A DNA stretch of 64,000 bases. It comes from a virus. This document shows, piece after piece, positions 1 through 64,000 of this stretch. A model generated the notes under the pieces. The model was not told the origin of the DNA, made no database searches, and worked only from the letters and a program-made list of their open reading frames with translations. The position numbers and the translations under genes are program-made. How positions within the stretch are numbered: the stretch's first letter is position 1; each line of letters starts with the position of its first letter. The stretch covers positions 1-64,000 of IMG/VR virus record IMGVR_UViG_3300042516_003452; one strand, 5' to 3'.

Positions 1-2
1 CC

Positions 3-692
3 GACTACACCTCTGGTTTGGCCCGTCGTCGTCTCACTATTCCTTTCGACCGTCCGTTCACGGGCGGGCCGAATGAACAAAAGGAGTTGATCAAGTTCAA
101 TTCCAAAGGTGAACCGCAAGGTGTCTTTGCTCCGCTGCTGCCAGGTCTGGTGAACTGGCTGCTGGACATGACGGAAGAAGAAATGCGTGACTACCTGATG
201 GAAACCGCCAAGAAGGTGAAGTTCTTCCAGAAGTACGAGCGCATGCAAACCCTGCGTTCCAACCCACTGCTGGATTGGATGGAACACAAGATCGTATTTG
301 ATCCAGGTATCAGCTCGGCTATTGGCTTCACGAAGAACGCACCGATGGGTTCGTCCTACATCTATGCCAACAAGGACAAGTGGTTGTATGCAAGCTATGC
401 AGAGTTCTGCCGTCAGTGCAACGTGGGTATCATGTCGCGTAACCGCTTTGAGCCGCTACTGATTGATATCTGTAAGCACCAGCTCAAGATCAACGCCTAT
501 GCAGTGCGCAATACCAAGGGGATGCGGATCGTGAACCTGGCGGTACGTGAATCGGATCCTAAGTATGAGGGTTGGCCTTCCATTGTGGAAGTAGCAGCTG
601 ATAAGGAAACGTACAAAGAGTTTTATGGGATGACACTACAGGCAGATGTTGATGCGAAAATGGAGGATGAACTGAAAATTCAAGATGTCTAA
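3..692 (+). CDS. Primase/helicase C-terminal part (D5/P4-like), partial
   Basis: The reading frame is open to the left edge, so the 5' part of the gene is missing; the first in-frame initiator-like codon is a TTG at 18. The visible ~230 residues include a segment (WLYASYAEFC... then SRNRFEPLL) that resembles the C-terminal DNA-binding region of P4/D5-type phage primase-helicases, where a Y..FC motif is followed by S+..F...L. The Walker motifs would lie upstream, outside the window. If correct, it would prime and unwind phage DNA for the family A polymerase near the right edge. The family call rests on a short motif and on context. It overlaps speD by 8 nt, so the two are probably translationally coupled. 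Confidence 0.5.
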   Translation, partial: DYTSGLARRRLTIPFDRPFTGGPNEQKELIKFNSKGEPQGVFAPLLPGLVNWLLDMTEEEMRDYLMETAKKVKFFQKYERMQTLRSNPLLDWMEHKIVFDPGISSAIGFTKNAPMGSSYIYANKDKWLYASYAEFCRQCNVGIMSRNRFEPLLIDICKHQLKINAYAVRNTKGMRIVNLAVRESDPKYEGWPSIVEVAADKETYKEFYGMTLQADVDAKMEDELKIQDV

Positions 693-1044
693 TGGGCGGC
701 ACCTGATCCTGGACCTGTACGATTGCGACGCAGAAATCCTGGATAACTACGACTTGCTCTCGGAGTACCTGGAAACTGCGTTGCAAATGTCCAATGCAAC
801 CATTCTTCGGATCTTTGGTGAGAAGTTTCAGCCACAGGGTGTGACGTTGCTTGCGCTCTTGGCTGAATCCCATGCCAGTATTCACACCTGGCCAGAGCTT
901 GGCTATGCCGCCATCGACCTCTATACCTGCGGGGATACGACAAACACTCATAAAGCTGCTCAGTTCTTGCAGGCAAAGCTGAAGGCTAAAACTACAGAAG
1001 AGAAAGAGTTGTTGAGGTCCGTTACTCCTTCGGTTTGTGTATAG
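685..1044 (+). CDS. speD: S-adenosylmethionine decarboxylase proenzyme
   Basis: This 119-aa protein is the pyruvoyl enzyme that decarboxylates SAM to supply aminopropyl groups for spermidine. The class 1 signature ESHASIHTWPE lies at residues 61-71. Ser62 is the expected self-cleavage site that becomes the pyruvoyl group, His67 is the processing histidine, and the TCG at 81-83 carries the usual catalytic Cys. The length matches the short prokaryotic form. It starts inside the end of the upstream gene (8-nt overlap). speD is a known auxiliary metabolic gene of cyanophages; polyamines could help pack DNA or sustain host translation (inference). Confidence 0.93.
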   Translation: MSNGRHLILDLYDCDAEILDNYDLLSEYLETALQMSNATILRIFGEKFQPQGVTLLALLAESHASIHTWPELGYAAIDLYTCGDTTNTHKAAQFLQAKLKAKTTEEKELLRSVTPSVCV

Positions 1045-1069
1045 TTAATCGAGAATAATTCGATTTACT

Positions 1070-2332
1070 GTGGACAAAAAACCAAAACTTTTATGGGTAG
1101 GTGACATTGTTGCCACCACCGGTTTTGCGCGTGTCACGCACAACGTTATTGATCGCCTCAAGGATAAGTACGAAATCGTAATCCTTGGTTGCAACTGGCA
1201 TGGTGACCCGGATCCCATCCAGCAACAATTCAAGATCTACCCAGCGTCCAATCGGTTCCAACAGGCGCCCTTTGGTGAGGAACGCATCCGTGAGATCGTT
1301 GAGCTGGAGAAGCCTGACGTTGTCTTCACAATTAACGATTGCTGGATCATCAATACGCAGTACGCACAGATTGCTGATATCCACCAAAAGGGTGCCTTCA
1401 AGTTTGTGGGTTACATGCCCATGGACTCCTACGGTTGGATTGGTGGCCTTGCTGATACCGCCAACATGTGGGACGCCATCGTTTCCTATACGGAATTTGG
1501 TGCGCACGAATTTATTAAAGGTGGCATCCAGAAGCCGATCAGTGTTGTGCCCCATGGGGTGACGGCTGGTCAGTTCAAGCCTGGTGACAAGCTGGAAGCA
1601 CGTAAGAAGCTGGGTCTCAAAGAAGACTCATTCATTGTGTTCAACGGAAATAGGAACCAGTTCCGCAAACGGATCGACATCACGATTGATGCCTTCGCTC
1701 GCTTCGCGGTTGATAAGCCTGATGCTCAGTTGTACCTGCATATGGGTACAAAGGATCAGGGCTGGGATGTGATGCCGGTCTTTGCTCGTGAAATGCAGAA
1801 GCGAGGTCTCGATCCCAACGGTCGCATCATCATGACTGCCAATTCCTCTGGTCCGCCGTCTGTACCTGTGGACATGCTGGAGACCATCTACCAGGCGGTT
1901 GATGTGGGCGTCAATACCTGCAAAGGGGAGGGCTGGGGACTTGTGAACTTTGAGCACGCAGCCTGCCGTGTGGCCCAGGTGGTGCCTGACCATACCTCCT
2001 GTAAAGAGATCTTTGAGGGCTACGGGCGTCTGATCCGTTGCGACCACGTTGATGTGGATACCAACTTTGCCCGTGAGATGCCCTGTCCTTCGGCTGAGCA
2101 CCTGGCTGAGATCCTCAACGAACTGTACGAGGACCGCGACAAGCTGGATGCCGTTGCTGAGTTGTGCTACATCCGCGTGACTGACGACCAATTCAACTGG
2201 GATACGGTCGCCGCTCAGTTTGATGGGGTGTTCCAGGAGGCATTGAACCCTCCCGAGCCTGAGGTGCTGGTGGAGCCTAAGAAAAAGAAAGGAAAAGCGA
2301 AGAAAGCAGCTAAGGAACTAGCAGCTGTGTAA
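1070..2332 (+). CDS. GT4-like glycosyltransferase
   Basis: A 420-aa protein starting at GTG. The N-terminal LLWVGDIVATTGFARV segment and the later PHGV, then FNGNR and KRIDI..DAFA segments around residues 160-220, fit a GT-B fold group 4 glycosyltransferase. The C-terminal CKGEGWGLVNFEHAACR segment (about 285-300) matches the nucleotide-sugar binding E-G-x-G..E region. The tail is Lys/Ala-rich (KKKKGKAKKAAK). It may glycosylate a virion protein, phage DNA or a host surface structure; the sequence does not say which. A good terminator follows at 2364. Acceptor and donor sugars are unknown. Confidence 0.8.
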   Translation: MDKKPKLLWVGDIVATTGFARVTHNVIDRLKDKYEIVILGCNWHGDPDPIQQQFKIYPASNRFQQAPFGEERIREIVELEKPDVVFTINDCWIINTQYAQIADIHQKGAFKFVGYMPMDSYGWIGGLADTANMWDAIVSYTEFGAHEFIKGGIQKPISVVPHGVTAGQFKPGDKLEARKKLGLKEDSFIVFNGNRNQFRKRIDITIDAFARFAVDKPDAQLYLHMGTKDQGWDVMPVFAREMQKRGLDPNGRIIMTANSSGPPSVPVDMLETIYQAVDVGVNTCKGEGWGLVNFEHAACRVAQVVPDHTSCKEIFEGYGRLIRCDHVDVDTNFAREMPCPSAEHLAEILNELYEDRDKLDAVAELCYIRVTDDQFNWDTVAAQFDGVFQEALNPPEPEVLVEPKKKKGKAKKAAKELAAV

Positions 2333-2363
2333 GCTCTGAACGGTCGATACGCATGGGGACCGG

Positions 2364-2391
2364 GCCTCCTGTCAGCGCAGGGGGCTTTTTT
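2364..2391 (+). terminator. Rho-independent terminator after glycosyltransferase
   Basis: An 8-bp GC-rich stem (GCCTCCTG pairs with CAGGGGGC, one G-U) closes a 6-nt loop and is followed by six T. It lies 32 nt after the glycosyltransferase stop codon. Confidence 0.85.
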
Positions 2392-2658
2392 GTACGTACT
2401 CATTCTCAGGTCAAGACTTAGGTGAGGTGGGTTGGAGTCGGACTTTAGTGCAAAAACAGTGCTTTAGTGGATTTCTAAACCCTCTATGGCCTAAATAACA
2501 CTATGGATCAAAGTGTCATTTCTTAGGTTGAGTCCAAGAGTGAGACATTACACTTTCCTTCAAAGTGTCATTTAGCCTAATAAAGGAATAGAAATAAAGT
2601 AAAGTCCCAAAAGTCCGCCCTAAACCCATGGTATAGTACACATTTCCACCTGAATTCC
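2392..2658 (+). promoter_or_regulatory. Intergenic AT-rich region with direct repeat and possible promoter
   Basis: No gene is seen here. The 14-nt word TCAAAGTGTCATTT occurs twice (2508-2521 and 2560-2573). Between the copies lies an imperfect inverted form (ACATTACACTTTC). A -10-like TATAGT is at 2632-2637, about 20 nt before the next start codon, but no convincing -35 box is visible. Together this looks like a regulated promoter for the 2.66-5.06 kb genes; that is inference. Confidence 0.4.
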
Positions 2659-3045
2659 ATGGCACGTCAGTACAAACCCATGCCTCCGCTCCCAGAACTG
2701 GAGGAAAAACTCAAGCTTTCAGACACCCATCCCAGTGGTTTGGAGTGGGTCGAGACCAATGGCCACCACGCTGCTGGTGAGATGGCTGGATTCCTGGAGC
2801 ACCAACGCCGTTATTACGTTGTGTCTATTAAGGGCACGAGGTACCACGCCCACCGTCTCGTGTACTACTTACGTACTGGCAAGGACCCAGGGAACGCGGA
2901 TGTGCTGCGGCCCGAATCGCCGAAGGACGAGAAACCCGGTGAGATGGTCCTGGAACAACGCAAAGACCGTAAGCAACCAGCTCGTCGCAACCGTCGTAAA
3001 TCGGACTGGTATTACGACTTCAATCTCGAACCACTTGATTCTTGA
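2659..3045 (+). CDS. Endonuclease-like protein without an HNH core
   Basis: A 128-aa basic protein. The stretch YYVVSIKGTRYHAHRLVYYLRTG (about 54-76) resembles the substrate-binding part of phage HNH homing endonucleases, which normally run straight into an I/VDH-N-N catalytic core. Here that stretch is followed by DPGNADVLRPES, with no DH pair, and then by a basic tail (RKDRKQPARRNRRKSD). It is either a decayed endonuclease or a DNA-binding protein derived from one. ATG start; the next gene begins 1 nt after the stop codon. Confidence 0.65.
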   Translation: MARQYKPMPPLPELEEKLKLSDTHPSGLEWVETNGHHAAGEMAGFLEHQRRYYVVSIKGTRYHAHRLVYYLRTGKDPGNADVLRPESPKDEKPGEMVLEQRKDRKQPARRNRRKSDWYYDFNLEPLDS

Positions 3046-3046
3046 C

Positions 3047-3700
3047 ATGGCCAACCTGATCGATTCGGTACCAGCTCAGTTCCGTCACGTTGACGGCATT
3101 GAGAAACTTCCAGAAGCACGTCTCAATGAGCTTGGCTACTACCGGGGGTTCCCATGCCCCCATAACCACACCATCCGTGACTCCACCCACCATTGGTGCT
3201 ACGAGTGTGCAAAGAAGATCCTCAGTAACGTCTGTGGGTTTGACATCAACTACTTGCATGCCGACTACAAACACAAGTACGCCAAACTCTGGGCACAAGT
3301 CAACGTCACCTTCCCTGACGAATGCTGGGACATCAGGACGACACCTAAACGTGTTTGCCTTCCGTCCTACCGATCTGAGTACAGCAAACAAAAATCGGAA
3401 AACGTCAACATACACAAAGCCATTTACCAGTGCGCTTGGGGTGATGTCGGCACCATGGTTGTGACACGTTTATGCGGAAATAAGAAGTGCTGCAACCCAC
3501 TGCACATGGTCTCCAGCTTCAACCGGAGCTATCCACCCAAAACGATTGTTCCTTGTGAACTTCAGTTCCAAGCTGAAAAGTTAATGCTGTACAGCCAGGG
3601 GTTGAAGCAGGATGTGATTGAAACCATTGTTCGTAAAACCCACAAGAACCCTATTGCTAACCCTGAATTCGTCAAAGCTCGCCCCGAGTACAATGAATAA
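3047..3700 (+). CDS. Zinc-binding His-Me finger endonuclease-like protein
   Basis: A 217-aa product starting at ATG 3047. A longer upstream extension of the same frame is open but overlaps the previous gene. Near the N-terminus CPHNHTIRD...WCYECAKKI suggests a zinc finger. Near residue 150 the segment LCGNKKCCNPLHMV closely resembles the zinc-binding loop of His-Me finger homing endonucleases (C-x-N-x-x-C-x-N-P-x-H). It probably cleaves or binds DNA. Whether it is an active homing enzyme cannot be told. Confidence 0.7.
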   Translation: MANLIDSVPAQFRHVDGIEKLPEARLNELGYYRGFPCPHNHTIRDSTHHWCYECAKKILSNVCGFDINYLHADYKHKYAKLWAQVNVTFPDECWDIRTTPKRVCLPSYRSEYSKQKSENVNIHKAIYQCAWGDVGTMVVTRLCGNKKCCNPLHMVSSFNRSYPPKTIVPCELQFQAEKLMLYSQGLKQDVIETIVRKTHKNPIANPEFVKARPEYNE

Positions 3701-3720
3701 ACAGGGATTGTTGGGTAGAA

Positions 3721-4638
3721 GTGTCTAGGGTTTCTAACCAAAAAAGTCAACGTCAACGATCAAAAGAAAATCCATTAGTACTTGGTACTTTTGGAGAACT
3801 TGCCCTGCGTTATTTAACGGGAACTCTTGGCCCTGTTAACCAGGTTGAACTTAATGGTTACGGTGGTGGCACTTATAACCACTGGTTTCAAATCAATATC
3901 ACACGTCCGGCTTGGATTATTGTTACCAAGGGTGGGCCAAGACCTAATTACATTCAAACGTCTGTCTACGACTTAAATCACGCACCTGTTAACGGCCTTC
4001 CCATCTTTCAGGCTGATTCTGTTCTTGGCGGCAGAAGCCTAACGACAGGAGAAATTTATATTCCGTATCTGGATACTGTCATGAGTACCCAGTCGGATCT
4101 TTATAACTCATTTGATCGCATCCGACTGGATCGTGGTGATGACCGTTACTATCCATTGGCAGAAGGAAGCTATCTTCTTTGTGTTTCATCAACACGCAAC
4201 GAACGTCTTGATTATTCCGTTGGAGTTGTTGTTGAGTTTGCTCAGGCCGAGCTTTACTTGGCACTGGAAGATTTTACGCTTTATCTCCAGGAAACAACAG
4301 TTGATCCTGTGACAACAGTAACAGTTGATTCGCCTGTTACAGTCGATACGATTATTTCCAGTGAACCAGGTAGACCCAATGGTTTTACTCAAACTCTTTG
4401 TGAAATCAACTCTGGCGTTACTGTCACAATTTTAGACGGGTCTGAGTGGTTGATTGGCGAGCAATCAGGTAGTGGCACTGACGTTGCCAATGATTACTTC
4501 CTGCTTGAGTTTGGAGAAGGATACTTGGAGACTATTCATGACCATACACTGTCAGAATGGAGGGACGCCTGGATCGCACAACATCATCAAGATGATCGCT
4601 TCCCGGATTTGTTTATTCCATTGACGAATAGACCATGA
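3721..4638 (+). CDS. Unknown 305-aa protein, possibly virion-associated
   Basis: Starts at GTG 3721. The beta-rich sequence includes a Thr/Val-rich linker (TTVDPVTTVTVDSPVTVDT, about residues 195-215). The N-terminal part recalls secreted or virion surface proteins with jelly-roll-like strands, but no family is recognised. Its last 4 nt (ATGA) overlap the next small gene, so translation is probably coupled. Confidence 0.75.
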   Translation: MSRVSNQKSQRQRSKENPLVLGTFGELALRYLTGTLGPVNQVELNGYGGGTYNHWFQINITRPAWIIVTKGGPRPNYIQTSVYDLNHAPVNGLPIFQADSVLGGRSLTTGEIYIPYLDTVMSTQSDLYNSFDRIRLDRGDDRYYPLAEGSYLLCVSSTRNERLDYSVGVVVEFAQAELYLALEDFTLYLQETTVDPVTTVTVDSPVTVDTIISSEPGRPNGFTQTLCEINSGVTVTILDGSEWLIGEQSGSGTDVANDYFLLEFGEGYLETIHDHTLSEWRDAWIAQHHQDDRFPDLFIPLTNRP

Positions 4639-4748
4639 TTAAAACTTTCTTGTCTTTGTTTAAAAAACAAAGCACGCCTACTGTGGCTTGGGAGCGTTAT
4701 TGTAAAAAGAATCCAAGTGCTCCTTGCTGCCGTATTTATGATGTCTGA
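4635..4748 (+). CDS. Small basic 37-aa protein
   Basis: The ATG overlaps the TGA of the upstream gene (ATGA). The product starts MIKTFLSLFKKQ and carries a Cys pair near the end (PCCRIYDV). The next small gene starts 8 nt before its stop codon. No family recognised; the coupled overlaps on both sides support it being real. Confidence 0.5.
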   Translation: MIKTFLSLFKKQSTPTVAWERYCKKNPSAPCCRIYDV

Positions 4749-4869
4749 AGACGATCAAAAGAACACCAAAGAAGAAACCAAATACAAAAGTCCAAATATT
4801 ACAGAAGCTACCGAAAAAGATTGGGAAGATTTCTTCTCAGTGCAAGAAGAAAATATATTCGACCGTTAG
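4741..4869 (+). CDS. Small acidic 42-aa protein
   Basis: Overlaps the previous small gene by 8 nt in another frame. The charged sequence runs MSEDDQKNTKEETK... to ENIFDR. No domain seen; the chain of overlaps suggests one transcript with 3721-4638. Confidence 0.45.
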   Translation: MSEDDQKNTKEETKYKSPNITEATEKDWEDFFSVQEENIFDR

Positions 4870-4893
4870 AATACAAGAAACGGGAATATACCC

Positions 4894-5058
4894 ATGGACC
4901 ACCTTAACCAGTATCTCGAAGTTGCTCTGGCTATTCATGCCGCAGCATCTGCCATTTGTGCTTTAACTCCCACGCCTAAAGATGACAATCTTGTAGGTAA
5001 GCTCTACAAGCTGATTGAAATCGCAGCCCTTGTTGTCGGTCGCGCCAAGCAGCGCTGA
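4894..5058 (+). CDS. Small phage protein with amphipathic helices (holin region)
   Basis: A 54-aa protein from ATG 4894. It is mostly helical, with a conserved-looking PTPKDDNLVGKLYKLIE segment of a kind often seen in small tailed-phage proteins near lysis genes. It ends 1 nt before the convergent 5059 gene and faces the lysin at 5217. A holin or lysis helper role is possible from location only; the hydrophobic stretch is short for a transmembrane helix. Confidence 0.6.
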   Translation: MDHLNQYLEVALAIHAAASAICALTPTPKDDNLVGKLYKLIEIAALVVGRAKQR

Positions 5059-5220
5059 TCAATCAGGTAACGCTTGAAACCAGAAGACAACACCACCCTG
5101 TTCTTCTACCCAATCACGAGTTGCAAGTGCGTTGTTCTTATGTAGAGTAACGCATTTTTTTTCGCCGTTAACTTCCCAGCACATGTTGACACGAATGTGC
5201 GGATCTTTTTTGCATTTCAT
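5059..5220 (-). CDS. Small Cys-containing 53-aa protein
   Basis: The start ATG at 5220 overlaps the stop codon of the lysin gene (ATGA), which decides the start over a longer in-frame extension. The product, beginning MKCKKDPHIRVNMCW, has three Cys and a beta-rich look. Unknown function; translationally coupled to the lysin, so it may be a lysis accessory. Confidence 0.6.
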   Translation of the reverse strand: MKCKKDPHIRVNMCWEVNGEKKCVTLHKNNALATRDWVEEQGGVVFWFQALPD

Positions 5221-6323
5221 TTCGACACAAGAATCGCCCAGCCTGTGTTCTTCCCGTCGCATTCCCAGCGCCTGAGCCAGTTCTTACGGCTGTACTGTAC
5301 TGCAGTGCCTCGCTTGCGATCATTGCTGACATAACCACCACTGACCATGTCGGCCTCCCCGTTGGGATCATGGAAGACAAAAGAAGTTGGCGTAAAACCA
5401 ATGCAGCAGGTCCAGTGGCCACCACCTGTTGGATAAGAAACACTGCCTTTGTGTAACCAGCCGACTGCTACAGGCCTGCCGTTACGAATTTCATTTTCTA
5501 GTAACGCAGCATTGCCGTTGGTCACAAACCTGGCTACGAGTCCCAGGCTGCGTAGTGCTGCTAACTGGGCGTCTTTACTTGTTGTATCGCCGTATTTCGC
5601 ACGTATTTTGGAGTATTCGTCATCATTTTTAACCTTACCGTAATAGCGCGCGATCATGGCACACGTTGACGAGAAGCATTCGCGGTACCCAGTGCCAGAT
5701 TGATTATCCAGCTGATACTCATAAGGCACTGGAAGAATTTTCTGAGCTTCAGTCGTTGGAACTGAGCCACCTGGCGTACCAAGTTGACGGTCGAGGATCT
5801 GTATTAATTTTGTACTATAGTCTGGATCCGTAGCATAACCTTCTTTTACTAATAGCTGGCAACACTCATTGCGATTGCTAGCCCTGTTAACGCCTTTGTA
5901 TTTACCAAAGTCTTTGTACCAGCGATCAACCAGGTAAACAATGCAGGTTTCTAAATCAGGAAAATCAATGAAACTTGCGGTGATTGTAATCCACTGACCG
6001 TTGACAAACTCCTTGGTGCTAACAGCGCTACCACTTCCCTTCAGGCCAAATGCGTTCCAGGTACCAGAAAAATGTTTGCCCCAGCCTGACTCGAGTGCCC
6101 ATTGTGCACAAACACATTCAGGAAATTTAGCTCCAGCTTGTTTAGCCGCAGCGTACACACCATCCCAGTTATTGATGTCCTTGGAAGTCGGTTGGGTTCG
6201 GTAACGATTACCAAACTCATCTAATACAGACTTGGGAACAGCTGTTTGTAGCCATTCCCAAGCCTCTCGCTGGTGCGGAAGATCTTTAAAAAACTTTGCC
6301 GCATCAACGAGTTGTATTGTCAT
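5217..6323 (-). CDS. Two-domain lysin: glucosaminidase plus C39-like peptidase
   Basis: A 368-aa protein. Residues ~30-165 form a glucosaminidase (FlgJ/Glucosaminidase family) with CAQWALESGWGKHFSGTWNAFGLKG, where the Glu in ALESGWG is the expected catalytic residue. Residues ~195-368 form a papain-like C39 peptidase domain. It has the Cys motif ECFSSTCAMIARYYG, the His in GGGHWTCCIGF and the Asp in FHDPNGE. It should cut both glycan and peptide bonds of peptidoglycan, as a tail-associated lysin or endolysin. A second lysin (GH24) is at 17002. It sits downstream of the fibre genes, so a virion role is possible. The small 5059 gene is coupled to its stop codon. Confidence 0.85.
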   Translation of the reverse strand: MTIQLVDAAKFFKDLPHQREAWEWLQTAVPKSVLDEFGNRYRTQPTSKDINNWDGVYAAAKQAGAKFPECVCAQWALESGWGKHFSGTWNAFGLKGSGSAVSTKEFVNGQWITITASFIDFPDLETCIVYLVDRWYKDFGKYKGVNRASNRNECCQLLVKEGYATDPDYSTKLIQILDRQLGTPGGSVPTTEAQKILPVPYEYQLDNQSGTGYRECFSSTCAMIARYYGKVKNDDEYSKIRAKYGDTTSKDAQLAALRSLGLVARFVTNGNAALLENEIRNGRPVAVGWLHKGSVSYPTGGGHWTCCIGFTPTSFVFHDPNGEADMVSGGYVSNDRKRGTAVQYSRKNWLRRWECDGKNTGWAILVSK

Positions 6324-6328
6324 TGTCC

Positions 6329-6724
6329 TTAGGCAGGATCAGGAATTTCAACCCAAGATTCAGTTGCTTCATCCCACTCGTAACGCTTGCCGTCAGTGGG
6401 GTAAGGAACCGGGGGATCCCAAAGGCCGGTATTGGTATTCAACAACCAGGAAGGATAGGGCTTGGGAGGAATAAACCCATCAATCACATCGTCATATGTG
6501 TAGCCAAGGCCAGCGTAGTTTTTACGGAAGGCTTTGGACTGGTCAGGGTCTGGCTCGTTGGTATTGGGTGTGTAGTACACACCACCACGAGTGTTGTAGC
6601 TGGTTTGTTTGTAGACCTGACCAGTGCGAGCACTCAACTCGGCCTCTTTACCGTCGTCTTCATCACGACCAACGGTAACAAAAGTGACGATATTGTTCTC
6701 GTCGAGAAGTGCGAAGTGTGCCAT
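6329..6724 (-). CDS. Conserved fibre-associated protein
   Basis: A 131-aa protein beginning MAHFALLDENNIVTFVTV. It continues with KAFRKNYAGLGYTYDDVIDGFIPPKPYPSW and YEWDEATESW. This arrangement is common in cyanophage proteins next to tail fibre genes. Likely a small virion or fibre-attachment protein; the biochemical role is unknown. The start codon touches the stop codon of the glycine-rich gene (1-nt overlap at 6724). Confidence 0.75.
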   Translation of the reverse strand: MAHFALLDENNIVTFVTVGRDEDDGKEAELSARTGQVYKQTSYNTRGGVYYTPNTNEPDPDQSKAFRKNYAGLGYTYDDVIDGFIPPKPYPSWLLNTNTGLWDPPVPYPTDGKRYEWDEATESWVEIPDPA

Positions 6725-9453
6725 TAGGAGAACGTTACGGTTTCAGATGTTGTGGACGTTGCAGTAACAGTATAAATCTTATACCCTGCAACAGCTGTAG
6801 ACAGTGAGCTGGTAACACCAACAGAGAATGTAACAGTAATGGTATCAGGAACCTTAATAATCACAATACCGGATCCTCCAGCGCCACCAGCGCCACCATC
6901 ACCGCCGCCGCCACCGCCACCGCCGCCGCGATTAGCCGTACCAGCTCCCCCCGTAACACCATTGTTTGGGCCTGTCTCACCTGCACCGCCCGCGCCACCA
7001 CCACCAGATCCGGCTGAGCCGCCTGTTTTGCTGCCGCCACTGCCGCCACCGCCGCCGCCGCCGCCGCCATAAGTGACAGAAGACCCAGATAAAGAGGAAG
7101 CCGCACCGGTACCGCCAGCGCCACCGCCGCTAGATGAAGCGTTTCCGCCTACACCGCCAGCGCCACCGCCGCCGCCGGAACCTGTGGTGTAAAGATCACT
7201 GGAGCCACCAGAGTAACCTTCGACTGGTGAATAACCACCCTGGTTGCCTGCACCACCGGCTGCGCTAACGCCTCCAGGGCCACAACTTCCGCCTGCACCA
7301 GATCCACCAGTACCACCTTGCCCTTCGTAGCTACCTACAGCACGTCCGCCACCAGTAGAAGTAACAGTAGAGAAGACAGAATTACTGCCTTTGCTGCCAG
7401 GGGATCCACCAGAAGGGCCATCGACGATACCGCCTGCGCCACCAGCGCCAACCGTAAGTGCGTACGTCCCAGCACTAAAGGAACCTGTACTAGTCCTATA
7501 GCCGCCAGCGCCACCACCGCCACCACCTGCGTATGAGCCGCTGCTTGCTGTTCCACCGCCGCCACCGCCGCCAGCAACAACAAGGTAATCAACAGTAATA
7601 ACTTCTGTAAACGTTACTGTTTCACTGGTGGTAGAAGTAGCAGTAACGGTATAAACGTTGTATCCAGATACAGCAGTTGAAACAGTACTTGTTACACCAC
7701 CAGAGAACGTAGCAGCATAAGTGTCAGGAATCTTGATGATGACAACACCAGAGCCTCCAGCACCACCGTTTGTATTGGAGCCTTCTCCACCGCCACCGCC
7801 TCCTGTATTGGCCGTTCCTGCTGTAGCCCTTGTTCCACCAGGTAAAGGGCTGTTATTAGCGCCACCGCCAGTACCGCCGCCGCCAGTACCGCCGGGTCCC
7901 CCAACGGAAAGAGTATAACTACCACCTCCACCACCGCCTGCTCTGGTAACAGAACTACCAGTAATGGAAGAAGCTACACCATTACCACCTGGAGCTGCTG
8001 GTGCTGCTGGACTGCCGCTGTTAACAGCATTTCCACCCGCTTGACCAGCGCCACCGCCACCGCCACCAATGTAGTTTGCACCATAAAGACCGCTCCTATC
8101 GCCACCGGGGTAACCTTGATTTGCAGTGCCTGCGCCACCAAGAACTGTTGAGCCACTACCTGAATCTCCACCACCACCACCGGAACCGCCGGCACCACCA
8201 GCAAGACCAATAGGATTATTGTAAGTTCCACCAAAACCACCACCTTCTGATGTGATGGTAGCCAATACGCTATTACTGCCTTTATTACCGACCGCTCCGT
8301 TGTTACCTGCTGCCCCACCAGCGCCAACAGTAACTGTATAAGTAGTGCCTATATATAAAGAAAGAGAACTCTCGGCAGATGCACCACCACCAGAAGGTCC
8401 GGCAGAAGTGCGGTAGCCACCTGCACCGCCGCCACCAGCTTGGTATCCGCCGCCACCACCACCGCCACCTGCAATAACCAGGTAGTCAGCACTAAAAGTA
8501 ACAGCCTCACTAAACGTTACTGTTTCACTGGTAGTAGAAGTAGCGGTAACTGTATAAACCCTGTATCCAGATACAGCAGTTGAAACAGTACTTGTTACGC
8601 CACCAGAAAACGTAGCAATATAAGTGTCGGGAATCTTGATGATGACTACACCGGAACCGCCTGCACCTGAAGTACGAGCGCTGTCTCCACCAGTACCACC
8701 GCCACCTCCGCCAGTATTTGCGGTACCGGCAGAGCCATTGGAGTTTTGACCACCGTTACCGCCGCCGCCAGAACCGCCAGTCCCTCCAGCTAAAGGAGCT
8801 GGTCCTAAATTGTTTTTACCGCCACCGCCACCACCTGCCCTGGTTACAGAAGATCCAGTAATAGAAGACGCAACACCTGGGCCGCCATTACCACCAACTG
8901 AAGCAGTGCCATTTTGGCCGACGCCACCAGCACCGCCGCCACCGCCAGCTCCATAGCCTTGTCCAAGTAGATAACCGTTTCCACCCGCATAGCCTTGGTT
9001 GGCAGTACCGGCTGCACCTGGAGCATTACCAGGAGAACCACTACCACCGCCGGCACCGCCGCCACCACCGGAACCACCAGTTGCAGCAGGAAGATTAGGG
9101 ATGTCACTTGCAGCACCGCCACCTCCGCCAGTTGATGAAATGGTTGCAAGTACAGAATTACTTCCATTTGTACCAACGGCATTACTGGTTACAGCAGCAC
9201 CGCCGGCACCAACAGTAACTGTATAAGCAATCCCTGTGGTTAAAGAAAGACTAGGTTCAGCAGACGCACCACCACCAGAAGGACCTGCAGAAGTGCGATA
9301 ACCACCAGCACCGCCACCGCCACCGTCTCCGTTATTCGCATCACATGAACCACCTGCACCGCCACCTGCAATAACCAGGTAATCAACAGTTAATGGGACA
9401 GCAGGGCTCGTGCCAGCACTTGGAATACCAAGCAGCATCTGGAGGAATGACAT
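6724..9453 (-). CDS. Glycine-rich fibre-like protein with three long repeats
   Basis: A 909-aa protein with extreme Gly content (runs of GGGGGG, GGAGG and SGGGGAGG). It is made of three units of about 300 aa. Each starts with a (V/A)DYLV(V/I)AGGGGGGG segment and ends with SG(V/I)VIIK(I/V)PDT, then TVTATSTTSETVTF. The glycine-rich parts match the phage tail fibre glycine-rich domain, which packs as a polyglycine-II-like bundle. Likely a distal fibre or adhesin that recognises the host. Intact long frames on other strands in this stretch are compositional shadows. Confidence 0.85.
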   Translation of the reverse strand: MSFLQMLLGIPSAGTSPAVPLTVDYLVIAGGGAGGSCDANNGDGGGGGAGGYRTSAGPSGGGASAEPSLSLTTGIAYTVTVGAGGAAVTSNAVGTNGSNSVLATISSTGGGGGAASDIPNLPAATGGSGGGGGAGGGSGSPGNAPGAAGTANQGYAGGNGYLLGQGYGAGGGGGAGGVGQNGTASVGGNGGPGVASSITGSSVTRAGGGGGGKNNLGPAPLAGGTGGSGGGGNGGQNSNGSAGTANTGGGGGGTGGDSARTSGAGGSGVVIIKIPDTYIATFSGGVTSTVSTAVSGYRVYTVTATSTTSETVTFSEAVTFSADYLVIAGGGGGGGGYQAGGGGAGGYRTSAGPSGGGASAESSLSLYIGTTYTVTVGAGGAAGNNGAVGNKGSNSVLATITSEGGGFGGTYNNPIGLAGGAGGSGGGGGDSGSGSTVLGGAGTANQGYPGGDRSGLYGANYIGGGGGGAGQAGGNAVNSGSPAAPAAPGGNGVASSITGSSVTRAGGGGGGSYTLSVGGPGGTGGGGTGGGANNSPLPGGTRATAGTANTGGGGGGEGSNTNGGAGGSGVVIIKIPDTYAATFSGGVTSTVSTAVSGYNVYTVTATSTTSETVTFTEVITVDYLVVAGGGGGGGTASSGSYAGGGGGGAGGYRTSTGSFSAGTYALTVGAGGAGGIVDGPSGGSPGSKGSNSVFSTVTSTGGGRAVGSYEGQGGTGGSGAGGSCGPGGVSAAGGAGNQGGYSPVEGYSGGSSDLYTTGSGGGGGAGGVGGNASSSGGGAGGTGAASSLSGSSVTYGGGGGGGGGSGGSKTGGSAGSGGGGAGGAGETGPNNGVTGGAGTANRGGGGGGGGGDGGAGGAGGSGIVIIKVPDTITVTFSVGVTSSLSTAVAGYKIYTVTATSTTSETVTFS
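6724..9453 (-). repeat. Three ~0.9-kb tandem repeats in the glycine-rich gene
   Basis: The stretch coding the ATSTTSETVTF hinge recurs near 6740-6860, 7620-7740 and 8520-8650. The last two copies differ at only a few third positions. The spacing of roughly 0.9 kb shows gene growth by tandem duplication and offers sites for recombination that would change fibre length. Confidence 0.8.
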
Positions 9454-9454
9454 A

Positions 9455-10138
9455 TCAGCTCAGCCCTGCACCACCGATTACAAACTCAGTCCCTGCGGAC
9501 CCTGAAACACATAATACAGTGGCCAAACCTCGTTGTGCCAAGGTTCGATTACCTGTTCCTGATGCACCTGCTTGACGCAAAGTAACGTTTGTACCTTGGG
9601 TAATGGTGATGTTGCCTGTGGTGTTGTTGTAGATGCTGATTGCATCGCCAACTGAGAACACACCAGAAGGAACAGTAACTCCTGTTACGGTGAATACATG
9701 CTTACCAGCGTCTGCCGCAACAAGTGTATAACCGGTTGTTTGTGAGTTTTGAGGAATTGCTCGGACGTTACCTTTATTGTCATTGACGTTTGCACCGGTA
9801 ACTGTAGTTCCAGAAACAGTTACGAACTGAGCAGTCGTGCCGGTAACCGTGGTACCTGTAACAGTGGTAAAGCCAGCAGCGCCACCGGTTACATTTGTGA
9901 ACTGAGCTGTATTACCGCTGATTGTTGTACCACTAAGAGTCGTGGTAAAAATACCAGTAACCGCAGTAATTGTGGTGAAATTACCAGTATTGCCGGTAAT
10001 AGTTGCACCAGAAATCGTACCAGTCGTCGAGATATTTACAAAACCTGCACCTGCAGCTAGTCCACTGACCGTTGTGGTCGCGTCTACACCGCCATTGGTG
10101 TAGGTAATAGTATCAACTTTTAGGGTTCCGTATGGCAT
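9455..10138 (-). CDS. Fibre-like protein with TTVTGTTVTG repeats
   Basis: A 227-aa protein. The N-terminus (MPYGTLKVDTITYTNGG) resembles phage fibre proteins that begin with a short head domain. It is followed by Thr/Gly/Ser repeats (xFTTVTGTTVTGTTAQF) and a C-terminal beta domain with AGKHVFTVTGVTV and ending VIGGAGLS. The repeats are shared with the 827-aa neighbour, so the two are paralogous in their shafts. Probably part of the tail fibre or spike. 1 nt separates it from the glycine-rich gene. Confidence 0.75.
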   Translation of the reverse strand: MPYGTLKVDTITYTNGGVDATTTVSGLAAGAGFVNISTTGTISGATITGNTGNFTTITAVTGIFTTTLSGTTISGNTAQFTNVTGGAAGFTTVTGTTVTGTTAQFVTVSGTTVTGANVNDNKGNVRAIPQNSQTTGYTLVAADAGKHVFTVTGVTVPSGVFSVGDAISIYNNTTGNITITQGTNVTLRQAGASGTGNRTLAQRGLATVLCVSGSAGTEFVIGGAGLS

Positions 10139-10181
10139 TTCCTGTTCCTAACGTTGCCTTACTGTCTATTTTAAGTTAATT

Positions 10182-12665
10182 CTACACAAGGATAGCCCAA
10201 CGCGAACCATCTGGAACATCGACTGTAAAACTATCTTGAATTTCAACTGGACCTTGGCTTAAACCGTTGTATCCAGTGGTAATACCAAAGTTCACATCAA
10301 TGACAATTTTGCTTTGCATAATTGTCGTGATTGAACTTCCACCGCCCCCACTTTGAACAACCCAAGATGTTGTGCCGTTTCCATTGGTCTGTAAAACAAA
10401 TCCTGCAGTACCAACAGTGGTAGGGAATGAGAACAGGCCACGAGGGCGAACATCACCGGAGCCAGTGACAAATGTGGTGCCACCAGCAACGAACTGACTA
10501 CCAGAAGCAACAACAAAAACACCGGTTGTTGCTTGGACCACATCACCGGTAATAGTTGCCCCGGATACCTGGGACGTAAAGACGCCACTGATCCCGGTAA
10601 TTGCACTAACTCTGGTAACCTCACCTGTAATCGTGGATCCAGACAGCGTTACAAAATTGGCTGTAGTCCCAGTGACAGTCGTGCCTGTGACTGTAGTGAA
10701 TCCTGCGGTGTTACCAGTGATGGTTCCGAATTGGCCCGCATTGCCGGTAACGGTTGCACCCGAAAGATAAGTGAAATACCCACTGGTTACAGTGAGATCG
10801 CCAAAAGTTCCACTGATTCCCTGAACAGTCGCGCCAGAGACGTTAAAACCTGTGATGTTTGTAGCATTAACGTTGGCAAAGTTCGCCGTCGTTCCGGTGA
10901 CAGTCGTGCCGGTAACCGTCGTGAAACCAGCGGTGCCACCTGTTAACGTCGTGAATTGAGCAATGTTTCCGGTAACGGTTGCACCAGAAATAGTTGTGGT
11001 GCCGATCAGGGTTGATCCAGTAACCGTTGTTGCCTGGACCGCTGTCCCAGTGATGGTGGTGCCACTGAGAGTACCTGTAATTTGAACACCAGAACTAAAG
11101 TAACCAGACCCTTGAACAATCAGGTTTCCGGATACCGTCAGGTTCCCAGTAACGGTATGAGACGAAGCAACAAGAGTATCAAAGATACCAGTCGTGAATT
11201 GAGCCGTTGTACCGGTAACAGTTTGACCAGAAACTCGTGTTGTAAAGACACCGCTGACAAAGTTTGCAGTTGTACCGGTAATTGTCGTACCAGTAACTGT
11301 GGTAAATCCTGCAGTGTTACCCGTTAAAGTTCCAAAGACACCAGCGTTACCAGAAATGGACGCACCAGAAACACTGGTAGTACCGATAACGTTGACACCT
11401 GTTATAACAGATGCCTCTGCACTAAGGAAGCGTGCGTACTGACCGGTGATATTCAGGCCAGAAACCTGAGTACTGAAAACACCGCTAACAGCGTTAACAA
11501 ACGTACCGGTAATCGTGGTGCCAGTGACTGATGTGAAGGCACCCGCTGTTCCCGTAATTTGAACACCGCTGACTGTACCGGTTACGTTAATACCAGAACT
11601 GAAGTAACCAGAGCCACGAACCAGTAGATCACTGTTGACAATGGCGTTGCCAGTAACCGTGATGTTTTGGCGAACAATACCGGTTGTGAAGAACGCGGTA
11701 ATTGCGTTAAGCGTTGTAAAGTTTCCGGTTTCACCAGTGACTGTTTGACCAGTGATATTAGTGAAGCTTGCACCATGGCCTGTTACGGTCGTAAATTGAC
11801 CAACGTCACCAGTAACAATGGCGCCAGAAACTCGCGTTGTTCCAACAACAATAGAACCAGTGATATTTGTAAATTGAGCAGTAGCACCTGTAATGGTGGT
11901 GCCGCTTAAGGTACCCGTGATTTGAACACCGGAACTAAAGTAACCAGAACCACGTACGATCAGATCACCACTAATAATCGAGTTACCAGTGATCGTGTGG
12001 CTTCCAGCGTTTAAGGTCTGGAAATTACCAGTGGTGAAATTAGCTGTTGTACCTGTGACCGTAACACCAGAAAGAATCGTGGTGTAAATACCACTCGCAC
12101 CGGTAACCGTCCTAAAGAGACCAAAGTCACCGCTAAGGGTGCCGGCATTGAGGCGGTCACTGATTGTACTGTTTGCGCCGAGTAGGTTAGTAAACGCTCC
12201 CGTAACACCGGTAACGGTTAAGCCAGAAACCCGTGAAGTAAAGACACCGGAAACACCGGTAATGTTTGTCGCAGAAAAACTTGTAGTTGTAAGGTTCTGA
12301 GCCGTTACATTTGTTGCGTTAACGTTCGTGCCAGTAATTGTGGTACCACTAAACGTACCTGTAACTTGCGTCGTACCAGAGACGTAGAGGCTTCCGGCGT
12401 TAACAACGTAAGTAATGTCAAGACCGGATGCTGTGACTTGGTCTTGAACTGTGAGATTATCTTGGATAATTACGGATCCACTGATCGTTCCGCCAGTGCG
12501 CGGAAGATAATAGATATTCAGGTACGCCTTGGTACCAGAAATTGTCAGCTTCTTATTCTTAAGCGCGGGGTCAACTTCACCGACATCAACAACCGTCAGA
12601 AGGTCGGCATCAGCCAAACTAATGCCGGCCAGCTCCTGAAGCTCAGATATCCTTCTGTTAGCCAC
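10182..12665 (-). CDS. Long repeat-rich fibre shaft protein
   Basis: An 827-aa protein. The N-terminal ~60 residues (MANRRISELQELAGISLADADLLTVVD) are a domain often found at the virion-proximal end of cyanophage fibres. About 650 residues of short repeats follow, with the pattern (T/S)G-x-F-x-x-(V/I)TGxT(V/I)TGTTAxF, which should form a trimeric beta-helical shaft. The C-terminal ~70 residues are not repeated and contain a QSGGGGSSIT linker. A structural host-recognition fibre is the likely role. Confidence 0.8.
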   Translation of the reverse strand: MANRRISELQELAGISLADADLLTVVDVGEVDPALKNKKLTISGTKAYLNIYYLPRTGGTISGSVIIQDNLTVQDQVTASGLDITYVVNAGSLYVSGTTQVTGTFSGTTITGTNVNATNVTAQNLTTTSFSATNITGVSGVFTSRVSGLTVTGVTGAFTNLLGANSTISDRLNAGTLSGDFGLFRTVTGASGIYTTILSGVTVTGTTANFTTGNFQTLNAGSHTITGNSIISGDLIVRGSGYFSSGVQITGTLSGTTITGATAQFTNITGSIVVGTTRVSGAIVTGDVGQFTTVTGHGASFTNITGQTVTGETGNFTTLNAITAFFTTGIVRQNITVTGNAIVNSDLLVRGSGYFSSGINVTGTVSGVQITGTAGAFTSVTGTTITGTFVNAVSGVFSTQVSGLNITGQYARFLSAEASVITGVNVIGTTSVSGASISGNAGVFGTLTGNTAGFTTVTGTTITGTTANFVSGVFTTRVSGQTVTGTTAQFTTGIFDTLVASSHTVTGNLTVSGNLIVQGSGYFSSGVQITGTLSGTTITGTAVQATTVTGSTLIGTTTISGATVTGNIAQFTTLTGGTAGFTTVTGTTVTGTTANFANVNATNITGFNVSGATVQGISGTFGDLTVTSGYFTYLSGATVTGNAGQFGTITGNTAGFTTVTGTTVTGTTANFVTLSGSTITGEVTRVSAITGISGVFTSQVSGATITGDVVQATTGVFVVASGSQFVAGGTTFVTGSGDVRPRGLFSFPTTVGTAGFVLQTNGNGTTSWVVQSGGGGSSITTIMQSKIVIDVNFGITTGYNGLSQGPVEIQDSFTVDVPDGSRWAILV
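10260..12500 (-). repeat. Short degenerate coding repeats (fibre shaft)
   Basis: Dozens of imperfect copies of a unit coding T-V-T-G-T-T-(V/I)-T-G are spread through the gene, many separated by about 75-100 nt, with third-position drift. One near-identical ~90-nt stretch, coding LIVQGSGYFSSGVQITGTLSG-like residues, recurs several times. These are protein repeats, not a CRISPR array. Confidence 0.7.
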
Positions 12666-12718
12666 CTATTAAATCACTAAAACCCCATAAAATGAATTAT
12701 AGTCGCAGTGTGTTTAAC

Positions 12719-13081
12719 CTACCGGGCCTTGATTTCGATGCGCGGTAGATGGTTAGACGCAAAACTCCAGGCTCCCTGGATGCCTACAACAAGGCCGCAA
12801 GAGATGGCAAACACCACAATTAACTCCGCCACCGTCAGGTTGCGGCGCAGGTAAACAACCTGAGGTTGAGGTGGAGCAAAACTCGGCATTGGCATACGAG
12901 GTGCCACGGGAATTTCTTCTTGGGCTATCTGCTGCTGTTGCTGCTGAAGCAAAGTCATTCGCACTGCTTCCTCCCGAGCACGAGCCTTCATGGCCTCAAG
13001 CATTTCCGGTGTAATGCCAGGGGGAATTGCGGGTGGCTCAATCGCCTGAGGTGGAGTACTGGAAGGAATTTGCTCTTCCAT
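12719..13081 (-). CDS. Single-pass membrane protein with proline-rich and Gln-rich part
   Basis: A 120-aa protein from ATG 13081. An upstream ATG at 13114 in the same frame would add 11 residues but would run through an operator-like palindrome. The product has a Pro-rich N-terminus (PSSTPPQAIEPPAIPPG), a helical part with QQQQQQ, then one hydrophobic segment near residues 88-108 (ELIVVFAISCGLVVGIQG) and a short basic tail. A spanin-like or membrane-anchored role is possible but not shown. Confidence 0.6.
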   Translation of the reverse strand: MEEQIPSSTPPQAIEPPAIPPGITPEMLEAMKARAREEAVRMTLLQQQQQQIAQEEIPVAPRMPMPSFAPPQPQVVYLRRNLTVAELIVVFAISCGLVVGIQGAWSFASNHLPRIEIKAR

Positions 13082-13085
13082 AACG

Positions 13086-13131
13086 GTGCAAAAGATTTGC
13101 ACATACACTAGCATCTACGCAAAAGGTTTGC
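13086..13131. promoter_or_regulatory. Twin operator-like palindromes upstream of HTH gene
   Basis: Two inverted repeats with the same core are present: GTGCAAA-AGA-TTTGCAC (13086-13102) and GCAAA-AGG-TTTGC (13119-13131). Their centres are 31 bp apart, close to three turns of B-DNA. The second ends 4 nt before the start codon of the HTH gene at 13136. The geometry fits a repressor that controls the divergent genes and itself. Confidence 0.6.
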
Positions 13132-13135
13132 TGAC

Positions 13136-13558
13136 ATGAAATACGGATTACGTAAAGGATTAGAGGACGTTGCTTTTGAACTGAAAGGGATACGAAACGT
13201 CCTTAGTTCCATGTGGCACAGTCGCTATTCCACGGGTGAGACCGATGCCCTAAACCCTGAGGCGTACGCAGATGAGTACATCACTACTGAGGAGTGTGGA
13301 CGCAGGCTTGGGGTATCGGATCAAACCATTCGCAACTGGATTGCTATCGGTAAACGAACCCCTGAAAAGGGCTGGGTAGAGGGCATCCATTTTGTCAACG
13401 TCTCGCCTGATCCGGCCCGTAAGGCAATGCTCAGGATTCCCTGGAACCAACTGGTCCAGTCCTTCTCTAAGACTAAGAAACTGGAATCGTCTGATCTACG
13501 TGGCAAGGGAGACCGGACTTCGACCATGTACACGATTGATCGAGGGTTTTTAGAATAA
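13136..13558 (+). CDS. Helix-turn-helix regulator (MerR/excisionase-like)
   Basis: A 140-aa protein. Residues ~48-75 (YITTEECGRRLGVSDQTIRNWIAIGKR) match the HTH of MerR/excisionase-type DNA-binding proteins, followed by a wing-like GIHFVNVSPD...RIPW. The N-terminal ~40 residues form a predicted helix. Twin palindromes immediately upstream are the likely operators. No Shine-Dalgarno is evident before the ATG. Its stop codon overlaps the next start (TAATG), so it leads a + strand cluster up to 15.6 kb. Confidence 0.75.
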   Translation: MKYGLRKGLEDVAFELKGIRNVLSSMWHSRYSTGETDALNPEAYADEYITTEECGRRLGVSDQTIRNWIAIGKRTPEKGWVEGIHFVNVSPDPARKAMLRIPWNQLVQSFSKTKKLESSDLRGKGDRTSTMYTIDRGFLE

Positions 13559-14034
13559 TGGCCCATCGATTTCGAGACGTTGATATTGATTCTGTAACGA
13601 TTGAGAACCACGTTCAGTTGTTGCCTGAATCCCTGGTCAACCAGGTGGAGATGTTCTTGCCTCCTGAGGGTTCATTTGATGATGATTGCCTCAAGCGGTA
13701 CCTGGAAAACTTAAAAAACTATGAAGAAGAAGATGCTAATTCAGGCATGACTCTTGCCAATCGATTGCGTCTTGCTTTCCAGGATCTGCAACCGGATACG
13801 ATCTGCGGGAAATTCCCGCAAGCAGAACTTCCTTTGAAACGTCGGCTACGGTGTGTGGCTGAATATCTGATACGCTCGGGAGAATTTGATAAAGTACGTG
13901 ATGAAAACGGCAAGCTTGTCAAAAAACGTGGTGTGCTTGGCAAATTAGTTGTCTTGTACCAGCCCACTGACAAATTACTTGAATCCCTACTGCGCCAAGG
14001 ATTGATCGAGAAATGCAACGACGTGAAAAATTGA
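13558..14034 (+). CDS. Unknown 158-aa protein
   Basis: Coupled to the HTH gene by a TAATG overlap. Mostly helical and charged, with no recognised motif. Segments such as LKRRLRCVAEYLIRSGEFDKV suggest a small helical DNA- or protein-binding fold. It overlaps the next gene by 22 nt. Confidence 0.7.
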   Translation: MAHRFRDVDIDSVTIENHVQLLPESLVNQVEMFLPPEGSFDDDCLKRYLENLKNYEEEDANSGMTLANRLRLAFQDLQPDTICGKFPQAELPLKRRLRCVAEYLIRSGEFDKVRDENGKLVKKRGVLGKLVVLYQPTDKLLESLLRQGLIEKCNDVKN

Positions 14035-14399
14035 TCGCTTCGGTGATTGGTCCTGAGCTGGACGAAACAAAAGCAAAGATGCTCGATGCCACCATCAAGT
14101 TGATCCTTGGTGACATGGGAGAGCAGTACTGCAAGATGTGGGAGATCGAAGGTCCTGGCGTCATGGTGTTCCAGCCTGAAAATAAAGAACGCTCCATGTT
14201 CTTCTGGACCCTTAAAGAAATCCACGCTGCACAAGAAGATTGCGAGCGCAGTAATGACGGAGACCTGGCCGAGACGTTTAGGCGTATTCTTTCAGCTGCT
14301 CAAAAAATTGACCCTGTGGAAAAAGCAGGGTATGTCATCAACGATAAGGAAGGCATTCGCTATATGGAGATTGATTACAACCAGGCTTCTGAAAAATGA
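14013..14399 (+). CDS. Unknown 128-aa protein
   Basis: Begins inside the previous gene and ends overlapping the next by 4 nt (ATGA). The helical, acidic sequence includes PGVMVFQPENKERSMFFWTLKEI. No family recognised. Tight coupling on both sides supports expression. Confidence 0.7.
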   Translation: MQRREKLIASVIGPELDETKAKMLDATIKLILGDMGEQYCKMWEIEGPGVMVFQPENKERSMFFWTLKEIHAAQEDCERSNDGDLAETFRRILSAAQKIDPVEKAGYVINDKEGIRYMEIDYNQASEK

Positions 14400-14992
14400 A
14401 ACAACAAGGCGTTCGCTCCATTTCTGCTCGCAGTGAAGATGCTGAATTGATCACGAACTCAGACTTGATCGTGGCGGCTAATGAGCTGATGGATGGTATT
14501 GAGCTGGATGTTGCTAGTAGCAAGAAAGCAAACAGTTACGTCCAGGCTCCTAACTTCTTTACGCCATCGGATGATGGACTGAACGCCCAACAGTGGTACG
14601 GAAATGTTTACTTGTTTCCTCCAGCGGGTGCATACTTTTGGGACAAGAAGAACGAAAGGTGGAAGATGACACGGGCTTCCTCCCCATCACTTACTTCATC
14701 CCATGCAGTGTGGTTCCGTAAGCTTTACCACGCCTGGCTGGCGAAGGAGATTAGGCAGGGCTTGTATTTCAGCAACTGTCCTGACATGATTCGATACGAA
14801 CCCAAGATCTTTAGTTTCCCTGTGTGCATCCTGCGTTCAGCGCCTAAGTTGTTGCGCATTACAAGTCAAGGAGAAAAGATGCAGCGTACGTGCACCTCCT
14901 TAATTGTCTACTTGCCGCCTACGGATCATTCGGATGATGCTGTCCAACGATTCGTAGACATCTATACGGAACGCGGGCATATTCTCGCTTAA
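14396..14992 (+). CDS. Dam-like phage DNA N6-adenine methylase relative with altered catalytic motif
   Basis: A 198-aa protein. The order ELDVASSKKANSYVQAPNFFTPSDDGLNAQ (about 36-65) followed by W.G.VYLFPP (about 66-75) mirrors phage Dam-type N6-adenine methylases. In those, D-x-A/C-A....(Y/F)FT..DDGL is followed by NPPY. Here the catalytic N/DPPY is replaced by FPPAG, so methylation may be lost or changed. The later part (SSHAVWFRKLYHAWLAKEIRQG, then YFSNCPDMIRYEPKIFSFPVCIL) fits the same fold. It may be an inactive relative kept for another role. Confidence 0.55.
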   Translation: MKQQGVRSISARSEDAELITNSDLIVAANELMDGIELDVASSKKANSYVQAPNFFTPSDDGLNAQQWYGNVYLFPPAGAYFWDKKNERWKMTRASSPSLTSSHAVWFRKLYHAWLAKEIRQGLYFSNCPDMIRYEPKIFSFPVCILRSAPKLLRITSQGEKMQRTCTSLIVYLPPTDHSDDAVQRFVDIYTERGHILA

Positions 14993-15025
14993 GTTCCGTA
15001 TACTGAAGAACGATTACAAGGGACC

Positions 15026-15613
15026 ATGAGCGTTCTTGCCGACTGGGAAATCAAGCATCTGGCTGAAAACGAAGAAATGATCGAACCTTTTGTCGATCAT
15101 TTGGTCAGCAAAGAAGATGGTCGCAAGTTGCTGAGCTATGGCCTGAGTTCTTACGGGTATGACATTCGCTTGTCCCCCAAGCAATGCCTGATTTTTGGCA
15201 AGGTGCAGGCAGGTGATTGCGATCCAAAAGACTTTGATCCCGACATCCTGAAGCCTGCCGATCTTCTGGAGGATGAGCGTGGTCAATACTTTCTGCTTCC
15301 TCCGTACGGCTATTGCCTAGGTGTAGCGCAAGAACGTCTGAAGCTCCCCAGGGATGTCACTGTCGTTGCTGTAGGCAAGTCCACCTATGCACGCTCAGGC
15401 ATCCTGGTGAATATCACGCCAGCTGAAAGTGGTTGGGAAGGTTATCTAACGCTGGAGATCAGTAACTGCACTGGGCTCTTCAATCGGATCTACGCCAATG
15501 AAGGGATCACACAACTTCTTTTCTATCGCGGTAATCCGTGCCACGTCACTTACCAAGATCGCAAAGGCAAGTACCAGGATCAACCCAATAACGTGGTGTT
15601 CTCCCAGGTCTGA
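15026..15613 (+). CDS. dcd: dCTP deaminase
   Basis: A 195-aa protein with the family core GKSTYARSGILVNITPAESGWEG (117-139) and LTLEISN (141-147). Arg123 and Glu144 correspond to the conserved substrate/catalytic positions. Early Y-G-Y-D-I-R (43-48) is also typical. It converts dCTP to dUTP, feeding dUMP to the thymidylate synthase ThyX at 56742. The start ATG follows an AAGGGACC stretch that can serve as ribosome binding site. The convergent gene on the - strand ends 1 nt after its stop codon. Confidence 0.93.
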   Translation: MSVLADWEIKHLAENEEMIEPFVDHLVSKEDGRKLLSYGLSSYGYDIRLSPKQCLIFGKVQAGDCDPKDFDPDILKPADLLEDERGQYFLLPPYGYCLGVAQERLKLPRDVTVVAVGKSTYARSGILVNITPAESGWEGYLTLEISNCTGLFNRIYANEGITQLLFYRGNPCHVTYQDRKGKYQDQPNNVVFSQV

Positions 15614-16006
15614 TCAACCGAAAGCGTCTTGCCAGCTGTAAGACATACCTGAGCGTGGCTGGGGTTTGCCGGCATAGCCTACAGCCCCAGTTCTCCCACC
15701 AGAATCGCCTGTAGTTGGTAGTGCCACACCATTGATGGCTGCTGGAACACGAGGTGTACGGCCACGAATTGTTGGTTCGTCAATCGAAGCCCGTTGCCTG
15801 TAGGCGCCAGCGCTCCTGGCTGCACGCATGAACTTACCGACCCTGTTCTGATCGTCGTTTAAAGACTCAGCACCTAAACGTTCGTCTTCCTGAAGTCGAC
15901 GTAGATCAGTGTCATACGCCTTTTCAGGATGTAGATCCGATACCTCAACGCCTGAACTACCAGAGTCCTGACGGGGATCGTAAGTTGGTTCAAAAAATCT
16001 TGCCAT
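15614..16006 (-). CDS. Unknown 130-aa protein, disordered
   Basis: Rich in Arg, Gly, Ser, Asp and Pro, with no hydrophobic core (MARFFEPTYDPRQDSGSSG..., SGMSYSWQDAFG). It is convergent with dcd. The composition resembles small virion-linked proteins of the 37-46 kb block (for example 42451-42984). Function unknown. Confidence 0.65.
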   Translation of the reverse strand: MARFFEPTYDPRQDSGSSGVEVSDLHPEKAYDTDLRRLQEDERLGAESLNDDQNRVGKFMRAARSAGAYRQRASIDEPTIRGRTPRVPAAINGVALPTTGDSGGRTGAVGYAGKPQPRSGMSYSWQDAFG

Positions 16007-16046
16007 AGTATCATTGTAAAAGGACTGAATCAGAAATTTAAATACA

Positions 16047-16391
16047 ATGAACCACGCAGCTGCATTCCTCGATGCGTTTGTTCAAGACGAGGTTATGTGT
16101 CGGTGTCTTGACGAAGAAGACTTCGGTCAACCTCTCGCTAACGAAGAAAATGATGTACCCTTGTATGACATGTACAACAGGGGTTTAGTTGCATGCGAAC
16201 AAGGACTCGAACGGAATCCGTTATTCTTGGAGGGGATGAAGCGTCCGGGAGTGACCGGATTGATTCCTTCGATGGAAGAGGGATTGGCAATGGGAGCTTC
16301 TCCGAAGCCCCGGTCTTTAGTTTTGGAACTGGAGGAACCGGACGAGCAGGAGAAGATGTTGTCAGCAAAACGTCTTGGTTTGCTCCGGTAG
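16047..16391 (+). CDS. Unknown 114-aa acidic protein
   Basis: Starts MNHAAAFLDAFVQDEVMCRCLDEED. It overlaps the DUF3310 frame by 199 nt in a different frame. The overlap has the -1 relation, but no canonical X-XXY-YYZ slippery heptamer was found in the shared stretch. Its amino-acid usage looks natural, so it is likely a real gene. Confidence 0.55.
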   Translation: MNHAAAFLDAFVQDEVMCRCLDEEDFGQPLANEENDVPLYDMYNRGLVACEQGLERNPLFLEGMKRPGVTGLIPSMEEGLAMGASPKPRSLVLELEEPDEQEKMLSAKRLGLLR

Positions 16392-16687
16392 ACGAAATTA
16401 GTGAGTGCCCAGGTGGGGTTTGTCCTGTTCCCTGGGCCACTAAAGAAGAGTCTCCCGTGATCCAGGGAGACGTAGTCAATCATCCGTCTCATTACACCGA
16501 TGGTGCAATCGAGTGTATTGAAGGAATTGAAGCTCAGCAGACCCTTGAAGAATTTCGTGGTTATCTCAAGGGTAATATCGTCAAGTACCTTTGGCGTGAG
16601 CGTCACAAAGGTGGGCTTGAATCACTGAAAAAGGCCCAGTGGTATCTGGACCGTCTCATCCAGCTTGACGAAGCTCAGAACGGCTGA
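16193..16687 (+). CDS. DUF3310 protein
   Basis: The C-terminal ~62 residues (from VNHPSHYTDGAIECIEGIEA, then FRGYLKGNIVKYLWRERHKGGLESLKKAQWYL) are a clear DUF3310 domain, common in phages and sometimes annotated as a nucleotide kinase; its activity is not established. The ATG at 16193 gives 164 aa but a low-complexity first 80 residues read over the neighbouring gene. A GTG at 16456 would give just the domain. Which start is used is open. Confidence 0.75.
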   Translation: MRTRTRTESVILGGDEASGSDRIDSFDGRGIGNGSFSEAPVFSFGTGGTGRAGEDVVSKTSWFAPVDEISECPGGVCPVPWATKEESPVIQGDVVNHPSHYTDGAIECIEGIEAQQTLEEFRGYLKGNIVKYLWRERHKGGLESLKKAQWYLDRLIQLDEAQNG

Positions 16688-16983
16688 AAATCTTCTTCTT
16701 CGTCGTCGTCCTCGTCGTCGCCTTGAATACAGGCGGCGGCGAGTTCTGCTAATTCAAGATCAGTCGGCCAGTCCATATCCAGCTCAATGTTTTCACCTGC
16801 CATGATGTCCTTGATGGCGTGCCATTCCATCAGGCGTTGGTGATAGAGATTCAGAAGAGCTGAGTACAGTTCTTCCCATGTCATCTCTTGGGCCTGGAGT
16901 TCTGCTTTCCGCATGGCGAATTGCAGTTCAAGTGGCAGTTCAAACTCCCGTGGTTCTACCGATCGCTCCATGCCACTTTGCAT
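16675..16983 (-). CDS. nblA: NblA-like phycobilisome degradation protein
   Basis: A 102-aa protein. Residues 15-61 align without gaps to NblA: the pattern E-L-x-L-E-x-Q-F-x-x-R-x-x-E-x-Q...M-(S/T)-x-E.....L..LY.Q........K(E/D) is met by FELPLELQFAMRKAELQAQEMT, then LLNLYHQRLMEWHAIKDI. NblA is a small two-helix adaptor that brings phycobilisomes to Clp protease, and freshwater and marine cyanophages are known to carry it. Unlike the ~60-aa host form it has an acidic tail (DDEDDDEEED). It lies 18 nt downstream of the GH24 lysin on the same strand, so it is probably a late gene. Met5 is an alternative start. Confidence 0.68.
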   Translation of the reverse strand: MQSGMERSVEPREFELPLELQFAMRKAELQAQEMTWEELYSALLNLYHQRLMEWHAIKDIMAGENIELDMDWPTDLELAELAAACIQGDDEDDDEEEDFQPF

Positions 16984-17001
16984 CGACTCATAGCAATTAT
17001 T

Positions 17002-17667
17002 CTAATGGTAGCTGCTAAACAGCAAATCGATATCGTCTGTGTCGTAAGTCGACCAGGGATCCTCATCGATATCAAAGTCGTTCGCGAATTTGGATAGGAC
17101 GTACGGATTGACATTTTCCTCCAGTGCACGGATGGCGCGCACCTGGTGAGGAGCAGCGGTGTAATTACGAAAAGCAGTCAGGAGGACTTGGGTCGAGGCC
17201 CAAGGGTTTGCATTGATCTCAGTCAGGAACAGACTAATTTCCTCTCGCCTGCGGTCCACAAGGGTACCAATGACGTTGTGGTTTTGATCAAAGATCCAGC
17301 GTCCAAGTTCTCCAGTGGCAGCACAGAAGTCTTCGTGTTCGATGTTGTCGATCACGCTGCTGTACAAAAAAGGATCCCAACCGATGGAATGAATAAATGA
17401 AATTAAAGCCTGACGCATGTGTGTATCAAGCCCCAGGTTCAGTTTGACCAGCTGGGTGTCAATGATGGAAACTTCGTGAAAAAGGTATTCCAGTGCCTTC
17501 TCCTTGGTACAGCACTGGCCTCTTTTGACGGGAGAACCATCGGGGTAGAACTGAGTTCCAAACCCGATGGTATAAGGTTCTCCGCCTGTGGTCGGATCAG
17601 GGTATGCCTTTTCGTTGAACCCTTCGTATTTACGAATCAGGTTAATCGCATGCGAAAGATCCGACAT
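17002..17667 (-). CDS. GH24 endolysin (T4-lysozyme type muramidase)
   Basis: From ATG 17667 the product is 221 aa. The start KYEGFNEKAYPDPTTGGEPYTIGFGT holds the catalytic E...D...T layout of GH24 enzymes (Glu in KYEGF, Asp in YPDP, Thr in PYTIG). The C-terminal ~80 residues extend beyond the usual ~160-aa enzyme and end acidic. It cleaves the glycan of peptidoglycan for host lysis. A TTG at 17691 could add 8 residues. A perfect hairpin lies immediately before the ATG (separate entry). Directly downstream is the NblA-like gene. Confidence 0.85.
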   Translation of the reverse strand: MSDLSHAINLIRKYEGFNEKAYPDPTTGGEPYTIGFGTQFYPDGSPVKRGQCCTKEKALEYLFHEVSIIDTQLVKLNLGLDTHMRQALISFIHSIGWDPFLYSSVIDNIEHEDFCAATGELGRWIFDQNHNVIGTLVDRRREEISLFLTEINANPWASTQVLLTAFRNYTAAPHQVRAIRALEENVNPYVLSKFANDFDIDEDPWSTYDTDDIDLLFSSYH

Positions 17668-17689
17668 GAGGGTAACTATTATTACCCTC
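17668..17689 (-). promoter_or_regulatory. Hairpin abutting endolysin start codon
   Basis: On the - strand, GAGGGTAA pairs perfectly with TTACCCTC across a 6-nt loop. The 3' arm ends directly at the ATG. The purine-rich GAGGG in the 5' arm is the only Shine-Dalgarno-like sequence near this start and is locked in the stem. A second gene (28091) has the same layout. Confidence 0.55.
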
Positions 17690-17703
17690 AATATACATAA
17701 CTT

Positions 17704-17826
17704 TTACTTGCCTTGGCCACGAGACAATTTACGTCCGTGGTTAGGACGAGAATGTTTCCCGTCACCTTGACGTGTCTTCTTAGGCTTGGACTCGATCTGA
17801 ATGGTGCTGGACTTGGGTTTTGCCAT
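17704..17826 (-). CDS. Small basic conserved cyanophage protein
   Basis: A 40-aa protein starting MAKPKSSTIQIESKPKKTRQGDG and ending RKLSRGQGK. The SKPKKTRQG.GKH...RGQGK pattern is one I associate with small cyanophage proteins of unknown role (from memory, not searched). Strongly basic, so it may bind DNA or RNA. Confidence 0.7.
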   Translation of the reverse strand: MAKPKSSTIQIESKPKKTRQGDGKHSRPNHGRKLSRGQGK

Positions 17827-17863
17827 GCTGGTAGGTAATCAGCCTACGTAGTTTAGCGGGAAA

Positions 17864-18166
17864 TCACCATTTCGTTTTATGGCTCCAGTATCTTGCTGAC
17901 ATTTTGTCAGGATTGGGGTCTTGGGCGTTGTGCCGTGCGTAATAAGACTTCTTCCGTGCTTTATCTTTCTCAGTCTTGGGGTTCTTGCCAGCACCTTCTA
18001 CGCCTTGTTGACCAAAGCGAATGATCTTTTCTTCTCCTCCTTCACAAGCTTTGACGACGTGAGACTTGGTTGGGTGGCCAGGAGTCTTCTGTGGCTTGTT
18101 ACAAGCCATCTTGTCCTTAGCAATCTTGGCTGCACCAGCAGCTTTACGGTGTTTCTCAGCCATCAA
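17864..18166 (-). CDS. Conserved basic 100-aa cyanophage protein
   Basis: Contains ACEGGEEKIIRFGQQGVEGAGKNP, then KARKKSYYARH and MSARYWSHKTKW. This is a pattern I associate with a conserved cyanophage family of unknown function. It overlaps the 897-aa gene by 4 nt, so it is co-translated with it. Confidence 0.75.
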   Translation of the reverse strand: MMAEKHRKAAGAAKIAKDKMACNKPQKTPGHPTKSHVVKACEGGEEKIIRFGQQGVEGAGKNPKTEKDKARKKSYYARHNAQDPNPDKMSARYWSHKTKW

Positions 18167-20856
18167 GTAAACCCTTTAAACAGGGAAGTAAATTCACCAA
18201 GAATCTTTTGAGCACTCTTGGTTTTTGTTGGTTCTTCTTCGTCATCTAACAGTTTAAAATAACTGGATCCGGAGGATACAGAACCAGCCTTGGTGCTATC
18301 AGTAGATGTCTTGGTAGTTGAGCTGGTATCACCAAATAGTCCTGTCATCGAGCTAAGGGCTTGGAACGGATCATCACTGGTTAGTCCTGCATAAGCACCA
18401 CCGAGCTGTAGACCTTTCTGAGAAGCTCCTTGTTCCAGGAGTTGCATTTCACCTTTGTCTACATCGGTCATAAAACTGCCGTAGAAGTCGTCTTCACTTC
18501 CTTGGTACCCAGCATCTTTGAAGATCTTGTAAAGGGTTGTTGCGTAAGGAGAAGTGGAAGGAGCAGCGTCCTCCGCACGTTGGATGTAATCAACGCCTAG
18601 CTCTTTTTGAGAAGGAGTCTTGCCTTTTTCGTTTAGATACTTAATAGATTGACGAATATTAATAGCATTACCTGTGCGGAACTGATCAGCAATATATTGT
18701 TTGACTTCGTCAATTCCCATGCCTTTACCTGCGATGCCGATGGTGGCAAGCATTTTATCCCACTCTTCTTTATTGGTTTCGGGGCTAACGCCTTCAATCA
18801 CACTGTCAGCAAATTCTTCTGGTGTTACAAACTGCAAGAAGTTGACATCAGCAAGTTGGATGTCTTTGGAGGCGATCTCCGGCAGAATCTTAGTACTAAT
18901 GTAATCACTTGCATCTTTTAAAGTGAGAACATCTTTTGCTGGATCAAATCCTTTGGATGCACCAAGGACTTGATAGTGAAGTTGTGCGAACTGATTGCGG
19001 TCATTAATGTTTAAACCGTAGTAATAAGCCCATTGATTCCAAGTCCAGTTAGTGCCTGGCACCACGGAAGAGCTGTCGCGTTTAGCTGTTTCCCAGTCAT
19101 TGGCAACTTGGTTGCGCTGTTCTTCGTACTTAGCAAGCTTTGGATCACCAACTTCAAAATTGCCAGTGGGATTCATGTAAAAGTCAACATTGAAATTGAG
19201 TGGGTCCCTTCCGTATACGTCATCCAAATACGCTTGTGCTCTAATTTCTCCGATGTCACGCAACTTTGCCAGAGCAGTCTGAACCTCAAATACATTTTTA
19301 TCCTGCTGTTGTAGTTCCAAGGTTGAGATAAACTCACTCATCGACTTAGAACTATCAAAGCGAGGCTTCAAATATTCATCAATGTAACGCTTGGCAAATT
19401 CGGCATCGAGTGTATATGTTTTGCTTGGGTCCAGGGGGTCTTGTACCGTGATGCCTTTTTCATAATTACCAGCAAGTTGTTCTTCAAACCACTTTTGCCA
19501 GTTGTAGGTAACTCCGTTGAAGGTCGGAATACCCGTTGCACTTGCCAAACTTTTCTCAAGACTTTCCTGCGCCTTAACTGGGTTGGTTACAAAACCCAAA
19601 ATCCCGCCAATCCCACTGTCTCCAAGCAAAGAGTTAGCAATGGTTTCATTGATTGAAAGAACTTCATCAAAACCTTCAAGTCCTTTATAAAACTCAAAGT
19701 CCCTTTCCCTTTGTTTTGCCTTCAGTAGTTCACCGGCAGCTTGCTTAAGGGAATCGGTTGTTAATGAACCAAACTGCTGTTGTACTTGTTTTTCTTTTGC
19801 AGCAAGTTCAGCTCCTACCTTTTTGCCAAGGATTGTTTCCTCTCCGCCACCAAGAACTTTGTCGCGGTACATCTCATATTCAGCATCTGTCAGATACTCT
19901 TCATAAGCATCGGCTAGGTCTGCGTACTGCTCTTCATTACCGCGATATCCGGCTGCCTTGCCCTGGGTCGTATAGTGCCAGTGCATGTAGCTGTTGAAAG
20001 AGTATCTACCTGTGATATCAAGGTCTGGCAAGTAGTACCCATCACCAAGATCGACTCCTTCTTGCGCTGCATCCCAGCTATTCTCGGCATCAACGCCACC
20101 TTGCGTGAATTCGCGGTAATAAGAGGCATCAAAGCCGCCAGTAGGCGGTTGTGCACCTTTAGAAGAATCCCAGGGGGCAATCTTCTTTTGATACACGGCG
20201 GAGAGCGCTATTTCTCCATCGTTAGCAATTAAATCGTTAAAGCCAATATCGCCAAGCCTTCCTTTAAGACTCTGCATCAAGTTTTTGTAAGTACCGTCTT
20301 GTGCATTATTAAACGAGTTAACGAGCTGATCGTATTTATTTCGGGCTTGACTACCAATAGCATCGGGTGCGGCAATGAAAGCCTTACCTTCATTGTTGAT
20401 GCCAATCTTGGCACCTGGCAGAATGCGGTCTTCGTTTCTACCGTTGTTATTCCAATGGTTTTGTCCCCATTGTTCCGCGCTTTGTTCGTAATACCTAGGT
20501 AATTCCCTGCCTTCGTTTCTGCCGTTATTTTGCCAATGAGCACGGCCCCAGTCTTCTATCGACTGCGTAGGCTCGTCTCTTGGTAGATTACGACCTTCAT
20601 TCCGTCCGTATTTTTGCCAGTGATCACGACCCCATGCTTCTTTGTCTTTTGAGCCAGACTTTTGAAATGCGTTTAAAAGATCGGCGTAAGAGTTGACATA
20701 TTTTCTGAAATTTTTTTCACCTGTATTTTGGTATGCCTGAAGAAGATCTCCGTTATCGCGAACATACGCCTCAAAATCTTTAACGCCAGTTGCTTCATAG
20801 GCATTTGTAAGATCTGGGTAAGTATAAACGTAATCTTCGTAGACTCCCATCAGCAC
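18163..20856 (-). CDS. Large repeat-containing virion protein
   Basis: An 897-aa protein. The first ~135 residues hold two sets of three repeats. One is (Y/N)xYxDLLxA(Y/F)(Q/E)xxG at about residues 8, 28 and 52. The other is a 20-residue unit (D/A/Q)WGRxHWQxxGRNEGRxLPR at about 72-150. The remainder is helical, with MHWHYTTQGKAAGYRG near 280 and Asn/Gln-rich regions, and has no known enzyme motif. As the largest gene of the 18-30 kb late block it could be a tail, portal-vertex or internal virion protein; no tape-measure features are obvious. The HNH gene starts upstream and overlaps it by 7 nt. Confidence 0.8.
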   Translation of the reverse strand: MLMGVYEDYVYTYPDLTNAYEATGVKDFEAYVRDNGDLLQAYQNTGEKNFRKYVNSYADLLNAFQKSGSKDKEAWGRDHWQKYGRNEGRNLPRDEPTQSIEDWGRAHWQNNGRNEGRELPRYYEQSAEQWGQNHWNNNGRNEDRILPGAKIGINNEGKAFIAAPDAIGSQARNKYDQLVNSFNNAQDGTYKNLMQSLKGRLGDIGFNDLIANDGEIALSAVYQKKIAPWDSSKGAQPPTGGFDASYYREFTQGGVDAENSWDAAQEGVDLGDGYYLPDLDITGRYSFNSYMHWHYTTQGKAAGYRGNEEQYADLADAYEEYLTDAEYEMYRDKVLGGGEETILGKKVGAELAAKEKQVQQQFGSLTTDSLKQAAGELLKAKQRERDFEFYKGLEGFDEVLSINETIANSLLGDSGIGGILGFVTNPVKAQESLEKSLASATGIPTFNGVTYNWQKWFEEQLAGNYEKGITVQDPLDPSKTYTLDAEFAKRYIDEYLKPRFDSSKSMSEFISTLELQQQDKNVFEVQTALAKLRDIGEIRAQAYLDDVYGRDPLNFNVDFYMNPTGNFEVGDPKLAKYEEQRNQVANDWETAKRDSSSVVPGTNWTWNQWAYYYGLNINDRNQFAQLHYQVLGASKGFDPAKDVLTLKDASDYISTKILPEIASKDIQLADVNFLQFVTPEEFADSVIEGVSPETNKEEWDKMLATIGIAGKGMGIDEVKQYIADQFRTGNAINIRQSIKYLNEKGKTPSQKELGVDYIQRAEDAAPSTSPYATTLYKIFKDAGYQGSEDDFYGSFMTDVDKGEMQLLEQGASQKGLQLGGAYAGLTSDDPFQALSSMTGLFGDTSSTTKTSTDSTKAGSVSSGSSYFKLLDDEEEPTKTKSAQKILGEFTSLFKGFT

Positions 20857-21197
20857 TCACCAAAAATAAAAGTTGATTCTTGTTTAACCCAGGCTTCAAT
20901 CTTACCAAGGGTTTCAGAAGAAAAGAAGGTTTGCTTTTCGAACCAGCTCTTCATGTCTTCCGAGCCTTTGTGGGCGTTGCAACGCCGGCAGCAAGGAAGT
21001 AAATTATGGCGGTTAGAAGAGCCAGACTTAAACCTTGGGACAATGTGATCCAGGCTTGTTGCGGAATCTCCACAATAACCGCACTTGTAATGCCAGGCTT
21101 CGTATATGCTCTCTCTGAACTTTTTTTTTGCAAGTTTGGGCGTGATTTCAACTAGCAGGGCGAGGGGCTCGTGCTCGTTGCAAAACATGCTCTTCAA
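20850..21197 (-). CDS. HNH endonuclease
   Basis: A 115-aa protein with CGYCGD, then LDHIVPRF, then NRHNLLPCCRRCNAHKG. This is the classic HNH core with two CxxC zinc knuckles; His in LDH and Asn/His in NRHN are catalytic. It overlaps the 897-aa gene. Free-standing phage HNH genes act in homing or in nicking DNA near packaging sites. TerL is 13 kb away, so homing is more likely. Confidence 0.88.
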   Translation of the reverse strand: MKSMFCNEHEPLALLVEITPKLAKKKFRESIYEAWHYKCGYCGDSATSLDHIVPRFKSGSSNRHNLLPCCRRCNAHKGSEDMKSWFEKQTFFSSETLGKIEAWVKQESTFIFGEC

Positions 21198-21272
21198 TTG
21201 CCGTTAATTTATTCTAAATTCAAGACACATTCCCGCGACCAAACTAAAGAGATAAAAGTTTCCTTAAGGGTG

Positions 21273-21300
21273 TTGACAGGTACTTGACGCCAGATATGGT
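21273..21300 (+). promoter_or_regulatory. Sigma-70-like promoter
   Basis: TTGACA (21273-21278), 16 nt, then TATGGT (21295-21300). This would start transcription near 21307, inside the first codons of the HTH frame, so the start codon used may be the ATG at 21326. One of the few host-type promoters visible. Confidence 0.5.
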
Positions 21301-21544
21301 ATTGAGGCACGCGTTACTCCACGCCATGACCACCGCCAACGGATGGGTGTCCGTTCAGAAAGCAGAAGAGATCTTGGGCATCGACCGCAAGACTCTATTC
21401 AAGTACCGCGATGACGGCACCCTCAAGCTTGGTCCGCACTTCGCAGCGTTCCCTGGGTGTCTTTCCCGTGATGGCTACCGCTGGAACACCAAGGCCGTCA
21501 GGAAGCACCTGCAAAAGCAAGGGATGATGCCGATGGCTTCTTGA
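21296..21544 (+). CDS. Small helix-turn-helix protein
   Basis: 82 aa from ATG 21296 (72 aa from ATG 21326, which better fits the promoter). WVSVQKAEEILGIDRKTLFKYRDDGTL is an HTH of the excisionase/MerR type and the C-terminus is basic. It lies alone on the + strand between - strand genes and converges with the integrase-like gene, overlapping by 47 nt. That arrangement recalls a regulatory or excisionase-integrase pair. Confidence 0.7.
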   Translation: MVLRHALLHAMTTANGWVSVQKAEEILGIDRKTLFKYRDDGTLKLGPHFAAFPGCLSRDGYRWNTKAVRKHLQKQGMMPMAS

Positions 21545-21920
21545 TGGACCGATAGCAGTCCTTCCGAAGGCGATGGGCCAGGATTAAATCAGTGATGTTC
21601 AGCTGAAAGTCCTGATAAGCCATGGCTTCGTACAGACGAGAGCAAAGGGTATCCCAGCAGCTCTGCAGTGCGCAGGGCTGTTTTTCTTTGAGACCAAACA
21701 ACAAGACCCACTGAGGGTGCAGTGGGCGAACGGGGCGTTTCTTTTGTGGTACCAGGACAGAGTCCTCCGGTCCCCAGTCGAAGGTGAAAAGCTCTTCAGG
21801 CTTGAGGCCATAGGTGGCAATCATGCCGTAGAGCCAAGCGATGTCTTTAGTTTTACGGTTGAGGACCAGGCGGAAATACTCATCTACAATCCGCTGATCC
21901 AGAGGCGGCTGGTGAGTCAT
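21498..21920 (-). CDS. Truncated tyrosine recombinase-like protein
   Basis: 140 aa from ATG 21920; an upstream ATG at 21974 gives 158 aa. DIAWLYGMIATYGLKPEELFTFDW matches the R-region helix of tyrosine recombinases (usually ..YGLR..E), with Lys in place of the catalytic Arg. KKRPVRPLHPQWVLLF resembles the following strand and helix, and AHRLRKDCYRS gives the H-x-x-R box. No catalytic Tyr follows in a typical context and there is no N-terminal core-binding domain. It is either a decayed integrase or a repurposed DNA-binding protein. Confidence 0.45.
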   Translation of the reverse strand: MTHQPPLDQRIVDEYFRLVLNRKTKDIAWLYGMIATYGLKPEELFTFDWGPEDSVLVPQKKRPVRPLHPQWVLLFGLKEKQPCALQSCWDTLCSRLYEAMAYQDFQLNITDLILAHRLRKDCYRSIKKPSASSLAFAGAS

Positions 21921-21993
21921 AACTGAGATGAGCTGGATACCGGCACCATATACAGCGGTGGTACCAGCTGGCAAGGGGTAAAGAATTCCTTAA

Positions 21994-22011
21994 TAAGTCT
22001 CGTGAGACTTA
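21994..22011. terminator. Hairpin between 22031 and 21974 genes
   Basis: TAAGTCT pairs with AGACTTA around CGTG (inner C-G closes it further). It lies just after the stop codon of the 509-aa gene on the - strand. There is no clean T run, so it may be an RNA processing or weak termination site. Confidence 0.4.
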
Positions 22012-22030
22012 ATATAAGTATACATGATTG

Positions 22031-23560
22031 CTAAGGTTTGTAAGGTTTTCCATCCTTATCAAACATTGTGAAGCCCTGCATCAGTACGAAGTCTGTAGGG
22101 ACGTTAAACAGTTTCTGCATCATCGGCATCATCATTGAGCTCTGACAGTTGTACGGTGGTACGTCCATCTGCGACAACGAGAATCTATTCAAGACAGAGG
22201 ATTTAATTGATTGTTGTTCGCTTTCAGTTTGATCCACTAGCTTTTGCTCCCATTCAACCATGCCTCCTTCTTGGACAGGAAAATCAGAAGGCTCTGGCGG
22301 GAACGTTTTATCTGCAAACTTCAGGGCGTAGATATGTTTGCAGTAGCGCATTTCATCGAGCAAGGGTTCCCAGTTGTCGTTCAATGCGGTCACTACACCC
22401 TGAGACGTGTCGTAGTCCGTGTACTTCGGCATACCTTCTGCCGCAGATCCAGGAATAGCAGGGTCTCCAGTACTCCTTAAGAACGTAGCACCAAAGTCTC
22501 GGAAATTACCAGGTCTATCCCTTGTTGCTTGGTTGTCTGTGACTGTGTCTGCAACAGTTGGAGGTAATTCAAACCCCTCTGGTGCGTACACTTCCATGGT
22601 GCGGTTGACCTGCGCACTTGTCATTGCACTGTTATCAAGAACTCCATTGAGCTTGGTAACTTCAAAACGACCTGGCTTAACAGACGCAACACTGCTTCTT
22701 GGGTAAAGCTTCTTGAGTGGCTTGTTAATGTCACGCATGAAAGCGTAGTCCCGGTGCGTAAAGTCCTGACAGGAACAGCAGAAACGAGGACCAGTAATTA
22801 AATAGCGCCCAGGCGTAAAAGCTATTGGAGACGGAGTTAAGTACTCTTTGTCAGGCGTGGTCTGCACCGAGCCAGCTTTACGGACAGTCAATACACCGGT
22901 AAACGGATTGGTATCGACCAAAACTGCAGATATATAGCCATAGCGCTTTTGTGTTGTCGGATCAATCGAGTCACGGTCAATGATGTCACCACCGACAGTA
23001 ATGACTCTGTCCTCCAGGGTTTCACTGTTAAGTGGCTTAAGACCCCCTGGTACACCTGGGATTGCAACATAAAACGGAGGAGGCAGAGGATTACTGACAC
23101 TCCAGTTACCGGCGAGTTTTACATACCAGTTTGTCTTGTCTTCTGTGATGGACTCAATGAAAAGACGTTGTCCTGTACTTGGATCCAATAAGCGGTCGCT
23201 GCGCATGGAACCGGCATAACGCCAGCCAGCCCAGTGCATTCCCATTTCTTTGTTCTTGGTTGGGAAACCTACAAACGTCCCGGAAATAATGGGAGCAGGG
23301 TTGGCGACAGAACTTGGTGTGCCAGACGGTACAGGAATTTGGTATTGAAAAGGATATGTATAACTGTTGTCGTAAAAAGTGGCGCAAGCTATTTCAAAGC
23401 CGCGTCTCCAGCGGGACCAAGCCGACTCACGGTTGGCACTATAGATTGAATCTGGAACTGAACCTTTGGAGAATTCAGTCGTGATTGGCTTGACGCCTGC
23501 CGGTTCGATGAAAGGTGTTTGACTGAAATTACCAAAGGAGTTGTTGCTCCTTTTGGCCAT
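22031..23560 (-). CDS. Unknown 509-aa virion-region protein
   Basis: Beta-rich, with many Pro/Gly and FCCSCQDFTHRDYAFM near residue 265. The C-terminal part is Met-rich (SSMMMPMMQKLF). No family recognised. Location in the late - strand block, with 2-nt spacing from the next gene, suggests a structural protein. Confidence 0.75.
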   Translation of the reverse strand: MAKRSNNSFGNFSQTPFIEPAGVKPITTEFSKGSVPDSIYSANRESAWSRWRRGFEIACATFYDNSYTYPFQYQIPVPSGTPSSVANPAPIISGTFVGFPTKNKEMGMHWAGWRYAGSMRSDRLLDPSTGQRLFIESITEDKTNWYVKLAGNWSVSNPLPPPFYVAIPGVPGGLKPLNSETLEDRVITVGGDIIDRDSIDPTTQKRYGYISAVLVDTNPFTGVLTVRKAGSVQTTPDKEYLTPSPIAFTPGRYLITGPRFCCSCQDFTHRDYAFMRDINKPLKKLYPRSSVASVKPGRFEVTKLNGVLDNSAMTSAQVNRTMEVYAPEGFELPPTVADTVTDNQATRDRPGNFRDFGATFLRSTGDPAIPGSAAEGMPKYTDYDTSQGVVTALNDNWEPLLDEMRYCKHIYALKFADKTFPPEPSDFPVQEGGMVEWEQKLVDQTESEQQSIKSSVLNRFSLSQMDVPPYNCQSSMMMPMMQKLFNVPTDFVLMQGFTMFDKDGKPYKP

Positions 23561-23562
23561 GA

Positions 23563-24336
23563 TCAGAAGAACCCGCCTTGAGCAACGATGTGAGCGCCTG
23601 GGGTGTAACCAGAGGAGTTCACGCCATCTGCGTAGACACCCACATAAATACGGTCGCCACGCTCTAGGTAAACGCCACGGTTACGGAGGGGAGTGCCGTT
23701 GCCAAGTCCCGTGGTGTTACCAGCGGCTACGGTAGGAACTGCTAATTCAGGCATCACGTCTGAACAGTCAACACGCTGGGTATTAGCCGGGACTTGTTTG
23801 GCGAACAGAACCCGATAGTCACCAGACGCGGGAATGGGCTGGGTAGTGCCACGAGTGTGGTAAAACACGAAGGTCACTTCCGGCTGGTAGCCGTAATTCA
23901 CACCGTTGTAAGCAAAGCCACTAGAGGTACCACCTGAGTACTTCAGAGAGGTGTTAACACCAGTAAGCGTGGTTGTACCTGTGTAGGTGTAATAACCAAA
24001 GCCACTGGCAGCAGGAGTACTAACGACGCCAGTATCAAAGACCAAAACCACCTGACCACTGGTCAGGGAGATAACAGTACCAGAAGTACCACTCGAAATA
24101 ACGTAGTCCGCATCACGATAGTAATCGTTGCGGACGATAGAGATTGAATCAATAACACCGCCGTTATTGTTGTCTTCTTCCAGTGCGGCGTCCATGTCCA
24201 CCAAGATGGAAGGAGCCTGACCACCCTGCACAAACAGAGTGGTAGGCGTGCCAACTGTCTGAGTCGTCACCCGGACCGCATCCACCAGGGGACGGTCAAC
24301 TAACAGTGGCTGCTTATTAGTGGCTGTAGATGACAC
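23563..24336 (-). CDS. Unknown 257-aa virion-region protein
   Basis: Starts at GTG 24336. Beta-rich and Gly/Thr/Val-rich in style (SGTSGTVISLTSGQVVLVFDTGV), ending AHIVAQGGFF. Similar in style to decoration or fibre-base proteins; no specific match. Confidence 0.7.
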   Translation of the reverse strand: MSSTATNKQPLLVDRPLVDAVRVTTQTVGTPTTLFVQGGQAPSILVDMDAALEEDNNNGGVIDSISIVRNDYYRDADYVISSGTSGTVISLTSGQVVLVFDTGVVSTPAASGFGYYTYTGTTTLTGVNTSLKYSGGTSSGFAYNGVNYGYQPEVTFVFYHTRGTTQPIPASGDYRVLFAKQVPANTQRVDCSDVMPELAVPTVAAGNTTGLGNGTPLRNRGVYLERGDRIYVGVYADGVNSSGYTPGAHIVAQGGFF

Positions 24337-24368
24337 TTTACTGCTTTCTATTTAATAGTCATTATAAG

Positions 24369-25052
24369 CTATTGACCCATCGTCCCCAACAGGTTCATGA
24401 ACTTACCCAACGTGCTGTTTGAGCTTGTTCCTGAAGCAGGAGAAAAGATAGGAGCAAATAACTCCTGAGCAAAACGCAGAAGCGTAGGATTTTGTCCCGC
24501 TAGTTCCTGTGGTTTGGGCTTGGCTGCTGGACCTGGCGCTGCTGGAACAGAAGGCAAGGCAACAGCATTAAACATACCAACACCTTTTTGATATGTCGTG
24601 GGGTCTAAAGGGTTGAAGTAATAATTACTTTTCCCTGGAACCGGCATGTAATCACTAGGTTTTTTACTTCCATAAGCAGCGACTCCGCGAAAAGATTGCG
24701 CACCTTTGGATTTTTTAAACGCTTCACCAACAAGAGCAGGGTTATTTACAATGTTGCGAATACGTTCAAATTCAGACTGTCCACCGAGAACGCGCGCTCC
24801 AAAAGCAGGATCAGCTAATTGCTGCATTGAATAATCAAAAACAGCTTCATACTGACCAGGGGCTTTTGCAATATTGCGAATATCAACACCGCCCCAATTA
24901 CCTTTTAAACGGCGTGCAAGTACGTTGGCAGCAACTGTTGCAACATCTTTTCCACCCGCACCTCGATAGCCTTCAAGGCCAGAAAGTATTGCAAGTGCGT
25001 TTACTTCTTCTGGCTTTAATTTGAAAGCTTCTTGTACTGTTTTGGGTGCCAT
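24369..25052 (-). CDS. Cell-wall hydrolase-like protein (SleB/lytic type)
   Basis: A 227-aa protein. Residues ~15-80 (LAILSGLEGYRGAGGKDVATVAANVLARRL, then IRNIAKAPGQYEAVF) follow the pattern of SleB-type cell wall hydrolases: E.. G, A..V..NR, and a ..PGQF/Y motif. The usual catalytic Glu may be the one in GLEGYRG. The C-terminus is a Pro/Ala linker and a hydrophobic helix. It could open the wall during infection as a virion enzyme. Confidence 0.5.
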   Translation of the reverse strand: MAPKTVQEAFKLKPEEVNALAILSGLEGYRGAGGKDVATVAANVLARRLKGNWGGVDIRNIAKAPGQYEAVFDYSMQQLADPAFGARVLGGQSEFERIRNIVNNPALVGEAFKKSKGAQSFRGVAAYGSKKPSDYMPVPGKSNYYFNPLDPTTYQKGVGMFNAVALPSVPAAPGPAAKPKPQELAGQNPTLLRFAQELFAPIFSPASGTSSNSTLGKFMNLLGTMGQ

Positions 25053-25065
25053 GGCGATTGTCTCT

Positions 25066-25182
25066 TTATTCTCCTACCCAATTTGAGTCTGCGCGGAGAC
25101 CAGGAACAAAGACAGCTTGTAGTGCAACAACAAGACTGAGTTTGGTAGTCAGGCGTTTGACAAAATTAGGGCAAAGAATCAT
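25066..25182 (-). CDS. Possible 38-aa membrane peptide
   Basis: ATG at 25182; the product carries a hydrophobic stretch (KLSLVVALQAVFVPGL) and ends WVGE just before the next start codon. There is no strong ribosome site. It fills an otherwise empty 216-nt gap. Weakly supported. Confidence 0.3.
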   Translation of the reverse strand: MILCPNFVKRLTTKLSLVVALQAVFVPGLRADSNWVGE

Positions 25183-25267
25183 TGGTCTAAAGCAACAACA
25201 CTGGCCTCCATGAATCAAAGATTCGTATCCAGCTGGTTGGACTTACATGCTGAGCAATGCCAAGTAT

Positions 25268-26341
25268 TTATTGTAAGCGAGTGACAGGTGCAGGGGTCAC
25301 AACTTGGCCAGGACCAATAAGCATTGGCGCACCGCCTGCTTGGTAACCAAGCAATTCCTGCATCAGGGGGTTATAGGAGCCAACAACACCACCCTCTTTA
25401 CCAAGAGCAGTAGCGCCGTACTTCTTGCGCCAGATCTCTTCACCAAGCTTTTCAGCTGCCTCAATTTGAGCGGTAGTAGCTCCAGGGGCAGCAGCTGTTT
25501 TGCGCATAGAGCTGTAGCGCTGCATGTCAGGGTTCTGACGTGTTAATTGCTCAATACGTGACTTCTCTTGAGCAACAGCACGTTCACGCATCTGGGCTTG
25601 AGGATCAAAAGCCGGAGCTTGTGGAGCTACAGAACCCAAATCAAGTGAGTCAGGAGGGGCTGGTTTGGGTGCTGTCTCGGGGCCAGCATCCATATCCCCC
25701 CTTGGGTACCAATTTCCATCAGAGCCTTTGTAGCCAAGTACACCACCTTTAACAAAAGGTGTCCCAGCTGACGCATTCGTAAAGGATGTTGGCTTGGGAG
25801 GAAGTGGCTTTGTATTGGGGATAAAGGGTGCCGCTAGAGAGGCAACGGCAGGAGTAACAAGATTCCCAAGGCCAGGAGGTCCCATTAAAAGTGATGCGGT
25901 TTCAAAAGCACCGCCCCAGCCTTTCTTCTCTTGTTCACGTCCATATTGTTGAATTACCTGAGGAGTAATACTCCCGAAGAAACGATCAACCGCCGGACCA
26001 ACACCGCCCAGAGCAGTCTCAATACTTCTGGTTAAACCAGTTGGATCTTGGTTAAGAGCAAAATCTGCAGCTGGTAAACCAACTGTCAGTCCCACAGTTG
26101 CCTGCGTCATAGGCATCGCAGACACGCCTTTCACGGTTTGAAGAGCCTGCTGCGTCCTTGTGCCTTCTGATAAAAGTCTTCGACCAGAAAGTCCTAAGGC
26201 CCTGTTTCCAATTAATCCTTGAGACCTAAGAAAGTCATCAAGGTTTTTTTGAGCAGCACTGAGTGCCGGTTTTGCAAACTGCGTCGCTCTCGTTCCAAGA
26301 GGACCAAGTACAGATTGTGCTCTACCAAGTAAACCCCACAT
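25268..26341 (-). CDS. Ala/Gly-rich virion protein with hydrophobic segments
   Basis: A 357-aa protein. Hydrophobic glycine-rich stretches lie near residues 80-125 (TQATVGLTVGLPAADF, then LGGVGPAVDRFFG) and 150-180 (GPPGLGNLVTPAVASLAAPF). Pro-rich and helical charged regions follow (ERAVAQEKSRIEQL). It belongs by composition to the group of putative internal or membrane-active virion proteins also found at 30225 and 40016-46150. Confidence 0.7.
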   Translation of the reverse strand: MWGLLGRAQSVLGPLGTRATQFAKPALSAAQKNLDDFLRSQGLIGNRALGLSGRRLLSEGTRTQQALQTVKGVSAMPMTQATVGLTVGLPAADFALNQDPTGLTRSIETALGGVGPAVDRFFGSITPQVIQQYGREQEKKGWGGAFETASLLMGPPGLGNLVTPAVASLAAPFIPNTKPLPPKPTSFTNASAGTPFVKGGVLGYKGSDGNWYPRGDMDAGPETAPKPAPPDSLDLGSVAPQAPAFDPQAQMRERAVAQEKSRIEQLTRQNPDMQRYSSMRKTAAAPGATTAQIEAAEKLGEEIWRKKYGATALGKEGGVVGSYNPLMQELLGYQAGGAPMLIGPGQVVTPAPVTRLQ

Positions 26342-26343
26342 AA

Positions 26344-26805
26344 TTATCTCCAGATCTGATGTAAGTAAAGACGAGAACCAACGGCGGTGTCGGCGGGACC
26401 AGGTAATGCCTGGATGAATTCAGCACCAGAGCGTTCGTAACGGTATCTGGCTTGGAACGGATCCTTGTAGTTCGGGACGTAAAGGATGCCGGCAAGGCGA
26501 TTGGTTTCGTAGAGGTAAACCTCATCCCAAACCTTCAGCGCCTCTTTGGCGTTACTTGAGCGGATCGTACGATCCACGTCACCAGCGATGCTTTCTAACC
26601 GAGTAGAAGGAGAAGTTGCAACCTCTGTCTTTTTCTCGGCAGTATCACAGCGGCCAATCTGAATAGCGATCTTGTCGTAAAAATACGAGTCAGGGACCGT
26701 ATTCATCGCCTCTTCCAGACGGGCATAGTCACCCGCCGGCACGGAAACCGTGAAGTAGCCCAGGTGATACCGGACCCTACTTTTGTCAAAGTCGGATAAC
26801 TGCAC
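26344..26805 (-). CDS. Possible head completion/connector protein
   Basis: A 153-aa protein (MQLSDFDKSRVRYHLGYFTVSVPAGDYARLEEAMNTV) with a helical core. Such proteins often sit between capsid and tail genes and act as neck or adaptor proteins, but the match is by style and position only. It is 2 nt from the 357-aa gene. Confidence 0.6.
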   Translation of the reverse strand: MQLSDFDKSRVRYHLGYFTVSVPAGDYARLEEAMNTVPDSYFYDKIAIQIGRCDTAEKKTEVATSPSTRLESIAGDVDRTIRSSNAKEALKVWDEVYLYETNRLAGILYVPNYKDPFQARYRYERSGAEFIQALPGPADTAVGSRLYLHQIWR

Positions 26806-26844
26806 CGCTTATTTCCGTATGTTTTTCATTATAAATGACGTGAA

Positions 26845-27591
26845 TTATTGAGCTTGAGCCTGGGCTTGTTGCAGTGGATTCAACAATGGACTTTGCGGTG
26901 CGAAGGCAGACATCTGCTTAATGAAGTCCATGGAAGAAGAGGACGGCTTAAACAACTGTGAGAAAATTTGATTTTGTAAATTGTCTTTGATGTAGTTAGC
27001 CAGGAATTCTTGCTTAGTTTCTTCTTCGGTTTTAGCGGGAGCCGGAAGTTCTGGGGCTGGTGGAACTTCCATTGGAAGCGTAAGATCACCGTCAGGTTCT
27101 GGGCGGTCAATATTACCGTGACCAACACGAGCAATAATGCGGCCAGTGGGATCTAAAGACTCAGAGTAGTAGCCATATCCGCCACCGCTACCACGGCGGA
27201 CTTTACCCCCTGGTACAGCAGGTAGATAAATGGACGCATCCTCTACAGCTCCTTTATCAAAACGACTCTTGCCCTTAAACGGAACGTAGAAATCTAAAGA
27301 ATTCCATCCCTGATGGCGACTATGACTATGTGCAGCTGCTGCACGATTCAGAAGATCAATCTTGTTCGAAAGATCAGCAGTGAGGTTCCAGCGTTGCCCT
27401 GATACTGCAGGATTGGAAAACTCGATATCACGACCAATGGATTGGTATTGACGTGCCAAAGCATCTACCATTTTTGCCTTCTCGGCCACTGGAAGGGAAT
27501 CGAGAAGTTTTAAATCAATGTGATAGTCAGTAGATCCGCCAATCTTTGCACTGGGACCCGTAAAACCTGATCTAGCAGTTGTATAAGACAT
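26845..27591 (-). CDS. Unknown 248-aa virion-region protein
   Basis: The N-terminus contains YHIDLKLLDSLPVAEKAKMVDALARQYQSIGRDIEFSNPAVSGQRW. The middle is Gly/Tyr-rich (RGSGGGYGYY), and the C-terminus is Pro-rich and helical, ending in QAQAQAQ. No family recognised. Likely structural. Confidence 0.65.
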   Translation of the reverse strand: MSYTTARSGFTGPSAKIGGSTDYHIDLKLLDSLPVAEKAKMVDALARQYQSIGRDIEFSNPAVSGQRWNLTADLSNKIDLLNRAAAAHSHSRHQGWNSLDFYVPFKGKSRFDKGAVEDASIYLPAVPGGKVRRGSGGGYGYYSESLDPTGRIIARVGHGNIDRPEPDGDLTLPMEVPPAPELPAPAKTEEETKQEFLANYIKDNLQNQIFSQLFKPSSSSMDFIKQMSAFAPQSPLLNPLQQAQAQAQ

Positions 27592-27616
27592 CCCTTTTTA
27601 TTTTTTATTGTAAGAC

Positions 27617-27642
27617 TAAAAAGCCCCCGGTTTCCCAGGGGG
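27617..27642 (-). terminator. Rho-independent terminator after HhH gene
   Basis: On the - strand, CCCCTGG-GAAA-CCGGGGG (one G-U, GNRA-type loop) is followed by CTTTTT. It lies ~20 nt after the stop codon of the HhH gene and divides the late block into transcripts. Confidence 0.88.
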
Positions 27643-27662
27643 TTTAGTAGGAGATGAGTGTA

Positions 27663-28091
27663 TCAGACGCGGACTAAATCAGCGGCAAAAACAGCATCCC
27701 AATCAACACGCTTAATTTGCCTTAACTGTTCGAGATTGTTGAACCTTTCACCCGATAAGGACATCTGAAGATCTTTAATCTCACGGGCTGTTTTCAATCC
27801 GATACCCTTAATATGATCAGCGATCATTTGGGCGGTAGCGCCATTGATATTTAAACGGTTGTCCGGGGGGAAAGTGCGAGGCTCTTCCTTTGCTGCTTTA
27901 TCTTTTACCTGAAGGGTCTGAACCTTTTTGGTAGCCGCTTCGTCGGGCTCAATCTCGTTTTTGTAAACGGTAAAGAGGCGACCGTCCTGATCTTCGACCA
28001 TGAACCAATCGCCGTTATCCCATTCACTTACAACTTTGACACGAGCCCCAGTTTTTTTATGCTGAAAAAGCATCGCTGGAAGAGTTGTCAT
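27663..28091 (-). CDS. Helix-hairpin-helix protein
   Basis: A 142-aa protein. The N-terminal half is a small beta domain (GARVKVVSEWDNGDWFMVEDQDGRLFTVY). The C-terminal half has NINGATAQMIADHIKGIGLKTAREIKDL, a helix-hairpin-helix DNA-binding motif like that of ComEA. Location next to the capsid genes suggests a DNA-binding head or completion protein. A perfect hairpin abuts its start codon, and a terminator follows. Confidence 0.7.
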   Translation of the reverse strand: MTTLPAMLFQHKKTGARVKVVSEWDNGDWFMVEDQDGRLFTVYKNEIEPDEAATKKVQTLQVKDKAAKEEPRTFPPDNRLNINGATAQMIADHIKGIGLKTAREIKDLQMSLSGERFNNLEQLRQIKRVDWDAVFAADLVRV

Positions 28092-28114
28092 AGGACCAGT
28101 TATTTACTGGTCCT
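28092..28114 (-). promoter_or_regulatory. Hairpin abutting start codon of HhH gene
   Basis: AGGACCAGT pairs with ACTGGTCCT across 5 nt, and the 3' arm ends immediately before ATG 28091 on the - strand. The AGGA that could act as ribosome site sits in the 5' arm, locked in the stem. It may also end transcription of the upstream capsid genes, though a T run is lacking. Confidence 0.55.
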
Positions 28115-28126
28115 AGTTTAACTCAA

Positions 28127-28918
28127 TCAGCTAACGGTGCGACCAAGCAGGTAGCCGTCGATATCCTCGTAGCCAGGTGCTTCATCGGGTTGGATGTAGC
28201 ACACTTCAACCACGAAGTAACCAGTGCGGCCAGCGTTGGAGTCATCGTTGGAGATGTACCAGCCACCGGAAGTGGAGGTAGCGGTCTGCGAACCACGGGC
28301 CTGCACGGTGTAGGTAGTGGCAGCAGTCACTACCTTGTACACCTTATCCACACCAACACCTGCGGCGCCGGTAGCGGTGAGAAGAGCGTTGGCGCTGTAA
28401 GCAGCAGAACCACCAGCAAAGAAGATTTCGCCGCCTTGTGCACCAGCAGTGGTGGAGGTCAGGTTGGCTTGGGCCACAGCCTCACCAGCGGTACCGGTCG
28501 AGGTCAGACCAGGACCGAAGGTAACCACGTTACCGGTGGCAGCGTAGATACCAGAGGCCACACGACCGTCACCCCAGCCAGAAGCCACGGAGATGGTTGC
28601 GCGGTACACATAAGCAGGGACGGTAGCGTTACCAGAGATCACCATGCCGGTGATGTCGGTACGGGTGTCGTCATTCCGATAAGGGGAAGGAACGATCACG
28701 CTGCCAGAAGCAACTGCACCAGCACCAGACGTGGCGGTCACGGGGACATAACCACGCTGCTGGAAGTAGCGATAGCCGGGGACGGCCAGCACCGAAGTGG
28801 GGCCGCCCTTGGAGGCGTTGTTGCTACCGTCATCGTTGGTATCAATGTTCTTGTACCAACCGTTCAGAGGCTCTGCCCAGTTACCTGGGTAGATCTTTTT
28901 AGCGGACAAATAGGTCAT
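28127..28918 (-). CDS. Putative capsid decoration protein
   Basis: A 263-aa beta-rich, Ala/Gly/Thr-rich protein starting MTYLSAKKIYPGNWAEPLNGW, encoded directly downstream of the major capsid gene. The position and composition fit a head decoration or minor capsid protein; no homology call is possible by eye. Confidence 0.65.
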   Translation of the reverse strand: MTYLSAKKIYPGNWAEPLNGWYKNIDTNDDGSNNASKGGPTSVLAVPGYRYFQQRGYVPVTATSGAGAVASGSVIVPSPYRNDDTRTDITGMVISGNATVPAYVYRATISVASGWGDGRVASGIYAATGNVVTFGPGLTSTGTAGEAVAQANLTSTTAGAQGGEIFFAGGSAAYSANALLTATGAAGVGVDKVYKVVTAATTYTVQARGSQTATSTSGGWYISNDDSNAGRTGYFVVEVCYIQPDEAPGYEDIDGYLLGRTVS

Positions 28919-28955
28919 TTATCTTTTCCTATGTTGTGGATTTATGGTTTGATTA

Positions 28956-30119
28956 TCAGACGGTGCCGTCGTCCTGAACGAAGCTGAAGGCGGTGGTCAC
29001 GAAGTCCTTGTTCAGGATTTCGAAGCCAGCGTACAGTTGCCAGATCAGGATGATGAAACGGCTGAAGTCATCGTTGTTGTTAATGAGCACCTGAGCGTTA
29101 GGACCGCCGATACCCACGCCAACGGACTGAGGACCGAAGAAATAACCCTGAGCCACTTCCTTAGAAGCGTAGGTGGAACCGCCATCGAAGGAGGCAGTCA
29201 CGTTCTTGATCGGGAAGTTGGTCGATTCGAAGAACTTCACACCTTCAAACTGGACGCCAGTAGGCATCACGGGCTCACCAGCCAGGAAGTAGCCCTGACC
29301 AGCTTGGGGACCCATGTAGAAGCTGGCGTTGTTAGGCATCATGGGGTTGCCCATGTACATGCCTTGGCCAGGGTTGCCGCTGTAGCGAGCAATCTCACGG
29401 AAGTCAGGATCACGACGCAGGTGCATCATGAAAGTAGGATCGCAGATGCAGCGATATAGACCATCAGCGAAGGTCGGCACGTTGCGCTTACGCAGATCCT
29501 TAACAACGGTCAGCAGGTCGGTACGAACCTGGAACTGCTGAACTTCGTTGCCGTACTCAGTGGTGGTATAGGACACACGACCAGAGGAATCCTTGGTCTT
29601 GCCACCAGCGAAGTAGTAACCGCCTTGGGTGGTACCAGCAGCACCGTTAGCTTCTGCTTTGGCAAGTTCGTCAATGAAGACGCGGTCACGCCAACGGCGA
29701 TAGTCGTCGAGCAGGGTCAGGCTGCCGATCGACTGGTGGAACATGTTCAGGTTACCGGTGTCCAGCAGCAGGCGCTGGGCGGTAATCAGAGTTTCACGAG
29801 CGATCTTGAAGGTCGAAGGCTGGGTGGGGTCGCCCGGATCCGCAGGACCGGTGTACTCCTTAAGCACCACCAAGACCTTCTCCTTGGTGATGTTACGGCT
29901 GTTGGCCGTACCGATGGTCTGGTCGGACACGCGCTCACGGCTGTCCTTAGTACCAGGGGTACCCCAGAACTTATAGCGGTCTAACTGAACGGTTTGACCA
30001 GGCTGACGGGTGAAGTCGTGGACCACCACAGGCTCCACTGCCATTTCGGCAATGTAAGCAGGGTGAGGACGGTAAAGTTCCGCACCCAGAATCTTTGGAA
30101 AGTCGTTATCAATGAACAC
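28956..30119 (-). CDS. Major capsid protein (HK97-fold, N4-gp56-like)
   Basis: A 387-aa protein starting at GTG with a good upstream ribosome site (TGGAGG). FTRQPGQTVQLDRYKFWGTPG, then RQ/ETLITAQRLLLDTGNL..., and a C-terminal FSRFIILIWQLYAGFEILNKDFV recall the N4-gp56/P22-like class of major capsid proteins. It lies after the scaffold-like gene and before a likely decoration protein, the normal order. No prohead protease was recognised. Confidence 0.75.
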   Translation of the reverse strand: MFIDNDFPKILGAELYRPHPAYIAEMAVEPVVVHDFTRQPGQTVQLDRYKFWGTPGTKDSRERVSDQTIGTANSRNITKEKVLVVLKEYTGPADPGDPTQPSTFKIARETLITAQRLLLDTGNLNMFHQSIGSLTLLDDYRRWRDRVFIDELAKAEANGAAGTTQGGYYFAGGKTKDSSGRVSYTTTEYGNEVQQFQVRTDLLTVVKDLRKRNVPTFADGLYRCICDPTFMMHLRRDPDFREIARYSGNPGQGMYMGNPMMPNNASFYMGPQAGQGYFLAGEPVMPTGVQFEGVKFFESTNFPIKNVTASFDGGSTYASKEVAQGYFFGPQSVGVGIGGPNAQVLINNNDDFSRFIILIWQLYAGFEILNKDFVTTAFSFVQDDGTV

Positions 30120-30224
30120 TTTGTTTTATCCTCCAGTGTCGCAGGAAGTGTTTTTATCGGGTGAAAGATTCAGACATTGATATGTCTTATCTAACACAAA
30201 TTTTAGCAGTCGGTAATTTATTTA

Positions 30225-30806
30225 TTACACGTACTGCAAGGTGGGAGCTTTATAGCGAGCACCCATGGAATTGCTGGAGCCGTAAGACTCAGGATCAAGT
30301 GCAGGTTCTTGAGCAAAACCAGGAACACCAAGTGCGCCAGGAATCTGAGCAGCTGCAGCACCACCGATGCCAGCGGCTAAGGCAGAAGCTGGTACTAAGC
30401 CAGCAGCAATGCCTTTACCAACATTACGTTGGACGCCTTGGGTTGGGAAAGGAATCGCCGCAGAAATACCAGCATTTGGATCACCAAAGAGGCGAGTATC
30501 AACTGCAGAAGTAACATCGGCCGCAACATTAGCAGCTGCGCGACGTAAACCTTTTTCAGGTAGATCGCGGGCAACGTCACCGATCTTGTTGCCAAGACCA
30601 GTCACACCTTTTTGTGCTGCTGCAATCAACGCAGGATTGTACTTACCAGCAAGTGCGCGAGCACCAAGAAGACCTGCTGCACCACCGAGGGCGGCACCGC
30701 CACCCATCAGTGCAGCTTCTCCTGGCGTAGCTCCTTGTTGAGCGCCGTAAGCCGCCAGTCCTAAACCAGCGGCAATTGGCACACCATATTTAAGAGCGCC
30801 ACGCAT
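30225..30806 (-). CDS. Glycine-zipper virion protein
   Basis: A 193-aa protein with several Gly/Ala-rich hydrophobic segments (VPIAAGLGLAAYGAQQG, ALMGGGAALGGAAGLLGARAL, VPASALAAGIGGAAAAQIPG). Such glycine-zipper helices insert in membranes. It lies between scaffold and capsid genes; it may be an internal head protein ejected with DNA (inference). Confidence 0.65.
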   Translation of the reverse strand: MRGALKYGVPIAAGLGLAAYGAQQGATPGEAALMGGGAALGGAAGLLGARALAGKYNPALIAAAQKGVTGLGNKIGDVARDLPEKGLRRAAANVAADVTSAVDTRLFGDPNAGISAAIPFPTQGVQRNVGKGIAAGLVPASALAAGIGGAAAAQIPGALGVPGFAQEPALDPESYGSSNSMGARYKAPTLQYV

Positions 30807-30810
30807 GGCC

Positions 30811-31779
30811 TCACTCCATCACAAAGAGTTTGTTAGCAACAACCTGAGGCTGAGCCTGATTCAGAATCCGCCATGCTTGCGAAGGATCGTAATCCATCTG
30901 TTGCTTGAAGGTACCCCAGAAGTTTTCAGGCTGCTGAGGAGCAGAAGCAGACGGAGGAGCCGGCATGTAGTTGGCGTTCGGATCTACTTGCTGGGTCGGG
31001 TAACCAGGGGTCACCAGTTCCTGCTCGTTTTCGTACACGGGGTACGGACCTTCGGGACCAAAGAACTGCAGCGTGTAATCGCTCAGAACATCAGGATTGG
31101 TCAGGATCTCGTTGTAAGCCTGATTCTCTTGACGCTCGTTCACAGCGAACTCAGCGTACTGTTCAATCAGACCTTTGGCTTCAGTGCCCCAGGTGACTGC
31201 GCTATCCAACATGTTCTCCAGTTGGAGAGCATAGTTATTTAGGATTGCGGGTGCTTCCAGGCCGTACGCGCTTACCACGTACTGGCTTTCCGGACTCCAC
31301 CCCAGCATTTCCGACACCTGCTCCAAGGAGAGATTGGAGGAAGTTGGGGAAGAGTTGAGCGAGGATGTCTGGTTGGCTTGCCAGGTCTGCGGAGCCGATT
31401 GTTGCGTAGGCTGGCCGCTGGCCAGGCCGTAATTGGCTGGACTGTACTGAGTCGTTTGAGAGGGTTGACCCTGGAACGGGGATTGAACTGGACTGCTCAG
31501 CAGGTTCACCACCTTGTTGAACGCCGATTCCCATGGATTGCTCGTCGGGGCTTCCGACTGGGATTGGGGGGCGTACTGAGTAGGGGCGGATTGGTAACTG
31601 GGGGCCGCCTGCGGGACGGCTTGGGGGTAGCTGGTACCCACTTGATACGCCACTGGAGCCGCTTGCGGGACCGGAGCTGCTTGGTAGCTGCTGGGTGCTG
31701 CCACCACGTAGCTGCTGGGAGCCACCGCTGCCGGAGTCGGGCTCGTCTGTGGGATCGATTGGACGGTAGCGTCCTGCAT
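30811..31779 (-). CDS. Scaffold-like protein overprinted on the portal gene
   Basis: A 322-aa protein. The first ~180 residues are low-complexity (Pro, Ala, Ser, Gln, Tyr) and are read from the same DNA as the portal C-terminus in another frame. The rest is helical and acidic (LEQVSEMLGWSPESQYVVSAYG, then LENMLDSAVTWGTEAKGLIEQYAEFAV), which fits a scaffold. The start is well supported: AAAAGGAG lies 6 nt before ATG 31779. It lies just upstream of the capsid genes. Confidence 0.65.
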   Translation of the reverse strand: MQDATVQSIPQTSPTPAAVAPSSYVVAAPSSYQAAPVPQAAPVAYQVGTSYPQAVPQAAPSYQSAPTQYAPQSQSEAPTSNPWESAFNKVVNLLSSPVQSPFQGQPSQTTQYSPANYGLASGQPTQQSAPQTWQANQTSSLNSSPTSSNLSLEQVSEMLGWSPESQYVVSAYGLEAPAILNNYALQLENMLDSAVTWGTEAKGLIEQYAEFAVNERQENQAYNEILTNPDVLSDYTLQFFGPEGPYPVYENEQELVTPGYPTQQVDPNANYMPAPPSASAPQQPENFWGTFKQQMDYDPSQAWRILNQAQPQVVANKLFVME

Positions 31780-33526
31780 AACTCATCTCCTTTTGTAGAG
31801 CTTCTAAGGTGCGATACAGATATGGAGTTAAATCCAATCTTGGATCCGCAGCCATCGGTAGATCCGGTGCCTGCGGGTGGGGAGTTTGCATCATTCCCCC
31901 CACAAGGCGAGCGAACTGAGAGTATGCACCCTGTAATTCGTTCACCATCCTGAACGGGAACCCCGAGAGCATCGAGGCCCGTTCCTCATCCGTCTTAGAC
32001 GGGAAGAGGTATTTCAGTGCTTCAATGCTATCAACACCTAACTCTTGCAAATTTCTTACAACAATTGAGTTGTTGAGCACGTCTTGGGTTGAATCCTCAT
32101 AAACAGGACCTAACCAACGCCACTGAACGGTGACATCACCATCAGGAATGAGACCAGTAACCCCAGGTGGAATCATCTGGGTCTCAATTAACGCCATCAT
32201 AAGCTTTTTGAGCTGGTCGTTATAAGCCTGAAGAGCTTCCTGATAACCTTGCTCAGCTTCTGGTGGTGCACCAGGAGGCAGAGGTACTGGCTTCTCAATA
32301 CCAGCAGCCGCTGCAAGTGTGGACCGGAAGAGTTGTTCTTCTTGATAAATAATCAGCTCAAGGCACCTACAGATGCCGTGGGTATAAATGGCATTTGCTT
32401 TTTTCTTAGATGTCGCAGCGACCCGCCCAAATAAGGATTTGTATTCAGTTGCAGTAACACCAGCAGAAATCGACAGCTCATCCACACCGCCAAGAGCAGT
32501 ACGAATTTCTTCGCGGTACTGGCGGGCAAAAGCATTTTGGTCACCTGTAATTGCATCAGGGACGATGTAACCAACACGGTCGTTTGGTTCCAGGTTTGCA
32601 ATAACGCGTGGAACACGAAGCTGACCATCAACACCACGGCTGACGGGATCAGCCTTAAACATCGACCGACTCATCGGCGATGGACTTGCAAAACCGGAGT
32701 TCGCTGCAATGGATGGCCGCTGGACCATACCATCGCCACCGGACTCAATTAGGTCAGTCTTGGGCCTGGAGGACAGCAGTGTTGGGTTGCCAAAGAATGT
32801 GATGTTCTTGCGAATGGTTCGCATTAAGTCATCATGGGTGACGATGTGATTCGCCATGGAATCAAACTCACCGACACCCTCAGACGAGAACCCTTGCGGA
32901 TTATTGAGAATCTCAACGCAAGGAATGAAGCCCAGGGAATTCTTGAGTTGTTTGGTATTTCCAGTTATGGAATACGTCGGCATGTCGAACGTCAGTTCGG
33001 ACTCCGAATGGGTTTCTTCAATTTCGTTCGCTTTAATCGATAGACGGATATAACGCTTAGCGCCAGGGTTATAAGTGGTTTGATTACCGGTCAGATTGGT
33101 AGTATTGATTTGATCACCAAAACCGTTACCTCTCTTGACCTTGTAACTGTAGATGATCACCACTTCATCCAGCTCACCATCAACGTTGTAGTACGCACGA
33201 TACTCGTGTTGACGGAAATAGTAGAGGCGGTAGTTGGATTTAGTTGGCCGGATGTAGAAAAGCCCCTGGCCATCACAAAGGAAATATTCCCAGATGGAGT
33301 CCAAGCGTGTATCCATCTTGTTGTACTTCAGTACACGGTCGACAAAGTCTTTGCGCTGTGCACCAAAGTTATCTTGGGCCGGGAAGAACTCAACACCCTG
33401 ACGAATACCAAAAAGCTTCATCTGGGCGATGTGAGCCGCCACAATGCCAGTATCAACAACGATGTTGCTATCTTTATCGAGATAGGCGTTGATGATTTCC
33501 TGAAGTCTGGCTTTGGCGTCGGCCAT
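31235..33526 (-). CDS. Portal protein
   Basis: A 763-aa protein in the right place, between TerL and the capsid gene, with mixed alpha/beta sequence and portal-like segments (KMDTRLDSIWEYFLCDGQG, then YRLYYFRQHEYRAYY, and the helical LKKLMMALIETQMIPPGVTG). Residues beyond ~582 are disordered, rich in Ser, Gly, Pro and Gln, and overlap the scaffold-like gene by 545 nt. The core length fits portals; the tail is unusually long. Confidence 0.7.
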   Translation of the reverse strand: MADAKARLQEIINAYLDKDSNIVVDTGIVAAHIAQMKLFGIRQGVEFFPAQDNFGAQRKDFVDRVLKYNKMDTRLDSIWEYFLCDGQGLFYIRPTKSNYRLYYFRQHEYRAYYNVDGELDEVVIIYSYKVKRGNGFGDQINTTNLTGNQTTYNPGAKRYIRLSIKANEIEETHSESELTFDMPTYSITGNTKQLKNSLGFIPCVEILNNPQGFSSEGVGEFDSMANHIVTHDDLMRTIRKNITFFGNPTLLSSRPKTDLIESGGDGMVQRPSIAANSGFASPSPMSRSMFKADPVSRGVDGQLRVPRVIANLEPNDRVGYIVPDAITGDQNAFARQYREEIRTALGGVDELSISAGVTATEYKSLFGRVAATSKKKANAIYTHGICRCLELIIYQEEQLFRSTLAAAAGIEKPVPLPPGAPPEAEQGYQEALQAYNDQLKKLMMALIETQMIPPGVTGLIPDGDVTVQWRWLGPVYEDSTQDVLNNSIVVRNLQELGVDSIEALKYLFPSKTDEERASMLSGFPFRMVNELQGAYSQFARLVGGMMQTPHPQAPDLPMAADPRLDLTPYLYRTLEALQKEMSYAGRYRPIDPTDEPDSGSGGSQQLRGGSTQQLPSSSGPASGSSGVSSGYQLPPSRPAGGPQLPIRPYSVRPPIPVGSPDEQSMGIGVQQGGEPAEQSSSIPVPGSTLSNDSVQSSQLRPGQRPAYATIGSADLASQPDILAQLFPNFLQSLLGAGVGNAGVESGKPVRGKRVRPGSTRNPK

Positions 33527-33561
33527 TAACTATTTCCCCTTTCTTTTAATGGTAGCAGTTT

Positions 33562-34032
33562 TCAAGAAACAATCTTGTTCTGGAAACCTGCAGGAACTTG
33601 ACCAAACTGAGGCCCCATAAACATCTGGGCATTATCAACAAACATACCTGCGTTACCCATTGACTGCATGCCTCCCATAGCCATGGGAAGCTGTGGACCT
33701 GTACGACGAAGGAAGATTTCCTTCTCATTTGGATTATCAGTTCCCATCCCTTTGTTATAAATTTTCTGCTGACGGTTTTGCTGTTTATGGGCTTCACGAT
33801 TAATCTGTAATCCTTCGCCACCCATGAAATTGCCACCAGCAACACCAGAGCGAGGATCGTGAAGAATAAAACGATCGCGATCTTGGTCTTGACGGAATGG
33901 GCTGTAATCAGGATTTTGAAAATACCCAGGGCCAGGTTGAACGTTTAACTGTGCAGGATTAAAACGCACGGCCGCAGCAGGAATTTGACCTGGCGCACCT
34001 GGTACGTTTTGTTCTCCGTAATAACGAATCAT
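33562..34032 (-). CDS. Unknown 156-aa virion-region protein
   Basis: Rich in Gly, Pro, Gln and Met (PQLPMAMGGMQSMGNAGMFVDNAQMFMGPQFG), with a charged middle (NKGMGTDNPNEKEIFLRR). Disordered overall, lying between TerL and portal genes. No family recognised. Confidence 0.65.
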   Translation of the reverse strand: MIRYYGEQNVPGAPGQIPAAAVRFNPAQLNVQPGPGYFQNPDYSPFRQDQDRDRFILHDPRSGVAGGNFMGGEGLQINREAHKQQNRQQKIYNKGMGTDNPNEKEIFLRRTGPQLPMAMGGMQSMGNAGMFVDNAQMFMGPQFGQVPAGFQNKIVS

Positions 34033-34073
34033 CTTTGGCTCACTGCAATCTTTCTATTTTACTGCGGTATCCT

Positions 34074-34292
34074 TTAACGCTTTTGTTTTGGTGCGGTCGA
34101 GAATTTACCTGGTGGCCTACGAGTCGCCATATAGTCAGATGGCTTTAATGGAGAAGGAACACGAGAGGAAGTGACTCGTCCCATCGTCTCAAATGGTTTC
34201 GTCGATATTTCCTGTTCTTGATCAGCAGGCATCATGATCATGATAGGAGCCGAATCAAATCCAGTACCAAAATAACGCCCTGCTAATTCCAT
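34074..34292 (-). CDS. Small basic 72-aa protein
   Basis: Contains DSAPIMIMMPADQEQ and a basic Pro-rich tail (KPSDYMATRRPPGKFSTAPKQKR). Unknown; disordered virion-associated proteins with the same motif style occur throughout this block. Confidence 0.55.
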   Translation of the reverse strand: MELAGRYFGTGFDSAPIMIMMPADQEQEISTKPFETMGRVTSSRVPSPLKPSDYMATRRPPGKFSTAPKQKR

Positions 34293-34316
34293 GCCTACTT
34301 CCTTGATCTTCTTATT

Positions 34317-34499
34317 TTAATCTTCTATAACTTCGTAGCCAGAGGGATCGTTTACCTTAGAGAGGACAATGCCTTCACCACGTACGTCCCAGTTAAGGAG
34401 ATCGCCTTCTAACCAGCCAAGGTCTTCGATTACTTCGTCTGGCAGGACGATAAACTGATCTCCGTTCTCGTCTTCTTGTACTTCAACGACGTAGGTCAT
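34317..34499 (-). CDS. AbrB/MazE-like swapped-hairpin protein
   Basis: A 60-aa acidic protein. FIVLPDEVIEDLGWLEGDLLNWDVRGEGIVLSKV fits the AbrB/SpoVT swapped-hairpin fold of transition regulators and antitoxins (..LP..v...LGw..GD.l......g..l). No toxin lies nearby; the upstream partner is a membrane coiled-coil protein with 4-nt overlap. It may act as a transcription factor or structural adaptor. Confidence 0.65.
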   Translation of the reverse strand: MTYVVEVQEDENGDQFIVLPDEVIEDLGWLEGDLLNWDVRGEGIVLSKVNDPSGYEVIED

Positions 34500-34789
34500 T
34501 TGGACAAAATCTTTTCCATTAGCTTATCAAGCTTATTATTTATTTCGCGAAAATTATTGTGCATTTCTTGGATCTCTCTTAGGAAGTCAACCTTAAGAAC
34601 GTATTCCATCGGCATGCGATTAATTTGGTCTTCCAAAAGATCAATCCTGCGTTTTTGAGATCCGATGTAATCAAAGGCCTGCTGGACACGTTCCTGCTGC
34701 CTATCAAGTATTTTATTCGCTGCCCAGGAACCGCCTGTAACAGCAGATACAATGGCGGTTAAACCAATGGCTATGTATTCCGGACCCAC
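34496..34789 (-). CDS. Membrane-anchored coiled-coil protein
   Basis: A 97-aa protein. One transmembrane segment lies near residues 5-24 (YIAIGLTAIVSAVTGGSWAA), followed by a heptad-like coiled coil (ERVQQAFDYIGSQKRRIDLLEDQI, then FREINNKLDKLMEKILS). A holin or spanin-like role, or a membrane-tethered virion protein, is possible. It ends in an ATGA overlap with the AbrB-like gene. Confidence 0.65.
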   Translation of the reverse strand: MGPEYIAIGLTAIVSAVTGGSWAANKILDRQQERVQQAFDYIGSQKRRIDLLEDQINRMPMEYVLKVDFLREIQEMHNNFREINNKLDKLMEKILSK

Positions 34790-34821
34790 GAATCTGAATT
34801 ACTTTTCTTTTAATTCTAAAA

Positions 34822-36348
34822 TCAGTAATCAATTTGGAGCTGACCTTTTCTTGCCAGGCCGGTCACCAACCAAACCAAAGCATCAACGCAGTCGTCATGA
34901 CTGCTGACACCAAAGTTAGTCAGTTCTTCAAACATAGCCGTGAAGTTGCGGAACCGATTAAAAATGATCTTGCGGTCCTCGAACATTCCCATGATTCCAC
35001 GGAAACGTGCCAATTTATCGGAACGGAAACCTTTGACCGGATGCCAGATCAAGTTGTAAAGACTCTCGTTGTTTAAACAGACACGCTTAAAGTCAGCTTC
35101 TAAGGATGCCTGGTACTGGACTGCCTCACTCCAGATGTCACATGTTGAGTAAGTCGGGAAGTAATTGCCATTGTCGTCCTTACCAAGGATTGACCAGTCG
35201 TTGAGAAGTTCCTTAAGGGCATCCAATTTTTCCAGGTTGCCCATGACACGCAAGCGGCGGTAATCAATGATGTGTACTTGGTCTCCGATCCTCCCTCCCA
35301 GTACCATCACCGTGTAGTCATTCTTTTCTTTCGTACCCGCCGACAGGTCCACACCCACACCAAGCGCGTCAAATTCCGTAGCGATTTCCGCCTTAACAAT
35401 CAGCTCTGGTGCCAGGGACAGCTCATTCTGTCTGACAATCTGATTCATGTACTGGAACGAGAAGGCAATCGGTGCCTGCCTTTTCTTTTCCCGCAGGTAG
35501 TCAAGAGACCACATCTCCGGCCAGTAAGACTTTTCTTCCCCAGTCTTGGGATCGTTCAAGATGGCGGAAAGAACAATCTGCATCCAGTTGTTCTGCGGAT
35601 TGAAAGTCGTGGAATGAATGTCGTCATGCCGGAAGCGAGTTCCCAGGCAAATGGCACGACCGCCTTCAAACATGGTTGGTGCGATCACCGCGTTCCAGTT
35701 GTCCTGCATCTGCTTACGGATATCAGGGTTGGAGATGTCCGCTGCAGACTTGATGGCGTCATCGATGATCACCAGGTGTGAACGCTTGGAGGTCACCGAA
35801 CCTTTTAGACCAGCAGCGCAGAGTGTGAATTGTTCTTCACCAGTGGTGTCAATGCCTGCAAATTTGTGATCAATGGACCAGTACTCATTACTAGTAACGT
35901 TTTTGAGAAGGCGTACGGTAGGGAAGACTTCTTGATACCGCTTGCTTTCAATGATTCGTTTAATGGTTGCAGACTTGGAGCGTGCAATATCAACCGTGTA
36001 CGACAAGTAAAGAATTTGAAGTGGCTTCTTGGCCATGGTGTGTACACCAATAGCCCATGCAGTAAATAGACCAAGGATCGTGCTTTTAGCAGAACCCCGT
36101 GGTGCAAGAAGGTCAATGTTTGGACCAGCAATCTTCAATAGGCAGCTGCTGTCCTCTTGGGTAACAAAGTGCCGGTGCCACTCTTTGTGGTGTTCAGCCG
36201 GAGGTTTGTCAGCTACGTAGTCGCAAAAGAAACCAAAGTCATCCCTGGCTTGTTGAAGAGTTTCCAGGTTCTTTGGTGGACGGATCTGTTGCCTACGTGC
36301 AGCAGCTCGTGCGTTACGTCGGTATGCGAGATGCTGGTATGCAGGCAC
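34822..36348 (-). CDS. terL: Terminase large subunit
   Basis: A 508-aa protein. Walker A is at 82-90 (APRGSAKST), Walker B at 192-197 (LVIIDD), and the coupling region follows with ICLGTRFRHDDIH. The C-terminal nuclease half has GVGVDLSAG and DDCVDALVWL, giving the acidic metal-binding residues. It packages DNA into procapsids through the portal (33526). TerS is probably 36737. Good evidence for a tailed-phage packaging module. Confidence 0.95.
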   Translation of the reverse strand: MPAYQHLAYRRNARAAARRQQIRPPKNLETLQQARDDFGFFCDYVADKPPAEHHKEWHRHFVTQEDSSCLLKIAGPNIDLLAPRGSAKSTILGLFTAWAIGVHTMAKKPLQILYLSYTVDIARSKSATIKRIIESKRYQEVFPTVRLLKNVTSNEYWSIDHKFAGIDTTGEEQFTLCAAGLKGSVTSKRSHLVIIDDAIKSAADISNPDIRKQMQDNWNAVIAPTMFEGGRAICLGTRFRHDDIHSTTFNPQNNWMQIVLSAILNDPKTGEEKSYWPEMWSLDYLREKKRQAPIAFSFQYMNQIVRQNELSLAPELIVKAEIATEFDALGVGVDLSAGTKEKNDYTVMVLGGRIGDQVHIIDYRRLRVMGNLEKLDALKELLNDWSILGKDDNGNYFPTYSTCDIWSEAVQYQASLEADFKRVCLNNESLYNLIWHPVKGFRSDKLARFRGIMGMFEDRKIIFNRFRNFTAMFEELTNFGVSSHDDCVDALVWLVTGLARKGQLQIDY

Positions 36349-36381
36349 AATAATTGGTATTCACTATCAATGAATACTAAC

Positions 36382-36456
36382 CTACTTCTTTTTCTTTTGT
36401 TCTTGATATTTACGCGCTTTGTCGAGAGCCGCTTTGCGCTTGTCTTTGTCCGACAT
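36382..36456 (-). CDS. Possible 24-aa basic peptide
   Basis: MSDKDKRKAALDKARKY...KKKK preceded by GGGAG 5 nt upstream. It begins inside the previous gene's end and ends 34 nt before terL. Too short for certainty. Confidence 0.35.
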   Translation of the reverse strand: MSDKDKRKAALDKARKYQEQKKKK

Positions 36457-36718
36457 TTCGCTCCCGTCCTTGTTCTTCTCGCCCTTTTCCTTGAAGTGGG
36501 CGAGGAGTTGAGGTGGCATCTTGCTTTTGGACATCAGACCGGTTATTGCGAAGGGCGTTTAGAACTTCTGCTCCTTGCTGCGACTCTCCACCAATTGGTG
36601 CGCCTTGAAGTTGACGAGAACCAGAAAGACGATTCTTTTGCAGCTGCTGAACAATATTGATCATGCCGCCGGCAAGTCGTGCATCTGGCGCTGATTGTGC
36701 TTGGGGTGAAGGGTTCAT
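36410..36718 (-). CDS. Unknown 102-aa Gln/Arg-rich protein
   Basis: MNPSPQAQSAPDARLAGGMINIVQQLQKN, then GRQ/Q-rich repeats and RPLQGKGREEQGRERNVGQRQAQ. Strongly disordered. It lies between putative TerS and TerL. Confidence 0.55.
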   Translation of the reverse strand: MNPSPQAQSAPDARLAGGMINIVQQLQKNRLSGSRQLQGAPIGGESQQGAEVLNALRNNRSDVQKQDATSTPRPLQGKGREEQGRERNVGQRQAQSGSRQSA

Positions 36719-36736
36719 TACCTAATTTAATTCAGC

Positions 36737-37273
36737 TTAACTTTCTTCAAATTGCATTTTAGCCCACACACTCATTGATGCCTCTTCCAGTGGAAGCTCA
36801 ATTGGGTCATCCTTAAAAATGGCCATCAATTCACGAATGGCACGGTCTGCACCAGCCATCAGCAAACCTTTACGATCACGGCTACCAGTGGCCGCCTCAA
36901 CCTGTGCAATCGTCCCACGAAGTTCTTTTTGCATGCCGGCAATGCGTGCTACGCCAGCATCCCGTTTAACAACACCGTTATCAACGTCATCCCTTAACTT
37001 ACGAATATCCTCTTGCATCTCCTCAATTTCATAGAGGAGTTTCTTGCGGTGATCAGGCTTTGGATAGTGGGACTTAACCCACTGCTCACATGGAATGATG
37101 CTACCTCTGTAACCAAGGAACCTGGCGTAAAGGTAACATTCAATTACTGAGAAATTATCAGCAGCAAATTGCGTGAACGATTCCTGCTCAGCGGATGTTA
37201 AGTTATCGACCCATTGGTCAAATAACTCAATATCGATAAGCTCGTTGGGCCTGGTTGTAGTCGCGGGCTTCAT
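36737..37273 (-). CDS. Putative terminase small subunit
   Basis: From ATG 37273 the product is 178 aa; an upstream ATG at 37396 would add 41 basic residues but deepen the overlap with the next upstream gene. Helical segments (NFSVIECYLYARFLGYRGS, then RKLLYEIEEMQEDIRKLRDDVDN) fit a TerS-type DNA-binding and coiled-coil layout, and it lies one gene before terL. No motif proves it. Confidence 0.5.
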   Translation of the reverse strand: MKPATTTRPNELIDIELFDQWVDNLTSAEQESFTQFAADNFSVIECYLYARFLGYRGSIIPCEQWVKSHYPKPDHRKKLLYEIEEMQEDIRKLRDDVDNGVVKRDAGVARIAGMQKELRGTIAQVEAATGSRDRKGLLMAGADRAIRELMAIFKDDPIELPLEEASMSVWAKMQFEES

Positions 37274-37484
37274 CACCCTGCTTGAACTGCTGCGCTTGTT
37301 CAGCAGAGGTTCTTTGTTCTGTGGCACCTTTACCAATCGTCTCACGTTCTTGTGTGCCGGCTTCTTCCATTTTTTTCTTGGAGAAACCGTAAGCAACCTC
37401 AGCTGCCTGTTTGTACTTATCTAGGTCAAACCAGTCATCAACATCTGTTTGACCAGCTGGTACGCTAGGGAGACTTGAAGTCAT
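37227..37484 (-). CDS. Unknown 85-aa charged protein
   Basis: A helical protein rich in Glu, Lys and Gln (FSKKKMEEAGTQERETIG, then AEQAQQFKQGDEARDYNQAQRAYRY). It overlaps the downstream gene. Its start resembles that of the 54-aa neighbour (MTTSSSPTDYFDISK versus VDDWFDLDKYK), hinting at a shared N-terminal motif. Confidence 0.55.
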   Translation of the reverse strand: MTSSLPSVPAGQTDVDDWFDLDKYKQAAEVAYGFSKKKMEEAGTQERETIGKGATEQRTSAEQAQQFKQGDEARDYNQAQRAYRY

Positions 37485-37501
37485 TGTTAAGTATACCTAA
37501 A

Positions 37502-37666
37502 TCAGAAGTTGCTCATCACGTTGGCGATACCAGCGGCAAACTGATCGCGGCGACCTTCCAATGACTCTTGACGCTTTTGGCGACCTTTGGAAGCCTCAAG
37601 CTTATCAAGCAGTTGCTGGAACTTGCTGATATCAAAATAATCGGTAGGAGAACTAGAGGTGGTCAT
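37502..37666 (-). CDS. Unknown 54-aa helical protein
   Basis: MTTSSSPTDYFDISKFQQLLDKLEASKG, then basic residues and QFAAGIANVMSNF. It lies 35 nt after the 258-aa gene and 17 nt before the 85-aa gene. The D-(Y/W)-F-D-(I/L)-x-K opening is shared with the neighbour. Confidence 0.55.
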   Translation of the reverse strand: MTTSSSPTDYFDISKFQQLLDKLEASKGRQKRQESLEGRRDQFAAGIANVMSNF

Positions 37667-37701
37667 TGTTTTCCGTTACTAATGTCCTTATTCTAAGAGT
37701 A

Positions 37702-38478
37702 TTAACCGAAGGCAGCGTTAATCAAATTGTACATGTTGCCAGCGAGTTGCATGCCGCCGATCTGCTTGTCGGCTTCACCACGGACGCGGATGCCTTCAAC
37801 GTTGTACTTACCAGTGGTCTCGGCTACATCGCGCTGAGCTTGTGCTTCGATACCAGCCACCCTCTCAAGACCTGCGTTAATGATGGGCTGCAGATCAAGC
37901 TTGCCTTTGACTTCGATGTTGGCTACTGCTTGGCGCCACTCGGATTCTTTATCTGCACCGTACTTGACTCCTTCCAGAGAACGCGCAGAACTAATATCAG
38001 TTCCTTTCAGCTCGTTGTCGGAGATGTACTTATCTGCTTCGCTACGAAGGCGAGCAGCTTCTGTAGTGGCACCAGCGCCGATAGTGGCTACTTGAACATC
38101 GTAGCCACCAACGATATTGGCCAGGCTTTCTTGAGCGGCTTGAATCCGCTCAAAATAACCACCGCCGCCTAAATCTTCTGCTGCATCCCCTCCACTCTTG
38201 TCAATGTTTTTATCTTTATTTTTATCTTTATCTTTATCTTTATCTTTGCCTTTGACTTTGCCTCCACTATCTCCTTTAACTTTATTTATGACACCAATTT
38301 TATCTTTAAAGTAATCCTTGGCATTTGGACCAAATTTTACATCGTCTTCTTTTTTGACATATTTGACAACAGCTTTTACTGGTTTATCCGGAAATCTGGA
38401 CTCAAACTTTTTAACTTCTTTGGCACTAACTTTTGAGCCAAAACTTTTTAACAGTTGAGTGGGTTTTTTTTTGGCCAT
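37702..38478 (-). CDS. Lys-rich linker virion protein
   Basis: A 258-aa protein. The N-terminus is basic (KKKPTQLLKSFGSKVSAKEVKKFESRF). The middle is a KDKDKDKDK repeat and Gly linker. The C-terminal ~150 residues are helical (YFERIQAAQESLANIVGGYD..., EAARLRSEADKYI). Likely an internal or tail-linked structural protein. Confidence 0.65.
   Translation of the reverse strand: MAKKKPTQLLKSFGSKVSAKEVKKFESRFPDKPVKAVVKYVKKEDDVKFGPNAKDYFKDKIGVINKVKGDSGGKVKGKDKDKDKDKNKDKNIDKSGGDAAEDLGGGGYFERIQAAQESLANIVGGYDVQVATIGAGATTEAARLRSEADKYISDNELKGTDISSARSLEGVKYGADKESEWRQAVANIEVKGKLDLQPIINAGLERVAGIEAQAQRDVAETTGKYNVEGIRVRGEADKQIGGMQLAGNMYNLINAAFG
38207..38256 (-). repeat. Hexanucleotide repeat coding for KDKDKD
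   Basis: About seven copies of a TTTATC/TTTATT unit on the + strand, coding Lys-Asp repeats on the - strand. A short simple-sequence expansion that could vary in length. Confidence 0.75.
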
Positions 38479-38481
38479 GAT

Positions 38482-39060
38482 TTAAACACTCCACATGTAA
38501 TCGTTGGTATAAACACCGGATTCGGTACGGCGCGGTGCGCCAAACATATATGAAAGCATCTCTTGCTGTGGTGTCATCACTTTACCTTGAGCCATCAGAT
38601 TTTGTTTTAAGAAATCACCAAAAGCTCCTGAGCCACGAATACCCGCTTTTTCAGCGCGTTTTGCCATGTTCTGATATTCGTCTTCAGTGAAGGTCAGTCC
38701 TGCATTTGTGTAGATCTGATCTGCTGTGTCCCAGCCGCTGCTGGTTAAATCAACCGGTTTTTTAAGACTTCGCCTCAAGCCTTTTGAATATGCCTTTTCA
38801 TTCGGATACATATCCGCCATCATGCGGTAGAAATCCTCTCCCGCACCACGGTCACCACTTTGGACGTATTGACGAAACTGCGCCTTATCAGCTTTCTTCT
38901 TCCACTTAGGAACATCAAGCATTGAAAGGCCGTAGCCTCCAAGTGCCGACATCGTTGGAGAGGGCTGGAAGCCGGGACCTGCCGTTGCTTTGCCGAGTAG
39001 GTTACCAAATAAGGAACCACCAGCACTTACGGCCATACCTCCAAGTATCGCTGGTAACAT
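38482..39060 (-). CDS. Unknown 192-aa virion-region protein
   Basis: The N-terminus is hydrophobic and Gly-rich (MLPAILGGMAVSAGGSLFGNLLGKATAG), followed by a charged region and MSYMFG...DYMWSV. No family. The glycine-rich start recalls the other putative membrane-active virion proteins of this block. Confidence 0.65.
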   Translation of the reverse strand: MLPAILGGMAVSAGGSLFGNLLGKATAGPGFQPSPTMSALGGYGLSMLDVPKWKKKADKAQFRQYVQSGDRGAGEDFYRMMADMYPNEKAYSKGLRRSLKKPVDLTSSGWDTADQIYTNAGLTFTEDEYQNMAKRAEKAGIRGSGAFGDFLKQNLMAQGKVMTPQQEMLSYMFGAPRRTESGVYTNDYMWSV

Positions 39061-39103
39061 GTGACCTTATAACTTCTATCTTTTTATTTTAACGCCTATG
39101 ACT

Positions 39104-39526
39104 TTAAACGATAAAGGCAGAGTACTTACCAGCAAGACCTGGGTTTAGTAAAGTGTCACGCACTTGTCCACGACGATACTCAGGATTTAGTTTGATACGA
39201 GCTTCATCAATGGGCGCTTTACGCTGCAAAAAGTAATCGTAATTACGATCAAACAGGCTGCGACCAGTGTTGGCGTCAAACATGGCCATGGTGGCATCTT
39301 GCGCATTCTGCGCAGACTGAGCAGCTTGTGCTTGGCCAAAACCACCAATAAAAGAGTTGATGCCAGCAGAAGCCATCATGCCTCCTGGCCCACCAAGAAA
39401 CTTGCTGAAGTCACTAAGACCACCGCCCGCTGCTGCAGGTGCTGCTGATGCAGGGCTAAAAGAAAGACCTGGCGCCGGAATGAAAGAGCCCGGTTCAGCG
39501 TATTGCTGCCAACCAAACATACTCAT
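39104..39526 (-). CDS. Virion-region protein with GWQQYA motif (copy 1)
   Basis: A 140-aa protein starting MSMFGWQQYAEPGSFIPAPG. It continues with a Gly/Ala-rich region (GGPGGMMASAGINSFIGGFGQAQAAQ) and a helical end. The GWQQYAxxGS(F/Y)IPA start is shared with the next gene. Confidence 0.65.
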   Translation of the reverse strand: MSMFGWQQYAEPGSFIPAPGLSFSPASAAPAAAGGGLSDFSKFLGGPGGMMASAGINSFIGGFGQAQAAQSAQNAQDATMAMFDANTGRSLFDRNYDYFLQRKAPIDEARIKLNPEYRRGQVRDTLLNPGLAGKYSAFIV

Positions 39527-39536
39527 GGTTTTACTC

Positions 39537-40019
39537 CTACAAGTTGATGTACTGACGGGTTACGTAGGAAGGAGCACCTGCATTCTCACGCAGTACACCT
39601 AACTGGTCACCAAAGAAGCGATACTTTTCAGCCATCGCACGTTGGAATTCTTTTGGAGCGTCAAGCAGACTCTTGAAGACGTTGGCCTCCATGCCAAGAC
39701 GCTGATTCTCACGGGCTACATCCTTGAAGTAAGGCCCAAGCACGTCCAGTTGTTCTTGTAGTCTTCCGGGGGAACTTTCTTCTTGGCGAAAAAGATCAGC
39801 AAGAACAGCTAAGCCACCATATTCATCTCCGACCAACTCACGAATCTTGCGAGCCCTTTCCTCATCGAAGTAGGAACCCGCAAGACCGGGAGGCATTGTA
39901 TTCCTCGAAGCTCCAGCAGGTGCACCGGTTACCGGAGGAGTTGCTGGGATGTAAGAACCAGCAGGAGCATATTGCTGCCAACCGGAACCTAATTGAAACT
40001 GTTTAGGTGCCATGATCAA
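39537..40019 (-). CDS. Virion-region protein with GWQQYA motif (copy 2)
   Basis: A 160-aa protein with GWQQYAPAGSYIPA near residue 13, followed by a Pro/Gly linker and a helical C-terminal domain (DEERARKIRELVGDEYG, then AEKYRFFGDQLGVL). Its start overlaps the stop codon of the 302-aa gene. Paired with 39104 by the shared motif. Confidence 0.65.
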   Translation of the reverse strand: MIMAPKQFQLGSGWQQYAPAGSYIPATPPVTGAPAGASRNTMPPGLAGSYFDEERARKIRELVGDEYGGLAVLADLFRQEESSPGRLQEQLDVLGPYFKDVARENQRLGMEANVFKSLLDAPKEFQRAMAEKYRFFGDQLGVLRENAGAPSYVTRQYINL

Positions 40020-40924
40020 CCAAAGCGGATGGCAGGAGCCTGAAGAGTAGAGCCGGCGTAAGGATTAGAGGTCAGTGCAGTACGGAGCGTTGCACCAGTC
40101 TCAGCTTGTGCACCTTGGGCCAGAGCGCCGCCGGTAGCAAGAACACCAAGACGCGCTTGGAGCTGACCCTGGGTATTTAACAGAGCTTGTTGACGAACCA
40201 GGTCGGCATTCTTCATCTGTTGAATGATTGGATTCGTCCGCTGCAGATCATAGAACGCTTGATCGGAATAATACTTAGACAGATCTTTGATAGCGCTGGT
40301 CTCAACGCCAAGATTGTTGCGGTACTGAGTTGTACCTAACTCGCCCATTTGCTGGGCCATCGCCATCTGAGTAGAAAACTGACCTTCTTTGCCTTTGGTT
40401 GGTTCACCGGTTGCTTTTTGGCGAACCGACTCAGAAGCACTAGCAGCTAGCGGAGCGAAAAGCATGCCACCTACTGCAGGAAGAACGGCTTGAGCAACCT
40501 TGCCAAGACCACCAGGAATAAGGCGTGCAACACCTGCACCGATGGCAGCACCCGCACCACCGCCAACAAGAGCACCAGCTGCACCTGTAGCTCGGCCTGC
40601 AGCTGCTTCTTCGGCAGCGGTCATTACTGGAGAAACAAGGCCTGCTACTAAGCCGTAACGACCGACTGGCACGTTTTGAAGAGCGGCACCGGCTTTTTGT
40701 GCTCCGCCACGAACAAAGTCAACGGCTTGATTGGCCATCTGTTGGGCACGTTCTCGACGACCAGGAGCAGCAGCGCCTGTTAAATTTACGTCGCCCGGTT
40801 GAGGTACAGAAGGACCGCCACTAACTCGAACAGAAGGAGATACGCCAGCGCCAAAGGTTGTAGGTCCAGTAGTTTGAAGGCCGATGCTTGGCATCCCCAT
40901 GTAGGGATTGTAATACGGATTCAC
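40016..40924 (-). CDS. Gly-rich virion protein with membrane-like segments
   Basis: A 302-aa protein. Residues ~85-160 contain Gly/Ala-rich helices (GRATGAAGALVGGGAGAAIGAGVARLI and AVLPAVGGMLFAPLAASASE). The C-terminus is helical with Gln, ending in APAIRFG. Likely an internal virion protein that could form a membrane path for DNA (inference). Confidence 0.7.
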   Translation of the reverse strand: MNPYYNPYMGMPSIGLQTTGPTTFGAGVSPSVRVSGGPSVPQPGDVNLTGAAAPGRRERAQQMANQAVDFVRGGAQKAGAALQNVPVGRYGLVAGLVSPVMTAAEEAAAGRATGAAGALVGGGAGAAIGAGVARLIPGGLGKVAQAVLPAVGGMLFAPLAASASESVRQKATGEPTKGKEGQFSTQMAMAQQMGELGTTQYRNNLGVETSAIKDLSKYYSDQAFYDLQRTNPIIQQMKNADLVRQQALLNTQGQLQARLGVLATGGALAQGAQAETGATLRTALTSNPYAGSTLQAPAIRFG

Positions 40925-40954
40925 GTCAACAACTCTACTTTTTTATAAATTCTA

Positions 40955-41902
40955 TCACTGCATCATTTCATACTGAGCAGTGGTAGGTAACTGAGTTTCG
41001 GATGGTTTTGCTGCAAGTACAGCATTGGCTAAGTTGCCCATAATTGCACCTGCAGCTGCGCCGCCGGCAGCACCGGCAAGTCCACGCCTGAATGCGTTCT
41101 TAACTAACGGTGCTGTTCTAATAGCGGCACCAGCACCCACAATTCCACCAACAGCAGTAGTAACAGAAGGAATAGTGACTGGATAACCAAGGACACGAGC
41201 TTCTGGAACACCTTGTAAATTCTCTGGAGTTGCTTTGACAATGCCAAGGAAGCCCTTGTCTTGGTAGTAGTTCTGAAGATAGTTCCCATAGCGCTCAGGC
41301 GTCAAGGAAGGGATGTCTTCCTTTGCAGTTTCATACTTCAAAGGGCGTCCCGTGCGTCCCAAGAAGAAACGTTCAAACAACTCACTGGCTGGCTGGGAAG
41401 TTTCCCGACGATCTTCTGAGCCTTCTTCTGCATAGGCTTGGGAGAAACCCTTTGGTCTAAACATTTCACCAATATTAGTGATGTCGTAAGCACCAGCCAA
41501 TGCAGTGGTTGGAACGGCAATTGTTGCACCAATTAGGCCCGTCTTTGTTGGGCCTAATGCACGATATGCTTCTTTACCAATAGCCGCCTCTGCCCCCGCC
41601 CCCATGATCGCCAAAGGGTGGTTGTAGCGCCAATAAATACCACGGGTGCCATCGTTCGTGATATCAGTTAACAACCTTGCGCCGAAGGCGCCCACTGCTT
41701 GAGTAGGCGTCTCCTGCATCGACACTCCTAAGGACTTAAGGTTGCGGTGGTATTCACCACGGAGCCCTGGAATGTCCTTGAGAATAGTGGGGTTGTACTC
41801 ACCTTTTAAGTAAGCCTGACGACTGGCTTCTGCGCTTTTACGCGCACCGGTCATCAACTCATCTTTGAACTGACCAACTTTATTTAGAAAATCTTGAAAC
41901 AT
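40955..41902 (-). CDS. Virion protein with glycine-zipper C-terminus
   Basis: A 315-aa protein. The helical basic N-terminus (FQDFLNKVGQFKDELMTGARKSAEAS) precedes hydrophobic stretches at ~130-150. A Gly/Ala-rich tail (VTTAVGGIVGAGAAIRTAP, then RRGLAGAAGGAAAGAIMGNLAN) follows. It is 1 nt from the next gene. Confidence 0.7.
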   Translation of the reverse strand: MFQDFLNKVGQFKDELMTGARKSAEASRQAYLKGEYNPTILKDIPGLRGEYHRNLKSLGVSMQETPTQAVGAFGARLLTDITNDGTRGIYWRYNHPLAIMGAGAEAAIGKEAYRALGPTKTGLIGATIAVPTTALAGAYDITNIGEMFRPKGFSQAYAEEGSEDRRETSQPASELFERFFLGRTGRPLKYETAKEDIPSLTPERYGNYLQNYYQDKGFLGIVKATPENLQGVPEARVLGYPVTIPSVTTAVGGIVGAGAAIRTAPLVKNAFRRGLAGAAGGAAAGAIMGNLANAVLAAKPSETQLPTTAQYEMMQ

Positions 41903-41903
41903 A

Positions 41904-42419
41904 TCACAGCCTCGGATTAAGAACGCCTTGAACCATTGCCTGATCTTCTGGACTCAAGTATTGCATCCACTGGTTACGTGGCATCTGGTTAAGTAAGTTC
42001 TCGAAATGCTGAGGATCAGCAAGAGGAAGTTGGTATTGAGTTCCAGGGGAAAGCTCAGTGAGTTGTTGATTTAAGGGAAGTTGATTGACAACGGAACGTT
42101 GTTCAATCTGTTGTGCAATTTGCTGAGGCTGACCCGCCATCAAGATCGAGGAACCAAGCTCAGTGCCGACCAAGGAACCAGCAATGTTCGCACCGCCTTC
42201 AATCAAACCACGAGCCGTTTTGTTAGGTATGTTGCGTGCTGCGTAACGACCAAGCAAAGTTGCTGGTAATGACGTGGCAAGATCCGAAAGACCAAACGCT
42301 AAAGCACCTTTGGGACCTGCGGTAAAAGCACCAAAACCTGCGTTAAGTGCAGTACCAGGGAGAACCGACTTAACGACGGAACCTAAATTCTTGCTTAACC
42401 AGCCTCCAGCTAAGGCCAT
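41904..42419 (-). CDS. Virion-region protein, Gly/Ala-rich
   Basis: A 171-aa protein. The N-terminal half is hydrophobic and Gly-rich (GTALNAGFGAFTAGPKGALAFGL, then GGANIAGSLVGTELGSSILM); the second half is Gln-rich and helical. Same compositional class as the neighbours. Confidence 0.65.
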   Translation of the reverse strand: MALAGGWLSKNLGSVVKSVLPGTALNAGFGAFTAGPKGALAFGLSDLATSLPATLLGRYAARNIPNKTARGLIEGGANIAGSLVGTELGSSILMAGQPQQIAQQIEQRSVVNQLPLNQQLTELSPGTQYQLPLADPQHFENLLNQMPRNQWMQYLSPEDQAMVQGVLNPRL

Positions 42420-42450
42420 CTACTTATCCCTTTTTATTCATTATAAATTG

Positions 42451-42984
42451 TTAGTCTTTGGTATCTTCTTTGTCACCAGCAAGAAGCTGAGCGACTGACT
42501 TATCGCCTTCTGCTTCGTTCTCAACTTTTTGCTCCATTTGCGCCATGATGTAGCCCTTGGGATCTGGGTTCTTCGCACGAGGCATTGGGTTGCTGATTCT
42601 TTTACCAGGATCCATGGTTGGGCTAAGGGAGTAGAACTCACCCCAGGTGGTGTTGAAGCCTGGTTGTTCTTCTGGACGCTGGTTTGTTTTGGCTCGACCA
42701 TTCATGAAGTCGTAGTCTTTGTTGCGATCAAAGCGACCGATACCAGCAAAGACTTCAGTAGGGCCTTCGCCAACTTGTTGAAGGCCTGGGTTCTGAATTA
42801 ACTTCTTGGTTTGAATCCGACGAAGTAAGTCGGTACTATCAAAACGGTTTAGGTTCCAGGGCGGTGCACCACTATTTGCTTTAACGGAGAACAGATCGTC
42901 AAAGTTAAGATTTTTCTTTTTAACGAAAAGATCTTTACCGTAATCAAGATAACGATCTAGTTCAAGCCTGTGGTCTTTAGCCAT
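42451..42984 (-). CDS. Unknown 177-aa charged protein
   Basis: Largely polar, with KDLFVKKKNLNFDDLF near the start and a disordered middle. It begins in a TGATG overlap with the 74-aa gene's stop codon. Confidence 0.6.
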   Translation of the reverse strand: MAKDHRLELDRYLDYGKDLFVKKKNLNFDDLFSVKANSGAPPWNLNRFDSTDLLRRIQTKKLIQNPGLQQVGEGPTEVFAGIGRFDRNKDYDFMNGRAKTNQRPEEQPGFNTTWGEFYSLSPTMDPGKRISNPMPRAKNPDPKGYIMAQMEQKVENEAEGDKSVAQLLAGDKEDTKD

Positions 42985-43208
42985 CAGCTTTCCTTCTTGC
43001 CGTCTTTATTCTTCTTCAAGCCTACCAGCGTCTTGCGAAGCCGTGCCTGTTTTACAGTCTTTTCATCGTACTGATCAGGATTGGAAAGGACATTTGCCTG
43101 GAGCTGAGCAGAGGTAATACCTTTGCGCTTAGCTTTGGCAGTGAAGGCGCCTTCCTTCATATCCATGCCTTGGATCCACTTTTTGTCTTTCTTTTTCTTT
43201 TCAGCCAT
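42984..43208 (-). CDS. Small basic 74-aa protein
   Basis: MAEKKKKDKKWIQGMDMKEGAFTAKAKRKG, then TSAQLQANVLSNPDQYDEKTVKQARLRKTL. Lys-rich, with a helical middle typical of small phage proteins of unknown function. 2 nt from the 979-aa gene. Confidence 0.65.
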   Translation of the reverse strand: MAEKKKKDKKWIQGMDMKEGAFTAKAKRKGITSAQLQANVLSNPDQYDEKTVKQARLRKTLVGLKKNKDGKKES

Positions 43209-43210
43209 GA

Positions 43211-46150
43211 TTAGCGAATACGACGTTTTGCGGCAGCTTGTGACATTAACCGATTACCGAAGTTTTGAAGCTGAGAACCAGAGAGGCCATAACGCCTAAT
43301 GGTTTCAGACTCAGATAACTGACCAATGCCACCCGGTACAGAACCTAGACCTAATCCTAATTCCTGTTTACCACGGACGACCTGTCCTCCTGGAGTTAAA
43401 TTAGCAGCCAACGCGAATTGATTGCGTTGTGCACCTTGACTAAGAGAACGTGGTTCCATAGAGACTTGGAGTTGGCTCTCTGGGTATTGATAATTACCTG
43501 TTGAAACTCGGCTGATCGGTCCCATTGCAGGAGCAGCTGGTCCAGTGTAAGGATTCTGCGTACGAGCAAAGGAACCAATATTCATGGTTGGGACACGCGT
43601 GCGTCCGACCACATTGCCGGTCTGAGGATCACGCACAGGAACAACCTTCATACCTTCACCGGTTTGAGGTGTTTCCATCTGGCTGCGTAGAGCAGACATC
43701 TGAGCACCAGTTACAGTAGAGGGCTCAATGGCAACACCAGTTGTCCTCAGGGGAGCTGTAGAAATACGCGGTGAGTAATAAGCCACATCGACATCAACGC
43801 CGCCATCCCCAACGGTCATTGGATCAATTCCACCTTCGCCTCTGACTTGGTATTGACCAGGGATTGGAGCTGCTTTACCGGTGGTTTTGTAAATCGGATA
43901 GCCGTATGGATTGAAACCAGCAACAACTTTTTTACCTTCTTTGTTGACTTGGATTCTTTCACCAAAGATTGGTGTATCCTTCTCAGTCTTCAGAAGACCC
44001 ATCACCATTGCATTGGCCTCTTGTGGGTAATAAAGCTTGCCGGAAGCTTGACTGATTTGTGGCTTAAGAATGGGAACATCGATCCCTTCTTTATTCATTA
44101 AGTAATCATCAACTGCTTTAACGATGAACCCTTGGTAGTCATAAGCCTCACCGATGTCGGAAAGCGTTTTGCCTTGCGCCAGGCCCAACTCTAGGGCTTC
44201 GGGATTGTTCTCACGTAAGTAGGCAGCTTTAGCGGAAGGATTATTGAAGTAATCCGATTGGGCTCTTTCTGCCACACTTTGGATCGTGGCACGGTCCAGG
44301 GCCACAGGCTCTGGTTTTGCCGTTTTCAATGTGGTCCAACCAATACGTTGTTCACCTTGCGTTAAAGGTGTACGTCGAATACCAAGCAAGGGGCCTTCGC
44401 CAACAATCACTCGCCGAGACGTTGGTTTGTACGGCTGGCGAATATTTGTGCCAGGAATGGTTTCTCCATACATGATGTCTGGAGCCCAATCCGAAATAGG
44501 TTGGGTTGTGATCTTGGCAGGAACAACATCAACAGCCGTTTCAAAACCACCGATCAACTTATTGGTGCCAACATTGATGTCAGAAGTTTCAATACCCATT
44601 CCACCCTTGTAACCAACATCTTGCATGCGAAGAAGTTGACCAAAGGAAAGATTGGGATCTTGGCCAAGAACATTAATACCAGCGGTCTGAATACCAGAAG
44701 GATCACGGCGCAGTGGAACAACGACATCGGCAGCGCGTAACTGACGTTCAGAGCCAGGAGCAGCAGCTGAAGCTTCTTGAACAACACCAGGAATTTGAGT
44801 GGTACCTTTGTTAGTGCGTTCTCGGAAAGACTCCGTTTCGATTAAAAGGTTACCGACACCTTCCGTATCGCCATAATCCGTACCCATTTCGCGATTGGCG
44901 GTCATGACCTCAGTTGGGTCATAGTCGTAATCGTCGACTTCTTGGTAGTAGTTACCAGTGTTGGGGTCGTAACTAAAACCTGCTTGCTCTAGTTTTTCTT
45001 TCTGCTGGAGCTGCTTCAGGTTTGTTGTGTCGTGATAGGTCAAGCCCGTACCACCAACGCCAGCGGTCTCAAGCTCTTCCACCAATGCATCCGGCATGGA
45101 AGCACGAGCGCCACCAGCAATCTCCATGGTTGGGTTGCTGCTAACAGCCCCGCCGCGAATTTTGGGAGTTGTACCGAGATACTCAGTGATCCTTTCGCGT
45201 GGTACTTCAGGATTCAAGATTTGATCACGGATTGCCCGTGGATAAGAAGCGGCAGCCATTGTCCGCTCCAAAATTTCCTCTGGTGTAAAGCGATTGCGTG
45301 CAGTAGCCGATTCAGAAACCGTACTTAAATCAAGAGCGCGACCTGCACTTAAGCCACTACGTGTAGAAACACTACCAATCTTGGCACCACGTAATAAACG
45401 AGCTTGTTGTGGGGTTAGTTCCAGCTCACCAGTTAGATCTGAGACTGAACGTCCGGTTCTTTCATAACGAGGTCCGTAAAATTCCTGAGCCTGGCGGCCA
45501 AGGTTCTCAAGCTGCTCTTCTAATTCCCAAGCGTTACCGCTGACAATTCTTTTGGGAGTTGTTTGAGCAATACGTTGAACTTCTTGGGGGAATTGGGAAA
45601 CTTGCTCAGCAACTTGGGAAGTTCTTGCGATACGGTCAGCATCTCGACTGAAACTTACAAAGTTATTGACTTCACGTTGTTCGGGTATCACAATGCCCTT
45701 GGAAATAACTTGATCAAGACCTGCGTCAGAGGCTTCGACCTGCTGACTGCGAACTTCATCGATCAGATTCTGCTGAATGCTGGTTAAATCAACAGTTGCC
45801 TGCGGAATTGCCGTTTCAGGCGCTGCAACTTTGGAAGGACGGACCAAAGGTGCCTGAGATATGGCTCGAAGATCGGATTCACGCGGAACACGAGGCTTTC
45901 CAACGGGAGCAGGCGCCTGACGACCGCGTAATGCCCGGTAACCAAGGGTGCCAGCTCCCAATGCACCTAAGCCCAGGGCTGCGGCACCCAAAATTCCCGC
46001 CAATGGGGACTCTTCTTGTGGTTGACGGAGCTGATTGGCGCGAAAATCACGAACTGCTGGGGCTAAAGCAGCCCTTTCCTCCGGATCTTCTGGGTATGGG
46101 GTACCAGTGGCGCGGCTGTAGGCAGCAAAATCGGCAGGTGACAGGGCCAT
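43211..46150 (-). CDS. Large 979-aa virion-region protein
   Basis: The first gene of the long late block and the largest. Residues ~50-75 form a Gly/Ala hydrophobic helix (LAGILGAAALGLGALGAGTLGYRALRG). Charged helical and repeated-turn regions follow, and the C-terminus is Gln/Gly/Pro-rich. No enzyme motif found. It may be an internal or ejected virion protein, or a tape-measure-like protein without the usual coiled-coil repeats. Confidence 0.65.
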   Translation of the reverse strand: MALSPADFAAYSRATGTPYPEDPEERAALAPAVRDFRANQLRQPQEESPLAGILGAAALGLGALGAGTLGYRALRGRQAPAPVGKPRVPRESDLRAISQAPLVRPSKVAAPETAIPQATVDLTSIQQNLIDEVRSQQVEASDAGLDQVISKGIVIPEQREVNNFVSFSRDADRIARTSQVAEQVSQFPQEVQRIAQTTPKRIVSGNAWELEEQLENLGRQAQEFYGPRYERTGRSVSDLTGELELTPQQARLLRGAKIGSVSTRSGLSAGRALDLSTVSESATARNRFTPEEILERTMAAASYPRAIRDQILNPEVPRERITEYLGTTPKIRGGAVSSNPTMEIAGGARASMPDALVEELETAGVGGTGLTYHDTTNLKQLQQKEKLEQAGFSYDPNTGNYYQEVDDYDYDPTEVMTANREMGTDYGDTEGVGNLLIETESFRERTNKGTTQIPGVVQEASAAAPGSERQLRAADVVVPLRRDPSGIQTAGINVLGQDPNLSFGQLLRMQDVGYKGGMGIETSDINVGTNKLIGGFETAVDVVPAKITTQPISDWAPDIMYGETIPGTNIRQPYKPTSRRVIVGEGPLLGIRRTPLTQGEQRIGWTTLKTAKPEPVALDRATIQSVAERAQSDYFNNPSAKAAYLRENNPEALELGLAQGKTLSDIGEAYDYQGFIVKAVDDYLMNKEGIDVPILKPQISQASGKLYYPQEANAMVMGLLKTEKDTPIFGERIQVNKEGKKVVAGFNPYGYPIYKTTGKAAPIPGQYQVRGEGGIDPMTVGDGGVDVDVAYYSPRISTAPLRTTGVAIEPSTVTGAQMSALRSQMETPQTGEGMKVVPVRDPQTGNVVGRTRVPTMNIGSFARTQNPYTGPAAPAMGPISRVSTGNYQYPESQLQVSMEPRSLSQGAQRNQFALAANLTPGGQVVRGKQELGLGLGSVPGGIGQLSESETIRRYGLSGSQLQNFGNRLMSQAAAKRRIR

Positions 46151-46270
46151 TGGGTACTTATTAGCTATAAATTCCTTGTTCTTTGTATTTTACTGGGGGA
46201 AACTTAGGTAAAAAGTGAATACGGTAGACTATTACCAAAAGAATCGCTGAACATCCGGGTTAATAAGGAC

Positions 46271-46480
46271 ATGAACCCTAAGAATGCTTTAGAAAAAGCA
46301 ACTGCACTGTACGCAATTGCGGATGCGGCCGAAGATTTAGAGAAAGCTGGGGCTGCACCATTCGAAGTCAAGGCGTTTACGACTGGTGCCAGGGAAAAAT
46401 TGGCAGAAGAACGACCTGATTACGACAAATACGCCAAAGCTTACGCTGCTTCTTCCCGTTTTGCACAAAGCAACCAGTAA
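46271..46480 (+). CDS. Unknown 69-aa helical protein
   Basis: First + strand gene after the late block; AAGGAC 3 nt before the ATG. Ala/Glu-rich helix (ALEKATALYAIADAAEDLEKAGAAPFEVKAF). A terminator follows at 46511. Divergent from the 979-aa gene, so the 120-nt gap between them likely holds promoters for both directions. Confidence 0.65.
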   Translation: MNPKNALEKATALYAIADAAEDLEKAGAAPFEVKAFTTGAREKLAEERPDYDKYAKAYAASSRFAQSNQ

Positions 46481-46510
46481 GTAAAAGCGTTAATTAGCAC
46501 ATTGTTAATA

Positions 46511-46537
46511 GCCGGGGCCACAAACCCCGGCATTTTT
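46511..46537 (+). terminator. Rho-independent terminator
   Basis: GCCGGGG pairs with CCCCGGC around CCACAAA, followed by ATTTTT. It ends the transcript of the 46271 gene. The 46538-46738 stretch holds no convincing gene; it has GC-rich and A-rich patches. Confidence 0.88.
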
Positions 46538-46738
46538 GTGTGTTTTCTTGGGTAAAACCCCTGTAAACATGACACTTTTTGCAAGGGCCGCCCCCTATAG
46601 GGGCCAAAAAGGATAAAAAATTTCCTGACGCTTCTCCAACACCCCACGCGACGCGAGTTGCGTATAGAAAAAAAGAAAGGGCGGGGGCTGCGCATCCGAA
46701 GAACGCAGGCAAATCAAGTCAGTTTACCGACAGGAACC

Positions 46739-47038
46739 ATGACTCAGGCCAAAGTTAGCACCAAGGGACAGCGCTGGCAGCATGACTGGCGGCGTCAAGT
46801 AGGCGAGCGCCCAACAGAGAGTAACGCCAAGCTTTTCCACAGCTATGTGGAGATGGCGTATCAGTTGCTCGAGGAGTTTAGCTCAGCCGACTTTATCTAC
46901 AGCGAAGTCAGGCAAGTCTGCCAACCCCAGTATCTCTTCCAGGTGGTCTGTGACATGCGAAGCGAGAAGCTAAGCATGCGCATTTGGACCACCGAGGAAG
47001 GATATAAGGCGGTGTCCATCCACAAAATCCCTGTCTGA
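46739..47038 (+). CDS. Unknown 99-aa basic protein
   Basis: ATG 46739 follows CAGGAACC; an earlier TTG in the frame is less likely. Contains WQHDWRRQVGERPTESNAKLFHSYVEMAYQLLEEFSSADF. Helical with a beta end. First gene of the early cluster. Confidence 0.6.
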   Translation: MTQAKVSTKGQRWQHDWRRQVGERPTESNAKLFHSYVEMAYQLLEEFSSADFIYSEVRQVCQPQYLFQVVCDMRSEKLSMRIWTTEEGYKAVSIHKIPV

Positions 47039-47052
47039 TACGTTCGCGTATC
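47037..47052 (+). ncRNA. UUCG tetraloop hairpin after 46739 gene
   Basis: GATACG-TTCG-CGTATC right at the stop codon. A near-identical copy (ATACG-TTCG-CGTAT) is at 48904-48917. Stable RNA ends or processing signals are possible; no T run follows. Confidence 0.5.
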
Positions 47053-47133
47053 GCGTACGGGAAAGATCTGCTCCCCGCCCCGCACTTGTTCATACAGAAC
47101 AGTTTCGCAACAGGAGCGTGGTCAAGTCACGGT

Positions 47134-47167
47134 CTTGGCAGCTGCAATCCCGCAGCGTAAGTCCAAG
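47134..47167 (+). ncRNA. Leader hairpin family B, copy 1
   Basis: Outer stem CTTGG/CCAAG, then CA, inner hairpin GCTGC-AATCCC-GCAGC, then the conserved joint GTAAGT. It lies 17 nt upstream of a GTG start. Other copies at 50989 and 52121 keep the joint and change both stems in compensating ways. Confidence 0.55.
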
Positions 47168-47184
47168 CTCACCGGAGTAACACC

Positions 47185-47412
47185 GTGACCAACACCATCG
47201 CCACCGTCCGTCGTATCGACTGCGTGGACATCACCAAGATGTCACACGAGGAGATCTTCGACATGTGTGGCGTACCAACCCGGCAAGAAGCTGGCGACAA
47301 CGTCATGCTTCAGGTCCTCGACCTGCTTGAGCACGGACGTAGCCAGGTACTTACTGCCGAACACCTCCAGGTCATCAAGTCCTACGTGGACGAGATGCTG
47401 GAGACCAACTGA
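47185..47412 (+). CDS. Unknown 75-aa protein
   Basis: GTG start with GGAG 8 nt upstream. The acidic, helical sequence runs MTNTIATVRRIDCVDITKMSHEEIFDMCG... ending MLETN. No family recognised. Preceded by a family B hairpin and followed by family C. Confidence 0.6.
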   Translation: MTNTIATVRRIDCVDITKMSHEEIFDMCGVPTRQEAGDNVMLQVLDLLEHGRSQVLTAEHLQVIKSYVDEMLETN

Positions 47413-47459
47413 TCCGTTAAAGCGGGCGGCAGGGTGCAAACCCCTGCCCAGTTATTGCC
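47411..47459 (+). ncRNA. Leader element family C, copy 1
   Basis: Begins at the stop codon of the 47185 gene. A CCG-TTAAAG-CGG mini-hairpin is followed by GGCAGGG-TGCAAAC-CCCTGCC (perfect 7-bp stem) and CAGTTATTGCC. Copy 2 at 47577 has a different but still perfect stem, and the same loop and tail. Confidence 0.55.
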
Positions 47460-47497
47460 TACAGCGGAGATAGGCACCGCACACACAGGAGTTACCT

Positions 47498-47578
47498 GTG
47501 CACTTCACCACCTACGAATCCGTCGCACTCATCACGATCTTCATCGTGAGTTGCGTAATCGGATACGTAACCGACTGA
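47498..47578 (+). CDS. 26-aa membrane peptide
   Basis: GTG start with AGGAG 6 nt upstream. The product VHFTTYESVALITIFIVSCV...VTD is one transmembrane helix with short polar ends. It is flanked by the two family C elements. Small, but the ribosome site and position support it. Confidence 0.5.
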   Translation: MHFTTYESVALITIFIVSCVIGYVTD

Positions 47579-47625
47579 TCCGTCTAAGCGGGTGACCAGG
47601 TGCAAACCCTGGTCCAGTCATTGCC
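47577..47625 (+). ncRNA. Leader element family C, copy 2
   Basis: CCG-TCTAAG-CGG mini-hairpin, then GACCAGG-TGCAAAC-CCTGGTC and CAGTCATTGCC. Compared with copy 1 the stem is changed at several pairs with pairing kept, while loop and tail are conserved. A further perfect hairpin (GCCACCC-ACCGA-GGGTGGC) follows at 47623-47641. Confidence 0.55.
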
Positions 47626-47658
47626 ACCCACCGAGGGTGGCTTAATTTAACTCAGCTC

Positions 47659-47814
47659 ATGCGAGTTACCTACCAAGATCTGCTGCAGTGGTTCACTGAA
47701 CAGCAACTAGATGATGCCGTCATCATTGCCCGTTGCACAGCAGATGCATTCCCTCACCTCAACTACGAGCAGCGACTTGTCAAAGTCCTGGTCGAAATGA
47801 AGACCTACGCCTGA
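47659..47814 (+). CDS. Unknown 51-aa protein
   Basis: MRVTYQDLLQWFTEQQLDDAVIIARC... with helical, acidic character. The leader before the ATG is TTTAACTCAGCTC, without a Shine-Dalgarno. The start resembles the 58-aa protein at 51941 (MTYQELLSQLEVMSQEQLNMDVTVYV), so they may be paralogues. Confidence 0.55.
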   Translation: MRVTYQDLLQWFTEQQLDDAVIIARCTADAFPHLNYEQRLVKVLVEMKTYA

Positions 47815-47823
47815 TCTACTACC

Positions 47824-48072
47824 ATGCTGATCTATCAACCCAAGTGTGACGACCGTACTCGCGTAGCCTGGTACGGAGGAGAGTCTACACAGCTACACTT
47901 CCAACACCGTGGTATCACCGAGAGGTGGATCGACATCGAGACACGTACTCTCATGGGTGATATCCCAGGTGGTGTGAAGGAACTGCTTGCAGAAATGCAA
48001 GACTTTTACAACTACTGCTACGGCGAGACTTCCATCCTCGACCAAGATAACCTCATCGGCACGATCTTCTGA
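47824..48072 (+). CDS. Unknown 82-aa protein
   Basis: MLIYQPKCDDRTRVAWYGGESTQLHFQHRG, then ERWIDIETRTLMGDIPGG; mixed alpha/beta. 9 nt after the previous gene. A cUUCGg-type hairpin follows its stop codon. Confidence 0.6.
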   Translation: MLIYQPKCDDRTRVAWYGGESTQLHFQHRGITERWIDIETRTLMGDIPGGVKELLAEMQDFYNYCYGETSILDQDNLIGTIF

Positions 48073-48082
48073 CTCCTGCTCT

Positions 48083-48100
48083 AAGGGCCTTCGGGCCTTT
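48083..48100 (+). ncRNA. UUCG hairpin (possible terminator or processing site)
   Basis: AAGGGCC pairs with GGCCTTT (one G-U) around TTCG. No T run follows, so processing or weak termination is possible. It is followed at once by the direct repeat at 48102. Confidence 0.5.
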
Positions 48101-48101
48101 A

Positions 48102-48122
48102 CTGCAGGACTCAACATCCTGC
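48102..48122 (+). repeat. Direct repeat, copy 1 (with hairpin)
   Basis: A 21-nt word with core GCAGGACTCAACATCCTGC, repeated identically at 48933-48953. It folds into GCAGGA-CTCAACA-TCCTGC. Confidence 0.75.
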
Positions 48123-48147
48123 CGTCCACTCAACTCAGCTCAACACA

Positions 48148-48363
48148 ATGACAGCTCTTAACTTCCGCAAGAACGTGCGTGAGTTTATGCCTTGGGCCAT
48201 CAGTGCTAGCCAGACTACCGCTCGTGTAGTCACCAAGGCAGTCACTGATACTGCAACCAAGGCCAAGGCTACTGAGAAGCTACATGACATCCGTTGTCGT
48301 GCAGCAGCACTCATCATGCCAAACGACATGGCATTCATCATCACTCCTAAGAACAACATCTGA
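48148..48363 (+). CDS. Unknown 71-aa protein
   Basis: MTALNFRKNVREFMPWAISASQTTARVVTKAV... helical and basic. The leader reads ACTCAACTCAGCTCAACACA with no Shine-Dalgarno. 3 nt before the next gene. Confidence 0.55.
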   Translation: MTALNFRKNVREFMPWAISASQTTARVVTKAVTDTATKAKATEKLHDIRCRAAALIMPNDMAFIITPKNNI

Positions 48364-48366
48364 CTC

Positions 48367-48576
48367 ATGACTAAGAACCACATGGTTGACTCTGTGCTTG
48401 CCCTCACCATGGGCACTGGCATCGGCTTGTTACTTTCTGTCTTTGGACAGAAGCTACTCAACAAGCATTACGTTGCCAACTGCCACAAGCAACCACACCA
48501 TAACCTCGTGTATGTCGATGGTTTCCTCGGCGACACGTACTACTGCATCAAGAATGCAGACTTTAAGCAGAACTGA
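48367..48576 (+). CDS. 69-aa single-pass membrane protein
   Basis: A transmembrane segment near residues 8-26 (DSVLALTMGTGIGLLLSVFG), then a His/Asn-rich soluble part. Followed by the antisense GIY-YIG gene. Confidence 0.55.
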   Translation: MTKNHMVDSVLALTMGTGIGLLLSVFGQKLLNKHYVANCHKQPHHNLVYVDGFLGDTYYCIKNADFKQN

Positions 48577-48585
48577 AGCCTGCAC

Positions 48586-48891
48586 TTAACCCTTCCGTAC
48601 GATCCGCTCTTGACAGAAGCTTGGTTTCCATCGGACTATCAAGCTTCTTTCTGAATCGTATGCATCCCATCCTTCTATCCAGGAAATCTTAGTGGTGGTG
48701 TAATCAACATCACCACGTTGAAAGCCTGGATGTTTAGATGGGTTACGCAATCGATTCCACAGTATTTTGCTTCGACCAATGTACAAGACATTGTCATTGG
48801 CATCAATCAATGCATAGCATCCAGGTTTGGCTGGTATATTTCTGGCGTCTTGCCAGCACACCCACTGCCATTTCCTCGGATCTAGTTCCAT
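48586..48891 (-). CDS. GIY-YIG endonuclease
   Basis: A 101-aa - strand gene inside a + strand cluster. GCYALIDANDNVLYIGRSKILWNRL has the GIY-YIG layout (GCY....LYIGRS..), and the Glu in DSERSLI suits the catalytic Glu. Likely a homing or degradation nuclease. Flanked within 1 kb by the 21-nt direct repeat copies. Confidence 0.85.
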   Translation of the reverse strand: MELDPRKWQWVCWQDARNIPAKPGCYALIDANDNVLYIGRSKILWNRLRNPSKHPGFQRGDVDYTTTKISWIEGWDAYDSERSLIVRWKPSFCQERIVRKG

Positions 48892-48903
48892 TGATCTAGC
48901 TTA

Positions 48904-48917
48904 ATACGTTCGCGTAT
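48904..48917 (+). ncRNA. UUCG hairpin near-copy of 47037
   Basis: ATACG-TTCG-CGTAT, almost the same as at 47037 but one base pair shorter. It precedes the direct repeat copy 2. Confidence 0.45.
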
Positions 48918-48932
48918 CGTGCGGTGGGTTTT

Positions 48933-48953
48933 CTGCAGGACTCAACATCCTGC
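48933..48953 (+). repeat. Direct repeat, copy 2
   Basis: Identical to 48102-48122. The two bracket about 810 bp holding two small + genes and the GIY-YIG gene. Confidence 0.75.
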
Positions 48954-48981
48954 ACTCAGTTCACTCAACATCTCAACTCAG

Positions 48982-49176
48982 ATGAAACGTCTTTACTCCA
49001 TGGGTAAGAACAGGTACATCACCTTGGATACTTACCACACACACCATGAGTCACTGCGTAGCAAATTGCTACAAGCAATCTTTATCGCCATCATTGCATC
49101 CATCACTGGTTCTGCAATGGTCGGCGTAGACCTCATTCAACTTCCATCCACTAACAACAATGTATTCACTCGCTGA
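48982..49176 (+). CDS. 64-aa single-pass membrane protein
   Basis: ATG after a CAACTCA leader. A hydrophobic helix lies at about 32-50 (AIFIAIIASITGSAMVGV), followed by a polar end. Overlaps the next gene by 17 nt. Confidence 0.55.
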   Translation: MKRLYSMGKNRYITLDTYHTHHESLRSKLLQAIFIAIIASITGSAMVGVDLIQLPSTNNNVFTR

Positions 49177-49510
49177 ACACACCCAAGTTCTAGAAGCACG
49201 TATCAATCGCTTGATCGATAAGCTTCTGGAACACTACCACAAACAGTACGGAGATGGTTGCATCGAATTCAACATTGTGCGTGGCACCAAGTATTACAAG
49301 ATCATCCAGCGCAACGTCATACGTAACAACCTTGGCAGTTACGAAGGCAGCGTCCACGCCTTTATCCATCGTCAATCAGGTGCTGTTTACAAGCCCGCTT
49401 CATGGAAGGCACCAGCCAAACATGTGCGGTACAACCTGTTAGACGATGTGTCTTATGAGACCTGCCTCCTGAAAGCCGACTGGGCTGGATCGTATTTGTA
49501 CATGAAGTAA
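49160..49510 (+). CDS. Unknown 116-aa protein
   Basis: MYSLAEHTQVLEARINRLIDKLLEHYHKQ, then beta-rich regions with YKIIQRNVIRNNLGSYEGSVHAF. Probably a small cytoplasmic early protein. Confidence 0.6.
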   Translation: MYSLAEHTQVLEARINRLIDKLLEHYHKQYGDGCIEFNIVRGTKYYKIIQRNVIRNNLGSYEGSVHAFIHRQSGAVYKPASWKAPAKHVRYNLLDDVSYETCLLKADWAGSYLYMK

Positions 49511-49552
49511 CTACACACTACCTCTGGTGTCCTCACTGCCTGAACCACTACG

Positions 49553-49582
49553 GCTGGTACTTGCATCCTTGTTTGTACCAGC
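49553..49582 (+). ncRNA. Intergenic hairpin before HTH gene
   Basis: GCTGGTAC pairs perfectly with GTACCAGC across 14 nt. It precedes the HTH gene by ~43 nt. No T run. Confidence 0.4.
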
Positions 49583-49624
49583 TATTCTCCATCTGCATCC
49601 AACGCATTCAACGCAACACGATCC

Positions 49625-50062
49625 ATGGAAGCGCTCAGCCAGCTCGACGTTCACAACCCTGATCACATCAGTGTCATCACTCGCGATGGAAAGATTACCG
49701 TCTCGGTTACCAAGGACGGAGCATCCGTGACCCTTGGCTTTCCTATCCGCAATACATTTGACACTACCCCCCGATTCCCCCTGCAACAACAGCCAGCACC
49801 ACAGGTAACGGCTGTTAAGGAGATCCAGGAGACACCTAAAGTTCTCAAGAAGAAGAAGACAAGGGTTAGTCCTGTAGGTAACTGCAAGCTAACCCCTGAG
49901 AAAGTCAGGAACATTAAGCAAGGTCTTGTTGATCCAGGCGTTGCTAAAGGTTTTGACAGCCGTCAGAAACTTTACGAATGGTTTGCTGACATTTATAAGG
50001 TGAGCTACCACACCATCTCCAACATTGACAAAGGTCTGGCCTGGAGAGGCGTAAAGATCTAA
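49625..50062 (+). CDS. HTH DNA-binding protein
   Basis: A 145-aa protein. The N-terminal ~50 residues form a beta-like domain (ISVITRDGKITVSVTKDGASVTLGF), the middle is basic (KVLKKKKTRV), and the C-terminus has KLTPEKVRNIKQGL...YEWFADIYKVSYHTISNIDKGLAWRGV. That C-terminal HTH resembles the one attached to HNH and homing proteins. Candidate early regulator. Confidence 0.65.
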   Translation: MEALSQLDVHNPDHISVITRDGKITVSVTKDGASVTLGFPIRNTFDTTPRFPLQQQPAPQVTAVKEIQETPKVLKKKKTRVSPVGNCKLTPEKVRNIKQGLVDPGVAKGFDSRQKLYEWFADIYKVSYHTISNIDKGLAWRGVKI

Positions 50063-50098
50063 CTACCGCCGCTAGTACATCAGTACTACGACTGGACC

Positions 50099-50121
50099 TG
50101 GACATGTCCTTAAACTGTCCA
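50099..50121 (+). ncRNA. Leader hairpin family A, copy 1
   Basis: TGGACA-TGTCCTTAAAC-TGTCCA, perfect 6-bp stem and 11-nt loop. An ATG at 50104 starts MSLNC in the loop and is out of frame with the gene at 50144. Confidence 0.6.
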
Positions 50122-50143
50122 TTCCTTTTACTCAGTTCAAACC

Positions 50144-50281
50144 ATGACTCAACTCGATCCCAACTACAACGCTGACTTGCTTGATGCCATGGCCGACATG
50201 GCATACGAACAAGAGCAAGCCATGCGTGAAGAATATGAACTCAACCCACCTGAACAGGAGACTTATGATGACCAAGCATGA
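50144..50281 (+). CDS. Small acidic 45-aa protein
   Basis: MTQLDPNYNADLLDAMADMAYEQEQAMREE..., all helix and acidic. The leader is TTTACTCAGTTCAAACC after the family A hairpin. Its stop codon overlaps the next start region. Confidence 0.5.
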   Translation: MTQLDPNYNADLLDAMADMAYEQEQAMREEYELNPPEQETYDDQA

Positions 50282-50669
50282 ACACGACGATGACATCATC
50301 TTGCATGTCATCGTTATCATTTCAATCTTCATTCAAATCATTCTGGAGGCACTCCAATGTCTTACATCTCAGAACTCAAGAAGTTCTACCCCAAAACTTA
50401 CAAGGTCCGTTACGCAGTCAACGCCTACAACACTCACAAGTACTTCGAACACGAAGACCCAACGGTCATCACCGTCCACCAAACAACGCTCAACTACGGC
50501 GGTCCAGAGGAAGGTGGATGGTGGTACCAGCAAGGCAACCCAGTCCTCAGCCACTGCATCTTCTCCAAGAAGCAGGCGATCCAAACCTACGTCAAGTACT
50601 TCGAAGAGTACGAGATCGAAGGTCAGCCCAGTCTTGGAGACACCACAACAAGCTCAAACATTGAGCTAA
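50268..50669 (+). CDS. Membrane peptide with S/T-rich overlapping tail
   Basis: From ATG 50268 (preceded by CAGGAGACTT) the product begins MTKHEHDDDIILHVIVIISIFIQIILEAL, a clear transmembrane helix. It then runs ~100 residues of Ser/Thr/Lys-rich sequence in a frame overlapping the 122-aa gene. The 3' part may be untranslated in this frame only if initiation is rare, as no stop codon intervenes. The N-terminal part is the credible piece. Confidence 0.4.
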   Translation: MTKHEHDDDIILHVIVIISIFIQIILEALQCLTSQNSRSSTPKLTRSVTQSTPTTLTSTSNTKTQRSSPSTKQRSTTAVQRKVDGGTSKATQSSATASSPRSRRSKPTSSTSKSTRSKVSPVLETPQQAQTLS

Positions 50670-50725
50670 GTTTCTCCAACGGATACGCTCAAGTGTATCC
50701 TCAGATTCGTCCACACTATTGCTAA
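50357..50725 (+). CDS. Unknown 122-aa protein
   Basis: ATG 50357 with GGAGG 8 nt upstream. Tyr-rich, beta-like (YKVRYAVNAYNTHKYFEHEDP, then GGPEEGGWWYQQGNPVLSHC). The good ribosome site marks it as the main frame here. Confidence 0.7.
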   Translation: MSYISELKKFYPKTYKVRYAVNAYNTHKYFEHEDPTVITVHQTTLNYGGPEEGGWWYQQGNPVLSHCIFSKKQAIQTYVKYFEEYEIEGQPSLGDTTTSSNIELSFSNGYAQVYPQIRPHYC

Positions 50726-50728
50726 GTC

Positions 50729-50971
50729 ATGCAAGCAACTGCTGTACCAAACCTCAGCATTAATCAACGCAACATCTACATGTATTTCCTGAACCACAGG
50801 AAGAAGTACGGCAAGACTCCTTGCTTCGTACCAAAGTGTACAACTCAAGTATCAAGGCTTGATCAATATCTCAACGCCTTAACGAAACTTGAGCAGTACG
50901 GATTACTACGCGTTGAACGGTGCAGTGATAACTACACCGGCTGGATCATGACTGAACCTAGACAACACTAG
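50729..50971 (+). CDS. Winged-helix-like 80-aa protein
   Basis: NQRNIYMYFLNHRKKYGKTPCFVPKCTTQVSRLDQYLNALTKLEQYGLLRVERC looks like a small winged helix with a beta wing. Possibly a DNA-binding regulator. The motif is by eye only. Confidence 0.55.
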   Translation: MQATAVPNLSINQRNIYMYFLNHRKKYGKTPCFVPKCTTQVSRLDQYLNALTKLEQYGLLRVERCSDNYTGWIMTEPRQH

Positions 50972-50988
50972 CGTTATACGCACATAAG

Positions 50989-51029
50989 CCTGGGCATCAC
51001 CGACGTAAGTACGGTGTGTAAGTCCCAGG
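50989..51029 (+). ncRNA. Leader hairpin family B, copy 2
   Basis: CCTGGG/CCCAGG outer stem, CAT, inner hairpin CACCG-ACGTAAGTA-CGGTG, then TGTAAGT before the outer 3' arm. It keeps the GTAAGT joint of copy 1. 21 nt upstream of ATG 51050. Confidence 0.6.
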
Positions 51030-51049
51030 ATTCACCTCAACCTAAACCA

Positions 51050-51325
51050 ATGACCTATCCCGAAGTCAACTGGAAGAAGAACGAGTATCACCAACTGCAA
51101 GAGGTGGTGAACCTCCTCAAAGCAATCCAAGAACGTGAGAGCAAGCGCCATCAAATGGACGAGCATCTCACTCCACATACCGCAGATGTGGTACTGGAAG
51201 TCATAGGCATGCTCGAAGATGAGATCGACTATGACCCAAGTCCTTCCGAAGGGGGCGAACCGCCTATCACACTGGATGAAATGCATACTGCTGCATGGAA
51301 AGAACATCAAGCCATGCATAGCTAA
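51050..51325 (+). CDS. Unknown 91-aa acidic protein
   Basis: MTYPEVNWKKNEYHQLQEVVNLLKAIQERES, then HTADVVLEVIGMLEDEID. Helical and acidic. Leader CACCTCAACCTAAACCA without Shine-Dalgarno. Confidence 0.6.
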   Translation: MTYPEVNWKKNEYHQLQEVVNLLKAIQERESKRHQMDEHLTPHTADVVLEVIGMLEDEIDYDPSPSEGGEPPITLDEMHTAAWKEHQAMHS

Positions 51326-51371
51326 CCCCCCTGCACCCCCCGAAGGGAGTACCAGGAGCTAACCTTCTATT

Positions 51372-51390
51372 AGATAAGACATACTTATCT
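51372..51390 (+). terminator. Possible hairpin in intergenic gap
   Basis: AGATAAG-ACATA-CTTATCT, perfect 7 bp, in the 51326-51465 gap between genes. No T run. Could end or process the transcript. The rest of the gap is C-rich, with a CCCCCCGAAGGGAG stretch. Confidence 0.35.
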
Positions 51391-51465
51391 GTTGCTCTCT
51401 GTTACTTCCCTTCCTTACCCCTTGACTACCCTGGTAGACTCAACACACTTACTCAACTCATCTCA

Positions 51466-51672
51466 ATGAAAGACAACACTCCTCGCATACCAGACTCACT
51501 GGATATGCAAAGACTTCAAGCCATGCAACTTGTTGCTCGCATGAAGGAAACATCAGATCGTCTCGGCATCGGATTCATCGGGGGCTTTATTGCCCCCAAT
51601 GGAGAGAAATTCGTCATGTCCAATATGGACGATGAAGACTACAACGCACTCATGCCGGAGGATCTGAAATGA
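51466..51672 (+). CDS. Unknown 68-aa protein
   Basis: MKDNTPRIPDSLDMQRLQAMQLVARMKETS, then IGFIGGFIAPNGEKFVMSNMDDED. The leader ends TTACTCAACTCATCTCA directly before ATG. Ends in ATGA overlap with the 23-aa gene. Confidence 0.6.
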   Translation: MKDNTPRIPDSLDMQRLQAMQLVARMKETSDRLGIGFIGGFIAPNGEKFVMSNMDDEDYNALMPEDLK

Positions 51673-51740
51673 ATACCTTATTCATCGCAGTACTTTCTGT
51701 GATGATTATTTGTGGAACAATCATGATTTTAGAGAAATGA
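51669..51740 (+). CDS. 23-aa membrane peptide
   Basis: MNTLFIAVLSVMIICGTIMILEK is one transmembrane helix. ATGA overlaps at both ends link it to the flanking genes, which is good evidence that it is translated. Confidence 0.5.
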   Translation: MNTLFIAVLSVMIICGTIMILEK

Positions 51741-51934
51741 CCAAGCGTTTGCCCATCAGCTTTGATCGCACCATCCATGGTGTGAACATCACCGAACACG
51801 GTGTCAAATCTTATAGCAAAGCAGTGAAGCTTGGTCCTTTCCAAGTAACACTCAATGCTAGTCCGAATGGTGTCAAGGGATCAATCAGTATCCCTGGCAC
51901 AGGACTTAGCATTCCAAACATTAAGATAATCTGA
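51737..51934 (+). CDS. DUF4236-like small beta protein
   Basis: A 65-aa protein from ATG 51737. KAVKLGPFQVTLNASPNGVKGSISIPGTGLS resembles the beta pattern of DUF4236 proteins, which are of unknown function. Overlaps the 23-aa gene's stop codon. Confidence 0.55.
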   Translation: MTKRLPISFDRTIHGVNITEHGVKSYSKAVKLGPFQVTLNASPNGVKGSISIPGTGLSIPNIKII

Positions 51935-51940
51935 AGAATT

Positions 51941-52117
51941 ATGACCTATCAAGAACTTTTATCTCAACTTGAAGTAATGAGTCAAGAACAATTAAACATG
52001 GATGTAACTGTTTATGTCTGTGATACTGAAGAATATTATGCAATCCAAGATGAAATTGTTTTTGCCACAGAAGAATGTGGCGTACTTGATATAGATCATC
52101 CCATATTGTATTTGTAA
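51941..52117 (+). CDS. Small acidic 58-aa protein
   Basis: MTYQELLSQLEVMSQEQLNMDVTVYVCDTEEYYAIQD, ending LDIDHPILYL. Resembles the start of the 47659 product, and more weakly phage proteins with a QEL...LS.eqL..DV.V start. Family B copy 3 follows. Confidence 0.55.
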   Translation: MTYQELLSQLEVMSQEQLNMDVTVYVCDTEEYYAIQDEIVFATEECGVLDIDHPILYL

Positions 52118-52120
52118 GTA

Positions 52121-52148
52121 ACTGGGCATCCTTACGGTGTAAGTCCCA
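52121..52148 (+). ncRNA. Leader hairpin family B, copy 3
   Basis: TGGG/CCCA outer stem, then CA, a short CC-TTAC-GG inner hairpin and the conserved GTAAGT joint. Shorter than the other copies. 28 nt upstream of ATG 52177. Confidence 0.5.
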
Positions 52149-52176
52149 AACCTTGTCCACTTACTCAATTCAACTT

Positions 52177-52365
52177 ATGTCTGCTTACACTGAAGACCTT
52201 ACCATGTTTGATCGAATTAATCTGGCTGCCTGCGCACAGCGCAGAGCAACAGATAATCTATTTGATTCAAATCGTTGGAATGGCGAGTACGACACAGCAC
52301 GTTTGTGGATGAAGTATCGCCTCATCAAGACCACCACTTATTCGTACATTGACGAAGACTCATGA
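52177..52365 (+). CDS. Unknown 62-aa protein
   Basis: MSAYTEDLTMFDRINLAACAQRRATDNLFDSNRW, then YDTARLWMKYRLIKTT. ATG directly follows TTACTCAATTCAACTT. Overlaps the next gene by 4 nt. Confidence 0.6.
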   Translation: MSAYTEDLTMFDRINLAACAQRRATDNLFDSNRWNGEYDTARLWMKYRLIKTTTYSYIDEDS

Positions 52366-52619
52366 CTGTCCTTGCAATCGAAGACACCCTATTCACTGAC
52401 ACCCATGTCACTGTTACAGCAGTTGTTGACGAAATGCGGTTGCTTTATCACGCAACTCATCTCGACCCTGAAGAGTGGGCTCCTGCATTGTGTACAACAA
52501 CTGTTGAACTGGATCCAGAGGAACCAATCCCTCTTGATGAAGATGGCTTCTGTGCCTATCTTGATCAGCTCGATCCTCAATGGGAACTGGTCGAACGCGA
52601 TGACTTCGATCTAGATTGA
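52362..52619 (+). CDS. Unknown 85-aa acidic protein
   Basis: Acidic, with HATHLDPEEWAPALCTTTVELDPEEPIPLDEDG, ending RDDFDLD. Coupled to the 62-aa gene by ATGA. No family recognised. Confidence 0.6.
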   Translation: MTVLAIEDTLFTDTHVTVTAVVDEMRLLYHATHLDPEEWAPALCTTTVELDPEEPIPLDEDGFCAYLDQLDPQWELVERDDFDLD

Positions 52620-52645
52620 TCGACTAATCATCTGACCAATCGTCC

Positions 52646-52668
52646 TGGGCATGACGTTAAACTGCCCA
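52646..52668 (+). ncRNA. Leader hairpin family A, copy 2
   Basis: TGGGCA-TGACGTTAAAC-TGCCCA, perfect 6-bp stem and 11-nt loop. The ATG at 52651 in the stem-loop gives MTLNCP in frame with the PcfJ-like gene that starts at 52690. Confidence 0.6.
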
Positions 52669-52689
52669 TCCTTTTACCCATTCAAATCA

Positions 52690-54414
52690 ATGCAATTCCA
52701 ACTCCCCTCCAACCTGCAAACCGAACTCCTTGCTTATGACCCAACACTGAAGGTGTTGGCTAAGCAGACTAGGACCGCATCAACCAAGAAGGCTAAGTAT
52801 CCCCTCGGTAACATTCCGCACCTTATCCCACATAACGTGGTGCGCGAATCAGATCAGCAAGCTGCGATTGATGATATCAACCAGCAGAAAGCACCTGATC
52901 GTTACAGAGTATTTACCACGCCTGTGGACGTAGCAACTCCACAGGCCAGACTCAAAGTCATTGCCATCTTGTATCACTACGAACAAGTATGGTACGCAGC
53001 ATGGCTACCTCCCAAGCAGCAAGCTGATGAGTATGTGTATGGCTATGCCTACGCATTCAAGAACACAGCGGCTGCTGCTAAGACTGCACCCCATCACATC
53101 TGGACCAGCAAAGACAAGTGCATCGAGCACGAAGGTGCTCGTGGCGTGCAGACCTTTACTTATTCAATGAACATCACCGAGGGTGATGTTCAATCAAGTG
53201 AAGGTAGTGGCTGGCGTGCCTACCAATGGCAAGCCTTTAATCTTCACTGCCAGAAAGGACGCGAGATTATTGAGCATTGCGTCCGTCCATACGAAGCAAG
53301 CCTACGGGAAAATATGCCCACATGGTCTGATTCCCGTGGATTGTTTGATCGTATCCGCTGCAAGAACGTCTTTGATGCTGCTGACATTCCTCCAAAAATG
53401 GCCGAGCTTCTTGATCTAGAGCAAGGTCTAACTGTTGATAACTTACTCAATGCAGCAATTGAATTCAACAAGAACCCTAACTTTCCATCATCAACGTTTT
53501 GTGTACTGGAAAGAATCAGTCACATCATTTCCAAGCCAGCAATCAAGAAGCTGCTGCAGGCAGAGCTTGATCGCTGCACACTTGCATACAACAACCCTAA
53601 TAACACTGAGCGCAAGCCAATTACTCAAGGCTTTAGAACCTTTGTCCACGTCATTGATTCCATTGACTGGATCAACAGGCTATGGCCTGACTGCCCACTT
53701 GATTACTACCAAACCTATTACAAAGAACTTCGTTACATCAGACTGAGTCAAGTGCGTACAAGCAGCATTAGCTCCAACTCAAATGCATTTGTTAGTTGGT
53801 TGCGTGAACACATGCCTGTTGCATCGATGTTCACAATGCTGCGCAAACAGCTCGAACAACAAACCTTGACTGGTCGAGATGCGGAGGTTGGCTATGCACG
53901 CTTTAGTTTCTTTGAACTAAATGACACATTTTCCATGGCAATCCGTATCCTTGACCATGGCAAAGAACTTGCACCACCCAAGCGTTGGCGCATTGATGAC
54001 TTCCATGACTATGTGCAAGCTGAATCCTGGAAGATCCAGAACCCTAACGAATCGTTGCGTCAAGATCTATTCCCTGAACCCATCAGGGTTACACGCAATG
54101 GTGAGACCTGGTCATTTTTCCAGCCTGTTGACACACATCAACTAGCTATGTGGGGCCAGGCCGTACGCAATTGCGTCGGCTCTGCATCACACTATGCTGA
54201 TGACATCAAGAAGCGTAAGCACTTCATCGTGCTGTGCATGATTGATGGTAAGCCCACATTCACCATCCAGTTGGTGGTTGACATGGGCCTGATGTCCGTC
54301 AAGCAAATCTCTGGTGTCGCTAACCAGCGGCTCACTGAAGACCAACGTGAGGCTTACACAGAAGCCTTCCGTGAGGTCTTGCAACAACGGGAGAAGCAGC
54401 TACAATCTGCCTGA
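52690..54414 (+). CDS. PcfJ-like protein
   Basis: 574 aa from ATG 52690 (an in-frame ATG at 52651 sits in the leader hairpin). The C-terminal ~110 residues match the PcfJ family: AMWGQAVRNCVGSASHYADDI, then FIVLCMIDGKPTFTIQLVVD and QISGVANQRLTEDQREAY, i.e. the A..G..+.NCVG...Y and Q..G..N signatures. PcfJ was named in conjugative plasmids and is common in phages; its activity is unknown. The N-terminal ~450 residues have no recognised domain. Confidence 0.75.
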   Translation: MQFQLPSNLQTELLAYDPTLKVLAKQTRTASTKKAKYPLGNIPHLIPHNVVRESDQQAAIDDINQQKAPDRYRVFTTPVDVATPQARLKVIAILYHYEQVWYAAWLPPKQQADEYVYGYAYAFKNTAAAAKTAPHHIWTSKDKCIEHEGARGVQTFTYSMNITEGDVQSSEGSGWRAYQWQAFNLHCQKGREIIEHCVRPYEASLRENMPTWSDSRGLFDRIRCKNVFDAADIPPKMAELLDLEQGLTVDNLLNAAIEFNKNPNFPSSTFCVLERISHIISKPAIKKLLQAELDRCTLAYNNPNNTERKPITQGFRTFVHVIDSIDWINRLWPDCPLDYYQTYYKELRYIRLSQVRTSSISSNSNAFVSWLREHMPVASMFTMLRKQLEQQTLTGRDAEVGYARFSFFELNDTFSMAIRILDHGKELAPPKRWRIDDFHDYVQAESWKIQNPNESLRQDLFPEPIRVTRNGETWSFFQPVDTHQLAMWGQAVRNCVGSASHYADDIKKRKHFIVLCMIDGKPTFTIQLVVDMGLMSVKQISGVANQRLTEDQREAYTEAFREVLQQREKQLQSA

Positions 54415-54427
54415 GCCCGCACGGTTT

Positions 54428-54457
54428 ACCAGCCTTAGCCTCGATACTAGGGCTGGT
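54428..54457 (+). ncRNA. 11-bp intergenic hairpin
   Basis: ACCAGCCTTAG pairs with CTAGGGCTGGT (one G-U) across 8 nt, directly after the PcfJ gene and 7 nt before ATG 54465. A terminator without T run, or a leader structure. Confidence 0.45.
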
Positions 54458-54464
54458 TTCAACT

Positions 54465-54692
54465 ATGACCGACTACACCGATGATCAGCTACTCGCTATG
54501 GCTATGGCCAACATTGGTGAGTACATCACTGACAACTCACCGCAGTACATCCTGATTGACGAAGATCCTCGCAATGAGGATGACTACGACACATGGGACT
54601 ATGGCACTGAGCCATTACCCCAAGATCACACTTGGCACTCCACATCAATTGATGTAGAGGTAAGTCCAAGTGACGCAGACGTGACGGAATAG
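54465..54692 (+). CDS. Unknown 75-aa acidic protein
   Basis: MTDYTDDQLLAMAMANIGEYITDNSPQYILIDEDP, then DYDTWDYGTEPLP. Very acidic. Its last 18 nt lie inside the tRNA-Leu gene. Confidence 0.6.
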   Translation: MTDYTDDQLLAMAMANIGEYITDNSPQYILIDEDPRNEDDYDTWDYGTEPLPQDHTWHSTSIDVEVSPSDADVTE

Positions 54693-54760
54693 GTATACGT
54701 AACGCACTTAAAATGCGTCGGCCATTGGCCTTGCGGGTTCGACTCCCGCCGTCTGCACCA
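54675..54760 (+). tRNA. tRNA-Leu (anticodon UAA)
   Basis: 86 nt with encoded CCA. The acceptor stem GCAGACG/CGTCTGC is perfect. The anticodon arm is ACGCA-CTTAAAA-TGCGT with UAA at 34-36. It has a long class II variable arm (CGGCCATTGGCCTT) and T arm GCGGG-TTCGACT-CCCGC. The 5' 18 nt overlap the end of the upstream gene. It reads TTA (and TTG) Leu codons; it is the only tRNA seen. Confidence 0.97.
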
Positions 54761-54783
54761 ATCCACTTACTCAACTCAAGACC

Positions 54784-55146
54784 ATGCAATTCTTTGCTGC
54801 TTTCAAGTCCCTCATCCCTGAGTTCCATGCTTATTCAGATGAGGACAACCGCTACAACCTTGGTGCCACCTGGACTGCAGCCGATGGCCTGAAGGACTAT
54901 CACAACCTGGAGCTACGGTACATCCGTAACTCTGAGCGTCTTGCTCTCCAGGGTGAGCCCTGTCCTGATGGCAGCTGGCGCTACGTCGAGCCCAGTGGTG
55001 CAGTCCATACCATCAGCCCTGAACGTGCTAAGCACTTCATGGAGCAGACACAAGCTCATGCCACACTCATGGTTGGCATGCTTGATAAGTTACGAGATGC
55101 TGGCATCCTCGATCAGATGGTAGACACCACGGCAGAACCTGCCTAA
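54784..55146 (+). CDS. Unknown 120-aa protein
   Basis: MQFFAAFKSLIPEFHAYSDEDNRYNLGATW, with SERAKHFMEQTQAHATLMVGMLDKLRDAGIL at the C-terminus (helical). The leader is CCACTTACTCAACTCAAGACC. A terminator follows. Confidence 0.6.
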   Translation: MQFFAAFKSLIPEFHAYSDEDNRYNLGATWTAADGLKDYHNLELRYIRNSERLALQGEPCPDGSWRYVEPSGAVHTISPERAKHFMEQTQAHATLMVGMLDKLRDAGILDQMVDTTAEPA

Positions 55147-55166
55147 GATCACTGCGGAATGTTCGG

Positions 55167-55192
55167 CCCCTGCGCAAGCGGGGGTCTTTTCT
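55167..55192 (+). terminator. Rho-independent terminator
   Basis: CCCCTGC-GCAA-GCGGGGG (GNRA loop, one G-U) then TCTTTTCTT. It lies 20 nt after the stop codon of the 54784 gene and immediately before ATG 55195. Confidence 0.88.
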
Positions 55193-55194
55193 TC

Positions 55195-55524
55195 ATGATC
55201 ACTCCAGCTCAGTCAGAGATAGTTACAGATGTAACTGAACTCATTGCAGATTGTATCCCTGATTCCGAATGGGATCGGGTACGCAATGCAATCGTCGAAC
55301 GCATTGTCGACAACATGCCATCACAAGTTTTGCTGCAGTTAACTGACAGCATCGATAACTTTGATCTGGCTGAACTAATCCTCATTACCCACTACAAGGA
55401 AGCACCAAATCTTGAGTTGATTGTTGACGCATTCAAACTCATTGGTGCTGAACAAACTGCTGACCTCCTCGACTCACTCAACATTCAACAAGAGAATGGC
55501 ATTCCAGAAGGCGATCCTTCCTGA
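55195..55524 (+). CDS. Unknown 109-aa acidic protein
   Basis: MITPAQSEIVTDVTELIADCIPDSEWDRVRN, all-helical with Leu repeats (QVLLQLTDSIDNFDLAELILITHYKEAP). ATG 55195 is chosen because the earlier ATG at 55159 would read through the terminator. Overlaps the NrdR-like gene by 29 nt. Confidence 0.6.
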   Translation: MITPAQSEIVTDVTELIADCIPDSEWDRVRNAIVERIVDNMPSQVLLQLTDSIDNFDLAELILITHYKEAPNLELIVDAFKLIGAEQTADLLDSLNIQQENGIPEGDPS

Positions 55525-55900
55525 CTGTCCTCAATGCAATCAACCTGGACTCAGAGTTATTGAATCCAGGAAGACAGCGATGTCTACCAGACGACGCAAG
55601 AAGTGTGAATGCTGTGGCTACAGGTTTACAACTCATGAAGTTACAGCAGACTTCTTTGAAGAAGCCAAGCACAACCTCTATCTTGTTGAACAACTCCACA
55701 AACTTATGAAGGGAACACCACTCACATCCGGGGTGGAACCACCCCCATCTGGGGTGAGTGCATCTGAATTCAAAGCACTCAACAAATGCAGTGACTGCCA
55801 TCACAACATTGATGGTTGTCATTGCGCCTTTGACTTTCCTGAGTACGACACTGCTGAGTCGTACGACTGCAATCACTTTCAACTCTGGAAATCCAAATGA
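55496..55900 (+). CDS. NrdR-type zinc-ribbon protein without ATP-cone
   Basis: 134 aa from ATG 55496. Residues ~11-48 (CPQC, then RVIESRKTAMSTRRRKKCECCGYRFTTHEV) are close to the N-terminal zinc ribbon of NrdR, the repressor of ribonucleotide reductase genes. The NrdR ATP-cone that should follow is missing. Instead a short linker leads to Cys/His-rich residues (CSDCHHNIDGCHC) that may form a second zinc site. Possible use: interference with host nrd regulation or binding to NrdR boxes. Confidence 0.65.
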   Translation: MAFQKAILPDCPQCNQPGLRVIESRKTAMSTRRRKKCECCGYRFTTHEVTADFFEEAKHNLYLVEQLHKLMKGTPLTSGVEPPPSGVSASEFKALNKCSDCHHNIDGCHCAFDFPEYDTAESYDCNHFQLWKSK

Positions 55901-56199
55901 CTACCAAGCGTCAATACGATTACATCATTGGTGATCGCGTAGCAGAGCGCCCTAAATCCCATGGCATTTTTGCTGTACGCAATGAAACCAAAGATCGTAT
56001 TCAGCAGTACAGGTCCCAACGCTACGGCACTGTTGTTGGTATCAACCTGAAACCAAACAAGTCAGGTGCCAAGCAGAAGTTCCTACTAATCAGGTGGGAT
56101 CATCTGCAGACTCCCACGGAACATGCACAGATGAGGATCTGTCCTGCTGATCAGCTTCAGCGTTTACAATCTGAGGGTTATGGATTCGAAGTCGAATGA
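55897..56199 (+). CDS. Unknown 100-aa protein
   Basis: MTTKRQYDYIIGDRVAERPKSHGIFAVRNETKDRI, then YGTVVGINLKPN and KFLLIRWDHLQTPTEHAQMRICPADQLQ. It looks like a small beta-barrel (KOW/SH3-like). Overlaps both neighbours by 4 nt. Confidence 0.65.
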   Translation: MTTKRQYDYIIGDRVAERPKSHGIFAVRNETKDRIQQYRSQRYGTVVGINLKPNKSGAKQKFLLIRWDHLQTPTEHAQMRICPADQLQRLQSEGYGFEVE

Positions 56200-56552
56200 A
56201 AGTCGACAAGCCATGGGGTTGGTACAACACACTGACCCCAGAACAAACCTCATTGTTCCGTGGCTACCTCGTTAAAGAACTCCATGTCAACAAAGGCCAT
56301 CGCCTCAGTCTTCAGCGCCATCAACACCGGTGTGAACACTGGATCGTTGTCAATGGCGAAGGATTGTTTGAGTGTGATGGCCGTACACAAATTGTGAATG
56401 AAGGTACTCACTTGTACATTCCAAAGCAATCAGTGCATCGCCTTACTGCAACAGAGCAAGACATTCGTATTGTCGAAGTTCAATGCGGTGAAGTAATCTC
56501 TGAAGACGACATCGAACGTCTGGAGGATGACTATGATCGATCACAGAACTAG
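56196..56552 (+). CDS. Cupin: mannose-6-phosphate isomerase type II domain
   Basis: A 118-aa protein. KPWGWY, ELHVNKGHRLSLQRHQHRCEHWIVVNGEG, YIPKQSVHRLTA, RIVEVQCG and the EDDIERLEDDYDR end are the hallmark of the cupin domain of bifunctional mannose-1-phosphate guanylyltransferase/isomerase. The guanylyltransferase half is absent. It may act as a stand-alone phosphomannose isomerase that makes mannose-6-P for GDP-sugars, possibly serving the glycosyltransferase at 1070. Metal-binding His/Glu of the cupin are present. Confidence 0.85.
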   Translation: MKVDKPWGWYNTLTPEQTSLFRGYLVKELHVNKGHRLSLQRHQHRCEHWIVVNGEGLFECDGRTQIVNEGTHLYIPKQSVHRLTATEQDIRIVEVQCGEVISEDDIERLEDDYDRSQN

Positions 56553-56745
56553 CATGGTTGTTCAAGCAATCATTTGGAGTGTAGTCATCACAGGATTCAG
56601 CCTCCTACTCGTTGGCATGATCTTTGGTGAGCCAGAAACAACCGAGGATAAATTCAAAGTTGTTGACAACTACAAAGATTGCCAAGTCATCCAGTACAGT
56701 CCAAGCAACGCTGCTCGCTACCAGTACTTTCTTCACTGTCCATGA
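56527..56745 (+). CDS. 72-aa single-pass membrane protein
   Basis: A hydrophobic helix near residues 12-32 (QAIIWSVVITGFSLLLVGMIF), then a soluble part. It overlaps the cupin by 26 nt and ThyX by 4 nt. Confidence 0.6.
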   Translation: MTMIDHRTSMVVQAIIWSVVITGFSLLLVGMIFGEPETTEDKFKVVDNYKDCQVIQYSPSNAARYQYFLHCP

Positions 56746-57380
56746 ACGTTGAACTTACCTGGGTAACACCCAACGCAGAAGAACTCATTGTCAAGATGGC
56801 ACGGGTATCTGCACCCAAGAATCAAGACAACATGGACACTGCTCCACGGTTGTTGCGGTATCTGATCAAACACAAGCACTGGTCGCCATTTGAAATGGCA
56901 AACATGTGCGTAGAAATTGAGACGACGCGTGCAATCTCACCACAGATTCTTCGTCACAGATCATTCTCATTTCAGGAATTTAGTCAGCGTTATGCAGACA
57001 CCAGTGAGCTTGGCTCAGCTGTTATTCCTCATCTGCGTCGTCAAGATCACAGGAATCGTCAGAACAGTATCGATGATCTGTCTGCTGATGCAATCAGTGG
57101 TTATTACCGCCGCATTAGCAAGTTGTATGAAGACGCTGAACATCTCTACCGCGAGATGGTTAGCAGCGGCATTGCAAAGGAATGTGCAAGGTCCGTCTTG
57201 CCACTTTCGACACAGACTCGTCTTTTCATGAACGGTACACTGCGTTCATGGATCCACTACCTCCAGCTTCGTTGTGACCCAGGAACCCAGCTCGAACACA
57301 GGCAAATCGCAGAAGCAGTCAAAGGAATCTTCTGCAAAGAATTCCCCATCATTGGAGAAGCAGCCTTTGCAGAAGACTGA
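56742..57380 (+). CDS. thyX: Flavin-dependent thymidylate synthase
   Basis: 212 aa from ATG 56742 (ATGA overlap). The ThyX signature RHRSFSFQEFSQRY lies at residues 71-84. FAD/dUMP-binding residues fit, e.g. RSVLPLSTQTRLFMNGTLRSWIHYLQLR near the C-terminus. It makes dTMP from dUMP using FAD and methylene-THF. It works with dCTP deaminase at 15026 to supply thymidine for phage DNA. Confidence 0.95.
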   Translation: MNVELTWVTPNAEELIVKMARVSAPKNQDNMDTAPRLLRYLIKHKHWSPFEMANMCVEIETTRAISPQILRHRSFSFQEFSQRYADTSELGSAVIPHLRRQDHRNRQNSIDDLSADAISGYYRRISKLYEDAEHLYREMVSSGIAKECARSVLPLSTQTRLFMNGTLRSWIHYLQLRCDPGTQLEHRQIAEAVKGIFCKEFPIIGEAAFAED

Positions 57381-57399
57381 TGAACTCAAGCAGTGGCGA

Positions 57400-57516
57400 T
57401 CAGAAGGTCGCGGCGCTTTGTTTTTTTAATTCCATCACGGCATGCTTGGACTCCACATCCTTGCGTGCCAGCTTCTTCCGTTTGTCCACCAAGTAAACGA
57501 TCAATGCTTTGTTCAT
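57400..57516 (-). CDS. Small basic 38-aa protein
   Basis: - strand, GGAGG upstream of the ATG, ATGA overlap with the DUF4278-like gene. MNKALIVYLVDKRKKLARKDVESKHAVMELKKQ. Helical. Part of a two-gene island on the strand opposite to its surroundings. Confidence 0.5.
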   Translation of the reverse strand: MNKALIVYLVDKRKKLARKDVESKHAVMELKKQSAATF

Positions 57517-57665
57517 TTGATTTGACCTCCAGTGACAAAGGGAAAGTAGCAAACGTTACGGTAGGTCAGGCAGAGCCAGGGACGGTGGGCTAAGTTCCAC
57601 CAAGCTCTGTCTGCCTTGGCCTGATCCTCTTGGTTGTATTTGCAACCACGATACGTTAACGTCAT
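57513..57665 (-). CDS. DUF4278-like protein
   Basis: 50 aa from ATG 57665. MTLTYRGCKYNQ is the DUF4278 start (M-x-LTYRG...Y), a family of small proteins common in cyanobacteria and their phages. Unknown function. Together with the 38-aa gene it forms a - strand pair; the AT-rich 57666-57748 gap likely holds its promoter. Confidence 0.65.
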   Translation of the reverse strand: MTLTYRGCKYNQEDQAKADRAWWNLAHRPWLCLTYRNVCYFPFVTGGQIK

Positions 57666-57748
57666 GGTTTTAGTATCTATTGATACGGAAACTATATGAC
57701 GATTGATGTATATGATGTCGTTCACCAGGTAACACAACTCAAGATTCA

Positions 57749-58045
57749 ATGAAAGGTTTTGGTTCAACTCAACAACCAACGAAGTCAGCAGCGTATTGGA
57801 TCGCTGCCTATGCCAAAGACAATGAAGATGAACCACTTGGTGTGTTCAAAAAAGTTCTGGCCTACAAACCAGGTCAGGACAAAGAACTCTTGATGATTCG
57901 TTACTGCAATTCAGTCATGAAGATCAACCGAAACATATGGGAGATGCTGGTCCACCAAGGACCAACTGAAATCCCAGACTCTGGTGACCAAATTGTTTTA
58001 CGATTATCCAGGGAAAAGTTTAAGGGCTCTGCTCAAGTAAACTGA
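57749..58045 (+). CDS. Unknown 98-aa protein
   Basis: MKGFGSTQQPTKSAAYWIAAYAKDNEDEPLGVFKKV, then LLMIRYCNSVMKINRNIWEMLVHQG. Leader CACAACTCAAGATTCA. No family recognised. Confidence 0.55.
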   Translation: MKGFGSTQQPTKSAAYWIAAYAKDNEDEPLGVFKKVLAYKPGQDKELLMIRYCNSVMKINRNIWEMLVHQGPTEIPDSGDQIVLRLSREKFKGSAQVN

Positions 58046-58068
58046 CTAACCATTACCACTAATCACCC

Positions 58069-58251
58069 ATGAACGCTGAAAACAAACGATTGATCAAACA
58101 GTTTGTACTGGATCGCCTGTGGAGCGACACAGATCAGCTTCGTCTTGATCTCGACGTTTATTCAATTACTCGCAGTATTGATCCGCTGGAAGCAATGGAG
58201 GAATACGAGTACCAAGTTGAGCGAATCCAAAAGATGCTTGCCTGCTACTGA
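58069..58251 (+). CDS. Unknown 60-aa protein
   Basis: MNAENKRLIKQFVLDRLWSDTDQLRLDLDVYSI, helical. The leader AATCACCC-ATG is shared with the next gene. Confidence 0.55.
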   Translation: MNAENKRLIKQFVLDRLWSDTDQLRLDLDVYSITRSIDPLEAMEEYEYQVERIQKMLACY

Positions 58252-58272
58252 AAAGCCGCTCCCCAATCACCC

Positions 58273-58632
58273 ATGACACAACAACATCTCATCGCCCCAC
58301 CGCCTGAGCTGGTGCAGCAGTGGCGAGAAGCGCCCGAGTTCTCTGCATTGTCTCCGTGTGTGATGGTCACTTGCACCACTACCAAGCTGCAAGACATCGC
58401 TACTCAAGCTGCCCAATGGGGCGCAGACCAGGAGCTGGAGGCGTGCTGTGCGCTGATGGACGACTGGGGTCTTGATGGCGAAGACCTTATGCAGTGCCGC
58501 CGCCCCAAGCCGCCGAGCTTGAAGGAGCAGGCGCTGGATGATCTGCACATTGCTTTTGACAGGGGCTGTCTCAGCGAAGGACAGGCCGACACTATCCGCC
58601 GCGCCCTTGAACAACTCGCCGACAACGAGTAG
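58273..58632 (+). CDS. Conserved cyanobacterial/cyanophage 119-aa protein
   Basis: APPPELVQQWREAPEF, then AQWGADQELEACCALMDD and RRPKPPSLKEQALDDLHIAF...LEQLADNE. This layout (PPELVQQW, W-G-A-D-x-E-L-E, RRPKPPSLKE) is one I associate with cyanobacterial and cyanophage hypotheticals. GC content is clearly higher than in its neighbours, which suggests recent transfer from a GC-rich Synechococcus-like genome. Confidence 0.7.
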   Translation: MTQQHLIAPPPELVQQWREAPEFSALSPCVMVTCTTTKLQDIATQAAQWGADQELEACCALMDDWGLDGEDLMQCRRPKPPSLKEQALDDLHIAFDRGCLSEGQADTIRRALEQLADNE

Positions 58633-58668
58633 TCACCTTCACTAACATTCCCGATCAGGAAGATGGAC

Positions 58669-58696
58669 CTAAGTAAGTCCTTAAACTGCTGATTAG
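58669..58696 (+). ncRNA. Leader hairpin family A, copy 5
   Basis: AGTA-AGTCCTTAAAC-TGCT with an outer CTA/TAG pairing and a 3-nt bulge. A short frame (ATG 58663 to TGA 58692) reads MDLSKSLNC, ending exactly at the conserved LNC. The loop keeps TTAAAC. Confidence 0.5.
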
Positions 58697-58725
58697 TTTT
58701 TCTTATCATTCAATTCAACTCAACC

Positions 58726-59496
58726 ATGAAACTTCTCAAGTTTTCCAAGGGCAACGGCAAGCTCAGCAACCGCCTGATCTTTAGCCTGCCTGCTGGCTAC
58801 TCATGCCCACACGCTGGTGTGTGCAAGACCTTTGCTGATCGCACTACTGGTGCCATCACTGACCTGCCTCAGTACACAGGTGTGACAGCTGAACGGGACT
58901 TCCGTTGCTTTGCTGCCATGGCAGAGGTACGGCCTAACGTGCGGGAAGCGCGTTGGCACAACTGGGATCTGCTGCGTGAAACCATTCACATGAATGGGAA
59001 TCAAGCCATGTTGATTCGTGACTTGATCGACCTGTCTCTCCTGATGCATCCGCCCAAGAAGCTGGTTCGCATCCATGAGTCTGGTGACTTCTGGACTGAG
59101 AACTATATGAAGGCTTGGATGATGGTTGCCCAGGGTAGGCCCGAACAAAAGTTCTATGCCTACACCAAGTCCCTTGGTATGTGGTACAATCTGCGTGACA
59201 TGATTCCACCCAACTTCTATCTCACTGCATCGCACGGTGGTACGCTCGACTACCTAATGGAAAAGTATCCCGAAGTATTCACCAGGGTTGCTCACGTTGT
59301 ATACACAGAAGAACAAGCCGCAGAGCTTGGTCTTGAGATTGACCATGACGACAGCCATTGTCTTGGTGACAAACCATTCGCACTACTGGTCCATGGTTCC
59401 CAGCGGGCTGGTAGTGAGGCAAGTCAAGCCATCTCTCAACGTAAGAAAGAAGGTGGATTTGTGGGATACGGCAAATCAAATCAGAAGACAAGCTGA
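58726..59496 (+). CDS. GP88-like phage protein
   Basis: A 256-aa protein. CKTFADR near 34, KKLVRIHESGDFWTENYMKAWMMVAQGRPEQKFYAYTKSL near 105-145, and YLTASHGGTLDYL match the phage GP88 family pattern (R.H.SGDF.s..Y...W......P...FYAYTKS). The family is widespread in phages; its function is unknown. The Cys pairs CPHAGVCK and DDSHC may bind metal. Preceded by a TTCAATTCAACTCAACC leader. A strong hairpin follows. Confidence 0.7.
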   Translation: MKLLKFSKGNGKLSNRLIFSLPAGYSCPHAGVCKTFADRTTGAITDLPQYTGVTAERDFRCFAAMAEVRPNVREARWHNWDLLRETIHMNGNQAMLIRDLIDLSLLMHPPKKLVRIHESGDFWTENYMKAWMMVAQGRPEQKFYAYTKSLGMWYNLRDMIPPNFYLTASHGGTLDYLMEKYPEVFTRVAHVVYTEEQAAELGLEIDHDDSHCLGDKPFALLVHGSQRAGSEASQAISQRKKEGGFVGYGKSNQKTS

Positions 59497-59512
59497 AGAC
59501 ACTTGCGTTATT

Positions 59513-59545
59513 TGAAAGATCGGATAACATCTGTCCGGTCTTTCA
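59513..59545 (+). terminator. 11-bp hairpin after GP88-like gene
   Basis: TGAAAGATCGG pairs with CCGGTCTTTCA (one G-U) across 11 nt. It is followed by ATTATT, a weak T run. Ends or processes the GP88 transcript before ATG 59553. Confidence 0.5.
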
Positions 59546-59552
59546 ATTATTC

Positions 59553-59786
59553 ATGTCGTACGTCATTGCCACTTGGAAGGAGGGTAAGGCATTTGCCATT
59601 ACTGCCTGCTCTTCTTCCAATCAATTCCAATTAATTCCATTAGATTCAGAAGTAGCTCTGAACAAGATTTTCTCCCATCCTTACCGGGCTGGTGCTCAGT
59701 CGATCTTGGCGTGGATTAACAACAATGACAGCAAACTTGCCGGTGCACAGCTCTCAATTCAAGATGAAGCCAGATTCCGTAAATGA
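59553..59786 (+). CDS. Unknown 77-aa protein
   Basis: MSYVIATWKEGKAFAITACSSSNQFQLIPLDSEVAL, then HPYRAGAQSILAWI. Overlaps the polymerase gene by 23 nt. Confidence 0.55.
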   Translation: MSYVIATWKEGKAFAITACSSSNQFQLIPLDSEVALNKIFSHPYRAGAQSILAWINNNDSKLAGAQLSIQDEARFRK

Positions 59787-61584
59787 ATCCTGGTTGATCT
59801 TTGACATTGAAACCAATGGCTTGTACGACCAGGCAACGGAAGTCTTTTGCATTGTTATTTATGACATCAACAAACAACAGACTTTTAGTTATGGGCCTGA
59901 TCGCACTGCTGATGCTCTTGCTCATTTGGCAACCGCTGATGTACTCATTGGTCACAATGTGATTTTTTATGACGTTCCTGTTCTGCAAAAGCTGCATTCA
60001 TTTGTCAGCAAAGCACGCATCATTGACACGCTCATTTGCACCAGATTGATCTGGCCCAAAGAAATCCTGGAGGATCTTGACAATGAACAATATCCGCAGG
60101 TTCCCAAGGCGAACCGTGGATCCGCATCACTTAAGGCCTGGGGATGGCGCCTGGCCAATCACAAGATCACGTTCAAAGACTTCTCCGAATTTTCTCAGGA
60201 GATGTTGGACTACTGTGTCCAGGACGTTATGGTCACCCGTAGCCTTTGGCAATTCATCGTCAAACAAAACTATCCAGAGTCATCGCTCCGGCTTGAGCAC
60301 GACTTTGCTCTTGCCATTAACAAACAAATTAGAGCAGGTTTTCCTTTTGATGTTGATGCATGCCTTGATCTCGTGGATGGTCTTAGAGCAAAACAGAAAG
60401 AACTGGAATCTCATCTGAAGGAACTCTTTCCGCCCATTAAGCACGAAGAGATCTTTGTGCCCAAGGTCAACAACACCAAACGTGGTTATGTCAAAGGACA
60501 ACCTTTCACCAAAGTCCGCTACGAAGAGTTCAATCCAGGATCTCGTGATCAGATTGTTAATCGACTCGGCGCTAAGTACGGATGGAAACCACAGAGCTTT
60601 ACTGAAAAAGGAAATCCAATTGTTAATGATGAAGTACTAGAGCAGCTTCCGTATCCTGAAGCACAACCACTGGCTGAGTACATGCTTATAAAGAAGAGGC
60701 TCGGTCAAATCGCTGATGGAAACAATGCTTGGCTCAAGCTTGTCAACAACGATGATCTCTGTATACACGGCGATCTGGTTACTAACGGCTGCATTACTGG
60801 GCGCTGTTCACACCGTTATCCAAACATGGGTCAGGTCCCGGCAGCTTACTCACCGTATGGAAAAGAATGCCGAACTTTGTTCCATGCTCCTTACGGGTGG
60901 GACCTTGTTGGTGTTGACGCTAAAGCACTTGAACTTCGTTGCCTCGCTGGATACCTTGCCGTCTGGGATGGAGGTGAGTACGCCACTCTGGTGACAGACG
61001 AATCGATTGACATTCACACCTACAACCAACAGCAGTTTGGTGTGGAGACCAGGGACATCAGCAAACGTTTGCTGTATGGAATGCTCTATGGATGTGGTGC
61101 GGTGAAGGCTGGCACTATCATTGATCCGAATGAAAAAGATCCAGAAGTTCTGCGTCAACTAGGAAGATCTGCAATTAATTCATTCATGACAGGTGTACCA
61201 GCGCTCAAGAAATTGAAGCAACAACTAGAATACACTGTGCAAGAACGTGGATTCCTGCGTGGATTGGATAAGCGTGCACTCTTCTGCCGCTCTGAATTCA
61301 AAGCATTGAATGTATTACTCCAGGCAGCTGGTGCTCTCATCATGAAGCAGGTGGTCATCAACCTGCATAACAACCTGGAAGGACTGGGACTTGTACATGG
61401 CAAGGACTGGATCCAACACGCCATGGTTCACGATGAAGTACAGCTGTCTTGTCCCAAGGATCTGACTGCAACAATCCAAGAACAAGCTTTGCTTGCATTC
61501 CCGCAAGCCCAAGACTTCTTTGGATTCCGCTGTAAGATTGAAGGCGACTCACGCGTCGGCTCGAACTGGGCACAGACACACTGA
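59764..61584 (+). CDS. polA: Family A DNA polymerase (T7-like)
   Basis: 606 aa from ATG 59764. The 3'-5' exonuclease has FDIETNGL (Exo I, residues 13-20), LIGHNVIFYDVP (Exo II) and YCVQDV (Exo III). The polymerase has motif A GVDAKALELRCLAGYL (around 385), motif B KRLLYGMLYG (around 434-443) and motif C MVHDEVQL (around 556). These are like T7 gp5, so the enzyme is the replicative polymerase with proofreading. No thioredoxin-binding loop was evident. Neighbours: SSB downstream; the primase-like gene lies at the far left edge. Confidence 0.95.
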   Translation: MKPDSVNESWLIFDIETNGLYDQATEVFCIVIYDINKQQTFSYGPDRTADALAHLATADVLIGHNVIFYDVPVLQKLHSFVSKARIIDTLICTRLIWPKEILEDLDNEQYPQVPKANRGSASLKAWGWRLANHKITFKDFSEFSQEMLDYCVQDVMVTRSLWQFIVKQNYPESSLRLEHDFALAINKQIRAGFPFDVDACLDLVDGLRAKQKELESHLKELFPPIKHEEIFVPKVNNTKRGYVKGQPFTKVRYEEFNPGSRDQIVNRLGAKYGWKPQSFTEKGNPIVNDEVLEQLPYPEAQPLAEYMLIKKRLGQIADGNNAWLKLVNNDDLCIHGDLVTNGCITGRCSHRYPNMGQVPAAYSPYGKECRTLFHAPYGWDLVGVDAKALELRCLAGYLAVWDGGEYATLVTDESIDIHTYNQQQFGVETRDISKRLLYGMLYGCGAVKAGTIIDPNEKDPEVLRQLGRSAINSFMTGVPALKKLKQQLEYTVQERGFLRGLDKRALFCRSEFKALNVLLQAAGALIMKQVVINLHNNLEGLGLVHGKDWIQHAMVHDEVQLSCPKDLTATIQEQALLAFPQAQDFFGFRCKIEGDSRVGSNWAQTH

Positions 61585-61587
61585 ACC

Positions 61588-61764
61588 ATGAGCAACAAAA
61601 CTACTGTTGAACTTACAGGAAAAGCAATTGGCTCTTTGCTTGCTTTTGTTTTGTTTTCTGTGTTGATTAAGTACGCTTTTGATTTTACCTGGTTTCAAGG
61701 ATGTGTCCTTGGATATTTGTTTTGGTTAATCCGAGAAGGTATCCAAACCATTAAGAGTAATTAG
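61588..61764 (+). CDS. 58-aa membrane protein
   Basis: MSNKTTVELTGKAIGSLLAFVLFSVLI... and GCVLGYLFWLIREGIQ; two hydrophobic helices. 3 nt after the polymerase. Unknown role. Confidence 0.6.
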   Translation: MSNKTTVELTGKAIGSLLAFVLFSVLIKYAFDFTWFQGCVLGYLFWLIREGIQTIKSN

Positions 61765-61776
61765 TAATTCGTCCTC

Positions 61777-61797
61777 AGGTATGACGTTAAACTGCCT
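61777..61797 (+). ncRNA. Leader hairpin family A, copy 3
   Basis: AGGTA-TGACGTTAAAC-TGCCT, 5 bp with one U-G. Encodes MTLNC from ATG 61781, a 13-codon frame that ends at TGA 61820-61822, overlapping the SSB start codon. Confidence 0.6.
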
Positions 61798-61818
61798 TAA
61801 CACCAACTTCTCAAAACA

Positions 61819-62649
61819 ATGAACATTGCTGATGTCTGCGCTGTCCTCATGGAACAACCCCGTGAGGTATTCACCAGTGCGACTGCATCCAACCTGCGTG
61901 CAGTAGTTAATCTACCTCCGGTTGGTTCCAACAAAGCTCCAACTCCAGTCGAACTCAATGTCTACGGAAAAGCCTGCGATCGGTTCCGTCACAACAAAGC
62001 AAACGACCGTCTACTTATTTACGGCTCCAAGCTACGTTTCGACGTTAACACCCGAGCGTATTCGTTACATGGAGGAGTTGTCCACCAGATCACGGATGAG
62101 TTTCCAATCCTCAATCGCGTCATCCTCTCGGGACGTTGCGTGAAAGATCTGGATCTCAGTGATCCTCGTGTGTTTAAAACAACGCCTGATGGCTTGATGA
62201 TTTGTAACCAGAGCCTTTCTGTTTACATGGGTAAGAATCAGGCTGATCTGTTTAACTTCTATGCCATCAATACGGCTAACGATAAGTTAAACAACGCAGA
62301 GATCATTGCTAACTTCACCCGTAAAGGTGTGGGCATTACAGTGTCTGGTCGTCTGGTCACCGATGCCTGGACCGATAAGCAAAGCAATGAACGCAAGATC
62401 AACACCAAGATCCAGGTGAATCAAATCACCTTGGCTCCCAAAGCTGATGCCACCAAGAACACTGAGTCTCAGACAAAACCTGTGCAAACCAACACACCGG
62501 TTGCACCAAGCTCAAGTGACGCTAGCCTATGGGGCGCAGCTAACGCACCACAACCTACTGATCCCTGGACCCACGCCTCTGGCGGTGGTCTGCCTGACCT
62601 CCCTGGTCAATACTCCAACTCACCTTCATTCGACGAAGTTCCTTTCTAA
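61819..62649 (+). CDS. ssb: Single-stranded DNA-binding protein
   Basis: A 276-aa protein. The central part (LNRVILSGRCVKDLDLSDPRVF..., LFNFYAINTAND, VGITVSGRLVTDAWTDK) has OB-fold strands like SSB. A disordered Gln/Thr/Pro/Gly linker follows, and the C-terminus is FDEVPF, similar to the acidic SSB tip (DDxPF) that recruits partners. An unusual N-terminal ~100 residues precede the fold. It protects single strands for the polymerase upstream. Confidence 0.8.
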   Translation: MNIADVCAVLMEQPREVFTSATASNLRAVVNLPPVGSNKAPTPVELNVYGKACDRFRHNKANDRLLIYGSKLRFDVNTRAYSLHGGVVHQITDEFPILNRVILSGRCVKDLDLSDPRVFKTTPDGLMICNQSLSVYMGKNQADLFNFYAINTANDKLNNAEIIANFTRKGVGITVSGRLVTDAWTDKQSNERKINTKIQVNQITLAPKADATKNTESQTKPVQTNTPVAPSSSDASLWGAANAPQPTDPWTHASGGGLPDLPGQYSNSPSFDEVPF

Positions 62650-62879
62650 TGACACTCCCAAGAGTCAACAACTACACGCTCTTGCAAGAGAGCGATAACT
62701 CCAGTTGCATCTACAAGTTCCAGGGTGATTACTTTCCTGATGTACTTGTTCACATGGTGGACTTTCTAAAGGGAGTTGGTTTCCTTGAAGAGACAATCCA
62801 TCGTGGAATGTACGATGCTGCTGAGGAGTACTTCAAGTACCAGCAAAGCATCTGCTCTGAGTCAAGTCCATTTGACTAA
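62649..62879 (+). CDS. Unknown 76-aa acidic protein
   Basis: Starts in the stop codon of SSB (TAATG). MTLPRVNNYTLLQESDNSSCIYKFQGDYFPDVLVHMVDFLKG, then MYDAAEEYFKYQQS. Coupled to SSB, so perhaps a replication accessory. Confidence 0.6.
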   Translation: MTLPRVNNYTLLQESDNSSCIYKFQGDYFPDVLVHMVDFLKGVGFLEETIHRGMYDAAEEYFKYQQSICSESSPFD

Positions 62880-62889
62880 GAACACGTCC

Positions 62890-62912
62890 TGGGTATGACG
62901 TTAAACTGCCTA
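62890..62912 (+). ncRNA. Leader hairpin family A, copy 4
   Basis: TGGGTA-TGACGTTAAAC-TGCCTA, 6 bp with two G-U. MTLNC from ATG 62895 is in frame with the following gene (ATG 62934 or 62946). Confidence 0.6.
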
Positions 62913-62933
62913 ACTCCAAACCCTGAACTAACT

Positions 62934-63950
62934 ATGACCGCATCCATGACTACTAAGAAAACGTCTGCACTTGCCACTCGTGGACTGGAATCTTTCAAGA
63001 TGTTCCAGTCCAAAGAATTTGTATCTGGTTACCAGAACCTTGTTACAATTCAACCCCTGAACAAATCAAAAGTTCGTGGTTGGTTTGTCCGTAAGTCCGA
63101 CCTGGATACTTGCGGATGGAATGCTACTGAAGATGACTTTGATTCCAGTTCTGTTATTTGGAACTACAAGCAGACCTTTGGTATGGCGCCCAATACCTCC
63201 ATTGAGGAGGGCCTCAACTTTGTTGCGCCTCGCATGCAGATCTTGTTGCGTTCTCCCCTGATGGTTGAAGAAACCACAGGGATGCGTCAAACGATTGGCA
63301 CCTTTGAGCATCCAGAGGTGAAGGAAATGTTTGAGAACGACAAGCTGGCTGCTGATCTTGCCAATAGTAAAGGTGAGATGTACAAGCGTAAGTACAGCGT
63401 GCGTACCAAGTATCTGGTGTATGTGCTGACCAAGGACAACAAGCGTGCTCATAAGATCCCCATGGTCCTGACCTTGAAGGGATTGAATGGCACTGATGTG
63501 TCCGAGAAGGTCAAGCTGTATGAAAAGGAAATGTCCAAGTGCCTGAGCAAAGCACTGGACTCTGAGGTGCCCCTGGCATTCAACGAAAAGTTCTATGCCA
63601 CAACGGTGTTTATCCCCATGCTTGCCAACGAGATGCGTGGTGCCAACAACGTTGAGATTTGCGCCATCGAATCCTTCGAGATTCCTGACTACAGCTCCCA
63701 AGATGAAGCGATTAGCTCACTGAATCGCCTCAGCATTCCCGATGAAGATCGTGAATCAACCTGGAAGTTCCAGGAAATGTTTGGTGATTACATCAACCAA
63801 CACGCTCGTCAGGATGCAGAACGCCTTGGTGGTGCCTATGGAATCAAGCAAGGTGTTGAAATCCTTCCCGTGTCCCGTACTACGGATGCAGTTGAAGTAA
63901 AAGCTTTACCTGCTCGTGACCCGATGACTGGTGAGGATGAGTCACTCTGA
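62934..63950 (+). CDS. Unknown 338-aa replication-region protein (DUF5895-like?)
   Basis: MTASMTTKKTSALATRGLESFKMF, then SKVRGWFVRKSDLDTCGWNATEDDFDSSS and APRMQILLRSPLMVEE. The W-F-x-x...GW layout recalls a cyanobacterial DUF5895-type protein, but this is a weak call. Its place after SSB suggests a role in DNA replication or recombination. The in-frame ATG at 62895 in the leader hairpin would add 13 residues. Confidence 0.6.
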   Translation: MTASMTTKKTSALATRGLESFKMFQSKEFVSGYQNLVTIQPLNKSKVRGWFVRKSDLDTCGWNATEDDFDSSSVIWNYKQTFGMAPNTSIEEGLNFVAPRMQILLRSPLMVEETTGMRQTIGTFEHPEVKEMFENDKLAADLANSKGEMYKRKYSVRTKYLVYVLTKDNKRAHKIPMVLTLKGLNGTDVSEKVKLYEKEMSKCLSKALDSEVPLAFNEKFYATTVFIPMLANEMRGANNVEICAIESFEIPDYSSQDEAISSLNRLSIPDEDRESTWKFQEMFGDYINQHARQDAERLGGAYGIKQGVEILPVSRTTDAVEVKALPARDPMTGEDESL

Positions 63951-64000
63951 TTGACCAATGATCGGGGGGTTATCCAAGCCGCCTTCAACTGAAACATTGT
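63951..64000. other. Right-edge intergenic stretch
   Basis: 50 nt with no gene seen; a GATCGGGGGG stretch is present. The window ends here. Confidence 0.6.

Follow-up and report, generated by a model that had tools for sequence, protein, structure and literature searches.

A divergent NblA-like gene downstream of the lysozyme gene in S-EIV1-type phages

A 102 aa open reading frame on the minus strand of the window, the 64,000-nucleotide stretch of DNA analysed here (part of an 84,492-base virus record), appears from sequence comparisons to be a divergent NblA family member specific to a phage lineage, and the homology is well supported. NblA is a small protein of cyanobacteria that marks their light-harvesting antenna for degradation. 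The frame extends over 16983..16675 including the stop codon and has an ATG start. The window is collinear with Synechococcus phage S-EIV1, with 65 frames matching at E <= 1e-5, including some overlapping shadow frames. The features of the locus are listed below.

16675..16983, minus strand: NblA-like gene, 102 aa, final gene of the late (structural and lysis) block; from the ORF, Pfam NblA, the family profile and dN/dS
16801..16941, minus strand: NblA core, residues 15-61; from the Pfam match and AlphaFold2 helices at residues 18-32 and 36-63, separated by a turn
16723..16761, minus strand: extra predicted helix, residues 75-87; from the AlphaFold2 model and P73, E77, L78 and L81, conserved in 60 homologues
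16678..16719, minus strand: acidic disordered C-terminal tail, residues 89-102, with terminal FQPF; from low pLDDT and the tail composition of homologues
17002..17667, minus strand: lysozyme (endolysin) gene; PF00959 E 4e-17, PHROG endolysin E 3e-28
16193..16687, plus strand: convergent DUF3310 gene, which marks the end of the late block; PF11753 E 7e-19

Relationship to NblA

Residues 15-61 of the predicted protein align with profile positions 1-47 of Pfam NblA (PF04485) at E 4.6e-5 and 24.2 bits (curated cut-off 25), and the alignment is gapless, as the initial annotation had described for approximately 47 residues. A six-frame Pfam search of the record returns the NblA match at 25.3 bits, above the cut-off of 25, and when homologues are scanned jointly 22 of 22 match Pfam NblA at E <= 0.1, the best at E 2.8e-6. 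The initial annotation had tied its assignment to the NblA thresholds of Pfam. The window protein sits at the cut-off, but the S-EIV1 homologue alone scores 16.3 bits, well under 25, and a Pfam scan of two more distant members (L180 and L189) gave no NblA match.

A profile built from 33 cyanobacterial NblA sequences gives the ORF 29 bits; the highest score among 2000 shuffles is 9.9 bits, and the runner-up among the 825 stop-to-stop frames in the window has 4.3 bits. With a score this far over the shuffles and all other frames, the Pfam match is not due to chance. Profile-profile comparison using hhalign of 60 phage homologues with 20 canonical cyanobacterial NblA sequences gave E 7.3e-9 and a probability of 95.8 over 57 columns with 30% identity, and the top match of the family profile in the PDB is NblA itself (1ojh, E 3.7e-4). 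Taken with the chance test, these two results are the grounds for the homology, and the earlier identification as an NblA homologue is upheld. A PHROG search with the ORF produced one chance-level match.

The AlphaFold2 model of the full protein consists of the two core helices joined by a turn, the further helix and the disordered tail listed above; the core modelled alone has a mean pLDDT of 91. Canonical NblA is a helix-loop-helix protein (PMC4103541; PMC7966870), and the predicted core has the same layout. Foldseek searches using the full and core models returned no NblA structure; short helical hairpins are poor Foldseek queries. A different predicted fold had been named in the initial annotation as grounds for rejecting NblA. 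The helix-loop-helix is indeed predicted, but the structural search did not recover NblA, and the predicted fold is compatible with the family and not decisive.

The late gene block and linkage to lysozyme

The minus-strand block runs from approximately 46.1 kb down to the NblA-like ORF and includes the genes for terminase, portal and major head protein. Judging from this gene order, the NblA-like gene would belong to a late operon, and late expression of its product is plausible. The lysozyme stop at 17002 and the NblA-like ATG at 16983 are separated by an 18-nt gap, so that the placement of the gene 18 nt behind an endolysin was correctly annotated, and the lysozyme itself is real on the strength of its PF00959 match. 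The lysozyme gene has an ATG start at 17667, with a TTG start at 17691 likewise open. On the other side, the 3′-end of the convergent DUF3310 gene overlaps the NblA-like gene by 13 nt. A terminator-like hairpin 3′ of the NblA-like gene (16652-16633, minus strand) is not claimed, as a similar hairpin occurs in only 11 of 80 distinct downstream sequences and the hairpin lies within conserved DUF3310 codons. A promoter scan found one weak match, no better than chance.

Three further genes of the window were noted. A 40 aa, very basic ORF (17704-17826, minus strand; MAKPKSSTIQIESKPKKTRQGDGKHSRPNHGRKLSRGQGK) lies between the lysozyme gene and the gene at 17864-18166, and was overlooked with the 60 aa ORF cut-off; the counterpart position in S-EIV1 carries an annotated gene of similar size, AHV82243 (126 nt). 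The gene at 17864-18166 (minus strand), two genes upstream of lysozyme, predicts a basic 100 aa protein belonging to PHROG 7595 (unknown function; E 2e-29). This protein is conserved in S-EIV1, and the DNA around its gene resembles Puniceispirillum and roseobacter phages too. At 5217-6323 (minus strand), a 368 aa protein with a papain-like/C39 cysteine peptidase domain C-terminal to an N-acetylglucosaminidase domain, shared with S-EIV1 at 64%, is probably a second wall-degrading enzyme.

Relatives of the gene occur commonly in viral contigs, with at least 296 and at least 579 confirmed stretches in two scans and 26 in a third, the three scans overlapping one another. In loci picked by the NblA-like gene, lysozyme is directly upstream in all 98 that have room for it, and the convergent DUF3310 gene is downstream in 99 of 99. 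An unbiased test of the linkage was made using loci picked by lysozyme alone and then checked for an NblA-like gene behind it. Applying a distance rule, the NblA-like gene was next in 113 of the 117 loci. Two of the four misses (L436 and L448) carry the gene, with scores of 162 and 160 bits, and were missed only because of an earlier open-frame start, and the remaining two have lysozymes only 24% identical to the S-EIV1 query. Hence, all 115 related loci picked in this way have the NblA-like gene behind lysozyme, and the gene is a core gene of the S-EIV1-type lineage rather than a sporadic auxiliary gene. The core is also under strong purifying selection, with dN/dS of 0.02-0.10 between the window and six relatives with estimable dS, although these values are rough, synonymous sites being near saturation.

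Departures from canonical NblA and possible function

Members of the canonical NblA set compared are 55-82 aa long, mostly 62-65 aa. To this, the phage family adds a conserved region with the consensus D-x-P-T-D-L-E-L, followed by the helix and the acidic tail, which in the window protein is GDDEDDDEEEDFQPF. Among 54 distinct homologues, 7-14 of the last 18 residues are acidic and most sequences end in xPF. None of the canonical NblA or picocyanobacterial NblA-like proteins in the comparison has this tail; its absence from host NblA, asserted in the initial annotation, is therefore real, and the tail is conserved across the phage family.

In published descriptions of NblA, the motif for ClpC binding is N-terminal and the one for phycobiliprotein binding is C-terminal (PMC4103541). 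The window protein retains the N-terminal E-L-x-L-E-x-Q-F-x-x-R pattern, including the equivalents of L7, E10, F13 and R16, with the E10 equivalent being Q or H in some homologues. The canonical invariant Q11 is L in the window protein and L or M in the phage family. The near-invariant K53, in the phycobiliprotein-binding region, is replaced by A62 in the window protein and is not K in the family consensus, and the FLKHxWG region is absent from the window protein. The better retention of the N-terminal motif and the loss of K53 suggest that the phage family keeps more of the ClpC-binding than of the phycobiliprotein-binding region.

These features are best explained, with moderate confidence, by a ClpC adaptor that brings about phycobilisome degradation at a late stage of infection. 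The protein would be a small adaptor whose helix-loop-helix core contacts both phycobilisome proteins and ClpC, a chaperone of the host, after which the Clp protease would degrade the antenna. It would most likely be made late, since its gene has a constant place closing the structural and lysis block. Late breakdown of the antenna would release amino acids for virion assembly and lower light absorption, and would perhaps help to dismantle the cell interior ahead of lysis. The initial annotation had set late expression against nutrient scavenging, but this need not follow, as late breakdown could equally supply virion assembly with amino acids. The added helix and acidic tail would probably replace the lost C-terminal contact, which the extension may supply, or tune ClpC or phycobiliprotein binding; any particular role for the acidic tail is speculative.

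Binding to ClpC and phycobiliproteins and the breakdown of the antenna are ascribed to the window protein from knowledge of the family, and the changed C-terminal region weakens the ascription. The changes at Q11 and K53, the homologues that fall under the Pfam threshold or have no NblA match, and the Foldseek searches without NblA also count against such an antenna-degrading adaptor. Furthermore, Prochlorococcus has no phycobilisomes (PMC7439483), and if any members of the family have Prochlorococcus hosts, the target there must be something else.

The first alternative is that the core still binds ClpC while the extension recruits another substrate, such as a host protein of defence or the envelope, or a phage protein that has to be cleared before lysis, or that the acidic tail inhibits ClpC and so spares phage proteins. 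The N-terminal half being better kept than the phycobiliprotein-binding region with its lost lysine, the new conserved helix and tail, and an absolute lysozyme linkage that suggests a lysis-stage task all fit such a redirected adaptor. However, Q11, in the presumed ClpC motif, is changed too, the substrate is purely hypothetical, and the phage NblA proteins for which tests are reported act on phycobilisomes (PMC9602691), making this alternative unlikely. A wider proposal, which is tentative and rather unlikely, is that in the S-EIV1 lineage NblA is a fixed late-lysis gene instead of an optional metabolic gene, and that the lost C-terminal motif and the acidic tail mark either a ClpC adaptor with a new target or one that works as the cell is lysed, as opposed to a host NblA copy that simply scavenges.

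Alternatively, the product could be a lysis-associated protein, for example a lysozyme regulator, that has nothing to do with antenna breakdown and resembles NblA merely through its short helical hairpin. The absolute linkage to lysozyme fits such a protein, as do the members with no Pfam NblA match and the Foldseek result, but convergence is an unlikely source of a profile match at E 7e-9 with 30% identity, gapless over nearly all of canonical NblA, or of NblA being the top match in both Pfam and the PDB, and this explanation is improbable. It is very improbable that the protein is made late, packaged in the virion via its acidic tail and injected, setting off antenna breakdown as the next infection begins: a late-block gene for a small, highly acidic protein would suit this, but a packaging signal is not known and the gene lies beside lysis, outside the head and tail genes.

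Relatives in cyanobacteria and other phages

Pfam NblA was detected above the cut-off in 60 of 77 genomes of the cyanobacterial class, and in only 2 of 300 Cyanobium-family genomes, one of which carries a phage-type gene. Scanning 400 Cyanobium-family genomes with the phage profile gave a single match, in the picocyanobacterial genome G113 (E 8.5e-24), and a separate scan of genome contigs using the phage alignment found no relative. The G113 protein is 49% identical to the S-EIV1 protein over 68 aa and, at 26.5 bits, is over the Pfam NblA cut-off. Its 8.2 kb contig also encodes trigger factor, a rhomboid protein and a PD-(D/E)XK nuclease. The gene (L327:5402-5710, G113:C41) starts 13 nt after a gene for a 152 aa protein with no Pfam match, near the PD-(D/E)XK/Cas4-like nuclease, and a search of viral contigs with the G113 homologue found no relative.

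Picocyanobacteria have divergent NblA-like proteins, one of which is reported for Synechococcus WH8102 (PMC7439483), and these proteins (alignment A3) show profile similarity to canonical NblA. However, they show no detectable closeness to the phage family (hhalign probability 1.8%, E 0.027) and form a separate clade, and are therefore not an evident source of the phage genes. In the tree, the S-EIV1-type proteins and the G113 protein form one clade (100/99), apart from the picocyanobacterial type (100/99). The tree has few columns and long branches, and only these two clades were used; most of the other deep forks lack resolution. Two Cyanobium-family NblA-like ORFs, in L328 (G029:C3) and L274 (G282:C12), group loosely with the podovirus type, and these contigs may be phage contigs within the assemblies; the G029 contig is 42 kb, about the size of a podovirus.

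The host of S-EIV1 is a Synechococcus, and the hosts of S-EIV1-type phages generally are probably picocyanobacteria. As NblA was found over the Pfam cut-off in so few Cyanobium-family genomes, the phage may bring an activity that its host holds only in divergent form. In marine viromes, S-EIV1-like phages are reported to rank in the top five cyanophage groups by abundance (PMC5332604). If their core gene dismantles phycobilisomes, antenna destruction would be an obligatory step throughout the lineage, and the picture of phage NblA as an auxiliary gene carried only now and then would have to change. As S-EIV1 has been isolated in culture, both timing and activity are testable.

The closest known counterpart is S-EIV1 AHV82245.1, annotated as 'hypothetical protein', which is 68% identical to the window protein over 81 aa and shares its acidic tail and its place between lysozyme and the convergent gene. 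A survey table for marine cyanophage genomes lists hli and ptoX for the S-EIV1 group, and not nblA (PMC5332604). A tree in PMC9602691 that is based on Nadel includes a cyanosiphovirus, and the S-EIV1 gene may already be in the Nadel et al. 2019 data set.

NblA is known from the phages Ma-LMM01, MaMV-DC and PaV-LD, marine metagenomic phages, 14 podoviruses and S-TIM5, and heterologous expression of some phage NblA proteins causes phycobilin loss (PMC9602691). For the freshwater phages Ma-LMM01, MaMV-DC and PaV-LD, NblA expression and phycobilin loss have been reported (PMC9602691, PMC4103541). Every highly conserved NblA residue is present in NblA of Ma-LMM01 (PMC4103541), and this published description sets it apart from the window protein, which does not have the full set. 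A tblastn search of phages with a canonical NblA fragment gave no match.

The cyanopodovirus NblA-like proteins are also phage-borne, with S-SRP01 QPD06442 scoring 25.2 bits, at the Pfam NblA cut-off, but they occupy a branch of the tree separate from the window family. In the two podoviruses examined, the NblA-like gene lies by the exonuclease, MazG and ribonucleotide reductase genes, a replication block unlike the setting of the window gene. Two podovirus genes (QPD06442 in S-SRP01, L332:4052-4270, and QBP05830 in S-B28, L331:4073-4234) encode hypothetical proteins and overlap the exonuclease gene. The annotated 53 aa frame of S-B28 looks truncated, as the frame runs further upstream with an NblA-like pattern.

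Compared with cyanobacterial NblA (PF04485, e.g. 1ojh), the phage protein aligns gaplessly over a core of 47-57 residues, but the window protein is 102 aa instead of approximately 62 aa, the difference including the extra predicted helix (residues 75-87) and the acidic tail. NblA in phages is already known; the version in this lineage, with its acidic tail and its constant place closing the late gene block, has been annotated only as a hypothetical protein.
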